From NCBI GenBank assembly GCA_004294005.1, contig RDZP01000005.1, positions 1 through 54,797 of the forward strand: a DNA stretch of 54,797 bases, in the 5' to 3' direction. Both the position numbers and the translations under genes were made by a program. Shown one piece after another: positions 1-54,797 of the stretch (position 1 is the first letter of the stretch; every line of letters starts with the position of its first letter). Below the pieces are notes generated by a model. That model had not been told where the DNA came from and did not search any database. It saw only the letters and a program-made list of their open reading frames with translations. Source of the DNA: Cytophagia bacterium. Its GTDB lineage: Bacteria; Bacteroidota; Bacteroidia; Cytophagales; Microscillaceae.

Positions 1-20
1 ATAAAATTTACAAAAATAAA

Positions 21-60
21 AAATCCGTTTAAATCCGTAAAATCCGCGTTATCCGCGTGC
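21..60. repeat. Short-period ATCCG repeat at window edge
   Basis: The pentamer ATCCG occurs four times, starting near 23, 33, 42 and 51, so at about one helical turn. On the minus strand this reads as repeated CGGAT blocks. It lies downstream of batA. From general memory, similar CGGAT-rich tracts are dispersed intergenic repeats in Bacteroidota; copy number cannot be seen from one window. Confidence 0.55.
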
Positions 61-106
61 CTCCTGCTATAAATTTCCGTATAAAGTTTAGTAGAACCAT
101 GATTGT

Positions 107-1162
107 TTAATCTTCTAAAGCATTCGTGATAAATGTACCTTTTACAAAAAGCCAAGCGATAAAAAATAAAATTCCCCATACTAAATAAATACTATAAAAA
201 TCTTCTGTTTTTTTGTACTTTGTTTCTATAATTTTTGATTTTTCCAATATATCAATCTGTTTAAAAACCTCATTCAAAGTTTTATTATCTGTACTTCTAA
301 AAAATTTCCCTTCACTTTTTTGAGCAATTTGTCTTAAAGTTGTTTCGTTAGCAGTGTTTCTTACCACTGTAATATTTCCTTTTTCATCTTTGACAGATAT
401 ATCTCCCTCACTTCCAACTAAGATTGGATAAATTTTAATACTATTATAAGCCGCTAATTGTGTGGCGGTAAGTGGGTCTAAATTTCCTGTTGTATTATCA
501 CCATCACTGATTAAAATAATGATTTTACTTTTGGCACTCGATTCTTTTAATCGATTCGTTGATACTCCTATGGCAGCACCAATAGCAGTTTCAGGTTGCG
601 GTATCATACCTACTTGTACTTCTTGTGAAAGATAGTTTTCCAATAAGTTATAATCATTTGTAAGTGGTGAAAGCGAAAAAGCTTCTCCTGAGAAAACGAC
701 CAAACCTATTCTATCATATTTTCTCCCTTTTATAAATGCTGTTGCTACTTTTTTAGCGGCTTCCAATCTATTAGGTGATAAATCTTCTAATAACATCGAT
801 TCTGAAACATCAACTGCCAATAAAATATCGATTCCTTCTGTCATTTGTTTGATTTGTACTTTTGTTTGTTGTGGTCGTGCCAGTGCAATTATTAGACAAA
901 ATAAACAAATTCCCAAAATAACATAAGGTATAAATCTTAACCAAATAATAGGTCGCCAAGCATTATAAGTGGTTCGAAGATTGAATGCAATTTTGGCTCT
1001 AATTGGAATATTTCCAATTCTTCTGACAACAAAAACAATAGGAATTGCCAATAAAATATACAAATAATAAACATTTCCCCATTCAAAACGGATTAAAGTT
1101 GCAGGAAAAAACCATTCTAAAGAAAGCCAAGCCCAAGTGTTATCTATAATTGTTTCAAACAT
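107..1162 (-). CDS. batA: BatA-like VWA-domain membrane protein
   Basis: This 351-aa protein matches the BatA family of the Bacteroides aerotolerance operon. Hydrophobic segments lie near residues 31-46 and 77-94, the second ending in the typical ALARPQ. A von Willebrand A domain follows, with the MIDAS motif DVSES at 118-122 and the phrase PNRLEAAKK just after. A last hydrophobic segment near 325-340 re-anchors the protein, so the VWA domain should face the periplasm. Bat proteins are linked to envelope and oxidative stress, but the biochemical role is not settled. The upstream neighbour is a TPR-type envelope protein, separated by a hairpin. batB and batC would be expected beyond the left edge and cannot be seen. 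Confidence 0.88.
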   Translation of the reverse strand: MFETIIDNTWAWLSLEWFFPATLIRFEWGNVYYLYILLAIPIVFVVRRIGNIPIRAKIAFNLRTTYNAWRPIIWLRFIPYVILGICLFCLIIALARPQQTKVQIKQMTEGIDILLAVDVSESMLLEDLSPNRLEAAKKVATAFIKGRKYDRIGLVVFSGEAFSLSPLTNDYNLLENYLSQEVQVGMIPQPETAIGAAIGVSTNRLKESSAKSKIIILISDGDNTTGNLDPLTATQLAAYNSIKIYPILVGSEGDISVKDEKGNITVVRNTANETTLRQIAQKSEGKFFRSTDNKTLNEVFKQIDILEKSKIIETKYKKTEDFYSIYLVWGILFFIAWLFVKGTFITNALED

Positions 1163-1177
1163 TTTTTTAAATTGAAT

Positions 1178-1227
1178 AAAAATTGCTTCAAAAAAAGAAA
1201 AAAAATCTATTTTTCAAAGCAATTTTT
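1178..1227 (-). terminator. Hairpin between TPR-type gene and batA
   Basis: An 11-bp perfect inverted repeat (AAAAATTGCTT at 1178-1188 with AAGCAATTTTT at 1217-1227) is extended by A/T pairs inside a 28-nt loop. It lies just after the stop of the minus-strand 752-aa gene and before batA, so it may terminate or attenuate transcription between them. Confidence 0.45.
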
Positions 1228-1254
1228 GTATAAAACTAAAATTTATTTTCGTTT

Positions 1255-3513
1255 TTATCGAACATTATTGAAATACATACAAGTAGATTTTAATTCTTTA
1301 AATGTTTTTGTATCTTTTAATTCTTTTTTCAAACGTATAAAACTTTGTCTGTATTTTGGTAAATAAGTAGGTGGTATAAAAAAACCACCTGTTGTTGTTT
1401 CTAAATAATAATTATTTTGTTCGCATTTTGCAGCCATCATCAATGCTTTCGCAGCCATTTCATTATCACCTGTTTTGAGTGCAGCAGTAACACATCTATC
1501 AAAATAATATTTTGCTTTTGACATATCAAAATAAATATTACTTACATATTTATCTTGTTTATTTTGTTTTATCTCTTGTGCCATTGCCAAATCCATTCCA
1601 CTTCTATAATAATCTATTGCTTCCCAGCTATTGCCAAAGTGAGAAGTATTATAATAAACAGTGCCTAATTGCAACAAAAATTCTGCTTGTTCTAAATTAT
1701 TTTTTTCTGTTAATTTTTTTAGATTTACGATTTTTTGAGCAAGTAACATTCTGTTGTATTTTCCTTTTTCAGTTGAATTAGCACAATTTTCATAACAATC
1801 TTTTATGGTTACTAAAAAAGGATCATTTTTTATTTTTTGTAATTTATTCGAAGGAATTGATTGATAAATTTTGATGGCTTCTTCTAATTTATCCTCAGCA
1901 AATAAAAAAGTGGCTTTTATTTCGTTTAAATCGCTTTCAGCATTTTTATCACCTAATTTATCTTTAATAAGCTCTTTTTCCAAAATGGTAGGTTTCTTTT
2001 TTGTTACCATTTCTAATAAATTATTAACTTTTGCCACATCTCCTCTTGTTTTAAGGCTATAAACATCATTTCTCAAAATAAAAGCCTTTCCTACATTTCC
2101 TTTTGTTTCATACAATCTTGAGAAAGCATTTTGTGTAAAGTCAGTTAAATGTTCATTTTTTATTGCTTTTACTTTTGTATAAATTTCCTCTTCTGTATTG
2201 TCATCAATAGATTTTAGTTCCGATATTTGTAAAGCCAACTGAAATACTTCGATTTGATTTTTTAAGTTGTTATCTTTTGTTTTATTGGCAATGTCTTGAT
2301 AAATTGCTTTCGCTTTCGAGGGTTGTCCTGTGATATATTCTAAATATCCACCTGCTAAACGAAATAACTCACTATTTTTCAATTTATTATCAGCAATAGC
2401 ACGTGTTACAATTTTTTTCAAACTTTCTACATTTTTCTTTGCTTGTGTTATTTCTTCTCCTTGATAATTTTTCATAAAAAGTAAATTTTTACTCAAATCA
2501 ATATCTAATAAATCAAATTCTAATTTATTGATTTCACGTGCCAACATATACGACAATTTTTCAGATTTTGGAGCAATATCTAACACATTTTGTATTTCTT
2601 CTAAACCATTTGCTTGTGAATTTAATGAACGAATAAAATACAAAGTTGCTTTTTCATCATTATTTTGGCATAAATCTAATGCTTTTTCCCATTCATTTTG
2701 TTCGTATATTTTGATACTCAAATAAGCACTTGCTTGTTTGCTTGGACACAAATCAAAAATTCTTGAAAATAAATAAATAGATTCTCCTTGCATTCCTTTT
2801 TTATACAATGCACCTGCTTTGTGTGATAAAGCCCAATATTTAATGACAGAAGTAGTGTTATTTTCAATTGGTTTTATCAATTCATCATAAAATCTAACAA
2901 CTTTATCGTATTCTTGTGTATAATGTGCCATTCTGATGGCTTGATAAGCAAAACGCACTTTTAAAAATGGATTAGATGCTTTTTCGTTGTAATATTTTTT
3001 GCCTGCGTCAGTGAGCCATCTCATTTTTTCAAAATCTCTTTTTGGTTTTTCATCAGCCCAAGTGTCATGTTTTGCACTTTGTATTTCGCAAGTTTTTGCA
3101 AAATATAAATAATCTATTGCTTCTAAATCTTTATTTTTTTGCCAAATTTTAATAACATCATTATTTTTGAGTTTTGTATCCAACATTTTACCTTCAGTGA
3201 TATAAGCCCTGATTTTTTGCATATCGTCTGCAGATGCATCATAAATAATTTTTTTTAGGTCTTCATTATTTATCTTACCTCCCAAATAGCTTTTCCAATC
3301 TTCCATATTAGCCGTAAAAGTGCTATCACTTTTCCATTTAAAATTAGACATTTCTGCAAAAGAAATTGGAGTAAAAAAACGATAATTGATAATTTCATTA
3401 GCGTCTCCACCTGCACAAATAGCCAAATAATTTACTTTTTCAGTACGTAACCCAAATGCACTTAAAAGAATTAACAAAAGATAAATTTGAGTAAATTTTA
3501 TTTTTTTCAACAT
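1255..3513 (-). CDS. Large TPR-like envelope protein
   Basis: This 752-aa protein starts with a basic and hydrophobic segment that looks like a signal peptide (residues 1-22), without a clear lipobox. The rest is mostly helical, with regularly spaced aromatic and alanine patterns such as residues about 195-300 and 560-700, as in tetratricopeptide repeats. No catalytic motif is recognised. Its placement directly upstream of batA suggests a shared envelope or stress role, but that is inference from position. A -7-like promoter element lies about 46 bp upstream of the start. Function unknown. Confidence 0.75.
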   Translation of the reverse strand: MLKKIKFTQIYLLLILLSAFGLRTEKVNYLAICAGGDANEIINYRFFTPISFAEMSNFKWKSDSTFTANMEDWKSYLGGKINNEDLKKIIYDASADDMQKIRAYITEGKMLDTKLKNNDVIKIWQKNKDLEAIDYLYFAKTCEIQSAKHDTWADEKPKRDFEKMRWLTDAGKKYYNEKASNPFLKVRFAYQAIRMAHYTQEYDKVVRFYDELIKPIENNTTSVIKYWALSHKAGALYKKGMQGESIYLFSRIFDLCPSKQASAYLSIKIYEQNEWEKALDLCQNNDEKATLYFIRSLNSQANGLEEIQNVLDIAPKSEKLSYMLAREINKLEFDLLDIDLSKNLLFMKNYQGEEITQAKKNVESLKKIVTRAIADNKLKNSELFRLAGGYLEYITGQPSKAKAIYQDIANKTKDNNLKNQIEVFQLALQISELKSIDDNTEEEIYTKVKAIKNEHLTDFTQNAFSRLYETKGNVGKAFILRNDVYSLKTRGDVAKVNNLLEMVTKKKPTILEKELIKDKLGDKNAESDLNEIKATFLFAEDKLEEAIKIYQSIPSNKLQKIKNDPFLVTIKDCYENCANSTEKGKYNRMLLAQKIVNLKKLTEKNNLEQAEFLLQLGTVYYNTSHFGNSWEAIDYYRSGMDLAMAQEIKQNKQDKYVSNIYFDMSKAKYYFDRCVTAALKTGDNEMAAKALMMAAKCEQNNYYLETTTGGFFIPPTYLPKYRQSFIRLKKELKDTKTFKELKSTCMYFNNVR

Positions 3514-3558
3514 TAGATTTATTTTTTTAATTTAATAATAGATATATTTCAATAACCG

Positions 3559-3566
3559 CAAAATTA
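3559..3566 (-). promoter_or_regulatory. -7 element upstream of the 752-aa gene
   Basis: On the minus strand this reads TAATTTTG, matching the Bacteroidota -7 consensus TAnnTTTG. No convincing -33 TTG is seen at the usual distance, so this is a partial match. Confidence 0.4.
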
Positions 3567-3847
3567 GTTATTTATTGTAAAAAAAAGGCATAAAATATAT
3601 TTTTTTCGTTAAAAATAATTATTTTTATTTGAAATTATTTTTGTAGGAAAGGTAACTGAATATACTTAAAATAAAATGATTTTGGAGAAAAATGAAAATT
3701 AGATTATTCAAAAAATTAATATTGAAAGGCTGTGATTTTTGGGAAAATTAGCGTTTTATAACATTATTAAGCCATTAAAACCTATAAAATTTATTATTTG
3801 AGAATAAAATTTTATAGGTTCATAATCAATGTAAATACTATTGAAAA
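3567..3847. other. Non-coding stretch between adk and the 752-aa gene
   Basis: No supportable gene on either strand. It is very AT-rich and holds the -7 element at its left and the 14-bp hairpin near its right end, which probably ends adk transcription. Confidence 0.5.
3779..3820 (-). terminator. Hairpin downstream of adk
   Basis: A perfect 14-bp inverted repeat (AACCTATAAAATTT at 3779-3792, complement at 3807-3820) with a 14-nt loop sits 28 bp past the adk stop. There is no long T tract after it on the minus strand, so it could be a terminator or an mRNA 3'-end stabiliser. Confidence 0.6.
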
Positions 3848-4420
3848 CTAATAACTATCAATTACATTACAAATATTTGTAAAAATAGTATCAATTTCAC
3901 CAATGCCATTAATAGATGCAAATTTTGATTGTGCTTTATAGTGATTGGCAACGGGAGCGGTTTTTGTGTTGTATTCTTCCACTCTTTTTTTCACTAATTC
4001 TTCGTTTTGGTCATCTGCTCTTCCTGATGTTTTTCCTCTTTCCAAAATACGTTTTGTGAGTTCTGTTTCTTCTACTTCTAAGGCAATCATTCCCGCAATT
4101 TTGAGGTGTTTTTGTTCGAGCATCACATCTAACGCTTCTGCTTGTACGACAGTGCGAGGAAATCCGTCAAAAATAAAACCTGCTACTTCCAGATTATTTT
4201 CAATTTTATTGGCGACCATTCCAATCAAAACTTCATCAGGGACTAATTTTCCTGCGTCCATAAAAGTTTTTGCGTCTAATCCTAATTTAGTATTATTAGC
4301 AATTTCAGCCCTCAATAAATCTCCCGTTGAAAGATGTAAAAAACCATATTTTTCTATAATTTTTTCACTTTGAGTACCTTTTCCTGCTCCTGGAGGTCCG
4401 AATAAGACAATATTTTTCAT
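3848..4420 (-). CDS. adk: Adenylate kinase
   Basis: Adenylate kinase interconverts ATP plus AMP with two ADP in the cytoplasm. The 190-aa protein has the P-loop GPPGAGKGT (residues 8-16), the NMP-binding stretch STGDLLRAE, the DGFPRT motif (85-90) and the LID arginines around 128-134. The LID is the short form without zinc cysteines, which fits the short adenylate kinase/UMP-CMP kinase-like type. The open frame extends 26 codons further upstream, but the methionine at 4420 gives the conserved family N terminus MKNIVLFG, so I chose it. It is transcribed away from mtaB's 3' end. Confidence 0.95.
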   Translation of the reverse strand: MKNIVLFGPPGAGKGTQSEKIIEKYGFLHLSTGDLLRAEIANNTKLGLDAKTFMDAGKLVPDEVLIGMVANKIENNLEVAGFIFDGFPRTVVQAEALDVMLEQKHLKIAGMIALEVEETELTKRILERGKTSGRADDQNEELVKKRVEEYNTKTAPVANHYKAQSKFASINGIGEIDTIFTNICNVIDSY

Positions 4421-4593
4421 ATAATCAAAAATGTTTTTATTTATAATGAATAAAAAATGTATAAAGTATTGATATTCAACACTTTGATAAGTAACCAATA
4501 TTTTTAAAGTCTAAAATTAAATATTTTTTTTAGAAATCAAAATATTTTCTATCTTTTTTTTAAATAATAATTATTTTTATTCTCAATACTTTT

Positions 4594-5991
4594 TTAATGC
4601 ACAAAAATTTCTTCTGATTCCTCTACTTCCATCAACATCTCATCATTGATTTTTGATAGACGCAAAGTTTTGAGTTCATTTACCAACATTGCATCATATT
4701 TGGCAGTAACGCGAATATAATTTTCTGTAAATCCTTGCATATTGCCGTTTTCTATATCATTTTCGAACAAAACACTTCTTATCGAATTGATATTTTGTTC
4801 ATAAAAAAATCTTCTTTTTTTATCAGAAAGAATATGCAACATTTTAGACCTTTCGTTGCGTATATGTGCAGGAACGACTGGCTTTATTTTGATTGCTTCT
4901 GTATTTGCTCTTTCAGAATAAGTAAAAACGTGTAAATAAGAAATATCTAAATCGTTTAAAAATTGATAGGTTTCCAAAAAATCTTCTTCTGTTTCATTAG
5001 GAAATCCCACAATTACATCAACACCAATACAACAATCGGGGCGAATTGCTTTGATAGTTGCGATTCTTTCTGCATACAACTCTCTCAAATAACGTCTTTT
5101 CATCAATTTTAAGATTTTATTAGAGCCAGATTGCAATGGAATATGAAAATGAGGTACAAACAAACGAGAATCTCGCAATGTGAAATTGATAATTTCATCA
5201 GTTAAAAGATTGGGTTCGATTGATGAAATTCTGATTCTTTCAATACCTTTCAATTGGTCTAATTCTTTGATTAAATCGATAAATTTATCAACTCTTTTTC
5301 CATTTTGCAGTCCAAAATCACCTGTATTTACGCCTGTCAATACAATTTCTTTTACTTCTGTTTTCGCAATTTCGTTTGCTTTTTCGATAATATTTTTGAT
5401 ACTATCGCTTCTACTTTCGCCTCTTGCTTGCGGAATAGTACAAAAAGTACAACTGTAATCACAGCCATCTTGTACTTTCAAAAAAGTTCGAGTTCTATCA
5501 CCATAAGAATAAGAAGAATGAAATATTTTTGCTTCACTTACATCAGCCACAAAGATTTTTGCTTGTGCAATATCTGTACAAGAGATTTCTTTTGATGATG
5601 TTGAAGTAGTTATTTCACTTTTATTAGTGTCTATTTTTGAGGGAATATTTTTCTCAAAAGTAGGAATTAAATCAAATAATTGGAATTTTTCGGCGGCACC
5701 CAATACTGCATCAACACCTTGAATAGAGGCAATTTCAGTAGGTTTGAGTTGTGCATAACAACCCATTATTGCGATATAAGCGTGAGGAGAAATTTTTTGA
5801 GCTTCCTTTACTAATTTTTTACATTTCTTATCTGCATTTTCGGTTACAGAACAAGTATTGATAATAAAAATATCAGGAGTGTCATAAAAATCTACTTTTT
5901 TAAAACCTTTTTCTATGAATTGTCTTGCTACGGTAGAAGTTTCTGAATAATTTAATTTACAACCTAATGTATAAAACGCAACTTTTTTCAT
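4594..5991 (-). CDS. mtaB: tRNA t6A37 methylthiotransferase MtaB
   Basis: MtaB inserts a methylthio group at C2 of t6A37 in tRNA. The 465-aa protein has the methylthiotransferase N-terminal cysteines C11, C47 and C78 for the auxiliary iron-sulfur cluster. The radical-SAM motif CxxxCxxC is at C177, C181 and C184. A TRAM-like C-terminal segment follows. The linker between the N-terminal domain and the radical-SAM core (about 115-165) is long and rich in Ser, Thr and Lys. The start at 5991 gives MKKVAFYTLGCKLN, the conserved family opening; the longer frame has no support. Its promoter sits inside the 40-bp direct repeat just upstream. Confidence 0.93.
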   Translation of the reverse strand: MKKVAFYTLGCKLNYSETSTVARQFIEKGFKKVDFYDTPDIFIINTCSVTENADKKCKKLVKEAQKISPHAYIAIMGCYAQLKPTEIASIQGVDAVLGAAEKFQLFDLIPTFEKNIPSKIDTNKSEITTSTSSKEISCTDIAQAKIFVADVSEAKIFHSSYSYGDRTRTFLKVQDGCDYSCTFCTIPQARGESRSDSIKNIIEKANEIAKTEVKEIVLTGVNTGDFGLQNGKRVDKFIDLIKELDQLKGIERIRISSIEPNLLTDEIINFTLRDSRLFVPHFHIPLQSGSNKILKLMKRRYLRELYAERIATIKAIRPDCCIGVDVIVGFPNETEEDFLETYQFLNDLDISYLHVFTYSERANTEAIKIKPVVPAHIRNERSKMLHILSDKKRRFFYEQNINSIRSVLFENDIENGNMQGFTENYIRVTAKYDAMLVNELKTLRLSKINDEMLMEVEESEEIFVH

Positions 5992-6010
5992 TTTCAATTT
6001 ATATTTAAAG

Positions 6011-6050
6011 TGCAAAATTAAGTCTAAAAATTGAGAAAGACAATTATATA
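6011..6050. repeat. 40-bp direct repeat, copy 1 (mtaB side)
   Basis: This segment is identical over 40 bp to 7267-7306, in the same orientation. After two mismatches the match continues for eight more bases (GATTTTAA). It contains the complete predicted mtaB promoter. The pair brackets the YhcG-like gene. Confidence 0.9.
6013..6043 (-). promoter_or_regulatory. Predicted mtaB promoter
   Basis: On the minus strand a TTG (-33, 6043-6041) is followed by 20 nt and TAATTTTG (-7, 6020-6013), matching the Bacteroidota TTTG/TAnnTTTG pattern. The mtaB start is about 22 nt downstream. Confidence 0.7.
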
Positions 6051-6100
6051 GTTGATTTTAAATATTGTTTTTTGATTTTTATTCAAAATATCAATCAATA

Positions 6101-7114
6101 TTATCTTTTCTTTTTGGCGGCTTGTTGAAGTTCTTGTGGACTGGGCAAGCTATCTTTCAAGTTTTCAGGAACTTGTTTAGTCAGTTGATAGGAGGCAATT
6201 CCCATAGGTCTATCTAATTTTTGCAAAGCATATTCCACAACGACATCATTTTTAGTTTTGCATAAAAGTAAACCAATCGTAGGGGCATCTTTATTGTCTT
6301 TTACCAAATCATCAACTACTGACTGATAAAAGTTTAGTTTGCCTACATATTCAGGTTTAAAATCATCTACTTTTAATTCAAGCACGACAAAGCATTTGAG
6401 TTTGAAATGATAAAATAGTAAATCAATATAAAAATCTTGTCCGCCTACTTCTATGTGATATTGTTTGCCTACAAATGCAAATCCTTTACCTAACTCGAGT
6501 AAAAATTTGGTCATATTTTGTACCAACTCACCTTCAAGTTCTCGTTCAAATTTGATGTCATTTTGGGCTATAAAGTCAAAAATATATTCATCTTTCAATA
6601 GATTTGTTACCGCTTCAGATTGTTCTAAGGGTAATACAGCGGGAAAATTATTGGGTAATTTACCAAAAACTTTGTGTGCATTTGCTTCTATTTGATGTAC
6701 CATTACATCACGAGTCCAGCCATGTTCGACTACTTTTTGGGCATACCAAATTCGCATCGATTGTTCTTTTATTTTATCAATTAGTGTGATATGATGATAC
6801 CAGCTAATTTGTGCAAGTTTGCCTTGCACAAATGCAAAGTCTTGATATTCAAAGGCAAACTTACGCATATACTTTAAGTTGCGTGTAGAAATGCCTTTCA
6901 GGTCAGGAAATTCGGTTTTCAAATCTTTGGCAAGGTTGTCAATTACTTTTGCGCCCCAGCCTTTGTCATTTTGGCGTGCTAAAATACTTTTGCCTATATC
7001 CCAATACATTTTTATCATCTGAGTATTGACATTTACGATGGCTCTAAGTCGAGCTTGTTGAATGGTAGTTTTGAGTTCTTCAAGCAACTCACTATAGTAC
7101 TTATCTTGGTTCAT
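6101..7114 (-). CDS. YhcG/DUF1016-type PD-(D/E)XK nuclease
   Basis: This 337-aa protein matches the YhcG (DUF1016) family. The N-terminal DUF1016 region (about 1-150) contains the typical YWDIGKSI and GWGAKVIDNLAKDL stretches. The C-terminal nuclease domain keeps the PD-(D/E)XK residues D231, E246 and K248 (in LELK), with Q264 further on. Length is usual for the family. These genes are common accessory genes in restriction-modification and other mobile or defence contexts; the substrate is not established. No methylase or partner lies next to it. It is bracketed by a 40-bp direct repeat, so it looks like a discrete insertion upstream of mtaB. Confidence 0.9.
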   Translation of the reverse strand: MNQDKYYSELLEELKTTIQQARLRAIVNVNTQMIKMYWDIGKSILARQNDKGWGAKVIDNLAKDLKTEFPDLKGISTRNLKYMRKFAFEYQDFAFVQGKLAQISWYHHITLIDKIKEQSMRIWYAQKVVEHGWTRDVMVHQIEANAHKVFGKLPNNFPAVLPLEQSEAVTNLLKDEYIFDFIAQNDIKFERELEGELVQNMTKFLLELGKGFAFVGKQYHIEVGGQDFYIDLLFYHFKLKCFVVLELKVDDFKPEYVGKLNFYQSVVDDLVKDNKDAPTIGLLLCKTKNDVVVEYALQKLDRPMGIASYQLTKQVPENLKDSLPSPQELQQAAKKKR

Positions 7115-7150
7115 TTTCTATTAGATTTATTGTTTTTATTTTTGAAATAC

Positions 7151-7256
7151 TAAGGAACGCTGATAAAATAATTTATAACAGTTTGTAATGATAACTATTT
7201 GATTATCATTTATTTATAATTTTAAAATTTATACTTTATTTAATTACCGTTCCTAA
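7151..7256. repeat. Segment with AGGAACG terminal inverted repeats
   Basis: AGGAACG at 7152-7158 and its complement at 7249-7255 bound about 100 bp of AT-rich sequence with further short palindromic stretches (for example TGATAACTATTTGATTATCA). This is the layout of a small non-autonomous repeat. It lies in the leader of the yhcG-like gene. Confidence 0.4.
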
Positions 7257-7266
7257 ACTTACTATT

Positions 7267-7306
7267 TGCAAAATTAAGTCTAAAAATTGAGAAAGACAAT
7301 TATATA
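7267..7306. repeat. 40-bp direct repeat, copy 2 (distal side)
   Basis: Identical to 6011-6050. The two copies start 1256 bp apart, and the interval holds exactly one gene plus the AGGAACG-bounded segment. Confidence 0.9.
7269..7299 (-). promoter_or_regulatory. Duplicated promoter upstream of yhcG-like gene
   Basis: This is the same TTG, 20 nt, TAATTTTG arrangement as at mtaB, carried by the second direct-repeat copy. It would drive the nuclease gene through a leader of about 150 nt. Confidence 0.55.
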
Positions 7307-7602
7307 CTCGATTTTAATTGCTAATTATAGATTAAAAAGAGTGTAAATAATGTTTTTTCTAATCAAAAAATTAAATATAATTTATTAATTTACTTTCAAA
7401 AATAATTTTTTCTTTTGTAGAAATAAATTTATTTTTTTAATTTTGTATTAAAATATTTTTTTTCTACTATTTTTTTAACTACCTTTGATATACTCAATAG
7501 TCCATTTTTTATCCACTTGTTTTTAAAATATCTAAATTTTTTATTTATTCGTTTACTAAAAAGCATAAAATTAAATATAGAATAAAAACAACCAAAAATA
7601 AT

Positions 7603-8316
7603 ATGAAAAAATATACTTGTGTTGTAGTTGATGATGATGAAATTTGTTTAAGTATTTTAAGCCGATTTATCCAAAAAACTGAAGATTTAGTTTTGGTGCA
7701 TTCTTTTTCGAATGCTATCGATGCTTATCCTATTCTCCAAAAAGAAAATATTGATGTTTTATTTCTTGACGTAGAAATGCCTGAAATGAATGGTTTAGAG
7801 TTGATTCGTGCTTTGCCCGCTTCTCAAATGCAAATTATTTTAACAACAAGCAGAGAAAAATATGCAGTAGAAGCATTTGAATTGGAGGTTAGTGATTATA
7901 TTGTAAAGCCTGTTTTATATCCTCGTTTTTTGAAATCAGTAGAACGCATACGCAAAAAAAACAAAGAATACGAGGAAATGGCTTCTGTACCTAATAATGA
8001 TAATCAATTCTTTTTTGTTCGTTCTAATTATAAAATTGTAAAAATTGACCCAAAAGAAATTTTGTATGTTGAGGCTTTGGCTGATTATGTAATTATTGTT
8101 ACTATCAAAGAAAAGCACATCGTTCACTTTACAATGAAAGGCTTGGAAGAAAAGTTAGTATCTTTCAAAGTTTTTGTACGTGTACACAGGTCTTATATCA
8201 TTAATGTTGATCACCTCAAATCAGTACAAGATATGGGTGTAATGATTGGAGAAAAAGAAATTCCTTTGGGAAGAAGTTATAAACAATCTTTTTTAGAAAG
8301 AGTAGAAACAATATAA
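7603..8316 (+). CDS. LytTR-family response regulator
   Basis: This 237-aa cytoplasmic regulator has a receiver domain (about 4-120) with acidic residues D10-D12, phospho-acceptor D56, the conserved T81 and K102. A LytTR DNA-binding domain follows (about 140-235), with the family signature FVRVHRSYIIN. Such regulators usually pair with a 7TM or 5TM histidine kinase, but none is adjacent, so the partner is probably elsewhere. It is monocistronic, with a terminator right after the stop. Confidence 0.93.
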   Translation: MKKYTCVVVDDDEICLSILSRFIQKTEDLVLVHSFSNAIDAYPILQKENIDVLFLDVEMPEMNGLELIRALPASQMQIILTTSREKYAVEAFELEVSDYIVKPVLYPRFLKSVERIRKKNKEYEEMASVPNNDNQFFFVRSNYKIVKIDPKEILYVEALADYVIIVTIKEKHIVHFTMKGLEEKLVSFKVFVRVHRSYIINVDHLKSVQDMGVMIGEKEIPLGRSYKQSFLERVETI

Positions 8317-8322
8317 TGCAAA

Positions 8323-8353
8323 AAACGCTTGAATTAATTATATTCAAGCGTTT
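8323..8353 (+). terminator. Terminator hairpin after LytTR gene
   Basis: A 12-bp perfect inverted repeat (AAACGCTTGAAT at 8323-8334, complement at 8342-8353) has a 7-nt loop and sits just after the stop. It also faces the minus-strand receptor remnant, so it may act in both directions. Confidence 0.75.
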
Positions 8354-8393
8354 ATCTATTTTATAATCAATACAGATGAAAACTAACTTGTTT

Positions 8394-8505
8394 TTATATC
8401 AATTTCCAGATCAACCTAATACCAAAAGTACGTGCAGGTGCAGGTAAAGGATATAAATCTACCTTATAAGCAGCAGTATGCGATAATTGCTTACTAGTTA
8501 ACAAA
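8394..8505 (-). pseudogene. C-terminal remnant of a TonB-dependent receptor
   Basis: Read on the minus strand, this short frame ends in AYKVDLYPLPAPARTFGIRL followed by IWKLI and a stop at 8396-8394. That is the typical last strand of a TonB-dependent receptor: a P-x-P-x-R-TFG-like turn followed by a C-terminal aromatic beta strand. Only about 35 residues are recognisable. Upstream the frame runs into a 123-bp palindromic element and then meets a stop, and the rest of the receptor is absent. This is a decayed gene whose 5' part has been deleted or replaced. The family call rests on the C-terminal motif alone. Confidence 0.6.
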
Positions 8506-8514
8506 AATAAGGCT

Positions 8515-8637
8515 CTAAGTGATTTTACTTGAAAATACAGATAATCTTGATATTTTTTCGTGCCAAATGGTTTGCAAAACCTTCGCTATGAAGAAAATGG
8601 CATTTTTCAAAAATTGCTATCAAGTAAAATCACTTAG
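8515..8637. repeat. 123-bp element with 18-bp terminal inverted repeats
   Basis: Perfect 18-bp terminal inverted repeats (CTAAGTGATTTTACTTGA at 8515-8532, complement at 8620-8637) enclose 87 bp with no gene. CAAAAATAA occurs on both sides (8502-8510 and 8641-8649), 3-4 bp outside the termini, like a target duplication. The layout resembles a miniature inverted-repeat element. No transposase is present. Confidence 0.65.
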
Positions 8638-8732
8638 CACCAAAAATAAACCAATTTCCAAAGAAAAATAATACATTTTTAAAAAAAATAAGAACAGCAA
8701 TCAAAAAATTAGGAATTTTTATTAAAATTTTA

Positions 8733-8740
8733 TAACTTTG
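8733..8740 (+). promoter_or_regulatory. -7 element for the PorD-like gene
   Basis: TAACTTTG matches the Bacteroidota -7 consensus and lies about 68 bp before the start codon. No clear -33 TTG is seen. Confidence 0.45.
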
Positions 8741-8808
8741 CATTCAATAATTGGGCATTAAAGATTGATTTTTAAATCTTAGATTTATCTTAATTTTTTT
8801 TTATACAT

Positions 8809-9711
8809 ATGAAATACTTATTTTTTTTCCTTCTTTTTTGTTTTTCTATTCAAATCACAGCACAAGAACTGAATTGTACTGTAACGGTTGATGCCACACG
8901 CATTAATACTGCACAAGTATCAGAAAAAGCAATTTTTGTTAATTTGGAGAAAGCAATTCGTCAATTTATGATAGATAGAGAATGGACAAATGACCAATTC
9001 AAAAAAGGAATTGAGCAAATTAATTGCAAAATATTCATTACAGTTACAGAAGCCCCTGCCCAAAATTCATTCAAAGCAACAGCACAAGTACTTTCTTCTC
9101 GCACTATTTATGGTACTAATTATGAAAGTCCATTGCTTAACTTTAATGATAGAAGTTTTAATTTTGATTACGTAGCAGACCAGCCTTTGATTTTTAATGA
9201 TAATAATTTTACGAGTAATCTTACATCAGTGTTGGCTTTTTATGCCTATGCAGTGTTGGCTTTAGATTATGATAGTTTTTCAAAAATGGGTGGAAATCCT
9301 TATATAGAGAAAATGTTTAATGTAACCAATGTAGCACAAGCAAGCGGAGATGAAGGCTGGGCAAGGTCGCAAAATCAAGTGAATCGTTATTGGTTGGCTG
9401 AAAATTTGCAACATCAACAAATGCTTCCTTTTAGGGAAGGTTTGTATGATTATCATAGAAAGGGAATGGATTTATTACTCATAAAACCTGAAGAAGCACG
9501 CAATAATATCATCAAAAGTTTGGAAGCACTCAAAGAAGTGAATCGTTTGAAACCATCTTCTACTTTATTAAATGTTTATTTTGATGCGAAAAATAGAGAA
9601 ATTGTTGATATTTTTAGAGAATCATCTCCTGAAATCAAACAAAAAGTTAGGTTAATTGTAGTTAATTTAGACCCCGCTAATGCAAATAAATATGATGTTT
9701 TATCTAACTAA
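8809..9711 (+). CDS. porD: DUF4835 / PorD-like T9SS-associated protein
   Basis: This 300-aa protein has a signal peptide (residues 1-18, ending before QELNC) and the conserved DUF4835 opening ELNCTVTVDATRIN. It also has the family stretches SRTIYGTNYESPLLNFNDR and DQPLIFNDNNF, and a region rich in Gly, Tyr and Trp around 150-200. DUF4835 proteins are annotated as PorD, a periplasmic or outer-membrane factor of the type IX secretion machinery; the exact role is unclear. No other T9SS core gene is adjacent. An OmpR-type regulator follows 24 bp downstream and may be co-transcribed. The window also encodes a large T9SS substrate. Confidence 0.8.
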   Translation: MKYLFFFLLFCFSIQITAQELNCTVTVDATRINTAQVSEKAIFVNLEKAIRQFMIDREWTNDQFKKGIEQINCKIFITVTEAPAQNSFKATAQVLSSRTIYGTNYESPLLNFNDRSFNFDYVADQPLIFNDNNFTSNLTSVLAFYAYAVLALDYDSFSKMGGNPYIEKMFNVTNVAQASGDEGWARSQNQVNRYWLAENLQHQQMLPFREGLYDYHRKGMDLLLIKPEEARNNIIKSLEALKEVNRLKPSSTLLNVYFDAKNREIVDIFRESSPEIKQKVRLIVVNLDPANANKYDVLSN

Positions 9712-9735
9712 AAAAATATTAATCAATAAAATACA

Positions 9736-10440
9736 ATGAAAAAAGGCTTAATTTTATTAGCAGAAGACGATACAAATTTAGGGTTTGTAGTCAAAGATAA
9801 TTTAGAATTGGCAGGATATGAAGTCGAATTATATCCTGATGGAGAAATGGCTTTGATTGCATTTGGTAGAAAAATTTTTGATTTATGTATTTTAGACGTA
9901 ATGATGCCAAAAAAAGATGGATTTTCGACAGCTCAAGAGATTAGAAAAAAAAATACAGAAATTCCTTTTATTTTTGTAACCGCAAAATCGCTAAAAGAAG
10001 ACCAAATCAAAGGACTAAAACTAGGAGCAGAAGATTATATCACAAAACCTTTTAGCATTGAAGTATTGATGTTGAAAGTAGAAAATATTTTGAAAAGAAC
10101 GCAGAAAACAGATAATCTCACAAATGTACCTCCAAAAGAAATTTTTGAAATAGGGAAATTTGTACTTGATTTCAAAAACCAAACTTTGACTTTTATGGCT
10201 GATAATCAGGCTGAACAAATGACACAAAAAGAAGCTGAATTATTACGATTTTTTTGTTTACATAAAAATAATGTAGTAGAACGTAATCTTATTTTGAATA
10301 CCATTTGGGGTGATGATGATTATTTTACAGGTAGAAGTTTAGATGTTTTTATTTCAAGATTGAGAAAATATCTCAAAGCAGACCCTTCTTTAGAAATTCT
10401 CAATATTCATAGTGTTGGTTTTAAGTTGGTAGAGAACTGA
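9736..10440 (+). CDS. OmpR-family response regulator
   Basis: This 234-aa protein has a receiver domain (about 4-118) with acidic D11-D12, phospho-acceptor D54, T82 and K104. A winged-helix DNA-binding domain (about 140-232) ends in the usual VGFKLVEN-like hairpin. It resembles RprY/PhoB-type regulators of Bacteroidota. No histidine kinase is adjacent. It begins 24 bp after the PorD-like gene, which suggests one transcript. The next gene is an RND pump, but a palindromic element lies between, so regulation of the pump is possible but unproven. Confidence 0.92.
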   Translation: MKKGLILLAEDDTNLGFVVKDNLELAGYEVELYPDGEMALIAFGRKIFDLCILDVMMPKKDGFSTAQEIRKKNTEIPFIFVTAKSLKEDQIKGLKLGAEDYITKPFSIEVLMLKVENILKRTQKTDNLTNVPPKEIFEIGKFVLDFKNQTLTFMADNQAEQMTQKEAELLRFFCLHKNNVVERNLILNTIWGDDDYFTGRSLDVFISRLRKYLKADPSLEILNIHSVGFKLVEN

Positions 10441-10489
10441 AAAAATAGACATTTCTATTAAAAAAGAGTAATATTTATTTATATTTTAT

Positions 10490-10626
10490 AAACTTAGGAA
10501 ATCTTTGAAAAAGGGAATTCGAGGTGGTATAAATGTCACCTTTTTAGATAAAAAAATTTTCAATTATGTATAATGTTGGCATTTATGTCACTTCCGCAAA
10601 AGTATTTTAGAGATTTCTCAAGTTTA
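10490..10626. repeat. 137-bp imperfect palindromic element
   Basis: Left arm 10490-10540 and right arm 10576-10626 are complementary with scattered mismatches. Both ends read AAACTT followed by an AGAAATCT-like block, and both inner arms read AAGTGACATAAATGCCA or a near match. It sits between the regulator and the RND gene. It could be a dispersed repeat, a bidirectional terminator or both. Confidence 0.55.
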
Positions 10627-10728
10627 TAGTAAACATATAAAAAAAGTTAATTTTGAGTTAAACAATTTTGATTTTTTGATTTTTTGATTACTTTTGAATA
10701 AAAATAACTTGTTGAAAGTTAAAAAAAT

Positions 10729-13700
10729 ATGAGTAGTTTATCCCAAACCAGTATTTCTCGCCCCGTTTTGACGTGGGTATTTTCTATTGTCATTATCATT
10801 TTTGGAATTGTTGGTTTTTCATTTTTAGGAATTAGAGAATATCCAAGTGTTGATCCACCTATTGTAACAGTGAGTACGAGTTATACAGGTGCTAATGCTG
10901 ATGTAATGGAATCTCAAATCACAGAACCATTAGAAGATGCTATCAGTGGTATTGCAGGCATTCGTACTTTGACATCTACAAGCAGAGATGGACGCAGTAC
11001 AATTACCGTAGAGTTTACATTAGAAACCGATATCGAAGATGCCGCAGGTGATGTACGTGATAAAGTGGCACAAGCAGTAGGTAACTTACCTCCTGATGCT
11101 GATAAACCCATCGTTGCAAAAGCAGATGCAAATGCCAGCCCTATTTTGATTTTGAACATTAGAAGTGATGAAAAATCATTGTTAGAATTGACTGATATTG
11201 CACGAAGACAATTCAAAGAAAAATTACAAACCATCAACGGAGTAAGTGAAATTTTGATTTGGGGTGCAAAAGACTTTTCGATGCGACTTTGGATAGACCC
11301 ACTCAAACTTTCTGCCTATAATTTGACACCTCTTGAGGTGCGAAATGCTTTATTAAGACAAAATGTAGAACTTCCCGCAGGTAGAATTGAAGGACAAAAA
11401 ACTGAACTTTCTATCCGAACATTGAGCCGACTTTCAACTCCCGAAGAATTTAATAACTTGATTATCAGACAAGAAGGTGAAAATATAGTTAAATTCAGTG
11501 ATATTGGTAAGGCTGAATTGGGTGCAGAAAATTTGAGAACCGTTCTCAAACGTGATAATATTCCATCTGTTGCGGTGGCAGTTGTTCCACAACCTGGTAG
11601 TAATCAAATCGAAATTGTAGACAAAGTGTATCAAAGGTTAGCACAAATTAAAAGTGATTTACCAAAATCTGTAGAAGTAGCCATTGTAGCGGATAGCACA
11701 GAATTTATCAAAAAATCTATTAATGAAGTAGCAGAAACGATTATTACTGCATTTTTATTGGTAATTGCGGTTATTTTCTTATTTTTAAGAGATTGGCGCA
11801 CTACTTTAATTCCTATTTTGGCAATTCCTGTGAGTTTGATAGGTTCTTTTTTTGTGATGTATTTACTGGGTTTTTCGATTAATATTTTAACCTTATTAGG
11901 CATTGTTTTAGCGATTGGTTTGGTGGTAGATGATGCAATCGTATTGATGGAAAATATTTATGCAAAAGTTGAACAAGGAATGACACCTTTAGAAGCAGGT
12001 AGAAAAGGAAGTGATGAAATCTATTTTGCGGTTATTTCTACTACAGTTGCTTTAATTGCTGTTTTCTTTCCCGTAATATTTTTACAAGGTACAACAGGAA
12101 GACTTTTTAGAGAATTTGGAATTGTGGTGGCTACTGCGGTGGCTATTTCTGCTTTTGTAGCCCTCACACTTACGCCTATGTTATCGACAAGATTATTAAA
12201 ATCAAACGAAAAACATAATTGGTTTTACAGAATAACAGAACCTTTCTTTGTGGGAATGAATCAAGGGTATGCTTATAGTTTACGACAATTTTTAAAAGTA
12301 CGTTGGTTGTCTATTCCTTTAATTTTGCTTTTGGGTTATTTAGTTTATGTTTTTGGAAAAAATATTCCCTCAGAATTAGCACCACTCGAAGATAGAAGTG
12401 AATTTAGAGCATCAGTCAAAGGGCCAGAAGGTGCAACTTTTGAGTTTATGGAAAATTATGTAGATAATTGGGTGAAACACATAGAAAAAACATTGCCTGA
12501 AAGAGAAATGTTGATTTCTGTTATTTCTCCTAATTTTGGTGCTTCAAGTGCTGTTAATTCTGCTTTTGTACGTGTAAAACTCAAATCACCCAAAGAAAGG
12601 AAAAATTCACAACAAGAAATAGTTAACCGATTGAATAAAGATTTACCTACTTTTACAGATGCCAAAACTTTTATTTCTCAACCTCCTTCGATTGGTGGAA
12701 GTGTGCGTGGTGGCGGTACATTTCCAATAGAATATGTTTTGCAAGCACCAACCTTAGAAAAACTAAAAGCCATTCTCCCAAAATTTCAAGAAGAAGTGAG
12801 TAAAAATCCAACTTTCACTTTTTCAGAGATTGATTTAAAATTCAACAAACCTGAAATTCAGTTGGCAATTGATAGAGAAAAAGCCACTAAATTGAATGTT
12901 TCAATTTTAGATATTGCACAAACTTTACAATTTTCGTTGAGTGGACAACGTTTTGGTTATTTCTTGATGAATGGAAAACAATATCAAGTCATTGGACAAA
13001 TAGAAAGATTGAATCGAAATGAACCAATGAATTTGAAAGAAATTTATGTCAAAAGTTCTACAGGTGAAATGATACAATTAGACAATCTTGTCAATATCAA
13101 AGAAGAAAGTACACCACCACAATTATATCGTTATAATCGTTTTACCTCTGCTACTATTTCTGCAGGTTTGGCACCCAACAAAACCATTGGTGATGGGATT
13201 GCTGAAATGGATAAAATTGCCAAAAAACTATTGGATAGTTCGATAACAACGGCTTTATCGGGGCAATCTAAAGAATTTAAAGAAAGTTCATCGAGTTTAT
13301 TATTGGCTTTTGGATTTGCTTTATTATTGATTTATTTGGTATTGGCAGCACAGTTTGAGAGTTTTAAAGCACCTTTAATTATTATGTTGACTGTACCTTT
13401 AGCGGTAGCAGGTGCATTATTAAGTTTATGGTTTTTCAAACAAACTTTGAATGTATTTTCTCAAATTGGGATAATTATGTTGATAGGTTTGGTTACCAAA
13501 AATGGTATTTTATTAGTGGAATTTGCACAACAAAAACAAGAAGAGGGTGAAAATCGCCTTAATGCAGCATTCGAGTCTGCTATTTCTCGTTTCAGAGCAA
13601 TTTTGATGACAACACTTTCTACCGTTTTGGGAACTTTACCGATTGCTTTGGCACTGGGCGAAGGTTCACAAAGTCGTATGCCAATGGGTATTGCGATTGT

Positions 13701-13794
13701 TGGCGGTCTCATTTTCTCTACGATTCTCACTTTGTATATTATTCCTGCTATGTATGCGATGTTAGCAAGTAATACAAAATCAAAAATCACATAA
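10729..13794 (+). CDS. RND-family efflux permease (HAE1/AcrB type)
   Basis: This 1021-aa inner-membrane protein has the hydrophobe-amphiphile efflux RND layout: TM1 near 13-33, a periplasmic loop, TM2-TM6 near 335-500, a second large loop, and TM7-TM12 near 850-1015. The proton-relay aspartates D401 and D402 lie in the motif GLVVDDAIVLMENI of TM4. It would export drugs or lipophilic compounds with proton influx. It is normally encoded with a membrane-fusion protein and an outer-membrane channel, but neither is adjacent here, so partners must be elsewhere. A strong terminator follows. Confidence 0.93.
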   Translation: MSSLSQTSISRPVLTWVFSIVIIIFGIVGFSFLGIREYPSVDPPIVTVSTSYTGANADVMESQITEPLEDAISGIAGIRTLTSTSRDGRSTITVEFTLETDIEDAAGDVRDKVAQAVGNLPPDADKPIVAKADANASPILILNIRSDEKSLLELTDIARRQFKEKLQTINGVSEILIWGAKDFSMRLWIDPLKLSAYNLTPLEVRNALLRQNVELPAGRIEGQKTELSIRTLSRLSTPEEFNNLIIRQEGENIVKFSDIGKAELGAENLRTVLKRDNIPSVAVAVVPQPGSNQIEIVDKVYQRLAQIKSDLPKSVEVAIVADSTEFIKKSINEVAETIITAFLLVIAVIFLFLRDWRTTLIPILAIPVSLIGSFFVMYLLGFSINILTLLGIVLAIGLVVDDAIVLMENIYAKVEQGMTPLEAGRKGSDEIYFAVISTTVALIAVFFPVIFLQGTTGRLFREFGIVVATAVAISAFVALTLTPMLSTRLLKSNEKHNWFYRITEPFFVGMNQGYAYSLRQFLKVRWLSIPLILLLGYLVYVFGKNIPSELAPLEDRSEFRASVKGPEGATFEFMENYVDNWVKHIEKTLPEREMLISVISPNFGASSAVNSAFVRVKLKSPKERKNSQQEIVNRLNKDLPTFTDAKTFISQPPSIGGSVRGGGTFPIEYVLQAPTLEKLKAILPKFQEEVSKNPTFTFSEIDLKFNKPEIQLAIDREKATKLNVSILDIAQTLQFSLSGQRFGYFLMNGKQYQVIGQIERLNRNEPMNLKEIYVKSSTGEMIQLDNLVNIKEESTPPQLYRYNRFTSATISAGLAPNKTIGDGIAEMDKIAKKLLDSSITTALSGQSKEFKESSSSLLLAFGFALLLIYLVLAAQFESFKAPLIIMLTVPLAVAGALLSLWFFKQTLNVFSQIGIIMLIGLVTKNGILLVEFAQQKQEEGENRLNAAFESAISRFRAILMTTLSTVLGTLPIALALGEGSQSRMPMGIAIVGGLIFSTILTLYIIPAMYAMLASNTKSKIT

Positions 13795-13839
13795 ATAATT
13801 CACAGATTTTTATTTTTAGCAAACTTTTTGATAATTATT

Positions 13840-13891
13840 GAAGTATTCTATCAGTTTATTTAAAATAAATTTGATAAATACTTCTTTTTTT
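13840..13891 (+). terminator. Rho-independent terminator after RND gene
   Basis: GAAGTATT with further complementary sequence on both sides forms a stem of about 20 bp with one bulge (13840-13884), followed directly by a run of seven T. Confidence 0.8.
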
Positions 13892-14015
13892 ATAACAAAA
13901 GCTTACATCTGTCGTATTATCAGTTATATTTATTATATTTTCCGTTCACATTCTTTGTTCATTAGTTATTAAATTCAAAATTCATATTGCTAATTTATAC
14001 TTTAAAAAAAATATT

Positions 14016-17000
14016 ATGAGCCTACAAAAATTTTCTTACTTGATACTAACATTATTATTTTATTTTTTTTTAGTACCAAAAGCATTTGCTCAAATACCTG
14101 CCGCAGAAACTTGTGCTTTAAGTAGTGTGGTCAATTTAGGGACGGTTGGAAATTATGAAAATCAAACTTTTGATTTTTCCGTTCAAAACTCAGGATTAAC
14201 GCCTGTTGTGAATTGTCCTACAACTGCCTTACCTGATAATGTAGATGGTTGGGTTACATTTCAAGCAGCCTCGAGTGGTTTATTAGTGGTGCAATATACG
14301 CCAACTGTCAACAAAGACATTGCAATAGCACTTTATACAGGTGCTTGTGGTTCGCTTACCTCTGTACAATGTGTCAATAATTTTCAAACAGGCGCTACAG
14401 AGAGTTTATCCTTTAATGCAGTGGCAGGTTCTCAATACAGAATCAGAGTTGTCAATGCTACTGATAACACTGCTATTACAGGACGTATGTCTGCTTATAT
14501 GGGAGTTCGTGCAGTAGGCGATTTATGTACAGATGCACAAGAAGTAGGTATTGGTACCTGTGATTATCCTTTTAATATAGCAGGAAATTTTATACAAAAT
14601 GAGGCAAATGATGTTGCTTGTACAACAGGTACAAGAGTAGCAGATGGTTGGTTAAGAATAAGAGTAGGTAATAACAAAAGAATAAGAGTTAGTTATGGAA
14701 GCGTTACCAAAGATGCTATGATTAGTATTTATGGGGCGAGTGCAGGTGCAGGTTTTGCTACTTTTTCTCAAAATAATTGTAATATAAACTTATTTGAAAT
14801 TGCTTGTGCGAATAATGTGGTAGGCATTGGGAATGAATTTGTAGAGTTTGATGCTGGTCTTGCTGTGGAGCATTATTATATTAGAATCAGTAACAATACT
14901 GATGGGAATACAATGGATGGTAATTTGTGTGTAACTGAAATATTGGCGCGTGATGGTTGTGCAAGTGCCTTATCCAATGGGAATTTTATTAAAATAGGTG
15001 ATTGTAATGTTAAATTTGATGTTCCTCGTACTTATACTGCGGGAGGCCTCACTGATCCATTTTGTGTTACAGGTGGAAGTGGGAAACAAGACGCTTGGGT
15101 TGTTTTAGATTATACTACTGCTTTAGGTACTACTAATCTTACCTTAGAATATTCATCTTTTGAATTACCTAACTTAGTCATTTATCGTAAATCTGCTATT
15201 CAGAATTGTAGTAACATTACGGGTAATGATGATATTGCTTGTGCGAGTGCTGGTTCTGTTAATTTTTTAAATATTAATTTCACAGTTTCTCCAGGTAATT
15301 ATTATTATATTCGTGTCATTAGAAATACAAATAGTGCAATTACAGATATGACAGGTTTGATGTGTTTGTATGATAACACTAAACGAGCGGAAGATAATTT
15401 TTTCTCTGCCCCTACTTTTAGTAGTAGTGGTAGTGATTGTGGAAAAATATTTAATACACAATTAGGTTTTGGTTCTTCAGGTGGATTAGTAACTGATAAC
15501 ACAGCCTCTTTTTCTATCAATTGTCCTTCTGCTATTAGCACTCTTAATGATGCATGGGGAAGATTTGATGTAGGAACTTTAGGTGCAGTAAGCAGTATTT
15601 ATGTAGAATATAACAATGATAATAAAGACCCATCTATTGCTAATGATGTTGTTTTGTCTGTTTATAGATTACCCTTAGTAAACGCACCTTTGTCTGCTGA
15701 TTTATGTGGAGGAGTAACTACTTTAACATTGAACAGTACATTAAATATGACTGTTAATGGTACTAATTATGGAGGTACAGATATTGAAGGGACCAGTTGT
15801 GATGGTGGAGTTTTAGATGCCAATTTTGGTAATGATGAATGGTACACCATTACCACTGCCTCACAGTTTTCAGTAAGTTTTGAAACTACTTTAGGAGATG
15901 CTACATTGTATGTTTATACAGGTACTTGTGTAAGCTTAACTTTTTCAGATTGTGATGATGGACCTATTGGAGCAGGCATGTCCTCTGTTATTGTAAGTCC
16001 GTCAGGTAGTACTACTTATCATATTCGTATTATCAACAAAACGTTAGGAAGTAATTTGACAGGGAAATTTAGTATTTTTGAAATACGTCCTTCTAATGCT
16101 TCAATGGTGCAAGTAGATTGTGCTAATAATGTAGTGGAGGGAACGGAACAAATCGTACTGACAGGTGCGACTTTACAACCTAATAGTATTTATTTTATAC
16201 GTATGGCAAATGTAGGTCTTTCAGCAACAACACAAGGGATTTTATGTATTCGTAATGACCAAGTACCTGATGGTGATTTGTGTGCCAATGCTTTCAATCA
16301 GTTAGTGGGTGATTGTGATTTGAGTTTTGATGTACCTTTAAATTATGTTAATACACCTCCTATTGGTATTCCTGTTTGCAACACTGCCCCTTCTATTGCT
16401 ATTGGTACGGTTTTTAGAGATGTTTGGTCTACTTTCACTGCTACTAATACACAAACAAGTATTGAGTATTTATCTGATAAAAATTCCGCTATTGCTGTGT
16501 ATAGAGGTAGTTGTAATGGACTTATTTTAGTAGGTTGTATTAATGCGTTACCTACTATAACTGGAGGCATCGAAAAATTAAAAGCAAATACAATTGTTGG
16601 ATTACAATATTTTGTCAGAGTTATGGACATTGATAACAATACTTCATCTATGTTTGGTCAATTATGTATTTATAATACAACAGAAAGAGATGTTTGTGAT
16701 GATGATGATTTAGTAACGAATACAGTTGGAATGTGTAATATTCCTTTGGATATACCTTTTTCTTTTGATAATAGCCCTGTGCCTTTAAGAAATTTTCAGT
16801 TATCTGAAGGTTCACCTATGGCGGGACAATTTCCTGTTGTAGAAACAGGCGGTTCACTTACACAACAAGTACAATCTACTTGTGAGGGAGGTACAGACTT
16901 AGGAACAGCGGCTAATCCTTTTGAAAATGCTGATAATAATCCTTCACAAAGCGTTGCACGTGATGGCTGGACGAGATTAATAGGAAATGGAAGTATTGTA

Positions 17001-20000
17001 ACGATGTCTTATCAAAATAAAGAAGCAACCAGCAATCCAACAATTATTGTTTACACTGCTTTAAAATCAAGAGGGCCTGTGAATTGTAGTGCAGGTTTAG
17101 ATGGAGCAGGTTTGAATATTGTTCCTAATTTAGGGGCTAATCAATATGCTTGTGCCAATAAAATTAATACAAATAGTATTCAAACCGAAACTGTTAGTTT
17201 TCAAACCAATAGTGGTCAAGTGTATTTGATTAGAGTTATGAATTTGCATAATGATGCGGCAGGTATGACAGGTAATATTTGTTTTGCTGATGGAAGACAA
17301 GATTATGAAGACCCTTGTGCCAATACAATCGTGCCTGGTAATGGAGGTCCGAGAACTATCAATATTGGTGATTGTAGTGTTCCTCTCAATGTTATCAATG
17401 GCTTAAATTCGTGCACAGACCCTGCAGGCACAAATACTAACTATTCAGGAACAACTGCAGGTGCAGGTGGTTGTACTGCTGATTGTGCGGGTACACAAGA
17501 TACTTGGGGAAGAATTAGAAGAAACTTTATTTGTAATGAAGCGACAGCGAATGCCGTTGCTTCTCCAAGTGCTGTAAATTGTGCGGCGGCAGCTATAGCA
17601 CTTACAGGTGATGCTAATTTTTATAAATTTAATGCGACTACCAATACGTGTCAATGTGGTGATAATACAGTAAGTCCTTCAGTAGGAGGTAATTTTAGTG
17701 TTCAATATGATAATAGAGATGGGTTATTGACAACTCCTGCAGATGTTAAAATATCTATTTATAGAGAAAATACAGGTTTTGACTGTAATAATGAAGGAAC
17801 CTATACATTTTTATCTTGTGCTGATGCAGCAGTGGAGGGTATAGAAAATATAAATATCACAGCAAGTGGTATTAATCTTATGCCTACAACACATGGGTCT
17901 GGTGGTGAATACTATCTCATAAGAGTTATCAATAAAGATGCTACTCGTTCTGCTTATGGAACCATTTGTACTTTTTTTGGTACTTCTTTGGCAGACATAT
18001 CTTGTCCTCCCACCAATGATTATGGCGCATTAGAAGGGAATTATAGAGGTTTTACTGTACCAGGTGGTACTTATTCAGCCACTTCTGTTCCTTTAGGTAT
18101 TCCTAATCGTCCTACCCCTAATATTAGTTTAAATGGTTGTGTTTTGGCAGGTGGTAGTAATCCTGTATCACTGAATCCTCCTATTCGTTCTAATGCTTGG
18201 ATGACTTTTTCTGTACCATCCATTGCTACTTATACTGCTGTTTCAGTACAGTATGATAATTCTGGTGGTAGTGGAACTATACAAAATTCAGCATTAGCAA
18301 TTTATCGTATGCCTAACTCTATGGTTGGTTCAGGGAATTGTAATACATTTTCAGGCACAAATACAGCGGGTTTAGAATTATTAGATTGTGCCAATACGGT
18401 GTATGTTGGGACTGAGTCTTCTACTTTTACGATTACACTAGGTTGGACATATTTTGTAAGAGTAATGAATGTACAAGGAGGGACTACCAACCCTTCGGCA
18501 ATGCCAGGCAGAATTAGAGTATTTCCTTATGCAGTTTGTACGGCTGGGCCAGAATTGGTAACAGATGGTACTTTTGCTGCTTGGCCTGCTATGACAGGAA
18601 CACAACCTAATAGTGCAGGTGGAGGACAAGCAACCAATGGCGCTTTTGATACAGCTCAAAATGGATTAAATATCAAAGTACCTCAAATAGCAACTACACA
18701 TCCATATAATCCAACTTATGTAGGGCCGGCCTTTAGTGTTACAGCTAACAGTTTAGATTATAATACTACAACAGGAATAGTAAGGTTTGCAACTGATTAT
18801 GCTTTTCTTAGAGATGTTACTAATGCGGGTTATTCTGCAACGGGAGGTGTAAATGGTGGAATAGATGCTACAACAGCTACATATCTTCAATTATCTGGAC
18901 AAAGGCAAGAACTATCACCTGAAGGACAATATCTTGTTGCTCATACACCTTGGACTGTGAAAGATAATTGGTTTGGATATGGTAATGGTTACTCAGGATA
19001 TGGTGGACGATTGGGTGGCACGTCAGGTATGCCTGATTTGACTTATTGTAATACTGGTGCTGTGAATGAATTTTTAGAGCCATGCATACCAAGAACTAGA
19101 AATCCTTATCCAACTACAGTGGGGCAATATAATACTAATACGGCTTATAATAGAGCACAAGGTACACCTATTACTAGTGATTCTAATTTTATGATTATCA
19201 ATGGTAGTTTTGATCCTGCAGGTGGTTTACCTCCCGGTAAAGTATGGTGCCAAACAGTAGACAGGGCAGGTGGTAGTGTCGGTTATTATGTGTTTTCTAT
19301 TTGGGTACAAAATATGAAAGCTACTAATTCTAATAGTGATGTACCAATGATGAGAATGTCTATTTGTGATATGGAAAATCCAACAAATGGTACATTACCT
19401 ACCAAGATAGCGGCAGCAGGAAGTTATGGTTCACCTGTTATAGAAAGCAATGGTTTAGTATCAGGGCGCTCATTGCCTGGCATTACAACCCCAAGTCTAA
19501 TACCTGTAAGGCATGTTCCAGCACCACCAACTAATAGACTACAAGCACCAAGAGTGCAGTTTTCTTATGGAGCAGCACGTTCTTGTAATATCCCAACAGG
19601 TGCTCCTGGTGCAGAATCAAGAGATGCCCGTTTGAAAATATTGGGTTCTTCTTTCTTAGTAACAGAAAATCCTGACCAATGGGTATTAGTGCGTTGTATT
19701 TATCGCGCACCAAGAGATATTACAGAATTTAATGCTTGTATTGAGAATCTATCTTTGACAAAAAATGGAAATGACTTTGCTATTGATGATATAAGTATCA
19801 GAGAATGTTTAAATCCTGATGCACAATCTTTTGATAGAATGTTGAGAGGTGATGCTTGTCAATTAACAGCAGATCCAAGAGTAATTGGATTACCATTAGG
19901 TGCTGAAATGATAGATTTTACAGGGAAATTAATTGGAGATAGAGTATTGTTGAATTGGGCAGTTGCTAATGAATACCAAGTAGCCAAATATGAAATCCAA

Positions 20001-20459
20001 AGAAGTACTAATGGTACCAATTACCAAAAAATAGGAGAGGTTGATGCAAAAGGGACACAATTTGGAAATGTAGATTATAACTTTACGGACTATAATTTGC
20101 CTATTACTGCACAAGGTTTTGTTTACTATAGACTTAATATGGTTGATAACAATGGTACAGAAAAATCAGGTGCTATTGTGTCAGTTACACTCAAAGCATT
20201 GGATACATTTGATTTGAAACTGATTCCTAATCCTATCGAGAGTGGTGATGATGTAACCTTGCGTTATAACGTAAAAGAAGGCAAAACAGTTATTACTGTC
20301 AATGATTTGTTAGGTAGTAAATTAGCAGAAAATACTTTTAGTTCTATCAATGGAGAAAATAATATTGCATTGAGTACAAAAGGTTTACAGAGCGGAATGT
20401 ATATTATCAAAATGATTCATAATGGAAAATCTGTTTCTAAAAAATTAGTTGTCAAATAA
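14016..20459 (+). CDS. 2147-aa T9SS-secreted surface protein
   Basis: An N-terminal signal peptide (about 1-25, ending in AFAQ) is followed by an array of beta-rich, cysteine-containing modules. Many open with an acidic block and a Cys-Asn/Asp pair (near 168, 312, 458, 559, 750, 890, 1095 and 1325), and many end with a YFVRVMN-type strand. A different module starts near 1511 (ELVTDGTF, a choice-of-anchor-like opening). A fibronectin-like domain spans about 1963-2060. The C terminus (about 2065-2147) is a type A sorting domain with LIPNPI, LLGSKLAE, GMYIIKM and a final KKLVVK. It would be exported by Sec and then by the type IX system to the cell surface. Its length and repeats suggest an adhesin or matrix protein; no catalytic motif was seen. 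Confidence 0.87.
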   Translation: MSLQKFSYLILTLLFYFFLVPKAFAQIPAAETCALSSVVNLGTVGNYENQTFDFSVQNSGLTPVVNCPTTALPDNVDGWVTFQAASSGLLVVQYTPTVNKDIAIALYTGACGSLTSVQCVNNFQTGATESLSFNAVAGSQYRIRVVNATDNTAITGRMSAYMGVRAVGDLCTDAQEVGIGTCDYPFNIAGNFIQNEANDVACTTGTRVADGWLRIRVGNNKRIRVSYGSVTKDAMISIYGASAGAGFATFSQNNCNINLFEIACANNVVGIGNEFVEFDAGLAVEHYYIRISNNTDGNTMDGNLCVTEILARDGCASALSNGNFIKIGDCNVKFDVPRTYTAGGLTDPFCVTGGSGKQDAWVVLDYTTALGTTNLTLEYSSFELPNLVIYRKSAIQNCSNITGNDDIACASAGSVNFLNINFTVSPGNYYYIRVIRNTNSAITDMTGLMCLYDNTKRAEDNFFSAPTFSSSGSDCGKIFNTQLGFGSSGGLVTDNTASFSINCPSAISTLNDAWGRFDVGTLGAVSSIYVEYNNDNKDPSIANDVVLSVYRLPLVNAPLSADLCGGVTTLTLNSTLNMTVNGTNYGGTDIEGTSCDGGVLDANFGNDEWYTITTASQFSVSFETTLGDATLYVYTGTCVSLTFSDCDDGPIGAGMSSVIVSPSGSTTYHIRIINKTLGSNLTGKFSIFEIRPSNASMVQVDCANNVVEGTEQIVLTGATLQPNSIYFIRMANVGLSATTQGILCIRNDQVPDGDLCANAFNQLVGDCDLSFDVPLNYVNTPPIGIPVCNTAPSIAIGTVFRDVWSTFTATNTQTSIEYLSDKNSAIAVYRGSCNGLILVGCINALPTITGGIEKLKANTIVGLQYFVRVMDIDNNTSSMFGQLCIYNTTERDVCDDDDLVTNTVGMCNIPLDIPFSFDNSPVPLRNFQLSEGSPMAGQFPVVETGGSLTQQVQSTCEGGTDLGTAANPFENADNNPSQSVARDGWTRLIGNGSIVTMSYQNKEATSNPTIIVYTALKSRGPVNCSAGLDGAGLNIVPNLGANQYACANKINTNSIQTETVSFQTNSGQVYLIRVMNLHNDAAGMTGNICFADGRQDYEDPCANTIVPGNGGPRTINIGDCSVPLNVINGLNSCTDPAGTNTNYSGTTAGAGGCTADCAGTQDTWGRIRRNFICNEATANAVASPSAVNCAAAAIALTGDANFYKFNATTNTCQCGDNTVSPSVGGNFSVQYDNRDGLLTTPADVKISIYRENTGFDCNNEGTYTFLSCADAAVEGIENINITASGINLMPTTHGSGGEYYLIRVINKDATRSAYGTICTFFGTSLADISCPPTNDYGALEGNYRGFTVPGGTYSATSVPLGIPNRPTPNISLNGCVLAGGSNPVSLNPPIRSNAWMTFSVPSIATYTAVSVQYDNSGGSGTIQNSALAIYRMPNSMVGSGNCNTFSGTNTAGLELLDCANTVYVGTESSTFTITLGWTYFVRVMNVQGGTTNPSAMPGRIRVFPYAVCTAGPELVTDGTFAAWPAMTGTQPNSAGGGQATNGAFDTAQNGLNIKVPQIATTHPYNPTYVGPAFSVTANSLDYNTTTGIVRFATDYAFLRDVTNAGYSATGGVNGGIDATTATYLQLSGQRQELSPEGQYLVAHTPWTVKDNWFGYGNGYSGYGGRLGGTSGMPDLTYCNTGAVNEFLEPCIPRTRNPYPTTVGQYNTNTAYNRAQGTPITSDSNFMIINGSFDPAGGLPPGKVWCQTVDRAGGSVGYYVFSIWVQNMKATNSNSDVPMMRMSICDMENPTNGTLPTKIAAAGSYGSPVIESNGLVSGRSLPGITTPSLIPVRHVPAPPTNRLQAPRVQFSYGAARSCNIPTGAPGAESRDARLKILGSSFLVTENPDQWVLVRCIYRAPRDITEFNACIENLSLTKNGNDFAIDDISIRECLNPDAQSFDRMLRGDACQLTADPRVIGLPLGAEMIDFTGKLIGDRVLLNWAVANEYQVAKYEIQRSTNGTNYQKIGEVDAKGTQFGNVDYNFTDYNLPITAQGFVYYRLNMVDNNGTEKSGAIVSVTLKALDTFDLKLIPNPIESGDDVTLRYNVKEGKTVITVNDLLGSKLAENTFSSINGENNIALSTKGLQSGMYIIKMIHNGKSVSKKLVVK

Positions 20460-20483
20460 TTATAAAAATACGACTAATTCGGT

Positions 20484-20534
20484 AAAAAAGAATGATGAAA
20501 TACTATTTTTGTATGTATTTTATCATTCTTTTTT
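20484..20534 (+). terminator. Terminator after the T9SS surface protein
   Basis: AAAAAAGAATGATGAAATAC at 20484-20503 pairs with 20515-20534 with one mismatch, around an 11-nt loop and ending in T6. Confidence 0.85.
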
Positions 20535-20821
20535 ATTTTGATGACAACTTAAATCAGACATTTTGCCTCCTACTTAAAAAAATAGAATATTTCTAATTAG
20601 TATCATTTTATTGAGAAATTAGAGTGCTTGAAACACAAATATAACAAATTAAAAGTGGTTAATTTTTAGTTATTATCTATTTTAATCAATGCTTCACAAT
20701 CATTATTATTTCTAAAAAAATTAACAAATAAAATCATATTTTTTGATTGATTTTGTTCTTTTGATAAATAAATATTTCATTTTTGATAAAAAGTGTGAAA
20801 AGGCAGTGAACAGAAAAAACA

Positions 20822-20860
20822 AAACAAGCAATATAATTTTTAGTATATTGCTTGTTTTTT
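20822..20860 (-). terminator. Bidirectional terminator for the CAP-domain gene
   Basis: A perfect 14-bp stem (AAACAAGCAATATA, complement at 20844-20857) has an A-rich flank on one side and a T-rich flank on the other, so it can stop transcription in either direction. It lies 30 bp after the CAP gene stop. Confidence 0.8.
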
Positions 20861-20886
20861 TAGTATTCAAAATAATTATTTTCCGC

Positions 20887-21597
20887 CTAATTTTTTCTGT
20901 TTTTTGGTGGATTTACCTTTTTTGAGGATGATTTTTTTATATCCGAAGTATTAGTACTCTGCTCAGGTTTAGTTGTAGAAAAATCTTGAACAGCATTAAA
21001 ACGATACGTTTTATGCGGCTTAATAGATACACCAATAGAATAATAATTAGGGCTTAGTATGCTAATTCTGTGTCCTTTGTTTGCCACTCCCTCATCTATT
21101 AGTAATTGCATCAAAATATCAATAGGTTTTTCTTTTCCATACGAGCAATTTTCAGCCATTCCACTCATTTTTACATATTTTTTTAATCTATTACCAAAAG
21201 AAGTACCATCAGTAGAGGTATGTCCTATGTTACCTGCTTTTCCCATATCTTCTGCGTGAAACTTTGCTGCCTCTGCTAAAGGTTTATAGGGGATGTGAGG
21301 GTGTATAGGCGACATTTTTTTTAAATCATCTTTTAATGAGGTAACATATTCACTTTCATCATTTTGTGTATAAGGAGTTACGATTTTTTCTAAAAAAAGA
21401 GCAGGGTTTAAACGTGCTAAATTTCCATAAAAAATAAGTTTTTTTTCATCATCTACTAAATATGATACAGATTTAGCGGTATTTGCTGCCTCTAAAGTCT
21501 TTTTATCAAAAGATAATAAAGCATTTTCAATATTGAATTGTGCATAAATATTTGTATAAAAACAAATCATTATACAAAAAATAATACTTTTTTTCAT
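20887..21597 (-). CDS. Secreted CAP-domain (SCP/PR-1) protein
   Basis: This 236-aa protein has a signal peptide (1-19, ending YAQ) and a CAP domain. The four family cavity residues are present: H114 in KFHAEDM, H126 in NIGHTS, E149 in MAENCSYG and H176 in GHRISILSPNYYSIGV (the second Glu is less certain). The tail beyond about 205 is rich in Ser, Lys and Thr and low in complexity. Bacterial CAP proteins are extracellular, with no single activity assigned. It lies 9 bp downstream of the beta-barrel gene and is likely in its transcript. Confidence 0.85.
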   Translation of the reverse strand: MKKSIIFCIMICFYTNIYAQFNIENALLSFDKKTLEAANTAKSVSYLVDDEKKLIFYGNLARLNPALFLEKIVTPYTQNDESEYVTSLKDDLKKMSPIHPHIPYKPLAEAAKFHAEDMGKAGNIGHTSTDGTSFGNRLKKYVKMSGMAENCSYGKEKPIDILMQLLIDEGVANKGHRISILSPNYYSIGVSIKPHKTYRFNAVQDFSTTKPEQSTNTSDIKKSSSKKVNPPKNRKN

Positions 21598-21606
21598 ACT
21601 TTCTTT

Positions 21607-22299
21607 TTAAAAAATACGATAACCAACACCTATTTGAAACATTGCAGGGCGGTCGTCTGTGTTGGTAGAGTTCTGATACATATTTGTCAATACTTTTTGA
21701 AATCTAACATCAATCGTAAATTTTTTGATATTAAAACCTACTCCTAACAACCCTGCTGTATAAGAACCTTTCATTTTATCTGTAATATCATTAGTGATTT
21801 CTTTAGAAACGCTTGTTGCAGGTGTGTTGGTAGCAGCATTTGCATCAGTAGAGATGGTTGTAGTTTCTACTTGTTTGGCATTGTTCACTCTTGCAAAAAC
21901 AGGACCTGCGTAAAGTCTTAATTCTGAGGTTTCACCTAACATCATTCTGTAACCTGCTAAAACAGGGACTTCGAAATTTCTAAAAGTTGTCAAAGTTTTA
22001 TTTTCAGTTTTGCCAAAAGCAGAACTGAGATTAGATACATATTTGCTACCAAAAGTAGAAAAAAGCAACTCAGGTTGGATATAAAATCCGCTTTCGTCAG
22101 CATCTCTAAAAGCCAAACGAACCCAAGCACCACCTGTGAAACCAATATTGAGTCCATCAGCACTTGCCTTGTCAGGAGTTTTTCCTATCCATGAGGCATT
22201 AGTACCCAAACGAACTCCAAACTGAACATTTTGCGCATTAATTTTTACATTATAAATAAAGGCACAAAAAAATATACAATAAAAAAGATTTTTTTTCAT
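21607..22299 (-). CDS. Outer-membrane beta-barrel (PorT-like) protein
   Basis: This 230-aa protein has a signal peptide (1-22, ending INAQ) and alternating amphipathic beta strands typical of the porin-family/PorT-like small barrel. GFYIQPELLFS, RNFEVPVLAGYRM and the final strand MFQIGVGYRIF with a terminal Phe are typical outer-membrane signals. A Thr- and Ala-rich loop around 145-175 probably lies outside the barrel. The role is unknown. The next gene (CAP domain) is 9 bp away on the same strand. Confidence 0.82.
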   Translation of the reverse strand: MKKNLFYCIFFCAFIYNVKINAQNVQFGVRLGTNASWIGKTPDKASADGLNIGFTGGAWVRLAFRDADESGFYIQPELLFSTFGSKYVSNLSSAFGKTENKTLTTFRNFEVPVLAGYRMMLGETSELRLYAGPVFARVNNAKQVETTTISTDANAATNTPATSVSKEITNDITDKMKGSYTAGLLGVGFNIKKFTIDVRFQKVLTNMYQNSTNTDDRPAMFQIGVGYRIF

Positions 22300-22376
22300 A
22301 ATAATTTAAAAAAAATTAAATAGATTTTAGTATGATTACTTGTTATTTTACGTAATTGTTACAAAATAAGTTACAT

Positions 22377-22775
22377 TTATTCTCCATTTTGAGGATTTGT
22401 AAATTTTTCAACTTTGATATACCTCAAAGAGTCTTTCATATCATCAGCATTTTGCTCCATATCTTCGTCTTCTTCGTCATAAAACCATTTTAAAATGACT
22501 TGTTTTCCGTCGATAACCAATTTTTCTAATGTTTTAAAAATATCAATAAAACTTTTGCTTGAAGAAGTATTATAATATTGTAGATTAAAAACAATTTCAG
22601 TGGTTTTATTAGAGGTTGTTTTGATATATTTGCCTACCCAATCATTGACAGGTGCAAAAAATATCAAAGCAGTTTCAGGCATACATCTATGCCCTGAGAA
22701 TTCTAATTTTCCATTTTGATAATCTAAACGGACAGCAGGAGTGCGGCTTGTTTCAGGGATAAATAAATTTTCCAT
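22377..22775 (-). CDS. SiaC-like (DUF1987) regulatory phosphoprotein
   Basis: This 132-aa cytoplasmic protein opens with NLFIPETSRTPAVRLDYQNG and continues with a strand pattern typical of DUF1987. In Pseudomonas, SiaC is phosphorylated by the kinase SiaB, dephosphorylated by the PP2C phosphatase SiaA, and binds the diguanylate cyclase SiaD. No SiaA, SiaB or SiaD gene is adjacent, so here it may work with distant partners. The acidic block EDEDMEQNADD near 103-114 is a lineage feature. Function is inferred from the family only. Confidence 0.85.
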   Translation of the reverse strand: MENLFIPETSRTPAVRLDYQNGKLEFSGHRCMPETALIFFAPVNDWVGKYIKTTSNKTTEIVFNLQYYNTSSSKSFIDIFKTLEKLVIDGKQVILKWFYDEEDEDMEQNADDMKDSLRYIKVEKFTNPQNGE

Positions 22776-22823
22776 AATTTTTATACAATTTATTTAGTGT
22801 ATTTTGTTTTAGGGTTTTTAGGA

Positions 22824-23648
22824 TTATTTACAATTTTTTTTGATATAATGAGTGGCATCAACAGAGCCATATTTTTCTGCTTCTTTCCACGCTTGACACG
22901 CTTTTGTTTTTTGTTTTTTTTTCAAATAAATCATTCCCTGCCATTCCAACGCTTCGAATTGTTGTGGAAAATATTTTAAAACTATATCAATATCATTCAT
23001 TGCATAATCATATTTTTTTTGATTATAATAAATTTCAATTCTGATAAGGTATGCTTCTGTGTATTTTTCTTTGCATTCAATGGCTTGATTGATAGCACTA
23101 ATGGCTTTTTGATAATCATTTTCGTTGCCGTAAATAGTAGCCAAGTTATAATAGGCAATAGCAAATTTTTTATCAATATTGATGGCTTTTTCATACATTT
23201 CAATGGCTTTTTGTGTTTGATTTTGTTCTTGATAAATTGCTCCTAATGTTGTGTAAGCGGCTTTATGTTTTGGGTTAATTTGTATTGTTTTTTGTAAATC
23301 ATTGATAGCTTTATCAAAATTTTGGGTGCTGAAATAAGTTACACCTCTTTTATAGTAGAGGTCATCATTATTTTTTGAAAGTAATATTGCTTTGTCATAA
23401 TCTTGAATTGCTTTTTTATAATTTGACATTTCATAATAAAGAAGCCCTCTTATTTGATAGATTTCTGTATATTGTGGAAACAGGTTTTCGGCTTCGTTCA
23501 ATAATTTTTCGGTTTGTTCTATATTTTTTTGGGTATATTTTATTTTTGCCTCCTCTATTTTGTGTATCATCAACAGAGAATCTTTGTTTTGTGCATTCAT
23601 CATTGAAAACATCAAATTAAAAAATAAAATTATTAAAATATATTTCAT
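22824..23648 (-). CDS. Periplasmic TPR-repeat protein
   Basis: This 274-aa protein has a signal peptide (1-19) followed by about seven tetratricopeptide repeats from residue 30 to 265. TPR signatures such as YYEMSNYKKAIQDYDKAI and YNLATIYGNENDYQKAI recur every 34 residues. TPR proteins scaffold other proteins, but no partner is indicated here. It is divergent from the toxin-antitoxin-like pair, with a -7-like element in the shared region. Confidence 0.85.
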   Translation of the reverse strand: MKYILIILFFNLMFSMMNAQNKDSLLMIHKIEEAKIKYTQKNIEQTEKLLNEAENLFPQYTEIYQIRGLLYYEMSNYKKAIQDYDKAILLSKNNDDLYYKRGVTYFSTQNFDKAINDLQKTIQINPKHKAAYTTLGAIYQEQNQTQKAIEMYEKAINIDKKFAIAYYNLATIYGNENDYQKAISAINQAIECKEKYTEAYLIRIEIYYNQKKYDYAMNDIDIVLKYFPQQFEALEWQGMIYLKKKQKTKACQAWKEAEKYGSVDATHYIKKNCK

Positions 23649-23687
23649 TGTTTTTTTATTCTTAACGTAAGATTAACTATTAAGTTG

Positions 23688-23695
23688 CAAAAATA
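23688..23695 (-). promoter_or_regulatory. -7 element for the TPR gene
   Basis: On the minus strand this is TATTTTTG, matching the TAnnTTTG consensus, 40 nt from the TPR gene start. The -33 is not clear. Confidence 0.45.
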
Positions 23696-23771
23696 AGTAA
23701 TTTTAGGTTTGATTTCTTACATTAAGAAATATTTTTTTGAAAAAAAAACATTTTTTTTAATAAATTTATAT

Positions 23772-23779
23772 TACTTTTG
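23772..23779 (+). promoter_or_regulatory. -7 element for the DUF6922/AbiEii pair
   Basis: TACTTTTG matches the Bacteroidota -7 consensus and ends 21 nt before the DUF6922 start. The bases around it (ATTACTTTTGCAAC) are nearly mirrored on the divergent side at about 23686-23703. Confidence 0.5.
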
Positions 23780-23800
23780 CAACGTAAAATAATTATTCTT

Positions 23801-24100
23801 ATGCTACAAAGCTTACCTAAAATATCAAAACGTGCTTTTTGGGACGTTAGTTTTTCTACTCTTGATTATGAAAAACATAGTCTTTTTGTAATACAAAGAG
23901 TATTAGAATATGGTGTTTTTGACGATTTAAGGGAGATTATGTATTTCTATGGTAGAGAGAGAATAGCAAAAGAAATAGTGAATGTAAATTGGTTAAATAA
24001 CAAAACCTTGTATTTTTGTTGTGAAATATTCAATTTAGAACCTAATAATTTTAAATGTTACACAAAGAAACAGTCGAACCCGCAACTCTGGAATTACTAA
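23801..24100 (+). CDS. DUF6922-like antitoxin-type protein
   Basis: This protein of about 99 aa has the DUF6922-type pattern KISKRAFWDVSF, then VIQRVLEYGVFDDL, and REIMYFYGRERIAKEIV. It belongs to a family usually found directly before AbiEii-like nucleotidyltransferase genes, where it is taken as the antitoxin. Here it overlaps the next gene by 46 bp. The start at 23801 is preferred over a further upstream start because it removes a non-conserved, hydrophobic N terminus. It probably has a helical, DNA-binding-like fold, though this is not proven. Confidence 0.72.
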   Translation: MLQSLPKISKRAFWDVSFSTLDYEKHSLFVIQRVLEYGVFDDLREIMYFYGRERIAKEIVNVNWLNNKTLYFCCEIFNLEPNNFKCYTKKQSNPQLWNY

Positions 24101-24681
24101 ATAATTTAATGCAAATTGATGAATTAAAAGAATTTGCATTATTGGGTGGTACTTCTTTATCTCTTAGATGGGGACATAGAAAATCAGAAGATATTGATTT
24201 ATTCTCTAATATTAGCTTTAATGAAGAGTTAGTTATTACTGCTTTGGAATCATATTTTTCAAATTGTGTAATAGATATCAAAGAAAAACAGACAATTAGG
24301 ATTTTTATTAATGATGTTAAGGTGGAAATAATAGCACCTAAAAAAAAGTATTTAAAACCATTTGAAATAATTGATAGTATTCGTTTTTTTAGTGTAGATG
24401 ATACTATGGCTTTTAAAATGAACGCAATAGAAAGAAGAGGTTCTAAAAAGGATTTTTATGACTTATATGAAGCTTTAAAATATTATCAATTAGACGCTTT
24501 AATTTCCTTTTATACACAAAAATTTGAAACATCTAATAGTATGCAACTTCTAAAATCTATTACTTATTTTGAAGACGCTGAAAATCAGCCCCAGCCTATA
24601 TTGTTTGAAAATATCGATTGGCAAGATGCAAAAAATACTATTAAGGTAAAATTTAATCAATATATTAATACAAAAATATAA
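24055..24681 (+). CDS. AbiEii-like nucleotidyltransferase toxin
   Basis: This 208-aa protein carries the AbiEii/AbiGii (DUF1814-like) nucleotidyltransferase signature: G31-G32-T-S, then the core HRKSEDIDLF with D46 and D48. Further C-terminal is FKMNAIERRGSKKDFYDLY, with the conserved Lys and Asp cluster. Family members act as type IV toxins or abortive-infection proteins that modify tRNA or other targets by NMP transfer. It overlaps the DUF6922 gene by 46 bp, and the TAA stop is followed with no gap by the ATG of the first glycan-cluster gene, so all three probably share a transcript. Confidence 0.88.
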   Translation: MLHKETVEPATLELLNNLMQIDELKEFALLGGTSLSLRWGHRKSEDIDLFSNISFNEELVITALESYFSNCVIDIKEKQTIRIFINDVKVEIIAPKKKYLKPFEIIDSIRFFSVDDTMAFKMNAIERRGSKKDFYDLYEALKYYQLDALISFYTQKFETSNSMQLLKSITYFEDAENQPQPILFENIDWQDAKNTIKVKFNQYINTKI

Positions 24682-25596
24682 ATGTTCAATACTCCTGTTT
24701 TATTTCTTGTTTTCAATCGTTTAGATACGACAAAGCAAGTTTTTGCTAAAATTCGTGAAATTCAGCCTCGTCAATTATTTATTGGTGCTGACGGTGCGCG
24801 ACCAGAAAAAGAAGGTGAAAAAGAAAAAGTAGAAGCAGTAAGAAAATATGTTTTAGATAACATTGATTGGGATTGTGAGGTAAAAACATTGTTTAGAGAA
24901 AAAAATTTAGGCTGTGGTGTTGCGGTTAGTGAAGCAATTACTTGGTTTTTTGAGAATGTAGAGCAAGGTATTATCTTAGAAGATGATACTTTGCCTGATT
25001 TGAGTTTTTTTACTTTTTGTGAAGAACTTTTGAATTATTATAAAGATGATGAGAGAGTGATGCATATTGGGGGAACCAGCTTTCAAATGGGTAAAATAAG
25101 AGGAAATGCAAGTTACTATTTTTCTAAATATACACATATTTGGGGATGGGCAACGTGGCAAAGTTCTTGGATAAAATATGATTTTCGTATAAATAATAAA
25201 ATAGGTAATAATTTACTCTCTATTTTAGATTATTACAATTTCTCAAACAACGAAAAAACATATTGGTTAAATATTTTTAATCAAATAGAACAAATCGATA
25301 CTTGGGATTATCAATGGTTTTTTTCAATTTGGAAATCTAAGTCAGTTAGTATTGTTCCTAATGTTAATCTTATAAGTAATCTTGGTTTTGGAGATGATGC
25401 AACTCATACGAAATCGGTTAATAAACTTTCATACTTAAAAACCATACCACTATCATATATAAATCATTTCAGTAATACTCTTGATATTAAAATCCATCAA
25501 AAAGCAGATGATTTTACTTTTAGCTATGCAATACTTCCCAAAGAAAGTTTTATTAGAAGAATAAAAAATAAAATAAAAAAAATAATTTCATTATGA
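24682..25596 (+). CDS. Glycosyltransferase family 2-like protein
   Basis: This 304-aa cytoplasmic enzyme opens with TPVLFLVFNRLDTTKQVFAK and has ILEDDTLPD (a DxD-type sugar-nucleotide site) near 93-101, then YFSKYTHIWGWATWQ. This layout matches the GT2-like/HlpA-type family. The acceptor and donor are unknown. It starts directly at the toxin stop codon and overlaps the FkbM gene by 4 bp, so translation is probably coupled. Confidence 0.85.
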   Translation: MFNTPVLFLVFNRLDTTKQVFAKIREIQPRQLFIGADGARPEKEGEKEKVEAVRKYVLDNIDWDCEVKTLFREKNLGCGVAVSEAITWFFENVEQGIILEDDTLPDLSFFTFCEELLNYYKDDERVMHIGGTSFQMGKIRGNASYYFSKYTHIWGWATWQSSWIKYDFRINNKIGNNLLSILDYYNFSNNEKTYWLNIFNQIEQIDTWDYQWFFSIWKSKSVSIVPNVNLISNLGFGDDATHTKSVNKLSYLKTIPLSYINHFSNTLDIKIHQKADDFTFSYAILPKESFIRRIKNKIKKIISL

Positions 25597-26408
25597 TAAA
25601 CAAAATCATTGAAAAAATAAAGCATAAATACAGCATGTTTTTTGATAAAGAATACAAAGAAAAACATAGATTGACTTATTTTCCACGTTACACTAAAACT
25701 ACAACTTTTTTATTAAATCTTGATAGTGATATTCTTATAGTTGATGGTAAATCGTTTCTATCTGGTTATGAAGAAATTTACTTAAGACATAATTATAGAT
25801 TTGAAACTAAAAATTTAGAACCTTTGATTATAGATTGTGGTTCTAATATAGGTTTAAGTATTCTTTATTTTAAGAAATTATATCCTGAGGCAAAAATTAT
25901 TTCATTCGAACCAGACCCTAATATATTTGAAGTACTAAAACATAATATAGCAGTAAATAATTTAGAAAATATATCGGTACGACAAAATGCTATTTGGAAT
26001 AAGAATGAAACTATTACTTTTGAAATGGAAGGTGGATTTTCTGGTAAAATTACAGAGAGTAGTAAAGATAGTAGTACAAAAAAAACTAAGGTAGAAGCCA
26101 TAAGATTATTGGATATATTAAGAGAATTTAAAAAAATAGATTTTCTCAAAATAGATATAGAGGGAGCAGAATATGAAGTTATTGTAGATTGCCAAGATTA
26201 TTTAAAAAACATAGATTATTTATTTATAGAATACCACTCTTTTTATGAAAAAACCCAAAGACTATCAGAAATATTACAAATATTAACTAATAATAAATTT
26301 AGATATATTGTAAAGGAGGCTAATACTCCAAAATTTCCATTTTTACAAAAAAATGGAGAAGGATTTGATTTTCAAGTAGAAATATTTGCATATAAAAATG
26401 AAAAATAA
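25593..26408 (+). CDS. FkbM-family methyltransferase
   Basis: This 271-aa protein has the FkbM class I SAM-binding motif IDCGSNIGLS (about 79-88), the acidic loop SFEPDPNIFEVLKHN, and the later FLKIDIEGAEYEV. It probably methylates a sugar of the surface glycan made by this cluster. It overlaps the preceding glycosyltransferase by 4 bp and the following gene by 11 bp. Confidence 0.9.
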   Translation: MINKIIEKIKHKYSMFFDKEYKEKHRLTYFPRYTKTTTFLLNLDSDILIVDGKSFLSGYEEIYLRHNYRFETKNLEPLIIDCGSNIGLSILYFKKLYPEAKIISFEPDPNIFEVLKHNIAVNNLENISVRQNAIWNKNETITFEMEGGFSGKITESSKDSSTKKTKVEAIRLLDILREFKKIDFLKIDIEGAEYEVIVDCQDYLKNIDYLFIEYHSFYEKTQRLSEILQILTNNKFRYIVKEANTPKFPFLQKNGEGFDFQVEIFAYKNEK

Positions 26409-27180
26409 AATTGTAATTGTAATACCTGTATATAAACCCGTTTTAACCGATTTAGAGATTATTTCTTTGAAACAATGTACTACTACTTTTAATAATAAAT
26501 ATAGTATAATATTAGTTGCCCCTGAAGGTATGGATTGTGATTCTTATTATCAAGTAAATAAAGAATTAAAAACTTATTTTTTTGATGCTTTTTATTTCGA
26601 ATCAGTTATCAATTACAGTAAATTACTTTTATTACCAACTTTCTATGAAAGGTTTTCTAATTATGACTACATGTTGTTATATCAACTCGATGCTTATGTC
26701 TTTTATGATAAATTAGAATACTGGTGTGAGCAAAAATATGATTATATAGGCGCACCTTGGATTTCAGAACATAACATTGAAAAGAATAGATTACATTATG
26801 CACAGGCGACTAATTCTAAGAATTTTTTATTAAAAATCATTAAAAAAAAATTTAATTTCTCAAAAGGAAAAAAAATTTTTGTAGGCAATGGCGGATTCTC
26901 ACTTAGAAAAATTAAAACATTTATAAGAATAGCTAAAAAACTCACTTATATAGGCATAAACATAGAAAATTTTAGCCATAATGAAGATATTATATGGGGA
27001 ATATATGTACCTTGTTATTTTCCTTTTTACAAAGTACCTACCACTCAAACTGCTCTTAAATTTGCATTTGAAGAATTACCGTCTTATTGTTATAAACTAA
27101 ATCAAGAACAATTACCTTTTGGGGTTCATGCTTGGGAGAAATATGAAAATGATTTTTGGAAAAAGTTTATTACTTTTTAA
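26398..27180 (+). CDS. DUF5672 glycosyltransferase-like protein
   Basis: This 260-aa protein opens with MKNKIVIVIPVYKPVLTDLE and has the stretches YDYMLLYQLDAYVF and FVGNGGFSLRK. It continues to a HNEDIIWG motif, as in the DUF5672 family of putative glycosyltransferases. The start at 26398 (ATG) is preferred over a TTG four codons earlier. It closes the first part of the cluster. Donor sugar unknown. Confidence 0.82.
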   Translation: MKNKIVIVIPVYKPVLTDLEIISLKQCTTTFNNKYSIILVAPEGMDCDSYYQVNKELKTYFFDAFYFESVINYSKLLLLPTFYERFSNYDYMLLYQLDAYVFYDKLEYWCEQKYDYIGAPWISEHNIEKNRLHYAQATNSKNFLLKIIKKKFNFSKGKKIFVGNGGFSLRKIKTFIRIAKKLTYIGINIENFSHNEDIIWGIYVPCYFPFYKVPTTQTALKFAFEELPSYCYKLNQEQLPFGVHAWEKYENDFWKKFITF

Positions 27181-27516
27181 TTTCTTTTAAGTACTTGTTT
27201 GTTAATAACTACTTTGTCTTATTTTTCTACTCATACAAAAATTTATTTTGAAGATGTTAAAAATATTGTTTTATAATTATTATTAATTTAAATAATATAA
27301 ATCAAATCTACAAAATCTATTACTAAAATATTATCAAAGTCAAATATATTTTTTAGTATAAAATGCCAACCTGATTCAATAAATCCTATTGATTGAAGAA
27401 AAAAAATCAATATATTTTTGAAAGAGTTAAGCGTGCTTTTTGAACAAAAATAAATTAGTTTTGGTAATTTCATTTTTATCATTTATCTTTGCAGATTATG
27501 CTATCTACTACACAAA
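27181..27516. other. Intergenic region inside the glycan cluster
   Basis: No gene can be supported. It contains a small antisense open frame of low complexity that I reject, and a well-formed promoter at the right end that restarts transcription for the second half of the cluster. Confidence 0.5.
27461..27491 (+). promoter_or_regulatory. Promoter for the second half of the glycan cluster
   Basis: A TTG within TTTTGG (27461-27463) is followed by 20 nt and TATCTTTG (27484-27491), matching the Bacteroidota -33/-7 pattern. The start codon of the small transporter gene lies 26 nt downstream. Confidence 0.75.
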
Positions 27517-27882
27517 ATGGGTTATATATATATTGCATTGACTATATTTTTCACGGTTTATGGTCAGTTAGTTATCAAATGGCGAATGAGTTTGAAAGGA
27601 CAGATGCCTGAAACTGAGTTTTTTTTAGATAAAACTTGGTTTATGATTAATGCTTTTATGGACTTTTGGATAATATCAGGTTTGGCTGCGGCGTTTTTGG
27701 CGAGTTTTTGCTGGGGTGCAGTGCTTACTAAGTTTGAATTGTCTTTTGCGTATCCTTTTATGAGTTTGTCTTTTGTATTAGTGTTTATATTGAGTTTATT
27801 TATATTTGATGAGGTATTCACTTGGTCAAAACTTATAGGTTTAAGTTTAATTATTTTAGGGGTGTTTATTATTTCGAGATAA
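27517..27882 (+). CDS. Small EamA/DMT-type membrane transporter (flippase-like)
   Basis: This 121-aa protein has four transmembrane helices (about 4-16, 46-64, 71-95 and 99-119) of the drug/metabolite transporter superfamily, with GQLVIKWRM and EVFTWSKLIGLSLIILGVFI as family-like stretches. Small DMT proteins such as ArnE/ArnF flip undecaprenyl-phosphate-linked sugars. The neighbours (a GT-C-like protein and a polyprenyl-phosphate glycosyltransferase) fit such a role. The substrate is not shown. Confidence 0.8.
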   Translation: MGYIYIALTIFFTVYGQLVIKWRMSLKGQMPETEFFLDKTWFMINAFMDFWIISGLAAAFLASFCWGAVLTKFELSFAYPFMSLSFVLVFILSLFIFDEVFTWSKLIGLSLIILGVFIISR

Positions 27883-27935
27883 AGCGGAATTTTTATATTT
27901 TTTATGTTACCCATACTATTTTTCAGTAAAAAATT

Positions 27936-29834
27936 ATGCTAGATAATTATGTTTTATATTTTCTGAATTTTATTCTTACTATTTTTTTCTCTTTTTTGTT
28001 AGGATTCATGATTCAAAGAATATTTAATAAAAATTGTGAAAATAAGTACTTTTTTATTTTTTCAAATATACTGATAGGTATAATAACATTTAGTGTTGTT
28101 TTTGCTGTGATAAAAACAAATTTTAGAACAATATTATTGGGGAGTTCTATTTTAATAATTCCATTTTTATTATACAAAAAAAAAATTATTCATAAGTCAT
28201 CACTAAAAGATAATAAAAAAATTATTTTTATGGCTTGTGAACTACTAATAGTAATTATTCTAACGTACATTATTAAGGTAATCCCTTTTTTTACTTTCAA
28301 AGATTATATTATACTTCCCAATGCAGATTATATATTTTATGCTAAAATGTGTGAATATGTTACACAATTTGGTATTGAGAATTATTCATTAGAATACATT
28401 TATCCTCAAAACTATCTCACCCCCTATCACTACATAGAAATTTGGGCAGCAGCCTCTATAAGTTATTTTCTTTCAGGTTCATACCTATTTAACCTAAGTA
28501 TTGTTACATTTGGTATATTTAATGTCTTAATTTATTATGGTTTTATGTCTATTGTATCAACTTGGACAAAACCCACTGTTTTTGTAAAAATTTTTATCTT
28601 TTTTCTTTTGTTTTTTAGTTGTCTAGATTTTTCTTTTTTTCAATATATTCCCTTATTAAAAAACATAAGCTCACTTAGTACAACTATTTGGAGTATCCCA
28701 AAAATAGCAATAGTGTATGTTTTTATATTATTGGCTTTTTATCATTTTGTTCATAAAGATAAAAACAAGGGTGTGCTTAGTCTATTATTTTTATGTTTTT
28801 TTTATACTCCAGTAGCACCTGCGATAGTTTCAGGGATATTCTTATGGGTTTGTATAGATTTTTTTGTTTACAAAGAAAATAAAAAAATAATAATAGATAA
28901 TTTATTTTTTATCACTATTTCTACTCTTTTTATCGGAATTTTTTACTTTTTATTCATAGAAAAGAATGATAAAACCCTTTCTACTCATTCAATAACATTT
29001 CAGTACTTAAAAACAGGATTTAATATCATTGTTGGTACAAATATTCAACTATTTGTTATATATTTTCCTATTCTTGTTCTTATATTTTTTTATAGTAAAG
29101 TATTAAAAAAACATATTTTGAAAAACTCATTTCTCCTTGTTTTTTTATCTATCTACTTATGTGGTTTATTATCTTGGGCAGTTATGCAAACCAATTTAAA
29201 CGCAAGTCAATTGTTTTATAATATATCTACACCCATTTTTCATATACTTTCTGTTATAATTATTTCATATAGTATTTTTGTACCATTAACTAAAAAAATA
29301 AAAATACTTACCTTTGTATTTTCGACTGTGTTTATTTTTATGGGAATAAATCAATTATTTGTTGACAAACGAAATCAAAATTTTGGATATTCATTTATTC
29401 AAAACATAAAGAATGAATTTAAAAATATTAATAATAAGATTGGTGTTTGCTTTCATCAAGAAGATATCTACTCAAGTCCCTATACTACATCAAATACGAG
29501 CGCATTAGGTTGTTATTTATCTCTTTTTAAAAGAAATACACATACAGTTGATGTAACCGTTTTTAGTATCGATAAGCATAAAAAAAATTCTTTTTTTTAT
29601 GCTACCTACAAAAAAAATCTTGAAAATAGTACATTTTATAAGTATGTAAAATTACAAAAGGAAAAAAAAATATTTCAATCAATAGAACAAAGTCAAATTG
29701 ACTTTATAAAAAAATATAAGATAGAATATATAGTAATAAGCAAAGAGGCTAAAGTATCTACAAAAATTAAATCGTTAATAAAAGAAGAATTTAAAGATGA
29801 TAAATCAGGAGAAATATTTTTACTACTCAAATAA
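27936..29834 (+). CDS. Polytopic membrane protein, GT-C-like
   Basis: This 632-aa protein has about 12 hydrophobic segments between residues 5 and 480, then a soluble domain of about 150 residues. No sequence motif is strong enough for a firm family. The layout, with many helices and a C-terminal soluble part, fits GT-C or oligosaccharide-polymerase-like enzymes. The C-terminal part is rich in Lys, Ser and Phe. It lies between a small flippase-like gene and an aminotransferase gene and ends 2 bp before the latter, so it is probably in the same transcript. Confidence 0.7.
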   Translation: MLDNYVLYFLNFILTIFFSFLLGFMIQRIFNKNCENKYFFIFSNILIGIITFSVVFAVIKTNFRTILLGSSILIIPFLLYKKKIIHKSSLKDNKKIIFMACELLIVIILTYIIKVIPFFTFKDYIILPNADYIFYAKMCEYVTQFGIENYSLEYIYPQNYLTPYHYIEIWAAASISYFLSGSYLFNLSIVTFGIFNVLIYYGFMSIVSTWTKPTVFVKIFIFFLLFFSCLDFSFFQYIPLLKNISSLSTTIWSIPKIAIVYVFILLAFYHFVHKDKNKGVLSLLFLCFFYTPVAPAIVSGIFLWVCIDFFVYKENKKIIIDNLFFITISTLFIGIFYFLFIEKNDKTLSTHSITFQYLKTGFNIIVGTNIQLFVIYFPILVLIFFYSKVLKKHILKNSFLLVFLSIYLCGLLSWAVMQTNLNASQLFYNISTPIFHILSVIIISYSIFVPLTKKIKILTFVFSTVFIFMGINQLFVDKRNQNFGYSFIQNIKNEFKNINNKIGVCFHQEDIYSSPYTTSNTSALGCYLSLFKRNTHTVDVTVFSIDKHKKNSFFYATYKKNLENSTFYKYVKLQKEKKIFQSIEQSQIDFIKKYKIEYIVISKEAKVSTKIKSLIKEEFKDDKSGEIFLLLK

Positions 29835-29836
29835 TT

Positions 29837-30976
29837 ATGCAAATCCCATTCAATAAACCTTATTTATCAGGCAAAGAAACTGACTATATCCAACAAGCCG
29901 TTTTATCAGGAAAAATATCAGGCGATGGAATTTTTACAAAAAAATGCCACCAATTTTTTGAACAAAAATACAACTTCAAAAAATGTTTGCTTACTACTTC
30001 TTGTACTGATGCCTTAGAAATGTGTGCCATTCTTTTGGATATAAAAGAAGGCGATGAAATCATTGCACCAAGTTACACATTTGTTAGTACGGTCAATGCG
30101 TTTGTGTTACGCGGTGCAAAAATTATCTTTGCAGATAGCGAAGAAAACATACCTAATATTGATGCAAATACATTAGAAGCACTCATCACTCCTAAAACAA
30201 AGGTAATTATTGTTGTGCATTACGCAGGAATAGCCTGTGATATGGATAAAATAATACAAATTGCCAACCAATATAATTTGTATGTAGTCGAAGATGCTGC
30301 ACAAGCCATTGATAGTTTCCATACAGGAAAAAACGGTAAAAAATCACTTGGAAGCATAGGACATTTATCTGCTTTTTCGTTTCACGAAACTAAAAATATT
30401 ATCGCAGGCGAAGGCGGAATGTTGGTCATCAATGATGAAAAATTTATACAAAGAGCCGAAATTATCAGAGAGAAAGGAACGAATAGAAGTGCATTTTTTA
30501 GAGGTGAAGTTGATAAATATGGTTGGGTAGATGTAGGAAGTTCTTTTTTACCTTCTGATATTATCGCCGCATTTTTATATGCGCAACTCGAAAACTTGGA
30601 CAATATTCAAGCACGTAGAAAAGAAATTTGGCAAAATTATTATTTAGGTTTGAAAATATTAGAAGAAAAAAATAAAATTTCTTTACCAAAAATCCCTGAA
30701 TATGCCACTAATAATGCTCACATGTTTTATATTGTATGTAATTCTTTGGAAGAACGTACTTCGCTTGTGCAGTTTTTGAAAGAAAAAAATATGATGGTAG
30801 TTTTTCATTATCTTTCCTTGCACAGTTCGCCATTTTATAAAGATAAACATGATGGGCGTTCTCTGAAAAATAGTGATAACTATACAGATAAATTATTGCG
30901 TCTGCCTTTTTATTATGAACTAACAAAAGAACAACAAACGCTTATTATTAACAATATTATCGAATTTTATCAATAA
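29837..30976 (+). CDS. rffA: dTDP-4-amino-4,6-dideoxygalactose transaminase (RffA/WecE-like)
   Basis: This 379-aa PLP enzyme of the DegT/DnrJ/EryC1/StrS family converts dTDP-4-keto-6-deoxyglucose to dTDP-4-amino-4,6-dideoxygalactose, using glutamate. It opens with IPFNKPYLSGKETDYI, as in RffA. It has D153 in VVEDAAQAI, the PLP lysine K186 in FSFHETKNI, and the RffA-specific EKGTNRSAFFRGEVDKYGWVD. It supplies an amino sugar for the surface glycan. No rfbA or rfbB genes, which make its substrate, lie in the window, so they must be elsewhere. Confidence 0.93.
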   Translation: MQIPFNKPYLSGKETDYIQQAVLSGKISGDGIFTKKCHQFFEQKYNFKKCLLTTSCTDALEMCAILLDIKEGDEIIAPSYTFVSTVNAFVLRGAKIIFADSEENIPNIDANTLEALITPKTKVIIVVHYAGIACDMDKIIQIANQYNLYVVEDAAQAIDSFHTGKNGKKSLGSIGHLSAFSFHETKNIIAGEGGMLVINDEKFIQRAEIIREKGTNRSAFFRGEVDKYGWVDVGSSFLPSDIIAAFLYAQLENLDNIQARRKEIWQNYYLGLKILEEKNKISLPKIPEYATNNAHMFYIVCNSLEERTSLVQFLKEKNMMVVFHYLSLHSSPFYKDKHDGRSLKNSDNYTDKLLRLPFYYELTKEQQTLIINNIIEFYQ

Positions 30977-31024
30977 AAATACTTTCTTTTGCTGATAAAA
31001 AAAATAATACAAAATATTTTTCAA

Positions 31025-31951
31025 ATGGCTGATATAAAAATATCTATCGTTTCTCCTGTTTATCGTGCTGAAAAAATAGTGGATAAATTAGTAGAAAAAA
31101 TCATCGAAAATGTAACCAAAATTACAGAAAATTTTGAAATTATCTTAGTAGAAGATGGCTCACCTGATAATTCTTGGCAAAAAATAGAGCAAAATTGTCA
31201 GAAAAATAAAAAAGTAAAAGGTATTCAATTAAGTCGTAATTTTGGACAACATTACGCTATCACCACAGGACTCGACCATGCAAAAGGTGAGTGGATTGTG
31301 GTAATGGATTGTGATTTGCAAGATAGACCAGAAGAAATACCACATTTGTACCAAAAAGCACAAGAAGGATTTGATGTTGTGTTAGCACAGAGAAAAAATA
31401 GACAAGATAACTTTTTCAAAAAGATATTTTCTTTTCTTTTTTATAAAATATTATCTTATCTCACAGGTACAAAACAGGATCCATCAGTTGCTAATTTTGG
31501 TATTTATCATCAAAAAGTAATCGAAGCAGTTTGTCAAATGAGAGAAAGTATCCGCATTTTTCCCGTAATGGTGCAGTGGGTTGGTTTTCGACAAACAAAA
31601 TTGGAAGTAAAACACGCAGCACGAGAGGAAGGTAAAAGTAGTTATAATTTCAAAAAATTGCTTAATTTAGCCTTGGATATTATTTTGGCTTATTCTGATA
31701 AACCTTTACGAATAATCGTTAAATTAGGTTTAATGATTTCATTTTTATCCTTTATTTTTGCCTTTGTATTCATTATACAGTACTTTTTGAGTATGATAAC
31801 TGTAGCAGGTTATACAAGTTTGATGATTTCCATTTGGTTTTTCTCGGGTTTGATAATGATGACATTGGGCATAGTCGGACTTTATGTTGGTAAAATTTTT
31901 CAGGGCGTAAAAAATAGACCTATTTATTTAATAGATAAAATTATAAACTAA
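31025..31951 (+). CDS. Polyprenyl-phosphate glycosyltransferase, GtrB/DPM1-like
   Basis: This 308-aa GT2 enzyme opens with DIKISIVSPVYRAEKIVDKL and has the DxD motif in VVMDCDLQDRPEE, then the family stretch VANFGIYHQKVI. Two transmembrane helices close the protein (about 228-255 and 262-290), as in GtrB and ArnC. It transfers a sugar to undecaprenyl phosphate at the inner membrane. The TTG-initiated frame is 12 codons longer, but the methionine at 31025 begins the conserved domain. It fits with the small flippase and the GT-C-like gene. Confidence 0.88.
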   Translation: MADIKISIVSPVYRAEKIVDKLVEKIIENVTKITENFEIILVEDGSPDNSWQKIEQNCQKNKKVKGIQLSRNFGQHYAITTGLDHAKGEWIVVMDCDLQDRPEEIPHLYQKAQEGFDVVLAQRKNRQDNFFKKIFSFLFYKILSYLTGTKQDPSVANFGIYHQKVIEAVCQMRESIRIFPVMVQWVGFRQTKLEVKHAAREEGKSSYNFKKLLNLALDIILAYSDKPLRIIVKLGLMISFLSFIFAFVFIIQYFLSMITVAGYTSLMISIWFFSGLIMMTLGIVGLYVGKIFQGVKNRPIYLIDKIIN

Positions 31952-31963
31952 ATAATTAAAAGT

Positions 31964-32752
31964 ATGAATTATAACAATGTAAGAGCAGACAATTTAGTGA
32001 TAGGCAAAAATACATTCATAGAGCCTAATGCTACTATAAGAGGTGTAAATGGTAATGCAAAAAATATTGTCATAGGAGATAATTGTTACATTGGTAATGA
32101 TGTTCAAATTATATGCGATGATTTTAAGTTAGGAGATTATTCTAAAATACAACATCATACAAATATACATGGATATTTACCTTGTAAAATTGGACATAAT
32201 GCTTGGATTGGTCAATATACAATTATAGATTCTATAGGAGGTACTACCATTGGCAATAATTGCGGGATAGGTGCGCATTCTCAACTTTGGAGTCATATAA
32301 AATATGGAGACACACTGGAAGGATGCAGATTTCTTTCAGAAAAACCTATGAAAATAGGAAGTGATGTGTGGTTTGTTGGGCATTGTATTATATCTCCTAT
32401 TGATGCAGAAGATAAGTCAATGGCTATGGTTGGTTCAGTCGTAACAAAAGATATGAAATATAATGAAATTTATGCAGGTAGTCCAGCTAAATCGATTTCT
32501 GATAAAATAGGTTTTCAATTTAATGAGGTTAGTATATTAGATAAATTTGAAAAAATGAAATACTATCTTAATGAATTTGGTAATGCAGCGTCTATTAGAA
32601 TTGTTATGAGTATTGATGATATTAATTTTGAAGATGAAATTTCTTATTTTGATGTTTCATCAAGAAAATATAAAAAATGTCTTACTCAAAACGAGGTTAG
32701 TTTTATGAAATTTTTACTGCCTGCAAAAGCTAAATTTATTCCGTTTGAATAA
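31964..32752 (+). CDS. Hexapeptide-repeat acyltransferase
   Basis: This 262-aa protein has a left-handed parallel beta-helix built from isoleucine-patch hexapeptides between residues 15 and 170, for example IVIGDNCYIGNDVQII and TTIGNNCGIGAHSQL. It then has the GSVVTKDM / AGSPAKSI ending that is usual in acetyltransferases. The C-terminal 80 residues form an extra domain of unknown function. It probably acetylates a sugar of the surface glycan. It lies 12 bp after the polyprenyl-phosphate glycosyltransferase and is the last gene of the cluster. Confidence 0.83.
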   Translation: MNYNNVRADNLVIGKNTFIEPNATIRGVNGNAKNIVIGDNCYIGNDVQIICDDFKLGDYSKIQHHTNIHGYLPCKIGHNAWIGQYTIIDSIGGTTIGNNCGIGAHSQLWSHIKYGDTLEGCRFLSEKPMKIGSDVWFVGHCIISPIDAEDKSMAMVGSVVTKDMKYNEIYAGSPAKSISDKIGFQFNEVSILDKFEKMKYYLNEFGNAASIRIVMSIDDINFEDEISYFDVSSRKYKKCLTQNEVSFMKFLLPAKAKFIPFE

Positions 32753-33110
32753 TGCTTTTAAAACAGAAAAAATTTATCACTTTTGGATTTGAATAAAAAA
32801 ATCATGAAAATCCTGTAATTCTGTCAAAATATTTCCTCTGTATAAACCTTGACATCACACAAAAAATACAAAAATAACCAAACACAAAAAGAGAATACGC
32901 TCACAAACGTTATAAAAACAATTATAAAAAAACAATCAATTAAAAAAATAAATAATAAAATATTGATAATCAATTACTTAAATTATTTTTATTTGTTATT
33001 TTTTATTTGTATCAGAATAGTTTTTAAAAAAATATTCAAATATTTTCATTTTATTTCAAAAATGGTTTAACTTTGCCGTTTATTTTATATCACTTTTTAA
33101 AATTCTAATT
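32753..33110. other. Intergenic region before queA
   Basis: No convincing gene is present; a 73-codon frame here is low complexity and Lys/Asn-rich. The region holds a short repeat-like motif (32802-32826) and a -7 element for queA. Confidence 0.5.
33068..33075 (+). promoter_or_regulatory. -7 element for queA
   Basis: TAACTTTG matches the Bacteroidota -7 consensus and lies 35 nt before the queA start. The -33 is weak (TTTT-type). Confidence 0.5.
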
Positions 33111-34157
33111 ATGAAGCTTTCTGAGTTTCGTTTTATTCTACCTGATAGTTTAATCGCTTTGCACCCTACACCTAATCGCGATGAAGCAAGATTGATGGTT
33201 GTTCATAAAGATACAGGTAAAATTGAGCATAAAGTATTTAAAGATATTATTGACTATTTTGACGAAAAAGATATAGTTGTCATCAATGATACAAAAGTTT
33301 TTCCTGCACGTCTCTATGGAAGCAAAGAAAAAACAGGGGCTAAAATTGAAGTATTTTTATTAAGAGAACTTAGCCAAACAGAACATCTCTGGGACGTATT
33401 GGTAGACCCTGCCCGAAAAATAAGAGTAGGTAATAAACTTTTTTTTGGAGACAGTGATTTAGTGGCAGAGGTAGTCGATAACACCACATCAAGAGGCAGA
33501 ACAATCCGTTTTTTGTATGATAAACCCGATTTTTATGATATAGTGTATGGAATTGGTGAAACACCATTACCTAAAAATATATATTCTCAAAGAAAAATTA
33601 CTATAGAAGACGAGCAGAGATTTCAAACAATTTATGCTAAAAATATAGGAGCAGTAGCAGCCCCTACCGCAGGACTGCATTTTACAAGACAATTATTACA
33701 ACGTCTCGAACTCAAAGGTGTAGATATTGCACCCATTACACTACATATTGGTTTAGGAACTTTTAGAAGTGTCGATGTAGAAGATTTGACAAAACACAAA
33801 GCAGATTCTGAAAACTTTGAAATTTTAGAAAGCAGTGCCAAAATGATTAATGATGCCTTAGACCAAAAAAGGCGTATCTGTGCCATTGGTACAACTACTG
33901 TAAAAGCCTTAGAATCGTCTGTGTCAGCTGTAGGCAGATTAAAACCTGTTAATGGTTGGACAGATAAGTTTATTTTTGCTCCTTATGATTTTAAAGTACC
34001 TAATGCTTTGGTTACAAGTTTTCATTTGCCACAATCTACACTTTTTATGACTACTTGTACTTTTGGTGGTTATGAACTCATTATGGAGGCTTATGAAACA
34101 GCCGTAAGAGAAAAATATAGATTTTTTAGCTATGGAGATGCAATGTTGATTATATAA
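33111..34157 (+). CDS. queA: S-adenosylmethionine:tRNA ribosyltransferase-isomerase
   Basis: QueA moves the ribosyl group of S-adenosylmethionine to 7-aminomethyl-7-deazaguanine in tRNA, giving epoxyqueuosine. The 348-aa protein shows family stretches [47 protein letters not shown] and the C-terminal [15 protein letters not shown]. Length is normal. It is followed 53 bp later by fabI on the same strand, so the two may be co-transcribed. Confidence 0.96.
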
Positions 34158-34210
34158 TAAATTTTGGTTTCATAAACAATTTTTTCGAGTATTTAAAAAT
34201 CCATTAAAAA

Positions 34211-35029
34211 ATGAATTATCAATTATTAAAAGGAAAAAAAGGAATTATTACAGGTGCATTAGATGAAAATTCTATCGCTTGGAAAGTAGCTTTGCGTGCT
34301 TATGAAGAAGGTGCAACTTTTGTACTCACAAATGCACCCGTAGCGATGCGTATGGGGAAAATCAATGAATTAGCAACCGCTTGTAATACCATTGTAATTC
34401 CTGCTGATGCCACCAAAGTAGAAGATTTAGAAAATCTATATACACAAGCCATTGCTCACTTAGGTGGAAAAATGGATTTTGTATTGCATTCTATCGGTAT
34501 GAGTCCAAATGTTCGCAAAGAAAGACCTTATGGTGATTTGAAATATGATTATTTTTTACAAAGTATTGATATTTCTGCCTTGTCTTTTCATAAATTGTTA
34601 CAAACAGCAGAAAAATTAGATGCTATCAATGAGTGGGGCTCAGTGGTTGCTCTTTCTTATATTGCGGCACAACGTACTTTTGGCAATTATTCCGATATGG
34701 CACAAGCAAAAGCAGTCTTAGAATCAATCGCAAGAAGTTATGGAGAACGTTATGGAAAACTAAAAAAAGTAAGAGTGAATACAATTTCACAATCACCTAC
34801 CAAAACTACCGCAGGTTCAGGCATTGATGGTTTTGATGCTTTTTATGCCTTTGCAGAGATGCTCTCTCCCTTAGGCAATGCAAGTGCAGAAGATTGTGCT
34901 AATTATGTTATTTCTTTGTTTTCTGATTTGACAAGAATGGTTACAATGCAAAATCTTTTCCATGATGGTGGTTTTTCTACCAATGGAATTTCTGATGCCT
35001 TGATTGATAAAATTAGAGGAGAAAAATAA
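34211..35029 (+). CDS. fabI: Enoyl-[acyl-carrier-protein] reductase (NADH)
   Basis: FabI catalyses the last reduction in fatty-acid elongation. The 272-aa short-chain dehydrogenase has the modified nucleotide-binding stretch GIITGALDENSIAW, then ADATKVEDL and VLHSIGM. The active site Y150, Y160 and K167 is in SYIAAQRTFGNYSDMAQAKA. The Tyr-x6-Lys spacing is that of FabI. It is the target of triclosan-type inhibitors in other bacteria. It ends with a strong terminator. Confidence 0.95.
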   Translation: MNYQLLKGKKGIITGALDENSIAWKVALRAYEEGATFVLTNAPVAMRMGKINELATACNTIVIPADATKVEDLENLYTQAIAHLGGKMDFVLHSIGMSPNVRKERPYGDLKYDYFLQSIDISALSFHKLLQTAEKLDAINEWGSVVALSYIAAQRTFGNYSDMAQAKAVLESIARSYGERYGKLKKVRVNTISQSPTKTTAGSGIDGFDAFYAFAEMLSPLGNASAEDCANYVISLFSDLTRMVTMQNLFHDGGFSTNGISDALIDKIRGEK

Positions 35030-35030
35030 T

Positions 35031-35067
35031 AAAAAATGCCTTTAAATTAATTTAAAGGCATTTTTTT
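35031..35067 (+). terminator. Terminator after fabI
   Basis: A perfect 18-bp inverted repeat (AAAAAATGCCTTTAAATT with its complement) without a loop spacer ends in T7. Confidence 0.9.
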
Positions 35068-35115
35068 GTATGTTTAACGTGAGTTCGGGATAATAATTGT
35101 TCAAAAAAGTGTGTA

Positions 35116-35178
35116 ATTTTTCATAAAATGCGGTCAGACCTCCGTAAACTTCGGTACAGACCACGTTTTATGAAAAAT
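35116..35178. repeat. Palindromic element A with conserved 29-bp core
   Basis: Arms at 35116-35135 and 35159-35178 are complementary with two mismatches. The centre (35133-35161) has the core GTCAGACCTCC...GGTACAGAC. Its reverse complement matches the core of element B at all but 3 of 29 positions. Confidence 0.7.
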
Positions 35179-35194
35179 GTTTAAAATAATTTTT

Positions 35195-35253
35195 TAATTT
35201 GAAATAATAGTCTGTACCGTAGTTTACGAAGGGCTGACTATTATTTCAAATTA
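35195..35253. repeat. Palindromic element B, inverted copy of the core
   Basis: A perfect 18-bp stem (TAATTTGAAATAATAGTC at 35195-35212, complement at 35236-35253) encloses the core at about 35210-35238. That core is the reverse complement of element A's core, with 3 mismatches. Its stem sequence is unrelated to that of element A. Confidence 0.7.
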
Positions 35254-35334
35254 CCACCAAAAATATCTTAATCCGCACAGATTTTATTTATAAGTAATTG
35301 AATTATGTTTAAGTCTGAAAAATAATAAATTTGG

Positions 35335-35443
35335 GTGATTACGGGCTATCGTGCAAAGCACAGAGCCAAAAAGAGAGAAAAAACTCGCAAAAGCCTCGTT
35401 TTTCTCTCTTTTGTCTCTGCAAGTCTGCTTCTATCCCTATCAC
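35335..35443. repeat. 109-bp imperfect palindrome before xerD
   Basis: Ends GTGAT and ATCAC (35335-35339, 35439-35443) frame a nested palindrome. CAGAG-AAAA-GAGAGAAAAA on the left pairs with TTTTTCTCTC-TTTT-CTCTG on the right. It ends 13 bp before the xerD start, so the hairpin would sit in the 5' leader. Confidence 0.65.
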
Positions 35444-35456
35444 AAAATACAAAAAT

Positions 35457-36356
35457 ATGTCTTGGTCTATTTATATCCAACAATTCAAAGAATACCTTAT
35501 ATTAGAAAGAAATTTTACTAAAAATTCCTTAGATGCTTATTGGCGTGATGTCAATAAATTAAAAGAATTTTTGGAAATAACTCAAATTGATGTATCACCA
35601 TTGCAAATAGAAATTACACATCTTACAAAATTTTTGCAATATTTATCGCTTTTGGGTTTGGCAGAAATGTCAAAAGGAAGAATTTTATCAGGTATAAAAG
35701 CATTTTTTAAATTCTTATTGATAGAAGATATTATTAAAAATGACCCCAGTGAACTCATCGAAACACCAAAAACTACCCGAAAATTACCTGACGTTTTGAG
35801 TGTTGAAGAAGTAGATAAAATTTTAAAAACATTTGATTTGTCAAGACAAGATGACGCAAGAAATAGAGTCATTACCGAAATTTTGTACAGTTCAGGGTTA
35901 AGGGTTTCAGAACTTGTAGGCTTGACTTTGAGCAGAATTTATGCCGAAGAAGGTTTTTTGAAAGTAACAGGAAAAGGAAATAAAGAAAGATTTGTACCCA
36001 TTGGTGAACAGGCTTTGCATTATCTTATCATTTATCTCAAAGAAATAAGACCTAATATTCCTATCAAACCCAAATGCCAAGACATTGTTTTTTTGAATAG
36101 GAGAGGAGGAAGTTTATCACGAATCAGCGTATTTACAGCCATTCAAAAAGCCGCAAAATTAGCAGAAATCAAAAAACCAATTAGTCCACATACATTTAGG
36201 CATACTTTTGCAACGCATTTGATAGAAGGTGGTGCTGATTTGAGAGCAGTACAAGATATGTTAGGACACGAATCTATCACAACTACCGAACTTTATACAC
36301 ATTTGGATAGAGATTATTTAAAACAAACAATTATCAATTTCCACCCAAGAAGTTAG
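35457..36356 (+). CDS. xerD: Tyrosine site-specific recombinase XerD/XerC
   Basis: This 299-aa recombinase has an N-terminal core-binding domain (about 1-100) and a catalytic domain with R149, K173, H245, R248, H271 and nucleophile Y280. It resolves chromosome dimers at dif sites with a partner Xer. The frame extends 42 codons upstream through a palindromic repeat. That part is not conserved-looking, so the methionine at 35457 (MSWSIYIQQF) was chosen. Xer proteins can also be used by integrating mobile elements, but this one has the normal housekeeping length. Confidence 0.93.
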   Translation: MSWSIYIQQFKEYLILERNFTKNSLDAYWRDVNKLKEFLEITQIDVSPLQIEITHLTKFLQYLSLLGLAEMSKGRILSGIKAFFKFLLIEDIIKNDPSELIETPKTTRKLPDVLSVEEVDKILKTFDLSRQDDARNRVITEILYSSGLRVSELVGLTLSRIYAEEGFLKVTGKGNKERFVPIGEQALHYLIIYLKEIRPNIPIKPKCQDIVFLNRRGGSLSRISVFTAIQKAAKLAEIKKPISPHTFRHTFATHLIEGGADLRAVQDMLGHESITTTELYTHLDRDYLKQTIINFHPRS

Positions 36357-36403
36357 TAATTAAACACTTTTAATTTATTACTTTTTAACATAATAAATTT
36401 CGA

Positions 36404-37042
36404 ATGAAAAAAATTAAAATAGTACAATACTTTGTCATTGGTTTTATTGTGTTGTTATTGTTTGTTATTTTTATCATTCGATTTGTTGGAGATGCAGGAT
36501 TTATCCACGAAAAATTGAAATATATCGAGGAGCGTGCTGATAATCAAGAAACAACTTTTTCAGACAAATTATTTCTACAAACTATTTATCAAAGTATGAT
36601 TATGGTAGGAAGTTGGAAATATCCACAGGCTTCTGAATTATTAAATCATTATTGTAAAGGTGGTAAAGATACTTTTTATTTTGACTCAAAACAACTTTTG
36701 GCGAATGAAGAAGTAAAAGAAGCGATTAAAAATGATAAGAATATTATCATTTTTAGACCTTTGGTTTTGGAGAAGGACAAAGGCAAAAATGTTCACGTTT
36801 GTAAACAATTTTATTTTGATTTTTATTATGCTTTTGATGTTTTGTCAATCAAAAAAACAAAAAAAAATAGTATTATTTTTTATGATAATTATTTTTTTCA
36901 GCCTTTACACGCCAAAAAATATACAAATTTTAAGATTGGAGCCATAGAATTTCAGTTAAATGATGGATTGATACACATTGCTTATCCAGATGCTTTGCCC
37001 TTTATTTCTTATAGTGAAAGTTTTTTGTTTAGCGGAGATTGA
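36404..37042 (+). CDS. Membrane-anchored protein of unknown function
   Basis: This 212-aa protein has one transmembrane helix near the N terminus (about 8-28) and no lipobox. The rest is soluble with alternating hydrophobic strands and no recognised motif. It lies between xerD and the adenylate cyclase on the same strand, with gaps of about 47 and 155 bp. No function can be assigned. Confidence 0.65.
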   Translation: MKKIKIVQYFVIGFIVLLLFVIFIIRFVGDAGFIHEKLKYIEERADNQETTFSDKLFLQTIYQSMIMVGSWKYPQASELLNHYCKGGKDTFYFDSKQLLANEEVKEAIKNDKNIIIFRPLVLEKDKGKNVHVCKQFYFDFYYAFDVLSIKKTKKNSIIFYDNYFFQPLHAKKYTNFKIGAIEFQLNDGLIHIAYPDALPFISYSESFLFSGD

Positions 37043-37197
37043 AATGGCATATTTTATGCAGAAAACTTTATTAAATCTTATTTTTTGTTTTTGTTTTTAA
37101 TAATTTTACCAAAAATAATGAAAAATTAAATTTTTTTTTGGTTCTTTATGTATTTATCAAAATTATTTATCACTCATTTATTGACTACCAAACTATT

Positions 37198-39336
37198 ATG
37201 CGTTTTATACAAAACTTAAAACTTATTCATAAATTAGGATTTAGTTTCGGACTTATCATTGTTATACTTCTATCTGTAAATATTTATTCGAATATTCGCT
37301 TGTCTTATTTGCAAAGTTCTAACGAAAATATTGCCAATATTCACTTTCCTGCGATTATTGATCTTTCAGACCTCAAATATCTTTTATCAGACCTGCGTTC
37401 TTCTCAAATAAATCATGTGAGTACAAGTGATACACTCAAAATGCAATTAGAAGAAGATGAAATGAAAGAAATTATACAAGAAATTTTGAAAAATAAGAAA
37501 GAATATTACCATTTTTTAAAAAAAAATTATCAAAGAAACGAAAAGGTAAATAAAATATATCAAGATTTTGATAAATTTTGGAGCGAATACCAAAAAATGA
37601 GTATGGAATTTCTAAAATATTCACGCGCTAATCATAATGAAAAAGCATTATATTTTTTGGAAAGTGAGCCAAAACAAATTTTTGATGCAATGCTTGGGAT
37701 CTTGGATATGTTAATGGATTTGAACAAAGAAAACTTTAGTAATGAATTAAATTTTATTCAAAATATTTATCGTACTAATGTATTTATTAATATACTTTTA
37801 CTGCTTTTTCCGATTACAATTGCTGTTCCTTTGGTTTGGTTTTTGGTAAATCTTATTCTAAAACCTATCAAAAATTTAGAAAAGGCAACTAAACAAGTTA
37901 TTGATGGAAATTTAGAAGTCCAGATTCATAAAGATAATGTGAGTAATGATGAAATTGGAAGTCTTGCACTTATGTTCCAAAAAATGACACAAAATCTAAA
38001 ATATAACCAACAAGAATTACAAAAAAGAGAACGCATACGCAACGGCAGGGCTGACCTTGCCCAAATAATCAACGAAAGTATAGATGCACAACTTAATATG
38101 GATAATTTTACACAAGAAATTATTATGTTTTTTATTATTTATACTAAGGCTAAAATTGGAAGTATTTATTTACTTGATACTCAAAAAACATGTTTAGATT
38201 TTGCAGCAGGTTACGCTATTACCAATAAAATACCTATAATTAGTGTAGGTGAAGGACTTTTAGGACAAAAAGCAAAAGAAATTTTAGAAAAGGCTAATAA
38301 AAAACAAAAAAACCACGTTGAAGTAATTTCTGACTTATCTAATAATTATTTTGAAATATCATCTTCACTCGGTAAAACCCACGCAAGTAATCTAATCATG
38401 GCTCCCTTTCTATTTGAAGGTGAACTTATAGGTATTATGGAAATAGGTGAAGTTCCAAAAGAAGAATTACAAAATATACTTGATTTTATAGATGTTGCAG
38501 TATTAAATTTGGGCATAGGCTTTCATAGCCAAAAAAACGCAATAAAAGTACGAGAGCTTTTGGCTGATACTCAAAAACAAGCAAAACTTTTGGAAGAACA
38601 ATCTACTATTTTAGAAGAACAATACCAAGATATTGCCCAACAAAAGGAAGAAATAGAAACTAATAGAGATACTATTATAGAAGAACAACGTAAATCCGAT
38701 GAATTATTGCTCAATATTTTACCTTTTTCTATTGCAAAACAACTTAAAGATACAGGAGAAGCAATACCTCAATATTATAAAAAAGCAAGTGTTTTGTTTA
38801 CAGATTTTAAGGGATTTACACGTATGGCATCGCAACTTTCACCTACAGAAATTATTGAGGAATTAAACTATTGTTTCTTGGGTTTTGATGAAATTATTGA
38901 AAAGTATGGTTTAGAAAAAATTAAAACAATTGGTGATTCTTATATGTGTGCAGGTGGATTACCTATCGCTAACGATACAAACCCTATAGATACAATTTAT
39001 GCAGCCCTTGAAATAAAGGCTTTTATGGATAAATGGCAAATTACTCGTAAAGAACAAAATAAAGAAACTTGGCACCTACGTATAGGCATACACACAGGAG
39101 AACTGGTAGCAGGAGTTGTAGGCAAAAAGAAATTTGCTTATGATATTTGGGGAGATGCAGTCAATATTGCAAGCAGAATGGAAAGCAACGGAGAAGCAGA
39201 CAAAATTAATATCTCATCGACAACTTATCAGCTTATAAAAGATAATTTTTTATGTGAATTTAGAGGTGATTTACCCGTTAAAAACGTGGGAAATGTAGGA
39301 ATGTATTTTGTAAATGGCATCAAACCCTCAATCTAA
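37198..39336 (+). CDS. HAMP-GAF adenylate cyclase
   Basis: This 712-aa membrane sensor has TM1 at about 14-34 and an extracytoplasmic helical sensor domain (about 35-195). TM2 (about 196-217) and HAMP (about 218-270) follow, then a GAF domain (about 285-445), a coiled coil (about 450-500) and a class III cyclase domain (about 525-705). Active-site residues are D536 and D580 (metal), K576 and D649 (adenine selection) and N656 and R660 (transition state), so it should make cAMP. The frame starts further upstream at a TTG, but the ATG at 37198 gives the natural membrane-anchor start. Confidence 0.92.
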   Translation: MRFIQNLKLIHKLGFSFGLIIVILLSVNIYSNIRLSYLQSSNENIANIHFPAIIDLSDLKYLLSDLRSSQINHVSTSDTLKMQLEEDEMKEIIQEILKNKKEYYHFLKKNYQRNEKVNKIYQDFDKFWSEYQKMSMEFLKYSRANHNEKALYFLESEPKQIFDAMLGILDMLMDLNKENFSNELNFIQNIYRTNVFINILLLLFPITIAVPLVWFLVNLILKPIKNLEKATKQVIDGNLEVQIHKDNVSNDEIGSLALMFQKMTQNLKYNQQELQKRERIRNGRADLAQIINESIDAQLNMDNFTQEIIMFFIIYTKAKIGSIYLLDTQKTCLDFAAGYAITNKIPIISVGEGLLGQKAKEILEKANKKQKNHVEVISDLSNNYFEISSSLGKTHASNLIMAPFLFEGELIGIMEIGEVPKEELQNILDFIDVAVLNLGIGFHSQKNAIKVRELLADTQKQAKLLEEQSTILEEQYQDIAQQKEEIETNRDTIIEEQRKSDELLLNILPFSIAKQLKDTGEAIPQYYKKASVLFTDFKGFTRMASQLSPTEIIEELNYCFLGFDEIIEKYGLEKIKTIGDSYMCAGGLPIANDTNPIDTIYAALEIKAFMDKWQITRKEQNKETWHLRIGIHTGELVAGVVGKKKFAYDIWGDAVNIASRMESNGEADKINISSTTYQLIKDNFLCEFRGDLPVKNVGNVGMYFVNGIKPSI

Positions 39337-39512
39337 TAAAAGTCATAGCCAACTATAAATTACCTAATAATAATATTCCAAAAAAACAATCAATTTACAC
39401 TTACCAATCTATCTTTTTATATTTTTTAGAAAAAAATAAATAATTCTTGTAATATTTTTATAGGAAATAAGTATCTTAATTAAATTTTCAAACAAAACCC
39501 AACTATCTTATT

Positions 39513-40073
39513 TTGCAACTTTCAGACGAACAAATAATGCTAAAGGTTTGTCAAGGACAAATCGAACAATTAGGACTTCTTTTTGAGAGGTATCACATTC
39601 GTTTGTATAACTTTTATTTACGAACAACTTTTGATGAAGATTTGAGTAATGATTTGACGCAACAAGTTTTTGAGCGTATTATCAAATACAAACATTCTTA
39701 TAAAGAAAATTCGGCTTTTAAGGCTTGGTTTTATCAGATTGCACGCAATGTTCAATATGACCATTTCAAAAAACAAAAATTAAATATTGACTCTTTGGAC
39801 AAAGTTCATAGTGAAAAAAATATTAAATTTGCTGATAACAATGAATATGAAAATGCAGAAAAAGAAGAAAAATTAAAAGTTTTGTATGCTGCTTTAGAAA
39901 AATTACCTCACGACAAAAGAGAAATTTTAGTTTTGAGTCAATTAGAAGAAATGGAATACAAAGACTTGGCGAAATTATTTAATATTACTGAAAATTTGGT
40001 GCGTGTCCGAATACATCGTGCATTGCAATCATTGAAAGAAGTAGTACAAAAGTATAATTTGAATAATTTATAA
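39513..40073 (+). CDS. ECF-type RNA polymerase sigma factor
   Basis: This protein of up to 186 aa has region 2 (LFERYHIRLYNFYLR...QQVFERIIKY...FKAWFYQIARN) and region 4 (EKLPHDKREILVLSQLEEMEYKDLA, then NITENLVRVRIHRAL). The frame opens with TTG at 39513 (MQLSDEQIML) or ATG at 39537 (MLKVCQG). The longer form includes the SDEQIML that family members usually carry before region 2, so I prefer TTG, with some doubt. It is followed by an anti-sigma-like protein and an adhesin-like secreted protein, a common Bacteroidota operon. Confidence 0.85.
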   Translation: MQLSDEQIMLKVCQGQIEQLGLLFERYHIRLYNFYLRTTFDEDLSNDLTQQVFERIIKYKHSYKENSAFKAWFYQIARNVQYDHFKKQKLNIDSLDKVHSEKNIKFADNNEYENAEKEEKLKVLYAALEKLPHDKREILVLSQLEEMEYKDLAKLFNITENLVRVRIHRALQSLKEVVQKYNLNNL

Positions 40074-40148
40074 AAAAATCAAAAATTAAAAAAAAGATTT
40101 TTTAATACTTAGAAAAACCACATTCCTACATAAAAATAAACGACTAAT

Positions 40149-41120
40149 ATGCGTTACGAAGAAATAGAGCCTTATTTGATAGATTTTTTGAAAGGTAAAA
40201 CCGATGAAGCAACTGAATACAGAATAAAAGCTTACCTGCAAAAATTCCCTGAATTTCAAAGTGAATTAGATGAATTAAAATCTACTATTTATTTTGTTAA
40301 AAAAACTCCATTGGCTGATGCAAAACCTCATCTAAAAATGGACTTTTATGCTATGTTAAGCGATGCCCAAAAAAATCAAAAATCAAAGAAAAATTGGCTA
40401 ATTTGGTTAGAAAATCTACAACAATGGTGGACAATGAGTAGGTTCAAAACAACTGTTGCTTTTGGAGTGAGTTTGACTGCACTGACTTTGTGGTTTGCTA
40501 TCAATAATCAAACTGAAAAACAAAAAGAAAGAATAGTAACAACCCAAAAAACTCAAAAGATAATACAAATAGATACATCAAAAGAAAAAAATGATGCATC
40601 TATTATCAATCAAAAAAATGTAGATGTGTATGCAAAAAATCAAAAAAATGATGATAAAGCAACTGAAATAGTAGAAAGTAAACATAATAATAATGATTCT
40701 TTTGGTAAAAGTATGGAAATAGAATCATCATCTTTGCCTATTAAAGCAGAAATAAAAGCATATTCAAGGGCGATTAACAAAGAAAATGACAGTCCGTTGA
40801 ATACTGAAAAAATTGTGAAAATTTATCAAAAAAAGGTTAATTTGCAAGATTATTTGGCATATATCAAAAATAATTCAAATGTTCACGAACAATTAGCAGC
40901 CTTATCAGAATTAGAAAAATATGGGCAAGATGAAGATGTGCGTAAACAAGTATTGGCGCAACTACCTTACATCAAAAATACACATTCACAATTAGTAACG
41001 CTTGATTGGATTGTCAAAAATCATATTTTGGAAGGAGCGTTGTCTTTAAATCAATTATTAGAACAAGATTTACACCCCATTGTAAGAGATAGTATAGAAG
41101 ATGCTTTGGAAAGTATGTAA
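40149..41120 (+). CDS. Anti-sigma-like membrane protein with HEAT-like tail
   Basis: This 323-aa protein has an N-terminal cytoplasmic anti-sigma-like region (about 1-90, opening MRYEEIEPYLIDFLKGK) and one transmembrane helix (about 98-116). A Lys/Asn/Ser-rich linker (about 120-220) leads to a C-terminal helical region (about 238-320) with HEAT-like repeats (HEQLAALSELEKYGQDEDVR). The HEAT part would face the periplasm and sense a signal. It lies between the ECF sigma gene and the DUF4097-like gene. Confidence 0.8.
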   Translation: MRYEEIEPYLIDFLKGKTDEATEYRIKAYLQKFPEFQSELDELKSTIYFVKKTPLADAKPHLKMDFYAMLSDAQKNQKSKKNWLIWLENLQQWWTMSRFKTTVAFGVSLTALTLWFAINNQTEKQKERIVTTQKTQKIIQIDTSKEKNDASIINQKNVDVYAKNQKNDDKATEIVESKHNNNDSFGKSMEIESSSLPIKAEIKAYSRAINKENDSPLNTEKIVKIYQKKVNLQDYLAYIKNNSNVHEQLAALSELEKYGQDEDVRKQVLAQLPYIKNTHSQLVTLDWIVKNHILEGALSLNQLLEQDLHPIVRDSIEDALESM

Positions 41121-41155
41121 TTTTTAACCTCAATTTAATAAAAAAACAAAAACAA

Positions 41156-41881
41156 ATGATAATCAAGTTTTTAAAAATTTATTTTACTCTTTTCATTTTT
41201 CTTTTTTCTTATTCGAATGCTCAGAATACATCTACTTTGGTTGTTGAAGGGTATAGAGGAAACTTGAAAATAGAGGGTTACGCAGGTGATACGATTGCTG
41301 TGAGTGTTAATCCGAAAGATACACCTTTTGCAATAGATAAGCAAGATAAAATAAGTTATTTTAGGAGTGCATCTGTTCAAATGTCTGAATATCATATTTT
41401 GGTTCCTTACCAAACTTATCTTAAAATTAGGTGGACTGATGAGGGAAATATCGACATCAAAAAAATAAAATCAGGCATAGAATTGCAATCTCGAAAAGGA
41501 AAAATTACCTTGACAGAAATAAAAGGTTGGGCTTTTGTGCAAAATGATGACGGAGATATTGAAGCAGATTTTGCGGAAGTTACGCCTCAAAAACCTATTT
41601 CTTTTACAAATATTACAGGTAATATTACTTTGAATATCCCCGAAAAAACAAATGCTTTTTTGCAAATGCAAAACCAGGAAAATGTAGTTGAGAATGATTT
41701 TGAAACAAATATAAATGCTAAAAATGAATCAGCAGGCAGCATGACAAATAATGGTAATGCTGATGTAAGAACAAAAAAATATCAATTACCAAAATTAAAA
41801 GAAAAAGAAATGGGTTCGAGTGAAAATATTTTTAAAATCAATTCACGAAAAGGAAAAATCAAAATCAAAAAACGATTTTAA
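41156..41881 (+). CDS. Secreted DUF4097/adhesin-like beta-helix protein
   Basis: This 241-aa protein has a signal peptide (1-22, ending SNAQ) and short alternating strands such as GNLKIEGYAGDTIAVSV and GKITLTEIKGWAFVQNDDGDIEADF. It resembles the DUF4097-like putative adhesins that often follow ECF sigma/anti-sigma pairs. The C-terminal 60 residues are basic, low complexity and end in KINSRKGKIKIKKRF. Function unknown. Confidence 0.75.
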   Translation: MIIKFLKIYFTLFIFLFSYSNAQNTSTLVVEGYRGNLKIEGYAGDTIAVSVNPKDTPFAIDKQDKISYFRSASVQMSEYHILVPYQTYLKIRWTDEGNIDIKKIKSGIELQSRKGKITLTEIKGWAFVQNDDGDIEADFAEVTPQKPISFTNITGNITLNIPEKTNAFLQMQNQENVVENDFETNINAKNESAGSMTNNGNADVRTKKYQLPKLKEKEMGSSENIFKINSRKGKIKIKKRF

Positions 41882-41886
41882 AATAA

Positions 41887-41928
41887 AAAATGACTCGTTC
41901 AATCATCTGTATTTGAACGAGTTATTTT
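41887..41928 (+). terminator. Terminator after the sigma operon
   Basis: A 16-bp stem with one mismatch (AAAATGACTCGTTCAA at 41887-41902, complement at 41913-41928) and a 10-nt loop lies between convergent genes. It can serve both. Confidence 0.8.
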
Positions 41929-41957
41929 GTTAAAAATATAAATATCTAAACAAGGTT

Positions 41958-42821
41958 TTAGACATAACTCAAAACAGTTTTTATCATATCTTGAACAATC
42001 TTATTTGGATTTTCTGCAAAAATGCCTGTATATCTGTTGGCTAAAAGTGCATTAACAGAAATAATTTGATGCCCAAACAAACGTGCAAACGCATAATAAC
42101 CCGCTGTTTCCATCTCCAAATTATGAAACTTAAAACCTTGAAAATCAAAGTCATAATATTTTTGTTTTAGATTGTCAAAACTATTTTTAAGTCGCAAATT
42201 TCTACCTTGTGGTGCATAAAATCCTGGACAAGTAATTGTATTTCCTTTGATAAAATTTGTTTTTTGATGCCATTCGTTCAGCCAATTTTGGTCTGCTTGC
42301 GTACAAGAAGGTATAAATCCTAATGAAAGAAAAGTAAAAAGACGAAGTGCTATTTTTTTCTCCGTATCTGTTTGATTTTGTTGATAAAAATACATCAAAT
42401 TATCCAAACCCACCGCAAAATCAGAAATTAAAATCGTCCCAACTTCTATTTCTGGTCTTAAACTTCCTGATGTTCCTAATCGAATCATTTTCAAAGAAGT
42501 AAGGTTTTTTTTGATAGTTCTTGTTTCAAGGTCAATATTGACCAATGCGTCCAATTCAGTCAAAAGAATCTCTACATTGTCTGTACCTATTCCCGAAGAG
42601 ACAACAGACAGACGCTTTTTTCCTATATAACCTGTATGTGTAACAAATTCTCTATGTTGAATTTTGTGTTCTATCGAGTCAAAATGCTGTGAAACTTCTG
42701 CTACTCTGTCTTGGTCACCAACCAAAAAAATGGTATCAGCAATGTGTTCAGGGCGTAAATGCAAATGATAAACACTTTTATCATCATTCAAAATAAGTTC
42801 TGTGTTAGGAAATGAATTCAT
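41958..42821 (-). CDS. Nucleoside phosphorylase (uridine phosphorylase-like)
   Basis: This 287-aa enzyme has the phosphorylase superfamily stretches IFLVGDQDRVAEV, SSGIGTDNVEILLTEL, MIRLGTSGSLRPEIEVG and FHNLEMETAGYYAFARLFG. The NLEMETAGY block binds the ribose. It cleaves a nucleoside with phosphate to base and ribose-1-phosphate; which base cannot be told from the motifs. It converges on the sigma operon and is divergent from the peroxiredoxin gene. Confidence 0.9.
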   Translation of the reverse strand: MNSFPNTELILNDDKSVYHLHLRPEHIADTIFLVGDQDRVAEVSQHFDSIEHKIQHREFVTHTGYIGKKRLSVVSSGIGTDNVEILLTELDALVNIDLETRTIKKNLTSLKMIRLGTSGSLRPEIEVGTILISDFAVGLDNLMYFYQQNQTDTEKKIALRLFTFLSLGFIPSCTQADQNWLNEWHQKTNFIKGNTITCPGFYAPQGRNLRLKNSFDNLKQKYYDFDFQGFKFHNLEMETAGYYAFARLFGHQIISVNALLANRYTGIFAENPNKIVQDMIKTVLSYV

Positions 42822-42919
42822 TATGGTAAAGAAAAATTAAAAAATACTTTTTATTATAAACATAATTCACTTAAAAAATGTTACTCTATCAGTTAAAATA
42901 TTAAAATAACAATATAATT

Positions 42920-43489
42920 ATGAGTTTAGTTCTTAAAAAAGCACCTGCTTTTCAAGCCCCAGCCGTTATTGGCAATGAAGTTGAACAAAGTTTTTCTTTG
43001 GAAAAATTTGAAGGAAAATATGTAGTTTTATTTTTCTATCCAAAAGATTTTTCAGGCGTATGTCCAACAGAATTTTGGGCATTTCAAGAAAGATTAGCAG
43101 ATTTTGAAAGTAGAAACGCAGTTGTAATTGGTTGTTCAGGTGATAGTGATGAGTGCCACAAAGCTTGGTTAAAAACGCCACGCGACCAGAACGGTATCGA
43201 AGGCATCACTTTTCCTTTGATTGCTGATTTACCAAAAACGATTGCTACTAATTATGGCGTTTTGGGTGGTGATTATGGCTATGATGACGATGGAAGATTA
43301 GCTTTCGAAGGTTCACCTATTGCTTTGAGAGGCACATTTATCATCAATCCAAAGGGTATAGTAATGCACGAATCTATCAATTTTTTTACAATAGCAAGAG
43401 ATATTGATGCAATTTTGAGAGAGTTAGATGCTATTCAATTATTTGAAATAGAAGGACAACTTTGTTTGGCTAATTGGAAAAAGAGTTAA
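42920..43489 (+). CDS. Peroxiredoxin (AhpC/TSA family)
   Basis: This 189-aa peroxidase reduces hydrogen peroxide and organic peroxides. The active site is P41, T45-like position S45 and C48 in YPKDFSGVCPTE, and R137. Possible resolving cysteines are C72, C79 and C182. Length and the typical-2-Cys layout fit the Prx1/AhpC class. It is probably monocistronic; a 128-bp palindrome follows. Confidence 0.93.
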   Translation: MSLVLKKAPAFQAPAVIGNEVEQSFSLEKFEGKYVVLFFYPKDFSGVCPTEFWAFQERLADFESRNAVVIGCSGDSDECHKAWLKTPRDQNGIEGITFPLIADLPKTIATNYGVLGGDYGYDDDGRLAFEGSPIALRGTFIINPKGIVMHESINFFTIARDIDAILRELDAIQLFEIEGQLCLANWKKS

Positions 43490-43498
43490 TATTTTAGA

Positions 43499-43626
43499 CT
43501 CTATATAATTTTGCTTGATAGTATATTTTTTAACGTGTTTTAGAAATAAAAGCAGTTTTTGGGTAAATACTTGTTTCAGTTTGCTCAATCAATATTTTTC
43601 AATTTTTGAAGTAAAATTATATAGAG
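43499..43626. repeat. 128-bp element with 18-bp inverted ends
   Basis: CTCTATATAATTTTGCTT (43499-43516) and its complement with one mismatch (43609-43626) enclose 92 bp without a gene. The layout matches that of the element at 8515-8637, but the sequences differ. It may double as a terminator between the peroxiredoxin and the convergent glycosylase gene. Confidence 0.6.
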
Positions 43627-43680
43627 CCTTTATTTTTTTGTTAAAGACACTTGTCAAAATTTTTGAATAAATTTATAACT

Positions 43681-44304
43681 TTATGGATTTGAGTCTTTTA
43701 TTGCCCACAAATACAAACAAGCAAATGTTCGATAAGGCTGCCAATTCTTTGCAATTTCTTCTACTTTATTGAGCATAACTTTTCCTTTTTTTTCTTCAAT
43801 CTCATATAAATTCACAATAGCGTTTTGGATAGCAAGGTCTAAAAGTGGAAAAATATCAGGTCTTTTAAAATCAAAAATAAGCAACATTTGTACCGTCCAA
43901 ACACCAATTCCTTTGATTTGAGAAAGATATTTGATAATGGCATCATCAGACATTGTGTTGATATAGTCAAAACTAAGATTATTTTGAGTAGCAAATTGAG
44001 CCAAATTTTTTAGATAACTAATCTTTTGTCGTGAAACGCCAATGCTTTTATAAGTTTCATCATTTATATTGACTATTTTTTCGGTAGTAATATCGTTTTC
44101 AAACAAATCTAAAAAACGTTGATGGATCGCCGCCGCAGATTGCACAGATAATTGTTGATAAATAATTGCTCTTATCAAAGAAGTAAAAATATTTTTATCT
44201 GAATACCAAGTATTTTTTTCATCAATCTCGATATTAAGATGTAGAATTTGAGCAAGTATAGTATCTTTGCTCAAATGCTCAATAATTTCAGGTGTTACAT
44301 TCAT
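43681..44304 (-). CDS. DNA-3-methyladenine glycosylase, HhH-GPD (AlkA-like)
   Basis: This 207-aa DNA repair enzyme has the helix-hairpin-helix motif LSQIKGIGVWTVQMLLIF (about 127-144) and the catalytic aspartate D156 in DIFPLLDLAIQ. It removes alkylated bases. Length is that of compact Bacteroidota members. Its ATG overlaps the TGA of the upstream HAD gene by 4 bp, so they are translationally coupled. Confidence 0.9.
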   Translation of the reverse strand: MNVTPEIIEHLSKDTILAQILHLNIEIDEKNTWYSDKNIFTSLIRAIIYQQLSVQSAAAIHQRFLDLFENDITTEKIVNINDETYKSIGVSRQKISYLKNLAQFATQNNLSFDYINTMSDDAIIKYLSQIKGIGVWTVQMLLIFDFKRPDIFPLLDLAIQNAIVNLYEIEEKKGKVMLNKVEEIAKNWQPYRTFACLYLWAIKDSNP

Positions 44305-44966
44305 AAATTATTATCAAAACTCCAATTATTTTCTATATCTTTTTTAAAAAATTGGATAATTTCCTTTTCTTTTGGGATAATTAAAATAGCATTGATACCA
44401 ATTGATTTTGCACTTTGAATGTTCTCAAAATTATCATCAAAAAAAAATGTTTCTTCTGCTTTTAAATCATTGTCTTTCAAAACTTGTTCATAAATTTTTG
44501 CATCAGGTTTTCTCATTCCCATTTCTTGTGAATAATACACTTTTTCGAAAAGCGTTTGCAAAGTTGTATATTGGTTTTGAGAATTTTTACGCAAAATATT
44601 TTCAACTTCAGGGATATGAATAGCATTTGTATTGCTCAATAAAAAAGTTCGATATTTTTTTTGTTGGTTCAATTCATCAATCAATGTCAATCTTTCGAGT
44701 GGAAAATCGCCTAAAATAGCATTCCAAACTTTGTCTAATTGTTCATCATTGTTATTGGTTTGTAAAAAATTTCTGAACATATTTCTAAACTCATCATTTG
44801 TTAGAAAACCTTTTTCAAAATCATTCAAAAATTCAGGTTTTTTGTCGCTAATTGCGTAGGCTTCTATAGATGCTTGTTCGCCAAGTTGTTGGAGTGCGTC
44901 TTTTGCTGCTTGTTCGTTTAGGTCTATAATTACGTGTCCTAAATCAAAAATTAAATTTCTTATCAT
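44301..44966 (-). CDS. HAD-superfamily hydrolase
   Basis: This 221-aa protein has HAD motif I in LIFDLGHVIID, motif II in FLLSNTNAIH, motif III in RKPDAKIYEQVL and motif IV in FFDDNFENIQSA. It is a phosphatase-like enzyme with a helical cap; the substrate is unknown. The start at 44966 (MIRNLIFDLG) is clear; the longer frame runs into the upstream lipoprotein gene. It shares a transcript with the AlkA-like gene. Confidence 0.87.
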   Translation of the reverse strand: MIRNLIFDLGHVIIDLNEQAAKDALQQLGEQASIEAYAISDKKPEFLNDFEKGFLTNDEFRNMFRNFLQTNNNDEQLDKVWNAILGDFPLERLTLIDELNQQKKYRTFLLSNTNAIHIPEVENILRKNSQNQYTTLQTLFEKVYYSQEMGMRKPDAKIYEQVLKDNDLKAEETFFFDDNFENIQSAKSIGINAILIIPKEKEIIQFFKKDIENNWSFDNNL

Positions 44967-44971
44967 TGTAT

Positions 44972-45412
44972 TTATTGTGGTAATGCGTTTACACTTTCGG
45001 GGAATTGCTGTACAAAATCTAATAAATCGATTCCGTTTTGATTGATTTTTTTGATGTATTTTTTTTGTTGAAATTGACAATAAAAATAATATTGTTTTTT
45101 ATTCTTAAAGATTTTACCTTCTAATAAGACTACATTCATATTTTTTCTTTGAAAAATGACTTTTCCTATTTTATCGAATGTTTTTAAATCAATGTTTTCT
45201 TGATTTTTGATAGATAAACTATTTACAAAATTACGTCTGTAATGTTTGTCTTTTAAAGTTACCTTGATGATTGTATCATTTTCTTTATTCTGATGATAAA
45301 AAATAAATTGTATGCCATCTAATCCTGCCACCTCCTGTCTCAAGTTAAAATGAGATTGACAAGAGGCAACAAAAAAAGAAAGTGAAAAAAATAAATAAAA
45401 GATACATTTCAT
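44972..45412 (-). CDS. Small lipoprotein of unknown function
   Basis: This 146-aa protein has a lipoprotein signal peptide with the lipobox VASC (about 15-18), so it should be anchored through its cysteine. The rest is beta-rich and basic with no known motif. It is followed 5 bp later by the HAD gene and is preceded directly by the PspC-type gene, so all probably form one transcript. Confidence 0.7.
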   Translation of the reverse strand: MKCIFYLFFSLSFFVASCQSHFNLRQEVAGLDGIQFIFYHQNKENDTIIKVTLKDKHYRRNFVNSLSIKNQENIDLKTFDKIGKVIFQRKNMNVVLLEGKIFKNKKQYYFYCQFQQKKYIKKINQNGIDLLDFVQQFPESVNALPQ

Positions 45413-45413
45413 T

Positions 45414-45635
45414 TTATCTGTCCCAAGAATAATAATTTCTTGACTTACGAAAATGTTTACGAATATTAAACCAAAAAGCCAACACTAAGTAAATTAAAAT
45501 CGGTGAGCCAAACGCAAGAAAGGAAGCATAAATAAAATAAAGGCGGATACTACTTGCAGATACACGCATCAACACGCCTAATCGTGTACATACACCAAAG
45601 GCTTGTTTTTCGAAAAAATTTTGTATTTTTTGCAT
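45414..45635 (-). CDS. PspC-domain membrane protein
   Basis: This 73-aa protein has the PspC signature FGVCTRLGVLMRVSASSIRL (about 14-33) and one hydrophobic segment (about 34-56). PspC proteins sit in the inner membrane and are linked to phage-shock-type envelope stress. The start at 45635 gives the natural N terminus; the longer frame runs through a promoter. A 2-bp gap links it to the following lipoprotein gene. Confidence 0.85.
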   Translation of the reverse strand: MQKIQNFFEKQAFGVCTRLGVLMRVSASSIRLYFIYASFLAFGSPILIYLVLAFWFNIRKHFRKSRNYYSWDR

Positions 45636-45664
45636 TTTTTTATTATTTAAAAAATATTTTAATG

Positions 45665-45672
45665 CAAAAGTA
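45665..45672 (-). promoter_or_regulatory. -7 element for the PspC operon
   Basis: On the minus strand this is TACTTTTG, a match to TAnnTTTG, 30 nt from the PspC start. Confidence 0.45.
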
Positions 45673-45768
45673 TATCTTTTTTTTAACTTTTTTTGTTTTT
45701 TACAAAAAAAAATATTAAAATTGCACTTCAAAATAAAATTTAGTTTAAAAAACAAATATTTAATTTCA

Positions 45769-47685
45769 ATGAAGACGCAAAAAAGGCTTGTTTTAAGTTT
45801 AGTTTTTGTAGGTAGTGCTTTCTTAGCTACTAGTTGCAAAAATCCATTAGCCGAAATGGTAAAGTTGGCAAAAGATCAAGAAATTACAGTTGACCCCAAT
45901 CCGCTCGAATTACATGGTAACAAAGTAGATTTTAAAGTATCTGCAAAATTACCTGTAAAAATGATGAAAAAAGGTACAAAATATACTTTAGAATTTGTTT
46001 ACGAACCAGGTGATATCGAAAACAAACAAGATATGCAACCTTATTCAAGTGATGCACAAAAAGCAGGTGCTATTTCTTTTGATGGTGATAAATATTTTAA
46101 CCAAAAAGAAGATCCAAAAACATCTGCCAATGGAAGTTTCGCTTACCAAGACAAATTTGAAGTAGGTGGTTTGTTTTTAAAAGGAATTGCAAGCAAAGGC
46201 GAAGGTGATAAAGCAAAAACAAAAGAATTTGGACCTGTAAGATTAAAAGTAAAAGATGGACGTTTTGTAAAAGGTGTTGTAACTACTTGTAGATTGGTAA
46301 AAAGCCCTGTTGATGGTTTGAACCCTACACAAGGAGAATCTCCTTTTGCTTATAGCGACCATAACTATTCTGCTCCAGCTGACGAAATGCAAGAAATTGG
46401 TGTTAATTTCGAAAAAGGTAGCGTGAACATCACACCTAATACAGGTAATAATAAAATGACAATGGAGCTTATTGCTACTTTGTTCAAAGATACTAAAATG
46501 CCTGCATTTAACGCAACAGGTACTTCTTCTCACTCACCTGAAGGTACTGAAACAGTGAACGCTGGTTTAGCAGAAGGACGTGCAAAAGCATTGCAAATGG
46601 CTTTTGGTGAAATGCTCAAAAAATTCAAATACACAAAAGATGAAGTTGCAGGATATAAATTTGACTTCTCTAAAAAAGTAATGGGTGAAACTTTACCAGA
46701 ATTTGGTGGTTTAGTAGATGGGAGTGGACTTTCTGCAGAACAAAAAGCAGAAGCAAAATCTATTATGAATGGTGATGGTGATTTCGTTGAAAAAGAACGT
46801 AAATTGCAATCAAAACCTTATTATAACGAATTGATGAACACTGTTTATCCTCAAATGCGTTACGCAAAAGTGGCTATCAAAAAACCGGGTGCAGCAAAAT
46901 CAGCAGCAGAAATGTCAGCTTTGACTAAAATGATTGCAGAAGGAAAAAAATCTGGTACTGATTTAACTGAGGCTGAATATTTATTCGCAGCAGCAAATAC
47001 ACCTGATTTAGATGAAAAAGTTATGATTTTGACATTGGCTCAAAAATCTTATGATACTTGGAAAGTGAATAATAATTTAGGTGCAGCTTTATTAGATGTT
47101 GTTTTATTTAAAAATGACAAATCAAAAGTATCTCCTGCAATTGCTGCTTTAGAAAGTTCAATGAGCAAAAGAGAAACAGGACAAGCTGCTTATAACTTGG
47201 CAATGGCTCACTCAATGAATGGTAATAAAGATAAAATGGAAGAGTATTTACAAAAAGCGTCTAACTTAGGAAATGATGGAAATGCTTATGTAGGTAAACT
47301 TATCAATGGTGCAAAAGGTTATTTAGCAATCAAAGCGGCAGGTGCTCGCGATGATGGTAAATACAAAGAAGCAGAAGATGTATTAGGAAGTTCAGCGAAC
47401 ACAAATCCTAATTTGTTTAATCAAGGTTTAGCACAATTATTACAAGGTGTAAATTATGATGCTGCAATTGCAAGTTTTACATCTGCAGAACAAAAAAATG
47501 CGAAAGATGCTATCACTAAATACGCTTTGGCAATCGCTTATGCTCGTAAAGGAAACGAATCTATGATGTCTCAAAAATTAAAAGAGGCTTGTGGATTAGA
47601 ATCTAATTTGAAAGCAAAAGCTATCAAAGATGTTGAATTTGACAAATACAAAGGTGGCAATTCTTTCAAAGATGCTATTCGTTAA
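45769..47685 (+). CDS. Large TPR-like lipoprotein
   Basis: This 638-aa protein has a lipoprotein signal peptide ending in ATSCKNPLAEM (Cys at about 23). After that come beta-rich segments (about 40-160), then regions of helical repeats (about 340-630) resembling TPRs, for example AAYNLAMAHSMNGNKDKMEEYL. Gly- and Ala-rich stretches are frequent. It is typical of a Bacteroidota outer-membrane lipoprotein of unknown function. The better codon usage and strong terminator suggest good expression. The start at 45769 was chosen over a TTG 16 codons upstream. Confidence 0.78.
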   Translation: MKTQKRLVLSLVFVGSAFLATSCKNPLAEMVKLAKDQEITVDPNPLELHGNKVDFKVSAKLPVKMMKKGTKYTLEFVYEPGDIENKQDMQPYSSDAQKAGAISFDGDKYFNQKEDPKTSANGSFAYQDKFEVGGLFLKGIASKGEGDKAKTKEFGPVRLKVKDGRFVKGVVTTCRLVKSPVDGLNPTQGESPFAYSDHNYSAPADEMQEIGVNFEKGSVNITPNTGNNKMTMELIATLFKDTKMPAFNATGTSSHSPEGTETVNAGLAEGRAKALQMAFGEMLKKFKYTKDEVAGYKFDFSKKVMGETLPEFGGLVDGSGLSAEQKAEAKSIMNGDGDFVEKERKLQSKPYYNELMNTVYPQMRYAKVAIKKPGAAKSAAEMSALTKMIAEGKKSGTDLTEAEYLFAAANTPDLDEKVMILTLAQKSYDTWKVNNNLGAALLDVVLFKNDKSKVSPAIAALESSMSKRETGQAAYNLAMAHSMNGNKDKMEEYLQKASNLGNDGNAYVGKLINGAKGYLAIKAAGARDDGKYKEAEDVLGSSANTNPNLFNQGLAQLLQGVNYDAAIASFTSAEQKNAKDAITKYALAIAYARKGNESMMSQKLKEACGLESNLKAKAIKDVEFDKYKGGNSFKDAIR

Positions 47686-47727
47686 TTGTCATTCACTCAA
47701 TAATTTTTGATTGATAAATATAAATAT

Positions 47728-47761
47728 AAAAAAGACTCTTTTTTTTAAAAGAGTCTTTTTT
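47728..47761 (+). terminator. Terminator after the TPR-like lipoprotein
   Basis: A perfect stem (AAAAAAGACTCTTTT at 47728-47742, complement at 47747-47760) with a 4-nt loop ends in T6. Confidence 0.88.
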
Positions 47762-47841
47762 ATTTGATAAAAGTCCAAAAAAGTCAAAATCAAAATTCGT
47801 GTAAATATCTACACTTACATTATTATTTTTTACACAAAACT

Positions 47842-48441
47842 ATGAATTTTTTTACACATTTTATTACTGAATCTATTGTCTTTGGAATCTTGCCCATTGA
47901 TGAATATAATTTTGAATTGCCACAAAAAGATATTTTATTATTGGAAAATATCAAACATTTAGAGAAAAAAAAAGAGTTTGTTAGTAGTCGTTTTTTAGCA
48001 AAAAAAATGCTCGAAAAACAAGGATTTATCTATGAAGGGTTAGAAAAAAATGCCCAAAATGCACCTTTTATCAACCAAACAAACATTCATATTTCACTTT
48101 CACATAGCGATAAATTGACCACTTTTGTTATCAATTCAGAAAATAAGATTGGTATTGATATTGAAGCACCAAGAACTTCGTTATTATCATTACAATATAA
48201 ATTTTTGAGTGAAAAAGAAAGAAATTTTACAGACAATAATCTCATTTTATTGACTTATTTTTGGTGTGCAAAAGAAGCATTGTATAAATTATACCAACAA
48301 AAAAAACTTTCTTTTGCTAAAGATATGTATATTGATTGGGAAAATAAAAAAGCAATTTTATTTCCTGATGATAATAAAAAACAAATTTTTAATTTGTATC
48401 ATTTAGAATATGAAGGTTTTTATTTAGTTTGTATTTATTGA
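47842..48441 (+). CDS. 4'-phosphopantetheinyl transferase
   Basis: This 199-aa enzyme moves phosphopantetheine from CoA to carrier proteins. The motifs are present: IGIDIEAPR (D106, E108) and FLSEKERNF with WCAKEALYKLY (E145, K149). Length fits the Sfp-like type. It may activate an acyl-carrier or peptide-carrier protein. The start at 47842 is chosen over a further upstream start, whose segment is not conserved. It converges with folK and overlaps it by 7 bp. Confidence 0.87.
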   Translation: MNFFTHFITESIVFGILPIDEYNFELPQKDILLLENIKHLEKKKEFVSSRFLAKKMLEKQGFIYEGLEKNAQNAPFINQTNIHISLSHSDKLTTFVINSENKIGIDIEAPRTSLLSLQYKFLSEKERNFTDNNLILLTYFWCAKEALYKLYQQKKLSFAKDMYIDWENKKAILFPDDNKKQIFNLYHLEYEGFYLVCIY

Positions 48442-48893
48442 TTTTTTAATTCAGCCAAAAGATTTGCAATCGTTTTATTTTCTCGGCTATGTATAAAATC
48501 AGGAGCAATTTCTGCCCAAGGAATCAAAGTAAAATCGCGCGTATGAGCAAGTAGGTGTGGAAGCGTAAGTATTTCAGTATCAATTATTTGATTATCAAAA
48601 GCCAAAATATCAATATCAATGATTCTTTCACCCCATTTTCTTAGTTTGATTCGTCCCATTTCTTGTTCTATTTTTTGGGTAAAATCTAATAATTCAAAAG
48701 CAGAAAAATTAGTCGTAATATCGATAACCTGATTCAAAAAATCAGGCTGGTCTAATACACCCCAAGGTTTTGTAGCATATTCTTTTGATTGTTGGGTAAT
48801 AAAAGTATGCTCGTTTTGAATTAAAAAACGAGCAGTTTTTAGATTTTCAGTTAAATTCCCAATATTTGTACCAAGTAATAAATAAATAGACAT
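48435..48893 (-). CDS. folK: Hydroxymethyldihydropteridine pyrophosphokinase
   Basis: FolK transfers pyrophosphate to 6-hydroxymethyl-7,8-dihydropterin in folate synthesis. The 152-aa protein has the family opening YLLLGTNIGN, the stretch ATKPWGVLDQPDFLNQV, and GRIKLRKWGERIIDIDILAF with the metal-binding Asp pair. Length is normal. It converges with the phosphopantetheinyl transferase gene and follows clpB's 3' end by 32 bp. Confidence 0.95.
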   Translation of the reverse strand: MSIYLLLGTNIGNLTENLKTARFLIQNEHTFITQQSKEYATKPWGVLDQPDFLNQVIDITTNFSAFELLDFTQKIEQEMGRIKLRKWGERIIDIDILAFDNQIIDTEILTLPHLLAHTRDFTLIPWAEIAPDFIHSRENKTIANLLAELKNQ

Positions 48894-48925
48894 ATCCTAT
48901 TTGATTTAAAAACAATGAATGATAT

Positions 48926-51523
48926 TTACTTATTCTCAAAATAAATTCTATCAAACTCATCAGTTTTGATTTCTATTGTTGCATCTTTTTGTACTTTTCC
49001 TGCTAATATTTGCTTTGAAAGCTCATTAAGAATATATTTTTGCAAAGTTCTTTTCAAAGGTCTGGCACCAAATTCGGTGTCAAAACCAATTTCTGCTAAT
49101 ACTTTTAATACTTTTTTATCAGCAACCAAAGTGATGCTTGTATCTTTTAATCTTTCTTGAATTTGAGTAAATTGAATTGCCACAATTTTTTGCATATCTT
49201 TTTTACTCAAAGGTTTGAACATCACTATTTCATCAATTCGGTTCAAAAACTCAAGTTTTACCTTTTTTCTGAGTAATTCAAATACATCTTCTTTTGTATT
49301 TTCGATGACATCAAACTCATTTTCAGGCGTAATTTCTCTAAAATTATTCTGAATAATATGACTACCCATATTAGAAGTCATAATAATAATTGTATTTTTA
49401 AAATTGGCTGTTCTGCCTTTGTTATCAGTCAAACGTCCTTCATCGAGCATTTGCAACAAAATATTAAAAGTATCAGGATGTGCTTTTTCTATTTCATCTA
49501 ATAAAATAATAGAATAAGGTTTTCTTCTTACTGCTTCCGTGAGTTGTCCACCTTCATCATAGCCTATATAACCTGGAGGCGCACCTATCAATCGGCTTAC
49601 ATTGTGAGATTCTTGATATTCAGACATATCAATTCGAATCATTGCTGATTCATCATTGAATAATATTTCTGCTAATGCTTTTGCTAATTCAGTTTTTCCA
49701 ACGCCTGTTCCTCCTAAAAACATAAATGAACCAATTGGTTTTTTAGGGTCTTGTAAACCTGCACGACTTCTTCTGACTGCATCAGCCACTGCTCTTATTG
49801 CATTTTCTTGTCCTGCTACTCTTTTGCTTAGTTCCTTTTCGAGATATAATAATTTTTCCTTTTCACCTTGCACCAATTTAGTTATCGGGATACCTGTCCA
49901 TTTTGCTACAATTTCTGCTACTTCCTCAGATGTAACTTCTTCTTTGAGCATATTTACATTCGTATTTCTAAGATTTTCGATTTCTTTTTTTGCAATTTCT
50001 AAATTTTTTTGGGCTTCTTGTGTTTTTCCATATCGAAGTTCGGCTACTTTTCCATAGTCGCCTTCTCTTTCTGCTCTTTCGGCTTCTATTTTGTATTTAT
50101 CAATATTTTCCTTTTCTTTCTGAATTTTATTGATAATATCTTTTTCAACTTGCCATTTACTTTTTATAACTTGTCTTTTTTCAGATAAATTAGCAATATC
50201 AATAGAAAGTTGTTTTTCTTTTTCAGTATCATTTTCACGTTTTATTGCTTCTCTTTCTATTTCTAATTGCATTATTTTTCGGTTCAATTCATCTAACTCT
50301 TCAGGCATCGAATCAATTTCAATACGTAATTTAGCGGCGGCTTCGTCCATCAAATCAATGGCTTTATCAGGTAAAAAACGCTCACTAATGTATCGATTTG
50401 AGAGTTCGACAGCCGCAATAATTGCTTCATCTTTGATTCTAACCCCATGATGCAATTCATATTTTTCTTTCAAACCTCTCAAAATAGAAATAGCATCTTG
50501 CACATCAGGTTCTTCAACCAAAATACTTTGAAAACGTCTTTCTAATGCTTTGTCTTTTTCAATGTATTTTTGATATTCTTTCAAAGTTGTTGCTCCAATA
50601 GCATGTAACTCTCCTCTTGCTAAGGCTGGTTTTAATAGATTTGCTGCGTCCATTGCACCTTCTCCGCCTGCACCCGCACCTATGAGTGTATGTATTTCGT
50701 CGATGAATAAAATAATTTCCCCTTCACTATCAGTAACTTCTTTGATAACTGATTTTAATCGCTCTTCAAATTCTCCTTTGTATTTTGCACCTGCGACCAA
50801 AAGCCCCATATCCAAAGATACTAAAATTTTTGATTTTAAATTTTCAGGAACATCTCCATCAATAATTCTTTGTGCTAATCCTTCGGCAATGGCAGTTTTT
50901 CCTACCCCCGGCTCTCCCAATAAAATAGGGTTATTTTTGGTTCTTCTTGATAAAATTTGTAAAAGCCTTCTAATTTCTTCATCACGTCCAATAACGGGGT
51001 CTAATTTTCCATTTTTGGCTAATTCATTCAAATTTTTTGAATATTTTTCTAATGATTTGTATTGTGTTTCTGTGGTTTGACTATCTACTTTTCTGCCCGC
51101 TCTAATTTCTAAAAGTGCTTTTTTGAGATATTCTTCTGTGAAGCCTACATCTTTTAAAAGATTAGTTATTTTATCTCGCCCTGCCAAAAGTCCTAATAAA
51201 ATATGTTCTATTGCTATGAAATCATCTTTCCAATCTTTTGCGTATTTTTCAGCCTTTTGTAGTGCAAATATCAAATCATTGGCAATATAGGGGTCACCAT
51301 AATTAGTAGGAAAACTTTTGATGATTTCTTCTAACTTATTGGATAATAAATTTTGTGAAATATTTAATTTTTTAAAAAGAAAATTCATTAAAGTATCCTC
51401 TTCTTCTATAATTGCTTTGAGTAAATGGGCTGATTCAACGATTTGATGATTTTTTCCAATTGCAATTTGAGAAGCTCGCTGCACAACCTCTTGTCCTTTG
51501 AGTGTATAGTTTTGAAAATTCAT
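48926..51523 (-). CDS. clpB: ATP-dependent chaperone ClpB
   Basis: ClpB is a hexameric disaggregase working with DnaK. The 865-aa protein has the N-terminal repeat domain (about 1-150), first AAA module with Walker A GEPGVGKT (about 205-212), a coiled middle domain (about 400-530), and second AAA module with Walker A GGTGVGKT and GYDEGGQLTE. Length is normal. The start at 51523 (MNFQNYTLKGQEVVQ) is the family start. It lies downstream of the ATPase/cyclase operon but is not part of it by spacing. Confidence 0.97.
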   Translation of the reverse strand: MNFQNYTLKGQEVVQRASQIAIGKNHQIVESAHLLKAIIEEEDTLMNFLFKKLNISQNLLSNKLEEIIKSFPTNYGDPYIANDLIFALQKAEKYAKDWKDDFIAIEHILLGLLAGRDKITNLLKDVGFTEEYLKKALLEIRAGRKVDSQTTETQYKSLEKYSKNLNELAKNGKLDPVIGRDEEIRRLLQILSRRTKNNPILLGEPGVGKTAIAEGLAQRIIDGDVPENLKSKILVSLDMGLLVAGAKYKGEFEERLKSVIKEVTDSEGEIILFIDEIHTLIGAGAGGEGAMDAANLLKPALARGELHAIGATTLKEYQKYIEKDKALERRFQSILVEEPDVQDAISILRGLKEKYELHHGVRIKDEAIIAAVELSNRYISERFLPDKAIDLMDEAAAKLRIEIDSMPEELDELNRKIMQLEIEREAIKRENDTEKEKQLSIDIANLSEKRQVIKSKWQVEKDIINKIQKEKENIDKYKIEAERAEREGDYGKVAELRYGKTQEAQKNLEIAKKEIENLRNTNVNMLKEEVTSEEVAEIVAKWTGIPITKLVQGEKEKLLYLEKELSKRVAGQENAIRAVADAVRRSRAGLQDPKKPIGSFMFLGGTGVGKTELAKALAEILFNDESAMIRIDMSEYQESHNVSRLIGAPPGYIGYDEGGQLTEAVRRKPYSIILLDEIEKAHPDTFNILLQMLDEGRLTDNKGRTANFKNTIIIMTSNMGSHIIQNNFREITPENEFDVIENTKEDVFELLRKKVKLEFLNRIDEIVMFKPLSKKDMQKIVAIQFTQIQERLKDTSITLVADKKVLKVLAEIGFDTEFGARPLKRTLQKYILNELSKQILAGKVQKDATIEIKTDEFDRIYFENK

Positions 51524-51698
51524 ATTGTTTGTATTTGTAATAATTTCTATCATAGAAAATTACAAATTTTTTTCCAATTTCATAAAATATGACAAATTGG
51601 CAATTTTTTTCTTTGATTGAAGGTTGGCATAAAACAAATTCATTTCCATAAAAATTGTCAAAGAATCAAAAAATCATATAATATTCAATAGATTTTTT

Positions 51699-52904
51699 TT
51701 ATCTTCTTTTGAATTTGATGTATTCCACGAAATAGTTATGTTTTATTTGTTGAGTATAGTATATATTTTGAGCAATAGTTTCATTGTCTTCTTTTTCATC
51801 TGATATTATCGATTGTTGTTCTTGTTTGAATGAAGGTTTATTTTGCAAAGCCTCATACATTTTTTTACTGATATAAATATAATTTTCATTTTTTGATTTT
51901 CCTATCAATCTGAAAAGATAATTAACCTCTGGGTGAATAAGTTGTTTAAAAGGAGTTTCTTCATACTCTTTAAAATTTATCCAATAAGCTTCTCCCGTAT
52001 GTAAAGCAAAAGTATATTTATCAAACTGACTTTGTTTAGATATTCTTTTTGTAAAATTAAATAATATTTCTGCGTGGTTATTACATTTTAAACTTATTGC
52101 TAAACAATCTCCTACATACAAAACTGCAACATCTTGAGGTGTAATTCCTTTGATTTTACCCATTTCATATCTAAATTGTTTAAGCATATCCTCGAAATAA
52201 TCAAGCATATCTATTTCATCATTATTTTCTGTATTGCTAAAACCAATAATATCGAAAGCAAGAAAAGAACATTGAGTTGTTGTTTTTGGACGGATAATTT
52301 CAGGGATAATCATATAATTTATGTTTAAAATTTTTTTTAATAATTGCATACCTAATTCATGCTTATCATTATTTTTTAAAAGATATGCTATAGCTTCTTC
52401 AGTATGTTCAGATTGAATTTGTGCTTTCTCAAATAATACAATGGCACATTTGGCACAATACAAATAATTTTTATCTTCACTACTTTTTTGTAATGTAGAA
52501 TATAGTTTTACATAACTCCATTCTTTCATTTCTGGATATATCCAAGATTCAAGATATGGAATGTGTATTGTTTTGTCTTTCAAATAACTGAAAAATATAT
52601 TTATAAAATCGATATTTATTTGATTTAAACTTTTTGACACCTCAAAATAGCCCATAATATTTTTTACTATTTTTATGTATTCAGTTATATATTTTTTTTC
52701 ATTTGATGTTAATTTATTTGTTTTGTTGTTTGTTTTGTTGTTTGTTTTGTCATTTATTTTTTCCCGTAATTTAGATAACAAAAACTCCAACGTATCGAGA
52801 ACAGATTTCTCATCATTTGGATTTAATTTTTCATACCAAAGCTCTACACTTTCTATATTAAATAATTCTCCATTTATTTTGATTTTATTAAAATTACTCT
52901 GCAT
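51699..52904 (-). CDS. Class III nucleotide-cyclase-like protein, ATPase partner
   Basis: This 401-aa protein has an N-terminal helical part (about 1-205), interrupted by a short Asn/Lys/Thr repeat (about 51-64). A C-terminal domain (about 210-355) reads like a class III nucleotidyl cyclase. FLAFDIIGFSN gives D218 and LYVGDCL gives D266 (both metal sites). Then come ALHTGEAYW, and N328 and R332 in VNYLFRL (transition-state pair). The Lys that usually precedes the second metal motif and selects purines is absent (LYVGD). The last 45 residues are charged. It overlaps the upstream ATPase gene by 11 bp. It may make a cyclic nucleotide, but the base is unknown and no effector is adjacent. Confidence 0.75.
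   Translation of the reverse strand: MQSNFNKIKINGELFNIESVELWYEKLNPNDEKSVLDTLEFLLSKLREKINDKTNNKTNNKTNKLTSNEKKYITEYIKIVKNIMGYFEVSKSLNQINIDFINIFFSYLKDKTIHIPYLESWIYPEMKEWSYVKLYSTLQKSSEDKNYLYCAKCAIVLFEKAQIQSEHTEEAIAYLLKNNDKHELGMQLLKKILNINYMIIPEIIRPKTTTQCSFLAFDIIGFSNTENNDEIDMLDYFEDMLKQFRYEMGKIKGITPQDVAVLYVGDCLAISLKCNNHAEILFNFTKRISKQSQFDKYTFALHTGEAYWINFKEYEETPFKQLIHPEVNYLFRLIGKSKNENYIYISKKMYEALQNKPSFKQEQQSIISDEKEDNETIAQNIYYTQQIKHNYFVEYIKFKRR
52716..52751. repeat. Three 12-bp tandem repeats inside the cyclase-like gene
   Basis: The unit TTTGTTTTGTTG repeats three times (the last one varied), encoding repeated Asn-Lys-Thr-Asn on the minus strand. The 12-bp unit keeps the frame, so copy number can change without breaking the protein. 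Confidence 0.75.
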
Positions 52905-54441
52905 TTTCTACCTCCTTTTCTTCAGGACTAAAAAGACTTTTTATTCTTTTATCTCTAGTTTGATTACTATCCACTTCATCAAAAATTTCTAACATAATGT
53001 CATCAATACTATCGTTAATAAAATCTTTATCATAATAAGTATCTACGACTATTTTTGTATTTTTGTATTGTTTCAAAGCAAAAACTTGTCCTTTTTCACG
53101 TCCCGAAACGATAAAAGGGCTGTGTGTGCTGACAATAAACTGCACATTGGGGAATATTTCTTCTAACAAATATAAAATCTTTTTTTGCCATTTGATATGC
53201 AAATTGGCTTCTATTTCATCTATGATTACAATTCCTATTTGGTTTACGATTTCATTTTCAGGTATATCTTCTTTGCTATGCAAGGCTTTGAGAAAGCGAT
53301 AAACAAAACCAAATAAAATCAAAACCGAGTGCGTCCCCAATGAGGCTTTATGTAACGGGATTAAATAATTTTCAGGAGTCGCTTCAGTATGCACAAAAAC
53401 TTTATAATGACTATTATCTTCTATATCTCTTTCTATTTTTTGAAAAGAAAAACCTCGCTCACCTGTCAATGTTTTGAAAACTTTTTTATAAATCTCAAAA
53501 ATAGGTGAGCCAAAAGAACTTTCATTTTCATAATAATCACCTATCAAAGCAGAAATATGACCTCTTGCCAAATCAGTCAATAAATCACCATTGATAAATT
53601 TATCCATTGTATCATGTAACATGCTTCCGCTTGCAGAACCCAATGTATAATATTCATCATTGCCTAAATATCGAATGCTGGGAATACACAAAATAGGCGT
53701 ATATACACGAGGGCGAACATCTATCGTATGCACGTGATGTGTAGATACATTTTTGCCCGCTTCCATATAAGTGATATTAATTTTACCTTTTTCTCCTAAT
53801 AATTCATTTCTTTGTTGAAGTTCCCAACTCGTTTTCGGTTCTTTATTGAGTTTAGAGGCGATTATTTTTAATAAGAAAGTTTTTCCATAACCGTTTTCAC
53901 CTGCCAAAACGTTCATTTTTTGATGAAGTTCAAATTCTAAAGATTTTCTATCGTCAAAAATAGAATCGTCAGAGGTATCTAATTCTCCAAAAAAATCGTG
54001 TTGATAAATCTCTACTTTTTTTAGTATAGTATTTGTATCTCTTTGTGCTTCAGGTGTAAATTTATTAGAATTTACTTGATTTAACTCAAACTCAACTTGC
54101 TCAAAATCAAAGTGATTTCCTTCTTTATCTAAAATAGTATGATTTTCAAAATCAATACTTTTCACGATAATTTCTTTGATTGTATCTGTATTTTTATCTT
54201 TGATAGGAATAGTAGCGGGTATTCGATTGCCATTTGAATAAATTAATTTATCAAATTTCATCATCGAGTATTCTGTTAGTTCGATAGGTTGTTTGTTAAA
54301 AAAAGTAACGATATAAGTAGATTGATGGCTTCCATCAACAATAGAAACGAAATTAATAACAGATGAAATTTGAGCCACATACCAAAAATCATTGTATTTT
54401 GCAATCACAAATTCTCCTTCAATATATTTAGTATTTTCCAT
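52894..54441 (-). CDS. ABC/AAA15-21-type ATPase (OLD-like)
   Basis: This 515-aa protein has an N-terminal beta-rich domain (about 8-130) that opens with EGEFVIAKYNDFWYVAQISS, reminiscent of a Tudor or SH3-like barrel. The ATPase domain follows, with Walker A GENGYGKT (181-188), an ABC-signature-like SLGTHS (367-372), Walker B IVIIDE (404-409) and the H-loop STHSPF (438-443). No TOPRIM or nuclease domain is seen. Related ATPases occur in many phage-defence systems. The start at 54441 (MENTKYIEG) is chosen over a frame 10 codons longer. A strong promoter lies just upstream, and the cyclase-like gene overlaps its end by 11 bp. Confidence 0.85.
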   Translation of the reverse strand: MENTKYIEGEFVIAKYNDFWYVAQISSVINFVSIVDGSHQSTYIVTFFNKQPIELTEYSMMKFDKLIYSNGNRIPATIPIKDKNTDTIKEIIVKSIDFENHTILDKEGNHFDFEQVEFELNQVNSNKFTPEAQRDTNTILKKVEIYQHDFFGELDTSDDSIFDDRKSLEFELHQKMNVLAGENGYGKTFLLKIIASKLNKEPKTSWELQQRNELLGEKGKINITYMEAGKNVSTHHVHTIDVRPRVYTPILCIPSIRYLGNDEYYTLGSASGSMLHDTMDKFINGDLLTDLARGHISALIGDYYENESSFGSPIFEIYKKVFKTLTGERGFSFQKIERDIEDNSHYKVFVHTEATPENYLIPLHKASLGTHSVLILFGFVYRFLKALHSKEDIPENEIVNQIGIVIIDEIEANLHIKWQKKILYLLEEIFPNVQFIVSTHSPFIVSGREKGQVFALKQYKNTKIVVDTYYDKDFINDSIDDIMLEIFDEVDSNQTRDKRIKSLFSPEEKEVENAE

Positions 54442-54457
54442 TGTATTTCTTTTTTTA

Positions 54458-54489
54458 CAAAAATAATACAAAAAAATAAAAAATACAAA
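54458..54489 (-). promoter_or_regulatory. Promoter for the ATPase/cyclase operon
   Basis: On the minus strand TTTG (54489-54486) is followed by 20 nt and TATTTTTG (54465-54458), a full match to the Bacteroidota -33/-7 pattern, 16 nt from the ATPase start. Confidence 0.75.
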
Positions 54490-54674
54490 TATTTTTGTAC
54501 TTTTTTATCAATAGATTTGATAAAACTATAAAAATAAATAAGCAATGATAATTAAATAATTCACTCTTTTTATTTATTGATGATGAGTAGGTAAAAAAAT
54601 AAAATTAGCATTCAAAAATCAGTTTTATCAGTGTTCCAAAACCATAGAAAGTTTTATCATTCTTATCAATCTTA

Positions 54675-54797
54675 TCAATCTTTCAAAAATTTCAAAAAAT
54701 TATTCATACAACGTGATAGTATTTGATTCATTTCCTCAAAATCTTTCGTAGTGCCATAATAGGGGTCAGGTACATCTAAAATACCTTTATTATCATC
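54675..54797 (-). CDS. Low-molecular-weight protein tyrosine phosphatase (3' end)
   Basis: Only the last 40 codons are in the window, read from the right edge. They give VPDPYYGTTKDFEEMNQIL and a short helical tail, matching the C-terminal DPYY-type motif with the general-acid Asp of low-molecular-weight tyrosine phosphatases. The active-site CX5R loop lies outside. It is on the same strand as the ATPase/cyclase operon, 233 bp upstream of it. Confidence 0.8.
   Translation of the reverse strand, partial: DDNKGILDVPDPYYGTTKDFEEMNQILSRCMNNFLKFLKD

Follow-up and report, generated by a model that had tools for sequence, protein, structure and literature searches.

Insertion with long target duplication has been described for restriction-modification (R-M) genes (Nobusato et al. 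2000, Gene 259:99; Furuta et al. 2010, NAR 38:2428; both as cited in passages of PMC3031569, PMC1643837 and PMC3874152), the duplicated target being 'in the order of 100 bp' (PMC3874152). The YhcG/DUF1016 family (PF06250 plus PF17761; COG4804; PADLOC candidate PDC-S02) has been described as having a PD-(D/E)XK fold (PMC1189080), and DUF1016 genes have been reported on conjugative elements (PMC4316617). In the literature searched, no published link was found between DUF1016 or YhcG and direct repeats or long target duplications. The type of insertion known from R-M genes was reportedly named in 2000, and to our knowledge its mechanism is still open.

In the window, i.e. the whole 54.8-kb stretch of DNA analysed here, a YhcG gene is found between two copies of the promoter of its neighbour mtaB (Table 1). 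With a probability of about 0.83, the gene was inserted into the mtaB promoter with a long target duplication, some 51 bp being copied to the other side. The evidence comprises the geometry of the repeat, the recognition of the ancestral copy, the intactness of both genes, the clean empty site of a sister insertion and the enrichment of framing repeats around YhcG genes. An insertion duplicating the promoter, such that mtaB keeps its own and the nuclease lies behind the copy, had been proposed in the first-pass annotation, and both the geometry and the comparison with same-genus species agree with it. The accompanying remark that no described mobile unit of this form was known does not hold, as R-M genes have been reported to insert with long target duplications. 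Like these insertions, the YhcG insertion features no transposase, a long and variable duplication, spared neighbours and a cargo of endonuclease type, and its repeat of 51 bp, 49 of them identical, falls in the range of the class (tens to hundreds of bp). Unlike R-M insertions, the mtaB locus hosts a solo YhcG gene without a methyltransferase partner, the repeat is just 51 bp long, the duplicated target is a promoter, and the host order belongs to the Bacteroidota, the host not being a Helicobacter. Direct repeats also surround transposons, insertion sequences and integron cassettes, but YhcG insertions lack transposase or integrase genes and any attC-like shared site, and their repeats are much longer and vary in length from one insertion to the other. 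New are the solo YhcG nuclease as cargo and the recurrence around YhcG genes; the insertion geometry itself was already known.

Table 1. Features of the mtaB locus (positions in the window)
Feature	Position	Strand	Basis
mtaB-like radical SAM methylthiotransferase gene, target gene, intact	4594..5991	-	UPF0004 + Radical_SAM
Target duplication copy 1, native mtaB promoter (TTG-N20-TAATTTTG)	6011..6061	-	aligns with same-genus mtaB promoter and leader to the ATG
Insert proper, 1205 bp, made up of the nuclease gene with its leader (152 nt) and tail (39 nt)	6062..7266	-	interval between repeat copies
YhcG/DUF1016 PD-(D/E)XK nuclease gene (predicted activity), 337 aa, intact	6101..7114	-	domain matches and conserved residues
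Nuclease leader, no promoter motif of its own, hairpin-capable (about 7153-7254)	7115..7266	-	
Target duplication copy 2, duplicated promoter before the nuclease gene	7267..7317	-	mtaB-region similarity ends after TTTTGCA
LytTR response regulator gene, divergent neighbour, outside the insert	7603..8316	+	

The exact 40-bp direct repeat reported earlier (6011-6050 and 7267-7306, spaced 1256 bp from start to start) was found again at the very same positions, and homology extends slightly further, over 51 bp with 49 identical positions and 2 mismatches. The extended pair (6011-6061/7267-7317) is the strongest direct repeat in the window within the spacing range of 200-8000 bp. The pattern TTG-N20-TAATTTTG is the -33/-7 promoter form of Bacteroidetes. 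It occurs on the minus strand in each repeat copy, and the two copies are one complete promoter apiece, as had been annotated. Copies throughout the genome had been named in the first pass as evidence against the insertion, but no third one was found in the genome (2.78 Mb, 79.8% complete) even when 3 mismatches were allowed; the 40-mer is present there in two copies and is not dispersed, which rules out a dispersed promoter repeat. In another genome (G009), one and the same 25-bp part of the mtaB promoter repeat is matched with 92% identity at about 30 places on many contigs, which are perhaps a dispersed promoter-like repeat family of that genome.

The 1256-bp unit holds a single nuclease gene, as first noticed, and this YhcG gene is intact. 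PF06250 and PF17761 cover the protein at essentially full domain lengths, and DUF1016_N and YhcG_C score 142.7 and 206.5 bits against curated cut-offs of 32.8 and 32.5, which assigns it to the family. Residues E190, D231 and K248 are invariant in 127 aligned YhcG homologues; the PD-(D/E)XK catalytic residues are present in the 337-aa protein, and nuclease activity is predicted. Neither a methyltransferase partner nor a transposase or integrase gene was found in the insert, the cargo being one nuclease gene alone and not an R-M gene complex, and no conjugative element was seen at the nuclease locus. No -33/-7 promoter site was found within the 152-nt nuclease leader. The closest homologue of the nuclease, 78% identical (G004), lies in another context, is not flanked by repeats, and shares DNA with the insert solely inside the reading frame, no flanking DNA being in common. 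Nucleases free of flanking repeats had been named in the first pass as evidence against the proposed insertion. One such homologue does exist, but it does not count as refuting, because a mobile gene is expected to be found elsewhere if it inserts. The leader includes a long imperfect palindrome (7153-7254), a 110-bp, 77%-identical relative of which is located downstream of mtaB in a same-genus species (G002:C179:30514-30623). A MITE-like hairpin element with perfect 18-nt arms (8515-8532, 8620-8637) is found at 8505-8645. Both were considered as dispersed mobile repeats and discarded, as each occurs once in the own-genome contigs fetched.

In two species of the same genus (G001 and G002) the mtaB product is 86-87% identical, and no YhcG gene was found within 1.5 kb upstream of mtaB in either. 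The promoter and leader of mtaB in these species (TAATTTTGCACTTTAAA...ATGAAAAAAGTT) can be aligned to the mtaB-proximal copy up to the start codon; the nuclease-proximal copy diverges from the same-genus mtaB region directly after TTTTGCA. Given this match of promoter and leader, the mtaB-proximal copy is the ancestral one and the nuclease-proximal copy its duplicate; the insert spans 6062-7266. As far as these two genomes indicate, one copy of the mtaB promoter was probably present before insertion, though both carry other inserts. Relatives with mtaB and a single repeat copy had been proposed as a check, and the answer is mixed, as G001 and G002 feature the mtaB promoter without the nuclease, but no pristine empty site was found at mtaB, other repeat-flanked inserts lying upstream of the gene in both. 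Repeat-bounded inserts are found upstream of mtaB in all three species of the genus. In G001, the mtaB promoter is repeated four times in a row upstream of mtaB (L179, G001:C24:24000-40000, 2015-7130), the outermost copy including a truncated mtaB start. Two of the copies are located between units of about 815 bp that are arranged in tandem and carry one gene each for a 215-aa protein with no Pfam match. Three tandem copies of the 215-aa gene were counted among the promoter copies, and the same gene is in tandem also at G002:C35 (L199). Older promoter duplications of 70/74 bp in G001 include the mtaB start. In G002, a 1383-bp insert hosting an outer-membrane barrel gene, with a 25-bp exact repeat at its bounds, is located just upstream of the mtaB promoter.

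The search for other YhcG genes framed by duplicates, also suggested in the first pass, was extended to the order. YhcG loci were gathered by homology searches, the sample thus being selected for YhcG, and some of them are on draft MAG contigs. ORFs were called framed if a repeat with a length of 25 bp or more and an identity of at least 90% flanked them tightly, within 450 bp, and the remaining ORFs of 180-480 aa from these loci served as controls; thresholds were fixed after the first cases had been seen, and the order-wide sample was fetched later. In a loose count 24/143 YhcG genes and 9/325 other ORFs are framed (p=2.7e-7). When palindromic repeats and repeats present in more than two copies per locus are dropped (L130, L136, L211, L219, L297, L311 and others), duplicates of neighbouring sequence still frame 15 of the 143 YhcG genes, versus 6/325 neighbouring ORFs (OR 6.2, p=9e-5). 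Restricting the strict count to genes with flanks of at least 600 bp on both sides leaves 12/132 YhcG genes versus 3/239 controls (p=4e-4), and 7 of 4218 random 1-kb intervals are framed. Some framed cases are weaker, for instance the two genes of L334, and L123, where one repeat copy is at a contig end. About 85-90% of the YhcG genes, the closest homologue among them, are unframed. Framed controls include accessory genes found near YhcG (Abi_2, Bro-N, the 197-aa and 215-aa genes) and a methyltransferase gene; YhcG is therefore not the sole cargo. Abi_2 was tried as a further mobile defence-type family and rejected, 1/18 Abi_2 genes of the order being framed. In about 738 kb of contigs from the own genome, a few of which had been chosen for holding YhcG, 6/448 ORFs of 120-600 aa are framed: two YhcG genes, one 197-aa gene behind YhcG, and three ORFs with palindromic or dispersed-looking repeats. 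The 17 framed genes on the YhcG tree are spread over it, requiring 15 changes (mean of 16.3 after shuffling), which suggests repeated independent events or repeated loss of the recognisable signature. Among YhcG loci from outside the order, most of which belong to different orders and classes within the phylum, 1/29 is framed, by 184 bp; the habit may be order-specific, or the sample of 29 loci may be too small.

The duplicated stretch is often the promoter, the 5' end or the 3' end of a neighbouring gene, which stays intact; mtaB similarly is complete and keeps its own promoter, and the neighbours in several other framed cases are intact too. A sister insertion is found in G002:C100, where the 3' end of a HTH gene is duplicated around YhcG, the intact HTH gene lying on one side and rha on the other. 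In the genome under study (G000:C15) HTH is directly followed by rha, providing a clean empty site. When joined, the two flanks of the insertion are 91% identical to this site over 1099 bp straight across the junction, and the target was thus present in a single copy before insertion. At L226 the duplicated piece is the HTH 3' end of an intact neighbour gene. At L215 (G048) the 3' end of a glycosyltransferase gene is duplicated, the upstream gene being intact; G033 was left out as a comparison for this target, its closest homologue being 50% identical. The 3' end of the upstream gene is duplicated at L201 (G033) and L350 (G160), the 5' end of the downstream gene at L228 (G016), and the 5' end of a nuoH-like downstream gene at L327 (G226). 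When the joined flanks of the G160 case were compared to 24 relatives, none was close enough at the DNA level to provide an empty site. The nuclease has the orientation of the gene with the duplicated end in nearly all cases, L327 being the exception. Sequences duplicated in separate insertions are mutually unrelated, and range in length from 25-34 to about 230 bp. Another YhcG gene of the own genome (C159), with one in-frame stop near the start, is framed by a 51-bp exact repeat. At L183 (G000:C206:1-14000, 7694-8398) the 3' end of a YhcG gene is exactly duplicated over 37 bp, and the two copies frame the following gene, which codes for a 197-aa protein with no Pfam match. At L227 (G002:C261:15000-27000, 3400-7310) adjacent Abi_2, Bro-N and YhcG genes are framed separately, by long direct repeats of 50, 58 and 34 bp respectively, two of which overlap; these frames are serial one-gene insertions.

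Likely routes of insertion are a widely staggered break at the target, which would yield a long target duplication once filled in on both sides, or the recombination of a gene-bearing fragment or circle. Because the duplicated target is a promoter, mtaB is spared and the nuclease lies behind a promoter copy. The nuclease would be transcribed from this copy, and the duplication may have persisted because mtaB was spared. YhcG nucleases could in addition be self-spreading single-gene elements, the enzyme cutting with a wide stagger at gene borders and its own gene being joined into the gap, which would at once create the long target duplication and provide a promoter or a read-through transcript; such an active role is rated as unlikely.

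The repeat might alternatively be pre-existing homology, if a fragment already carrying the mtaB promoter beside the nuclease entered by Campbell-like integration or by homology-facilitated illegitimate recombination. The end product would be identical, the two copies already differ at two positions, and the old duplications in G001 fit such a history. This origin is quite improbable, as nuclease homologues elsewhere have no flanking DNA in common with the insert, and many different targets are duplicated around YhcG, so that each donor would need the right local homology. That an integrase provided in trans inserted a one-gene cassette site-specifically, with the repeat as attachment core, is very improbable. 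It would account for a short unit that has the same repeat on either side and is devoid of transposase, and for the repeat-bounded inserts upstream of mtaB throughout the genus, but sequences duplicated in independent insertions are unrelated and variable in length, a third copy of the promoter repeat is absent from the genome, and the insert has no integrase gene; neither a common attachment sequence nor an integrase gene, as expected of integron cassettes, was found. For the same reason the initial proposal of an integration targeted to this very sequence is not supported, other YhcG insertions duplicating unrelated sequences of varying length. That promoters rich in A+T resemble each other by chance, or that the assembly is at fault, is a negligible explanation in spite of the very A+T-rich region, the frequency of the -7 motif in the phylum and the 217-contig draft state of the genome, as the repeat scores 43 and the best repeat among 200 dinucleotide-shuffled versions of positions 4501-9500 scores 17, which effectively refutes chance, and the copies differ at two positions and are each surrounded by unique sequence of their own, unlike what would result from a duplicated contig end.

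The insertion into the mtaB promoter with long target duplication is very probably one of several such events around YhcG genes, and the evidence that the YhcG nuclease family is a repeated passenger, or the agent, of this type of insertion is statistical. The finding bears on the role of a widespread nuclease family with a predicted activity. With genes of about 1 kb, the signature in roughly one tenth of the cases across one order and at least one clean empty site, such a family would be a simple system in which the mechanism of insertion, and the part played by the nuclease, can be tested.
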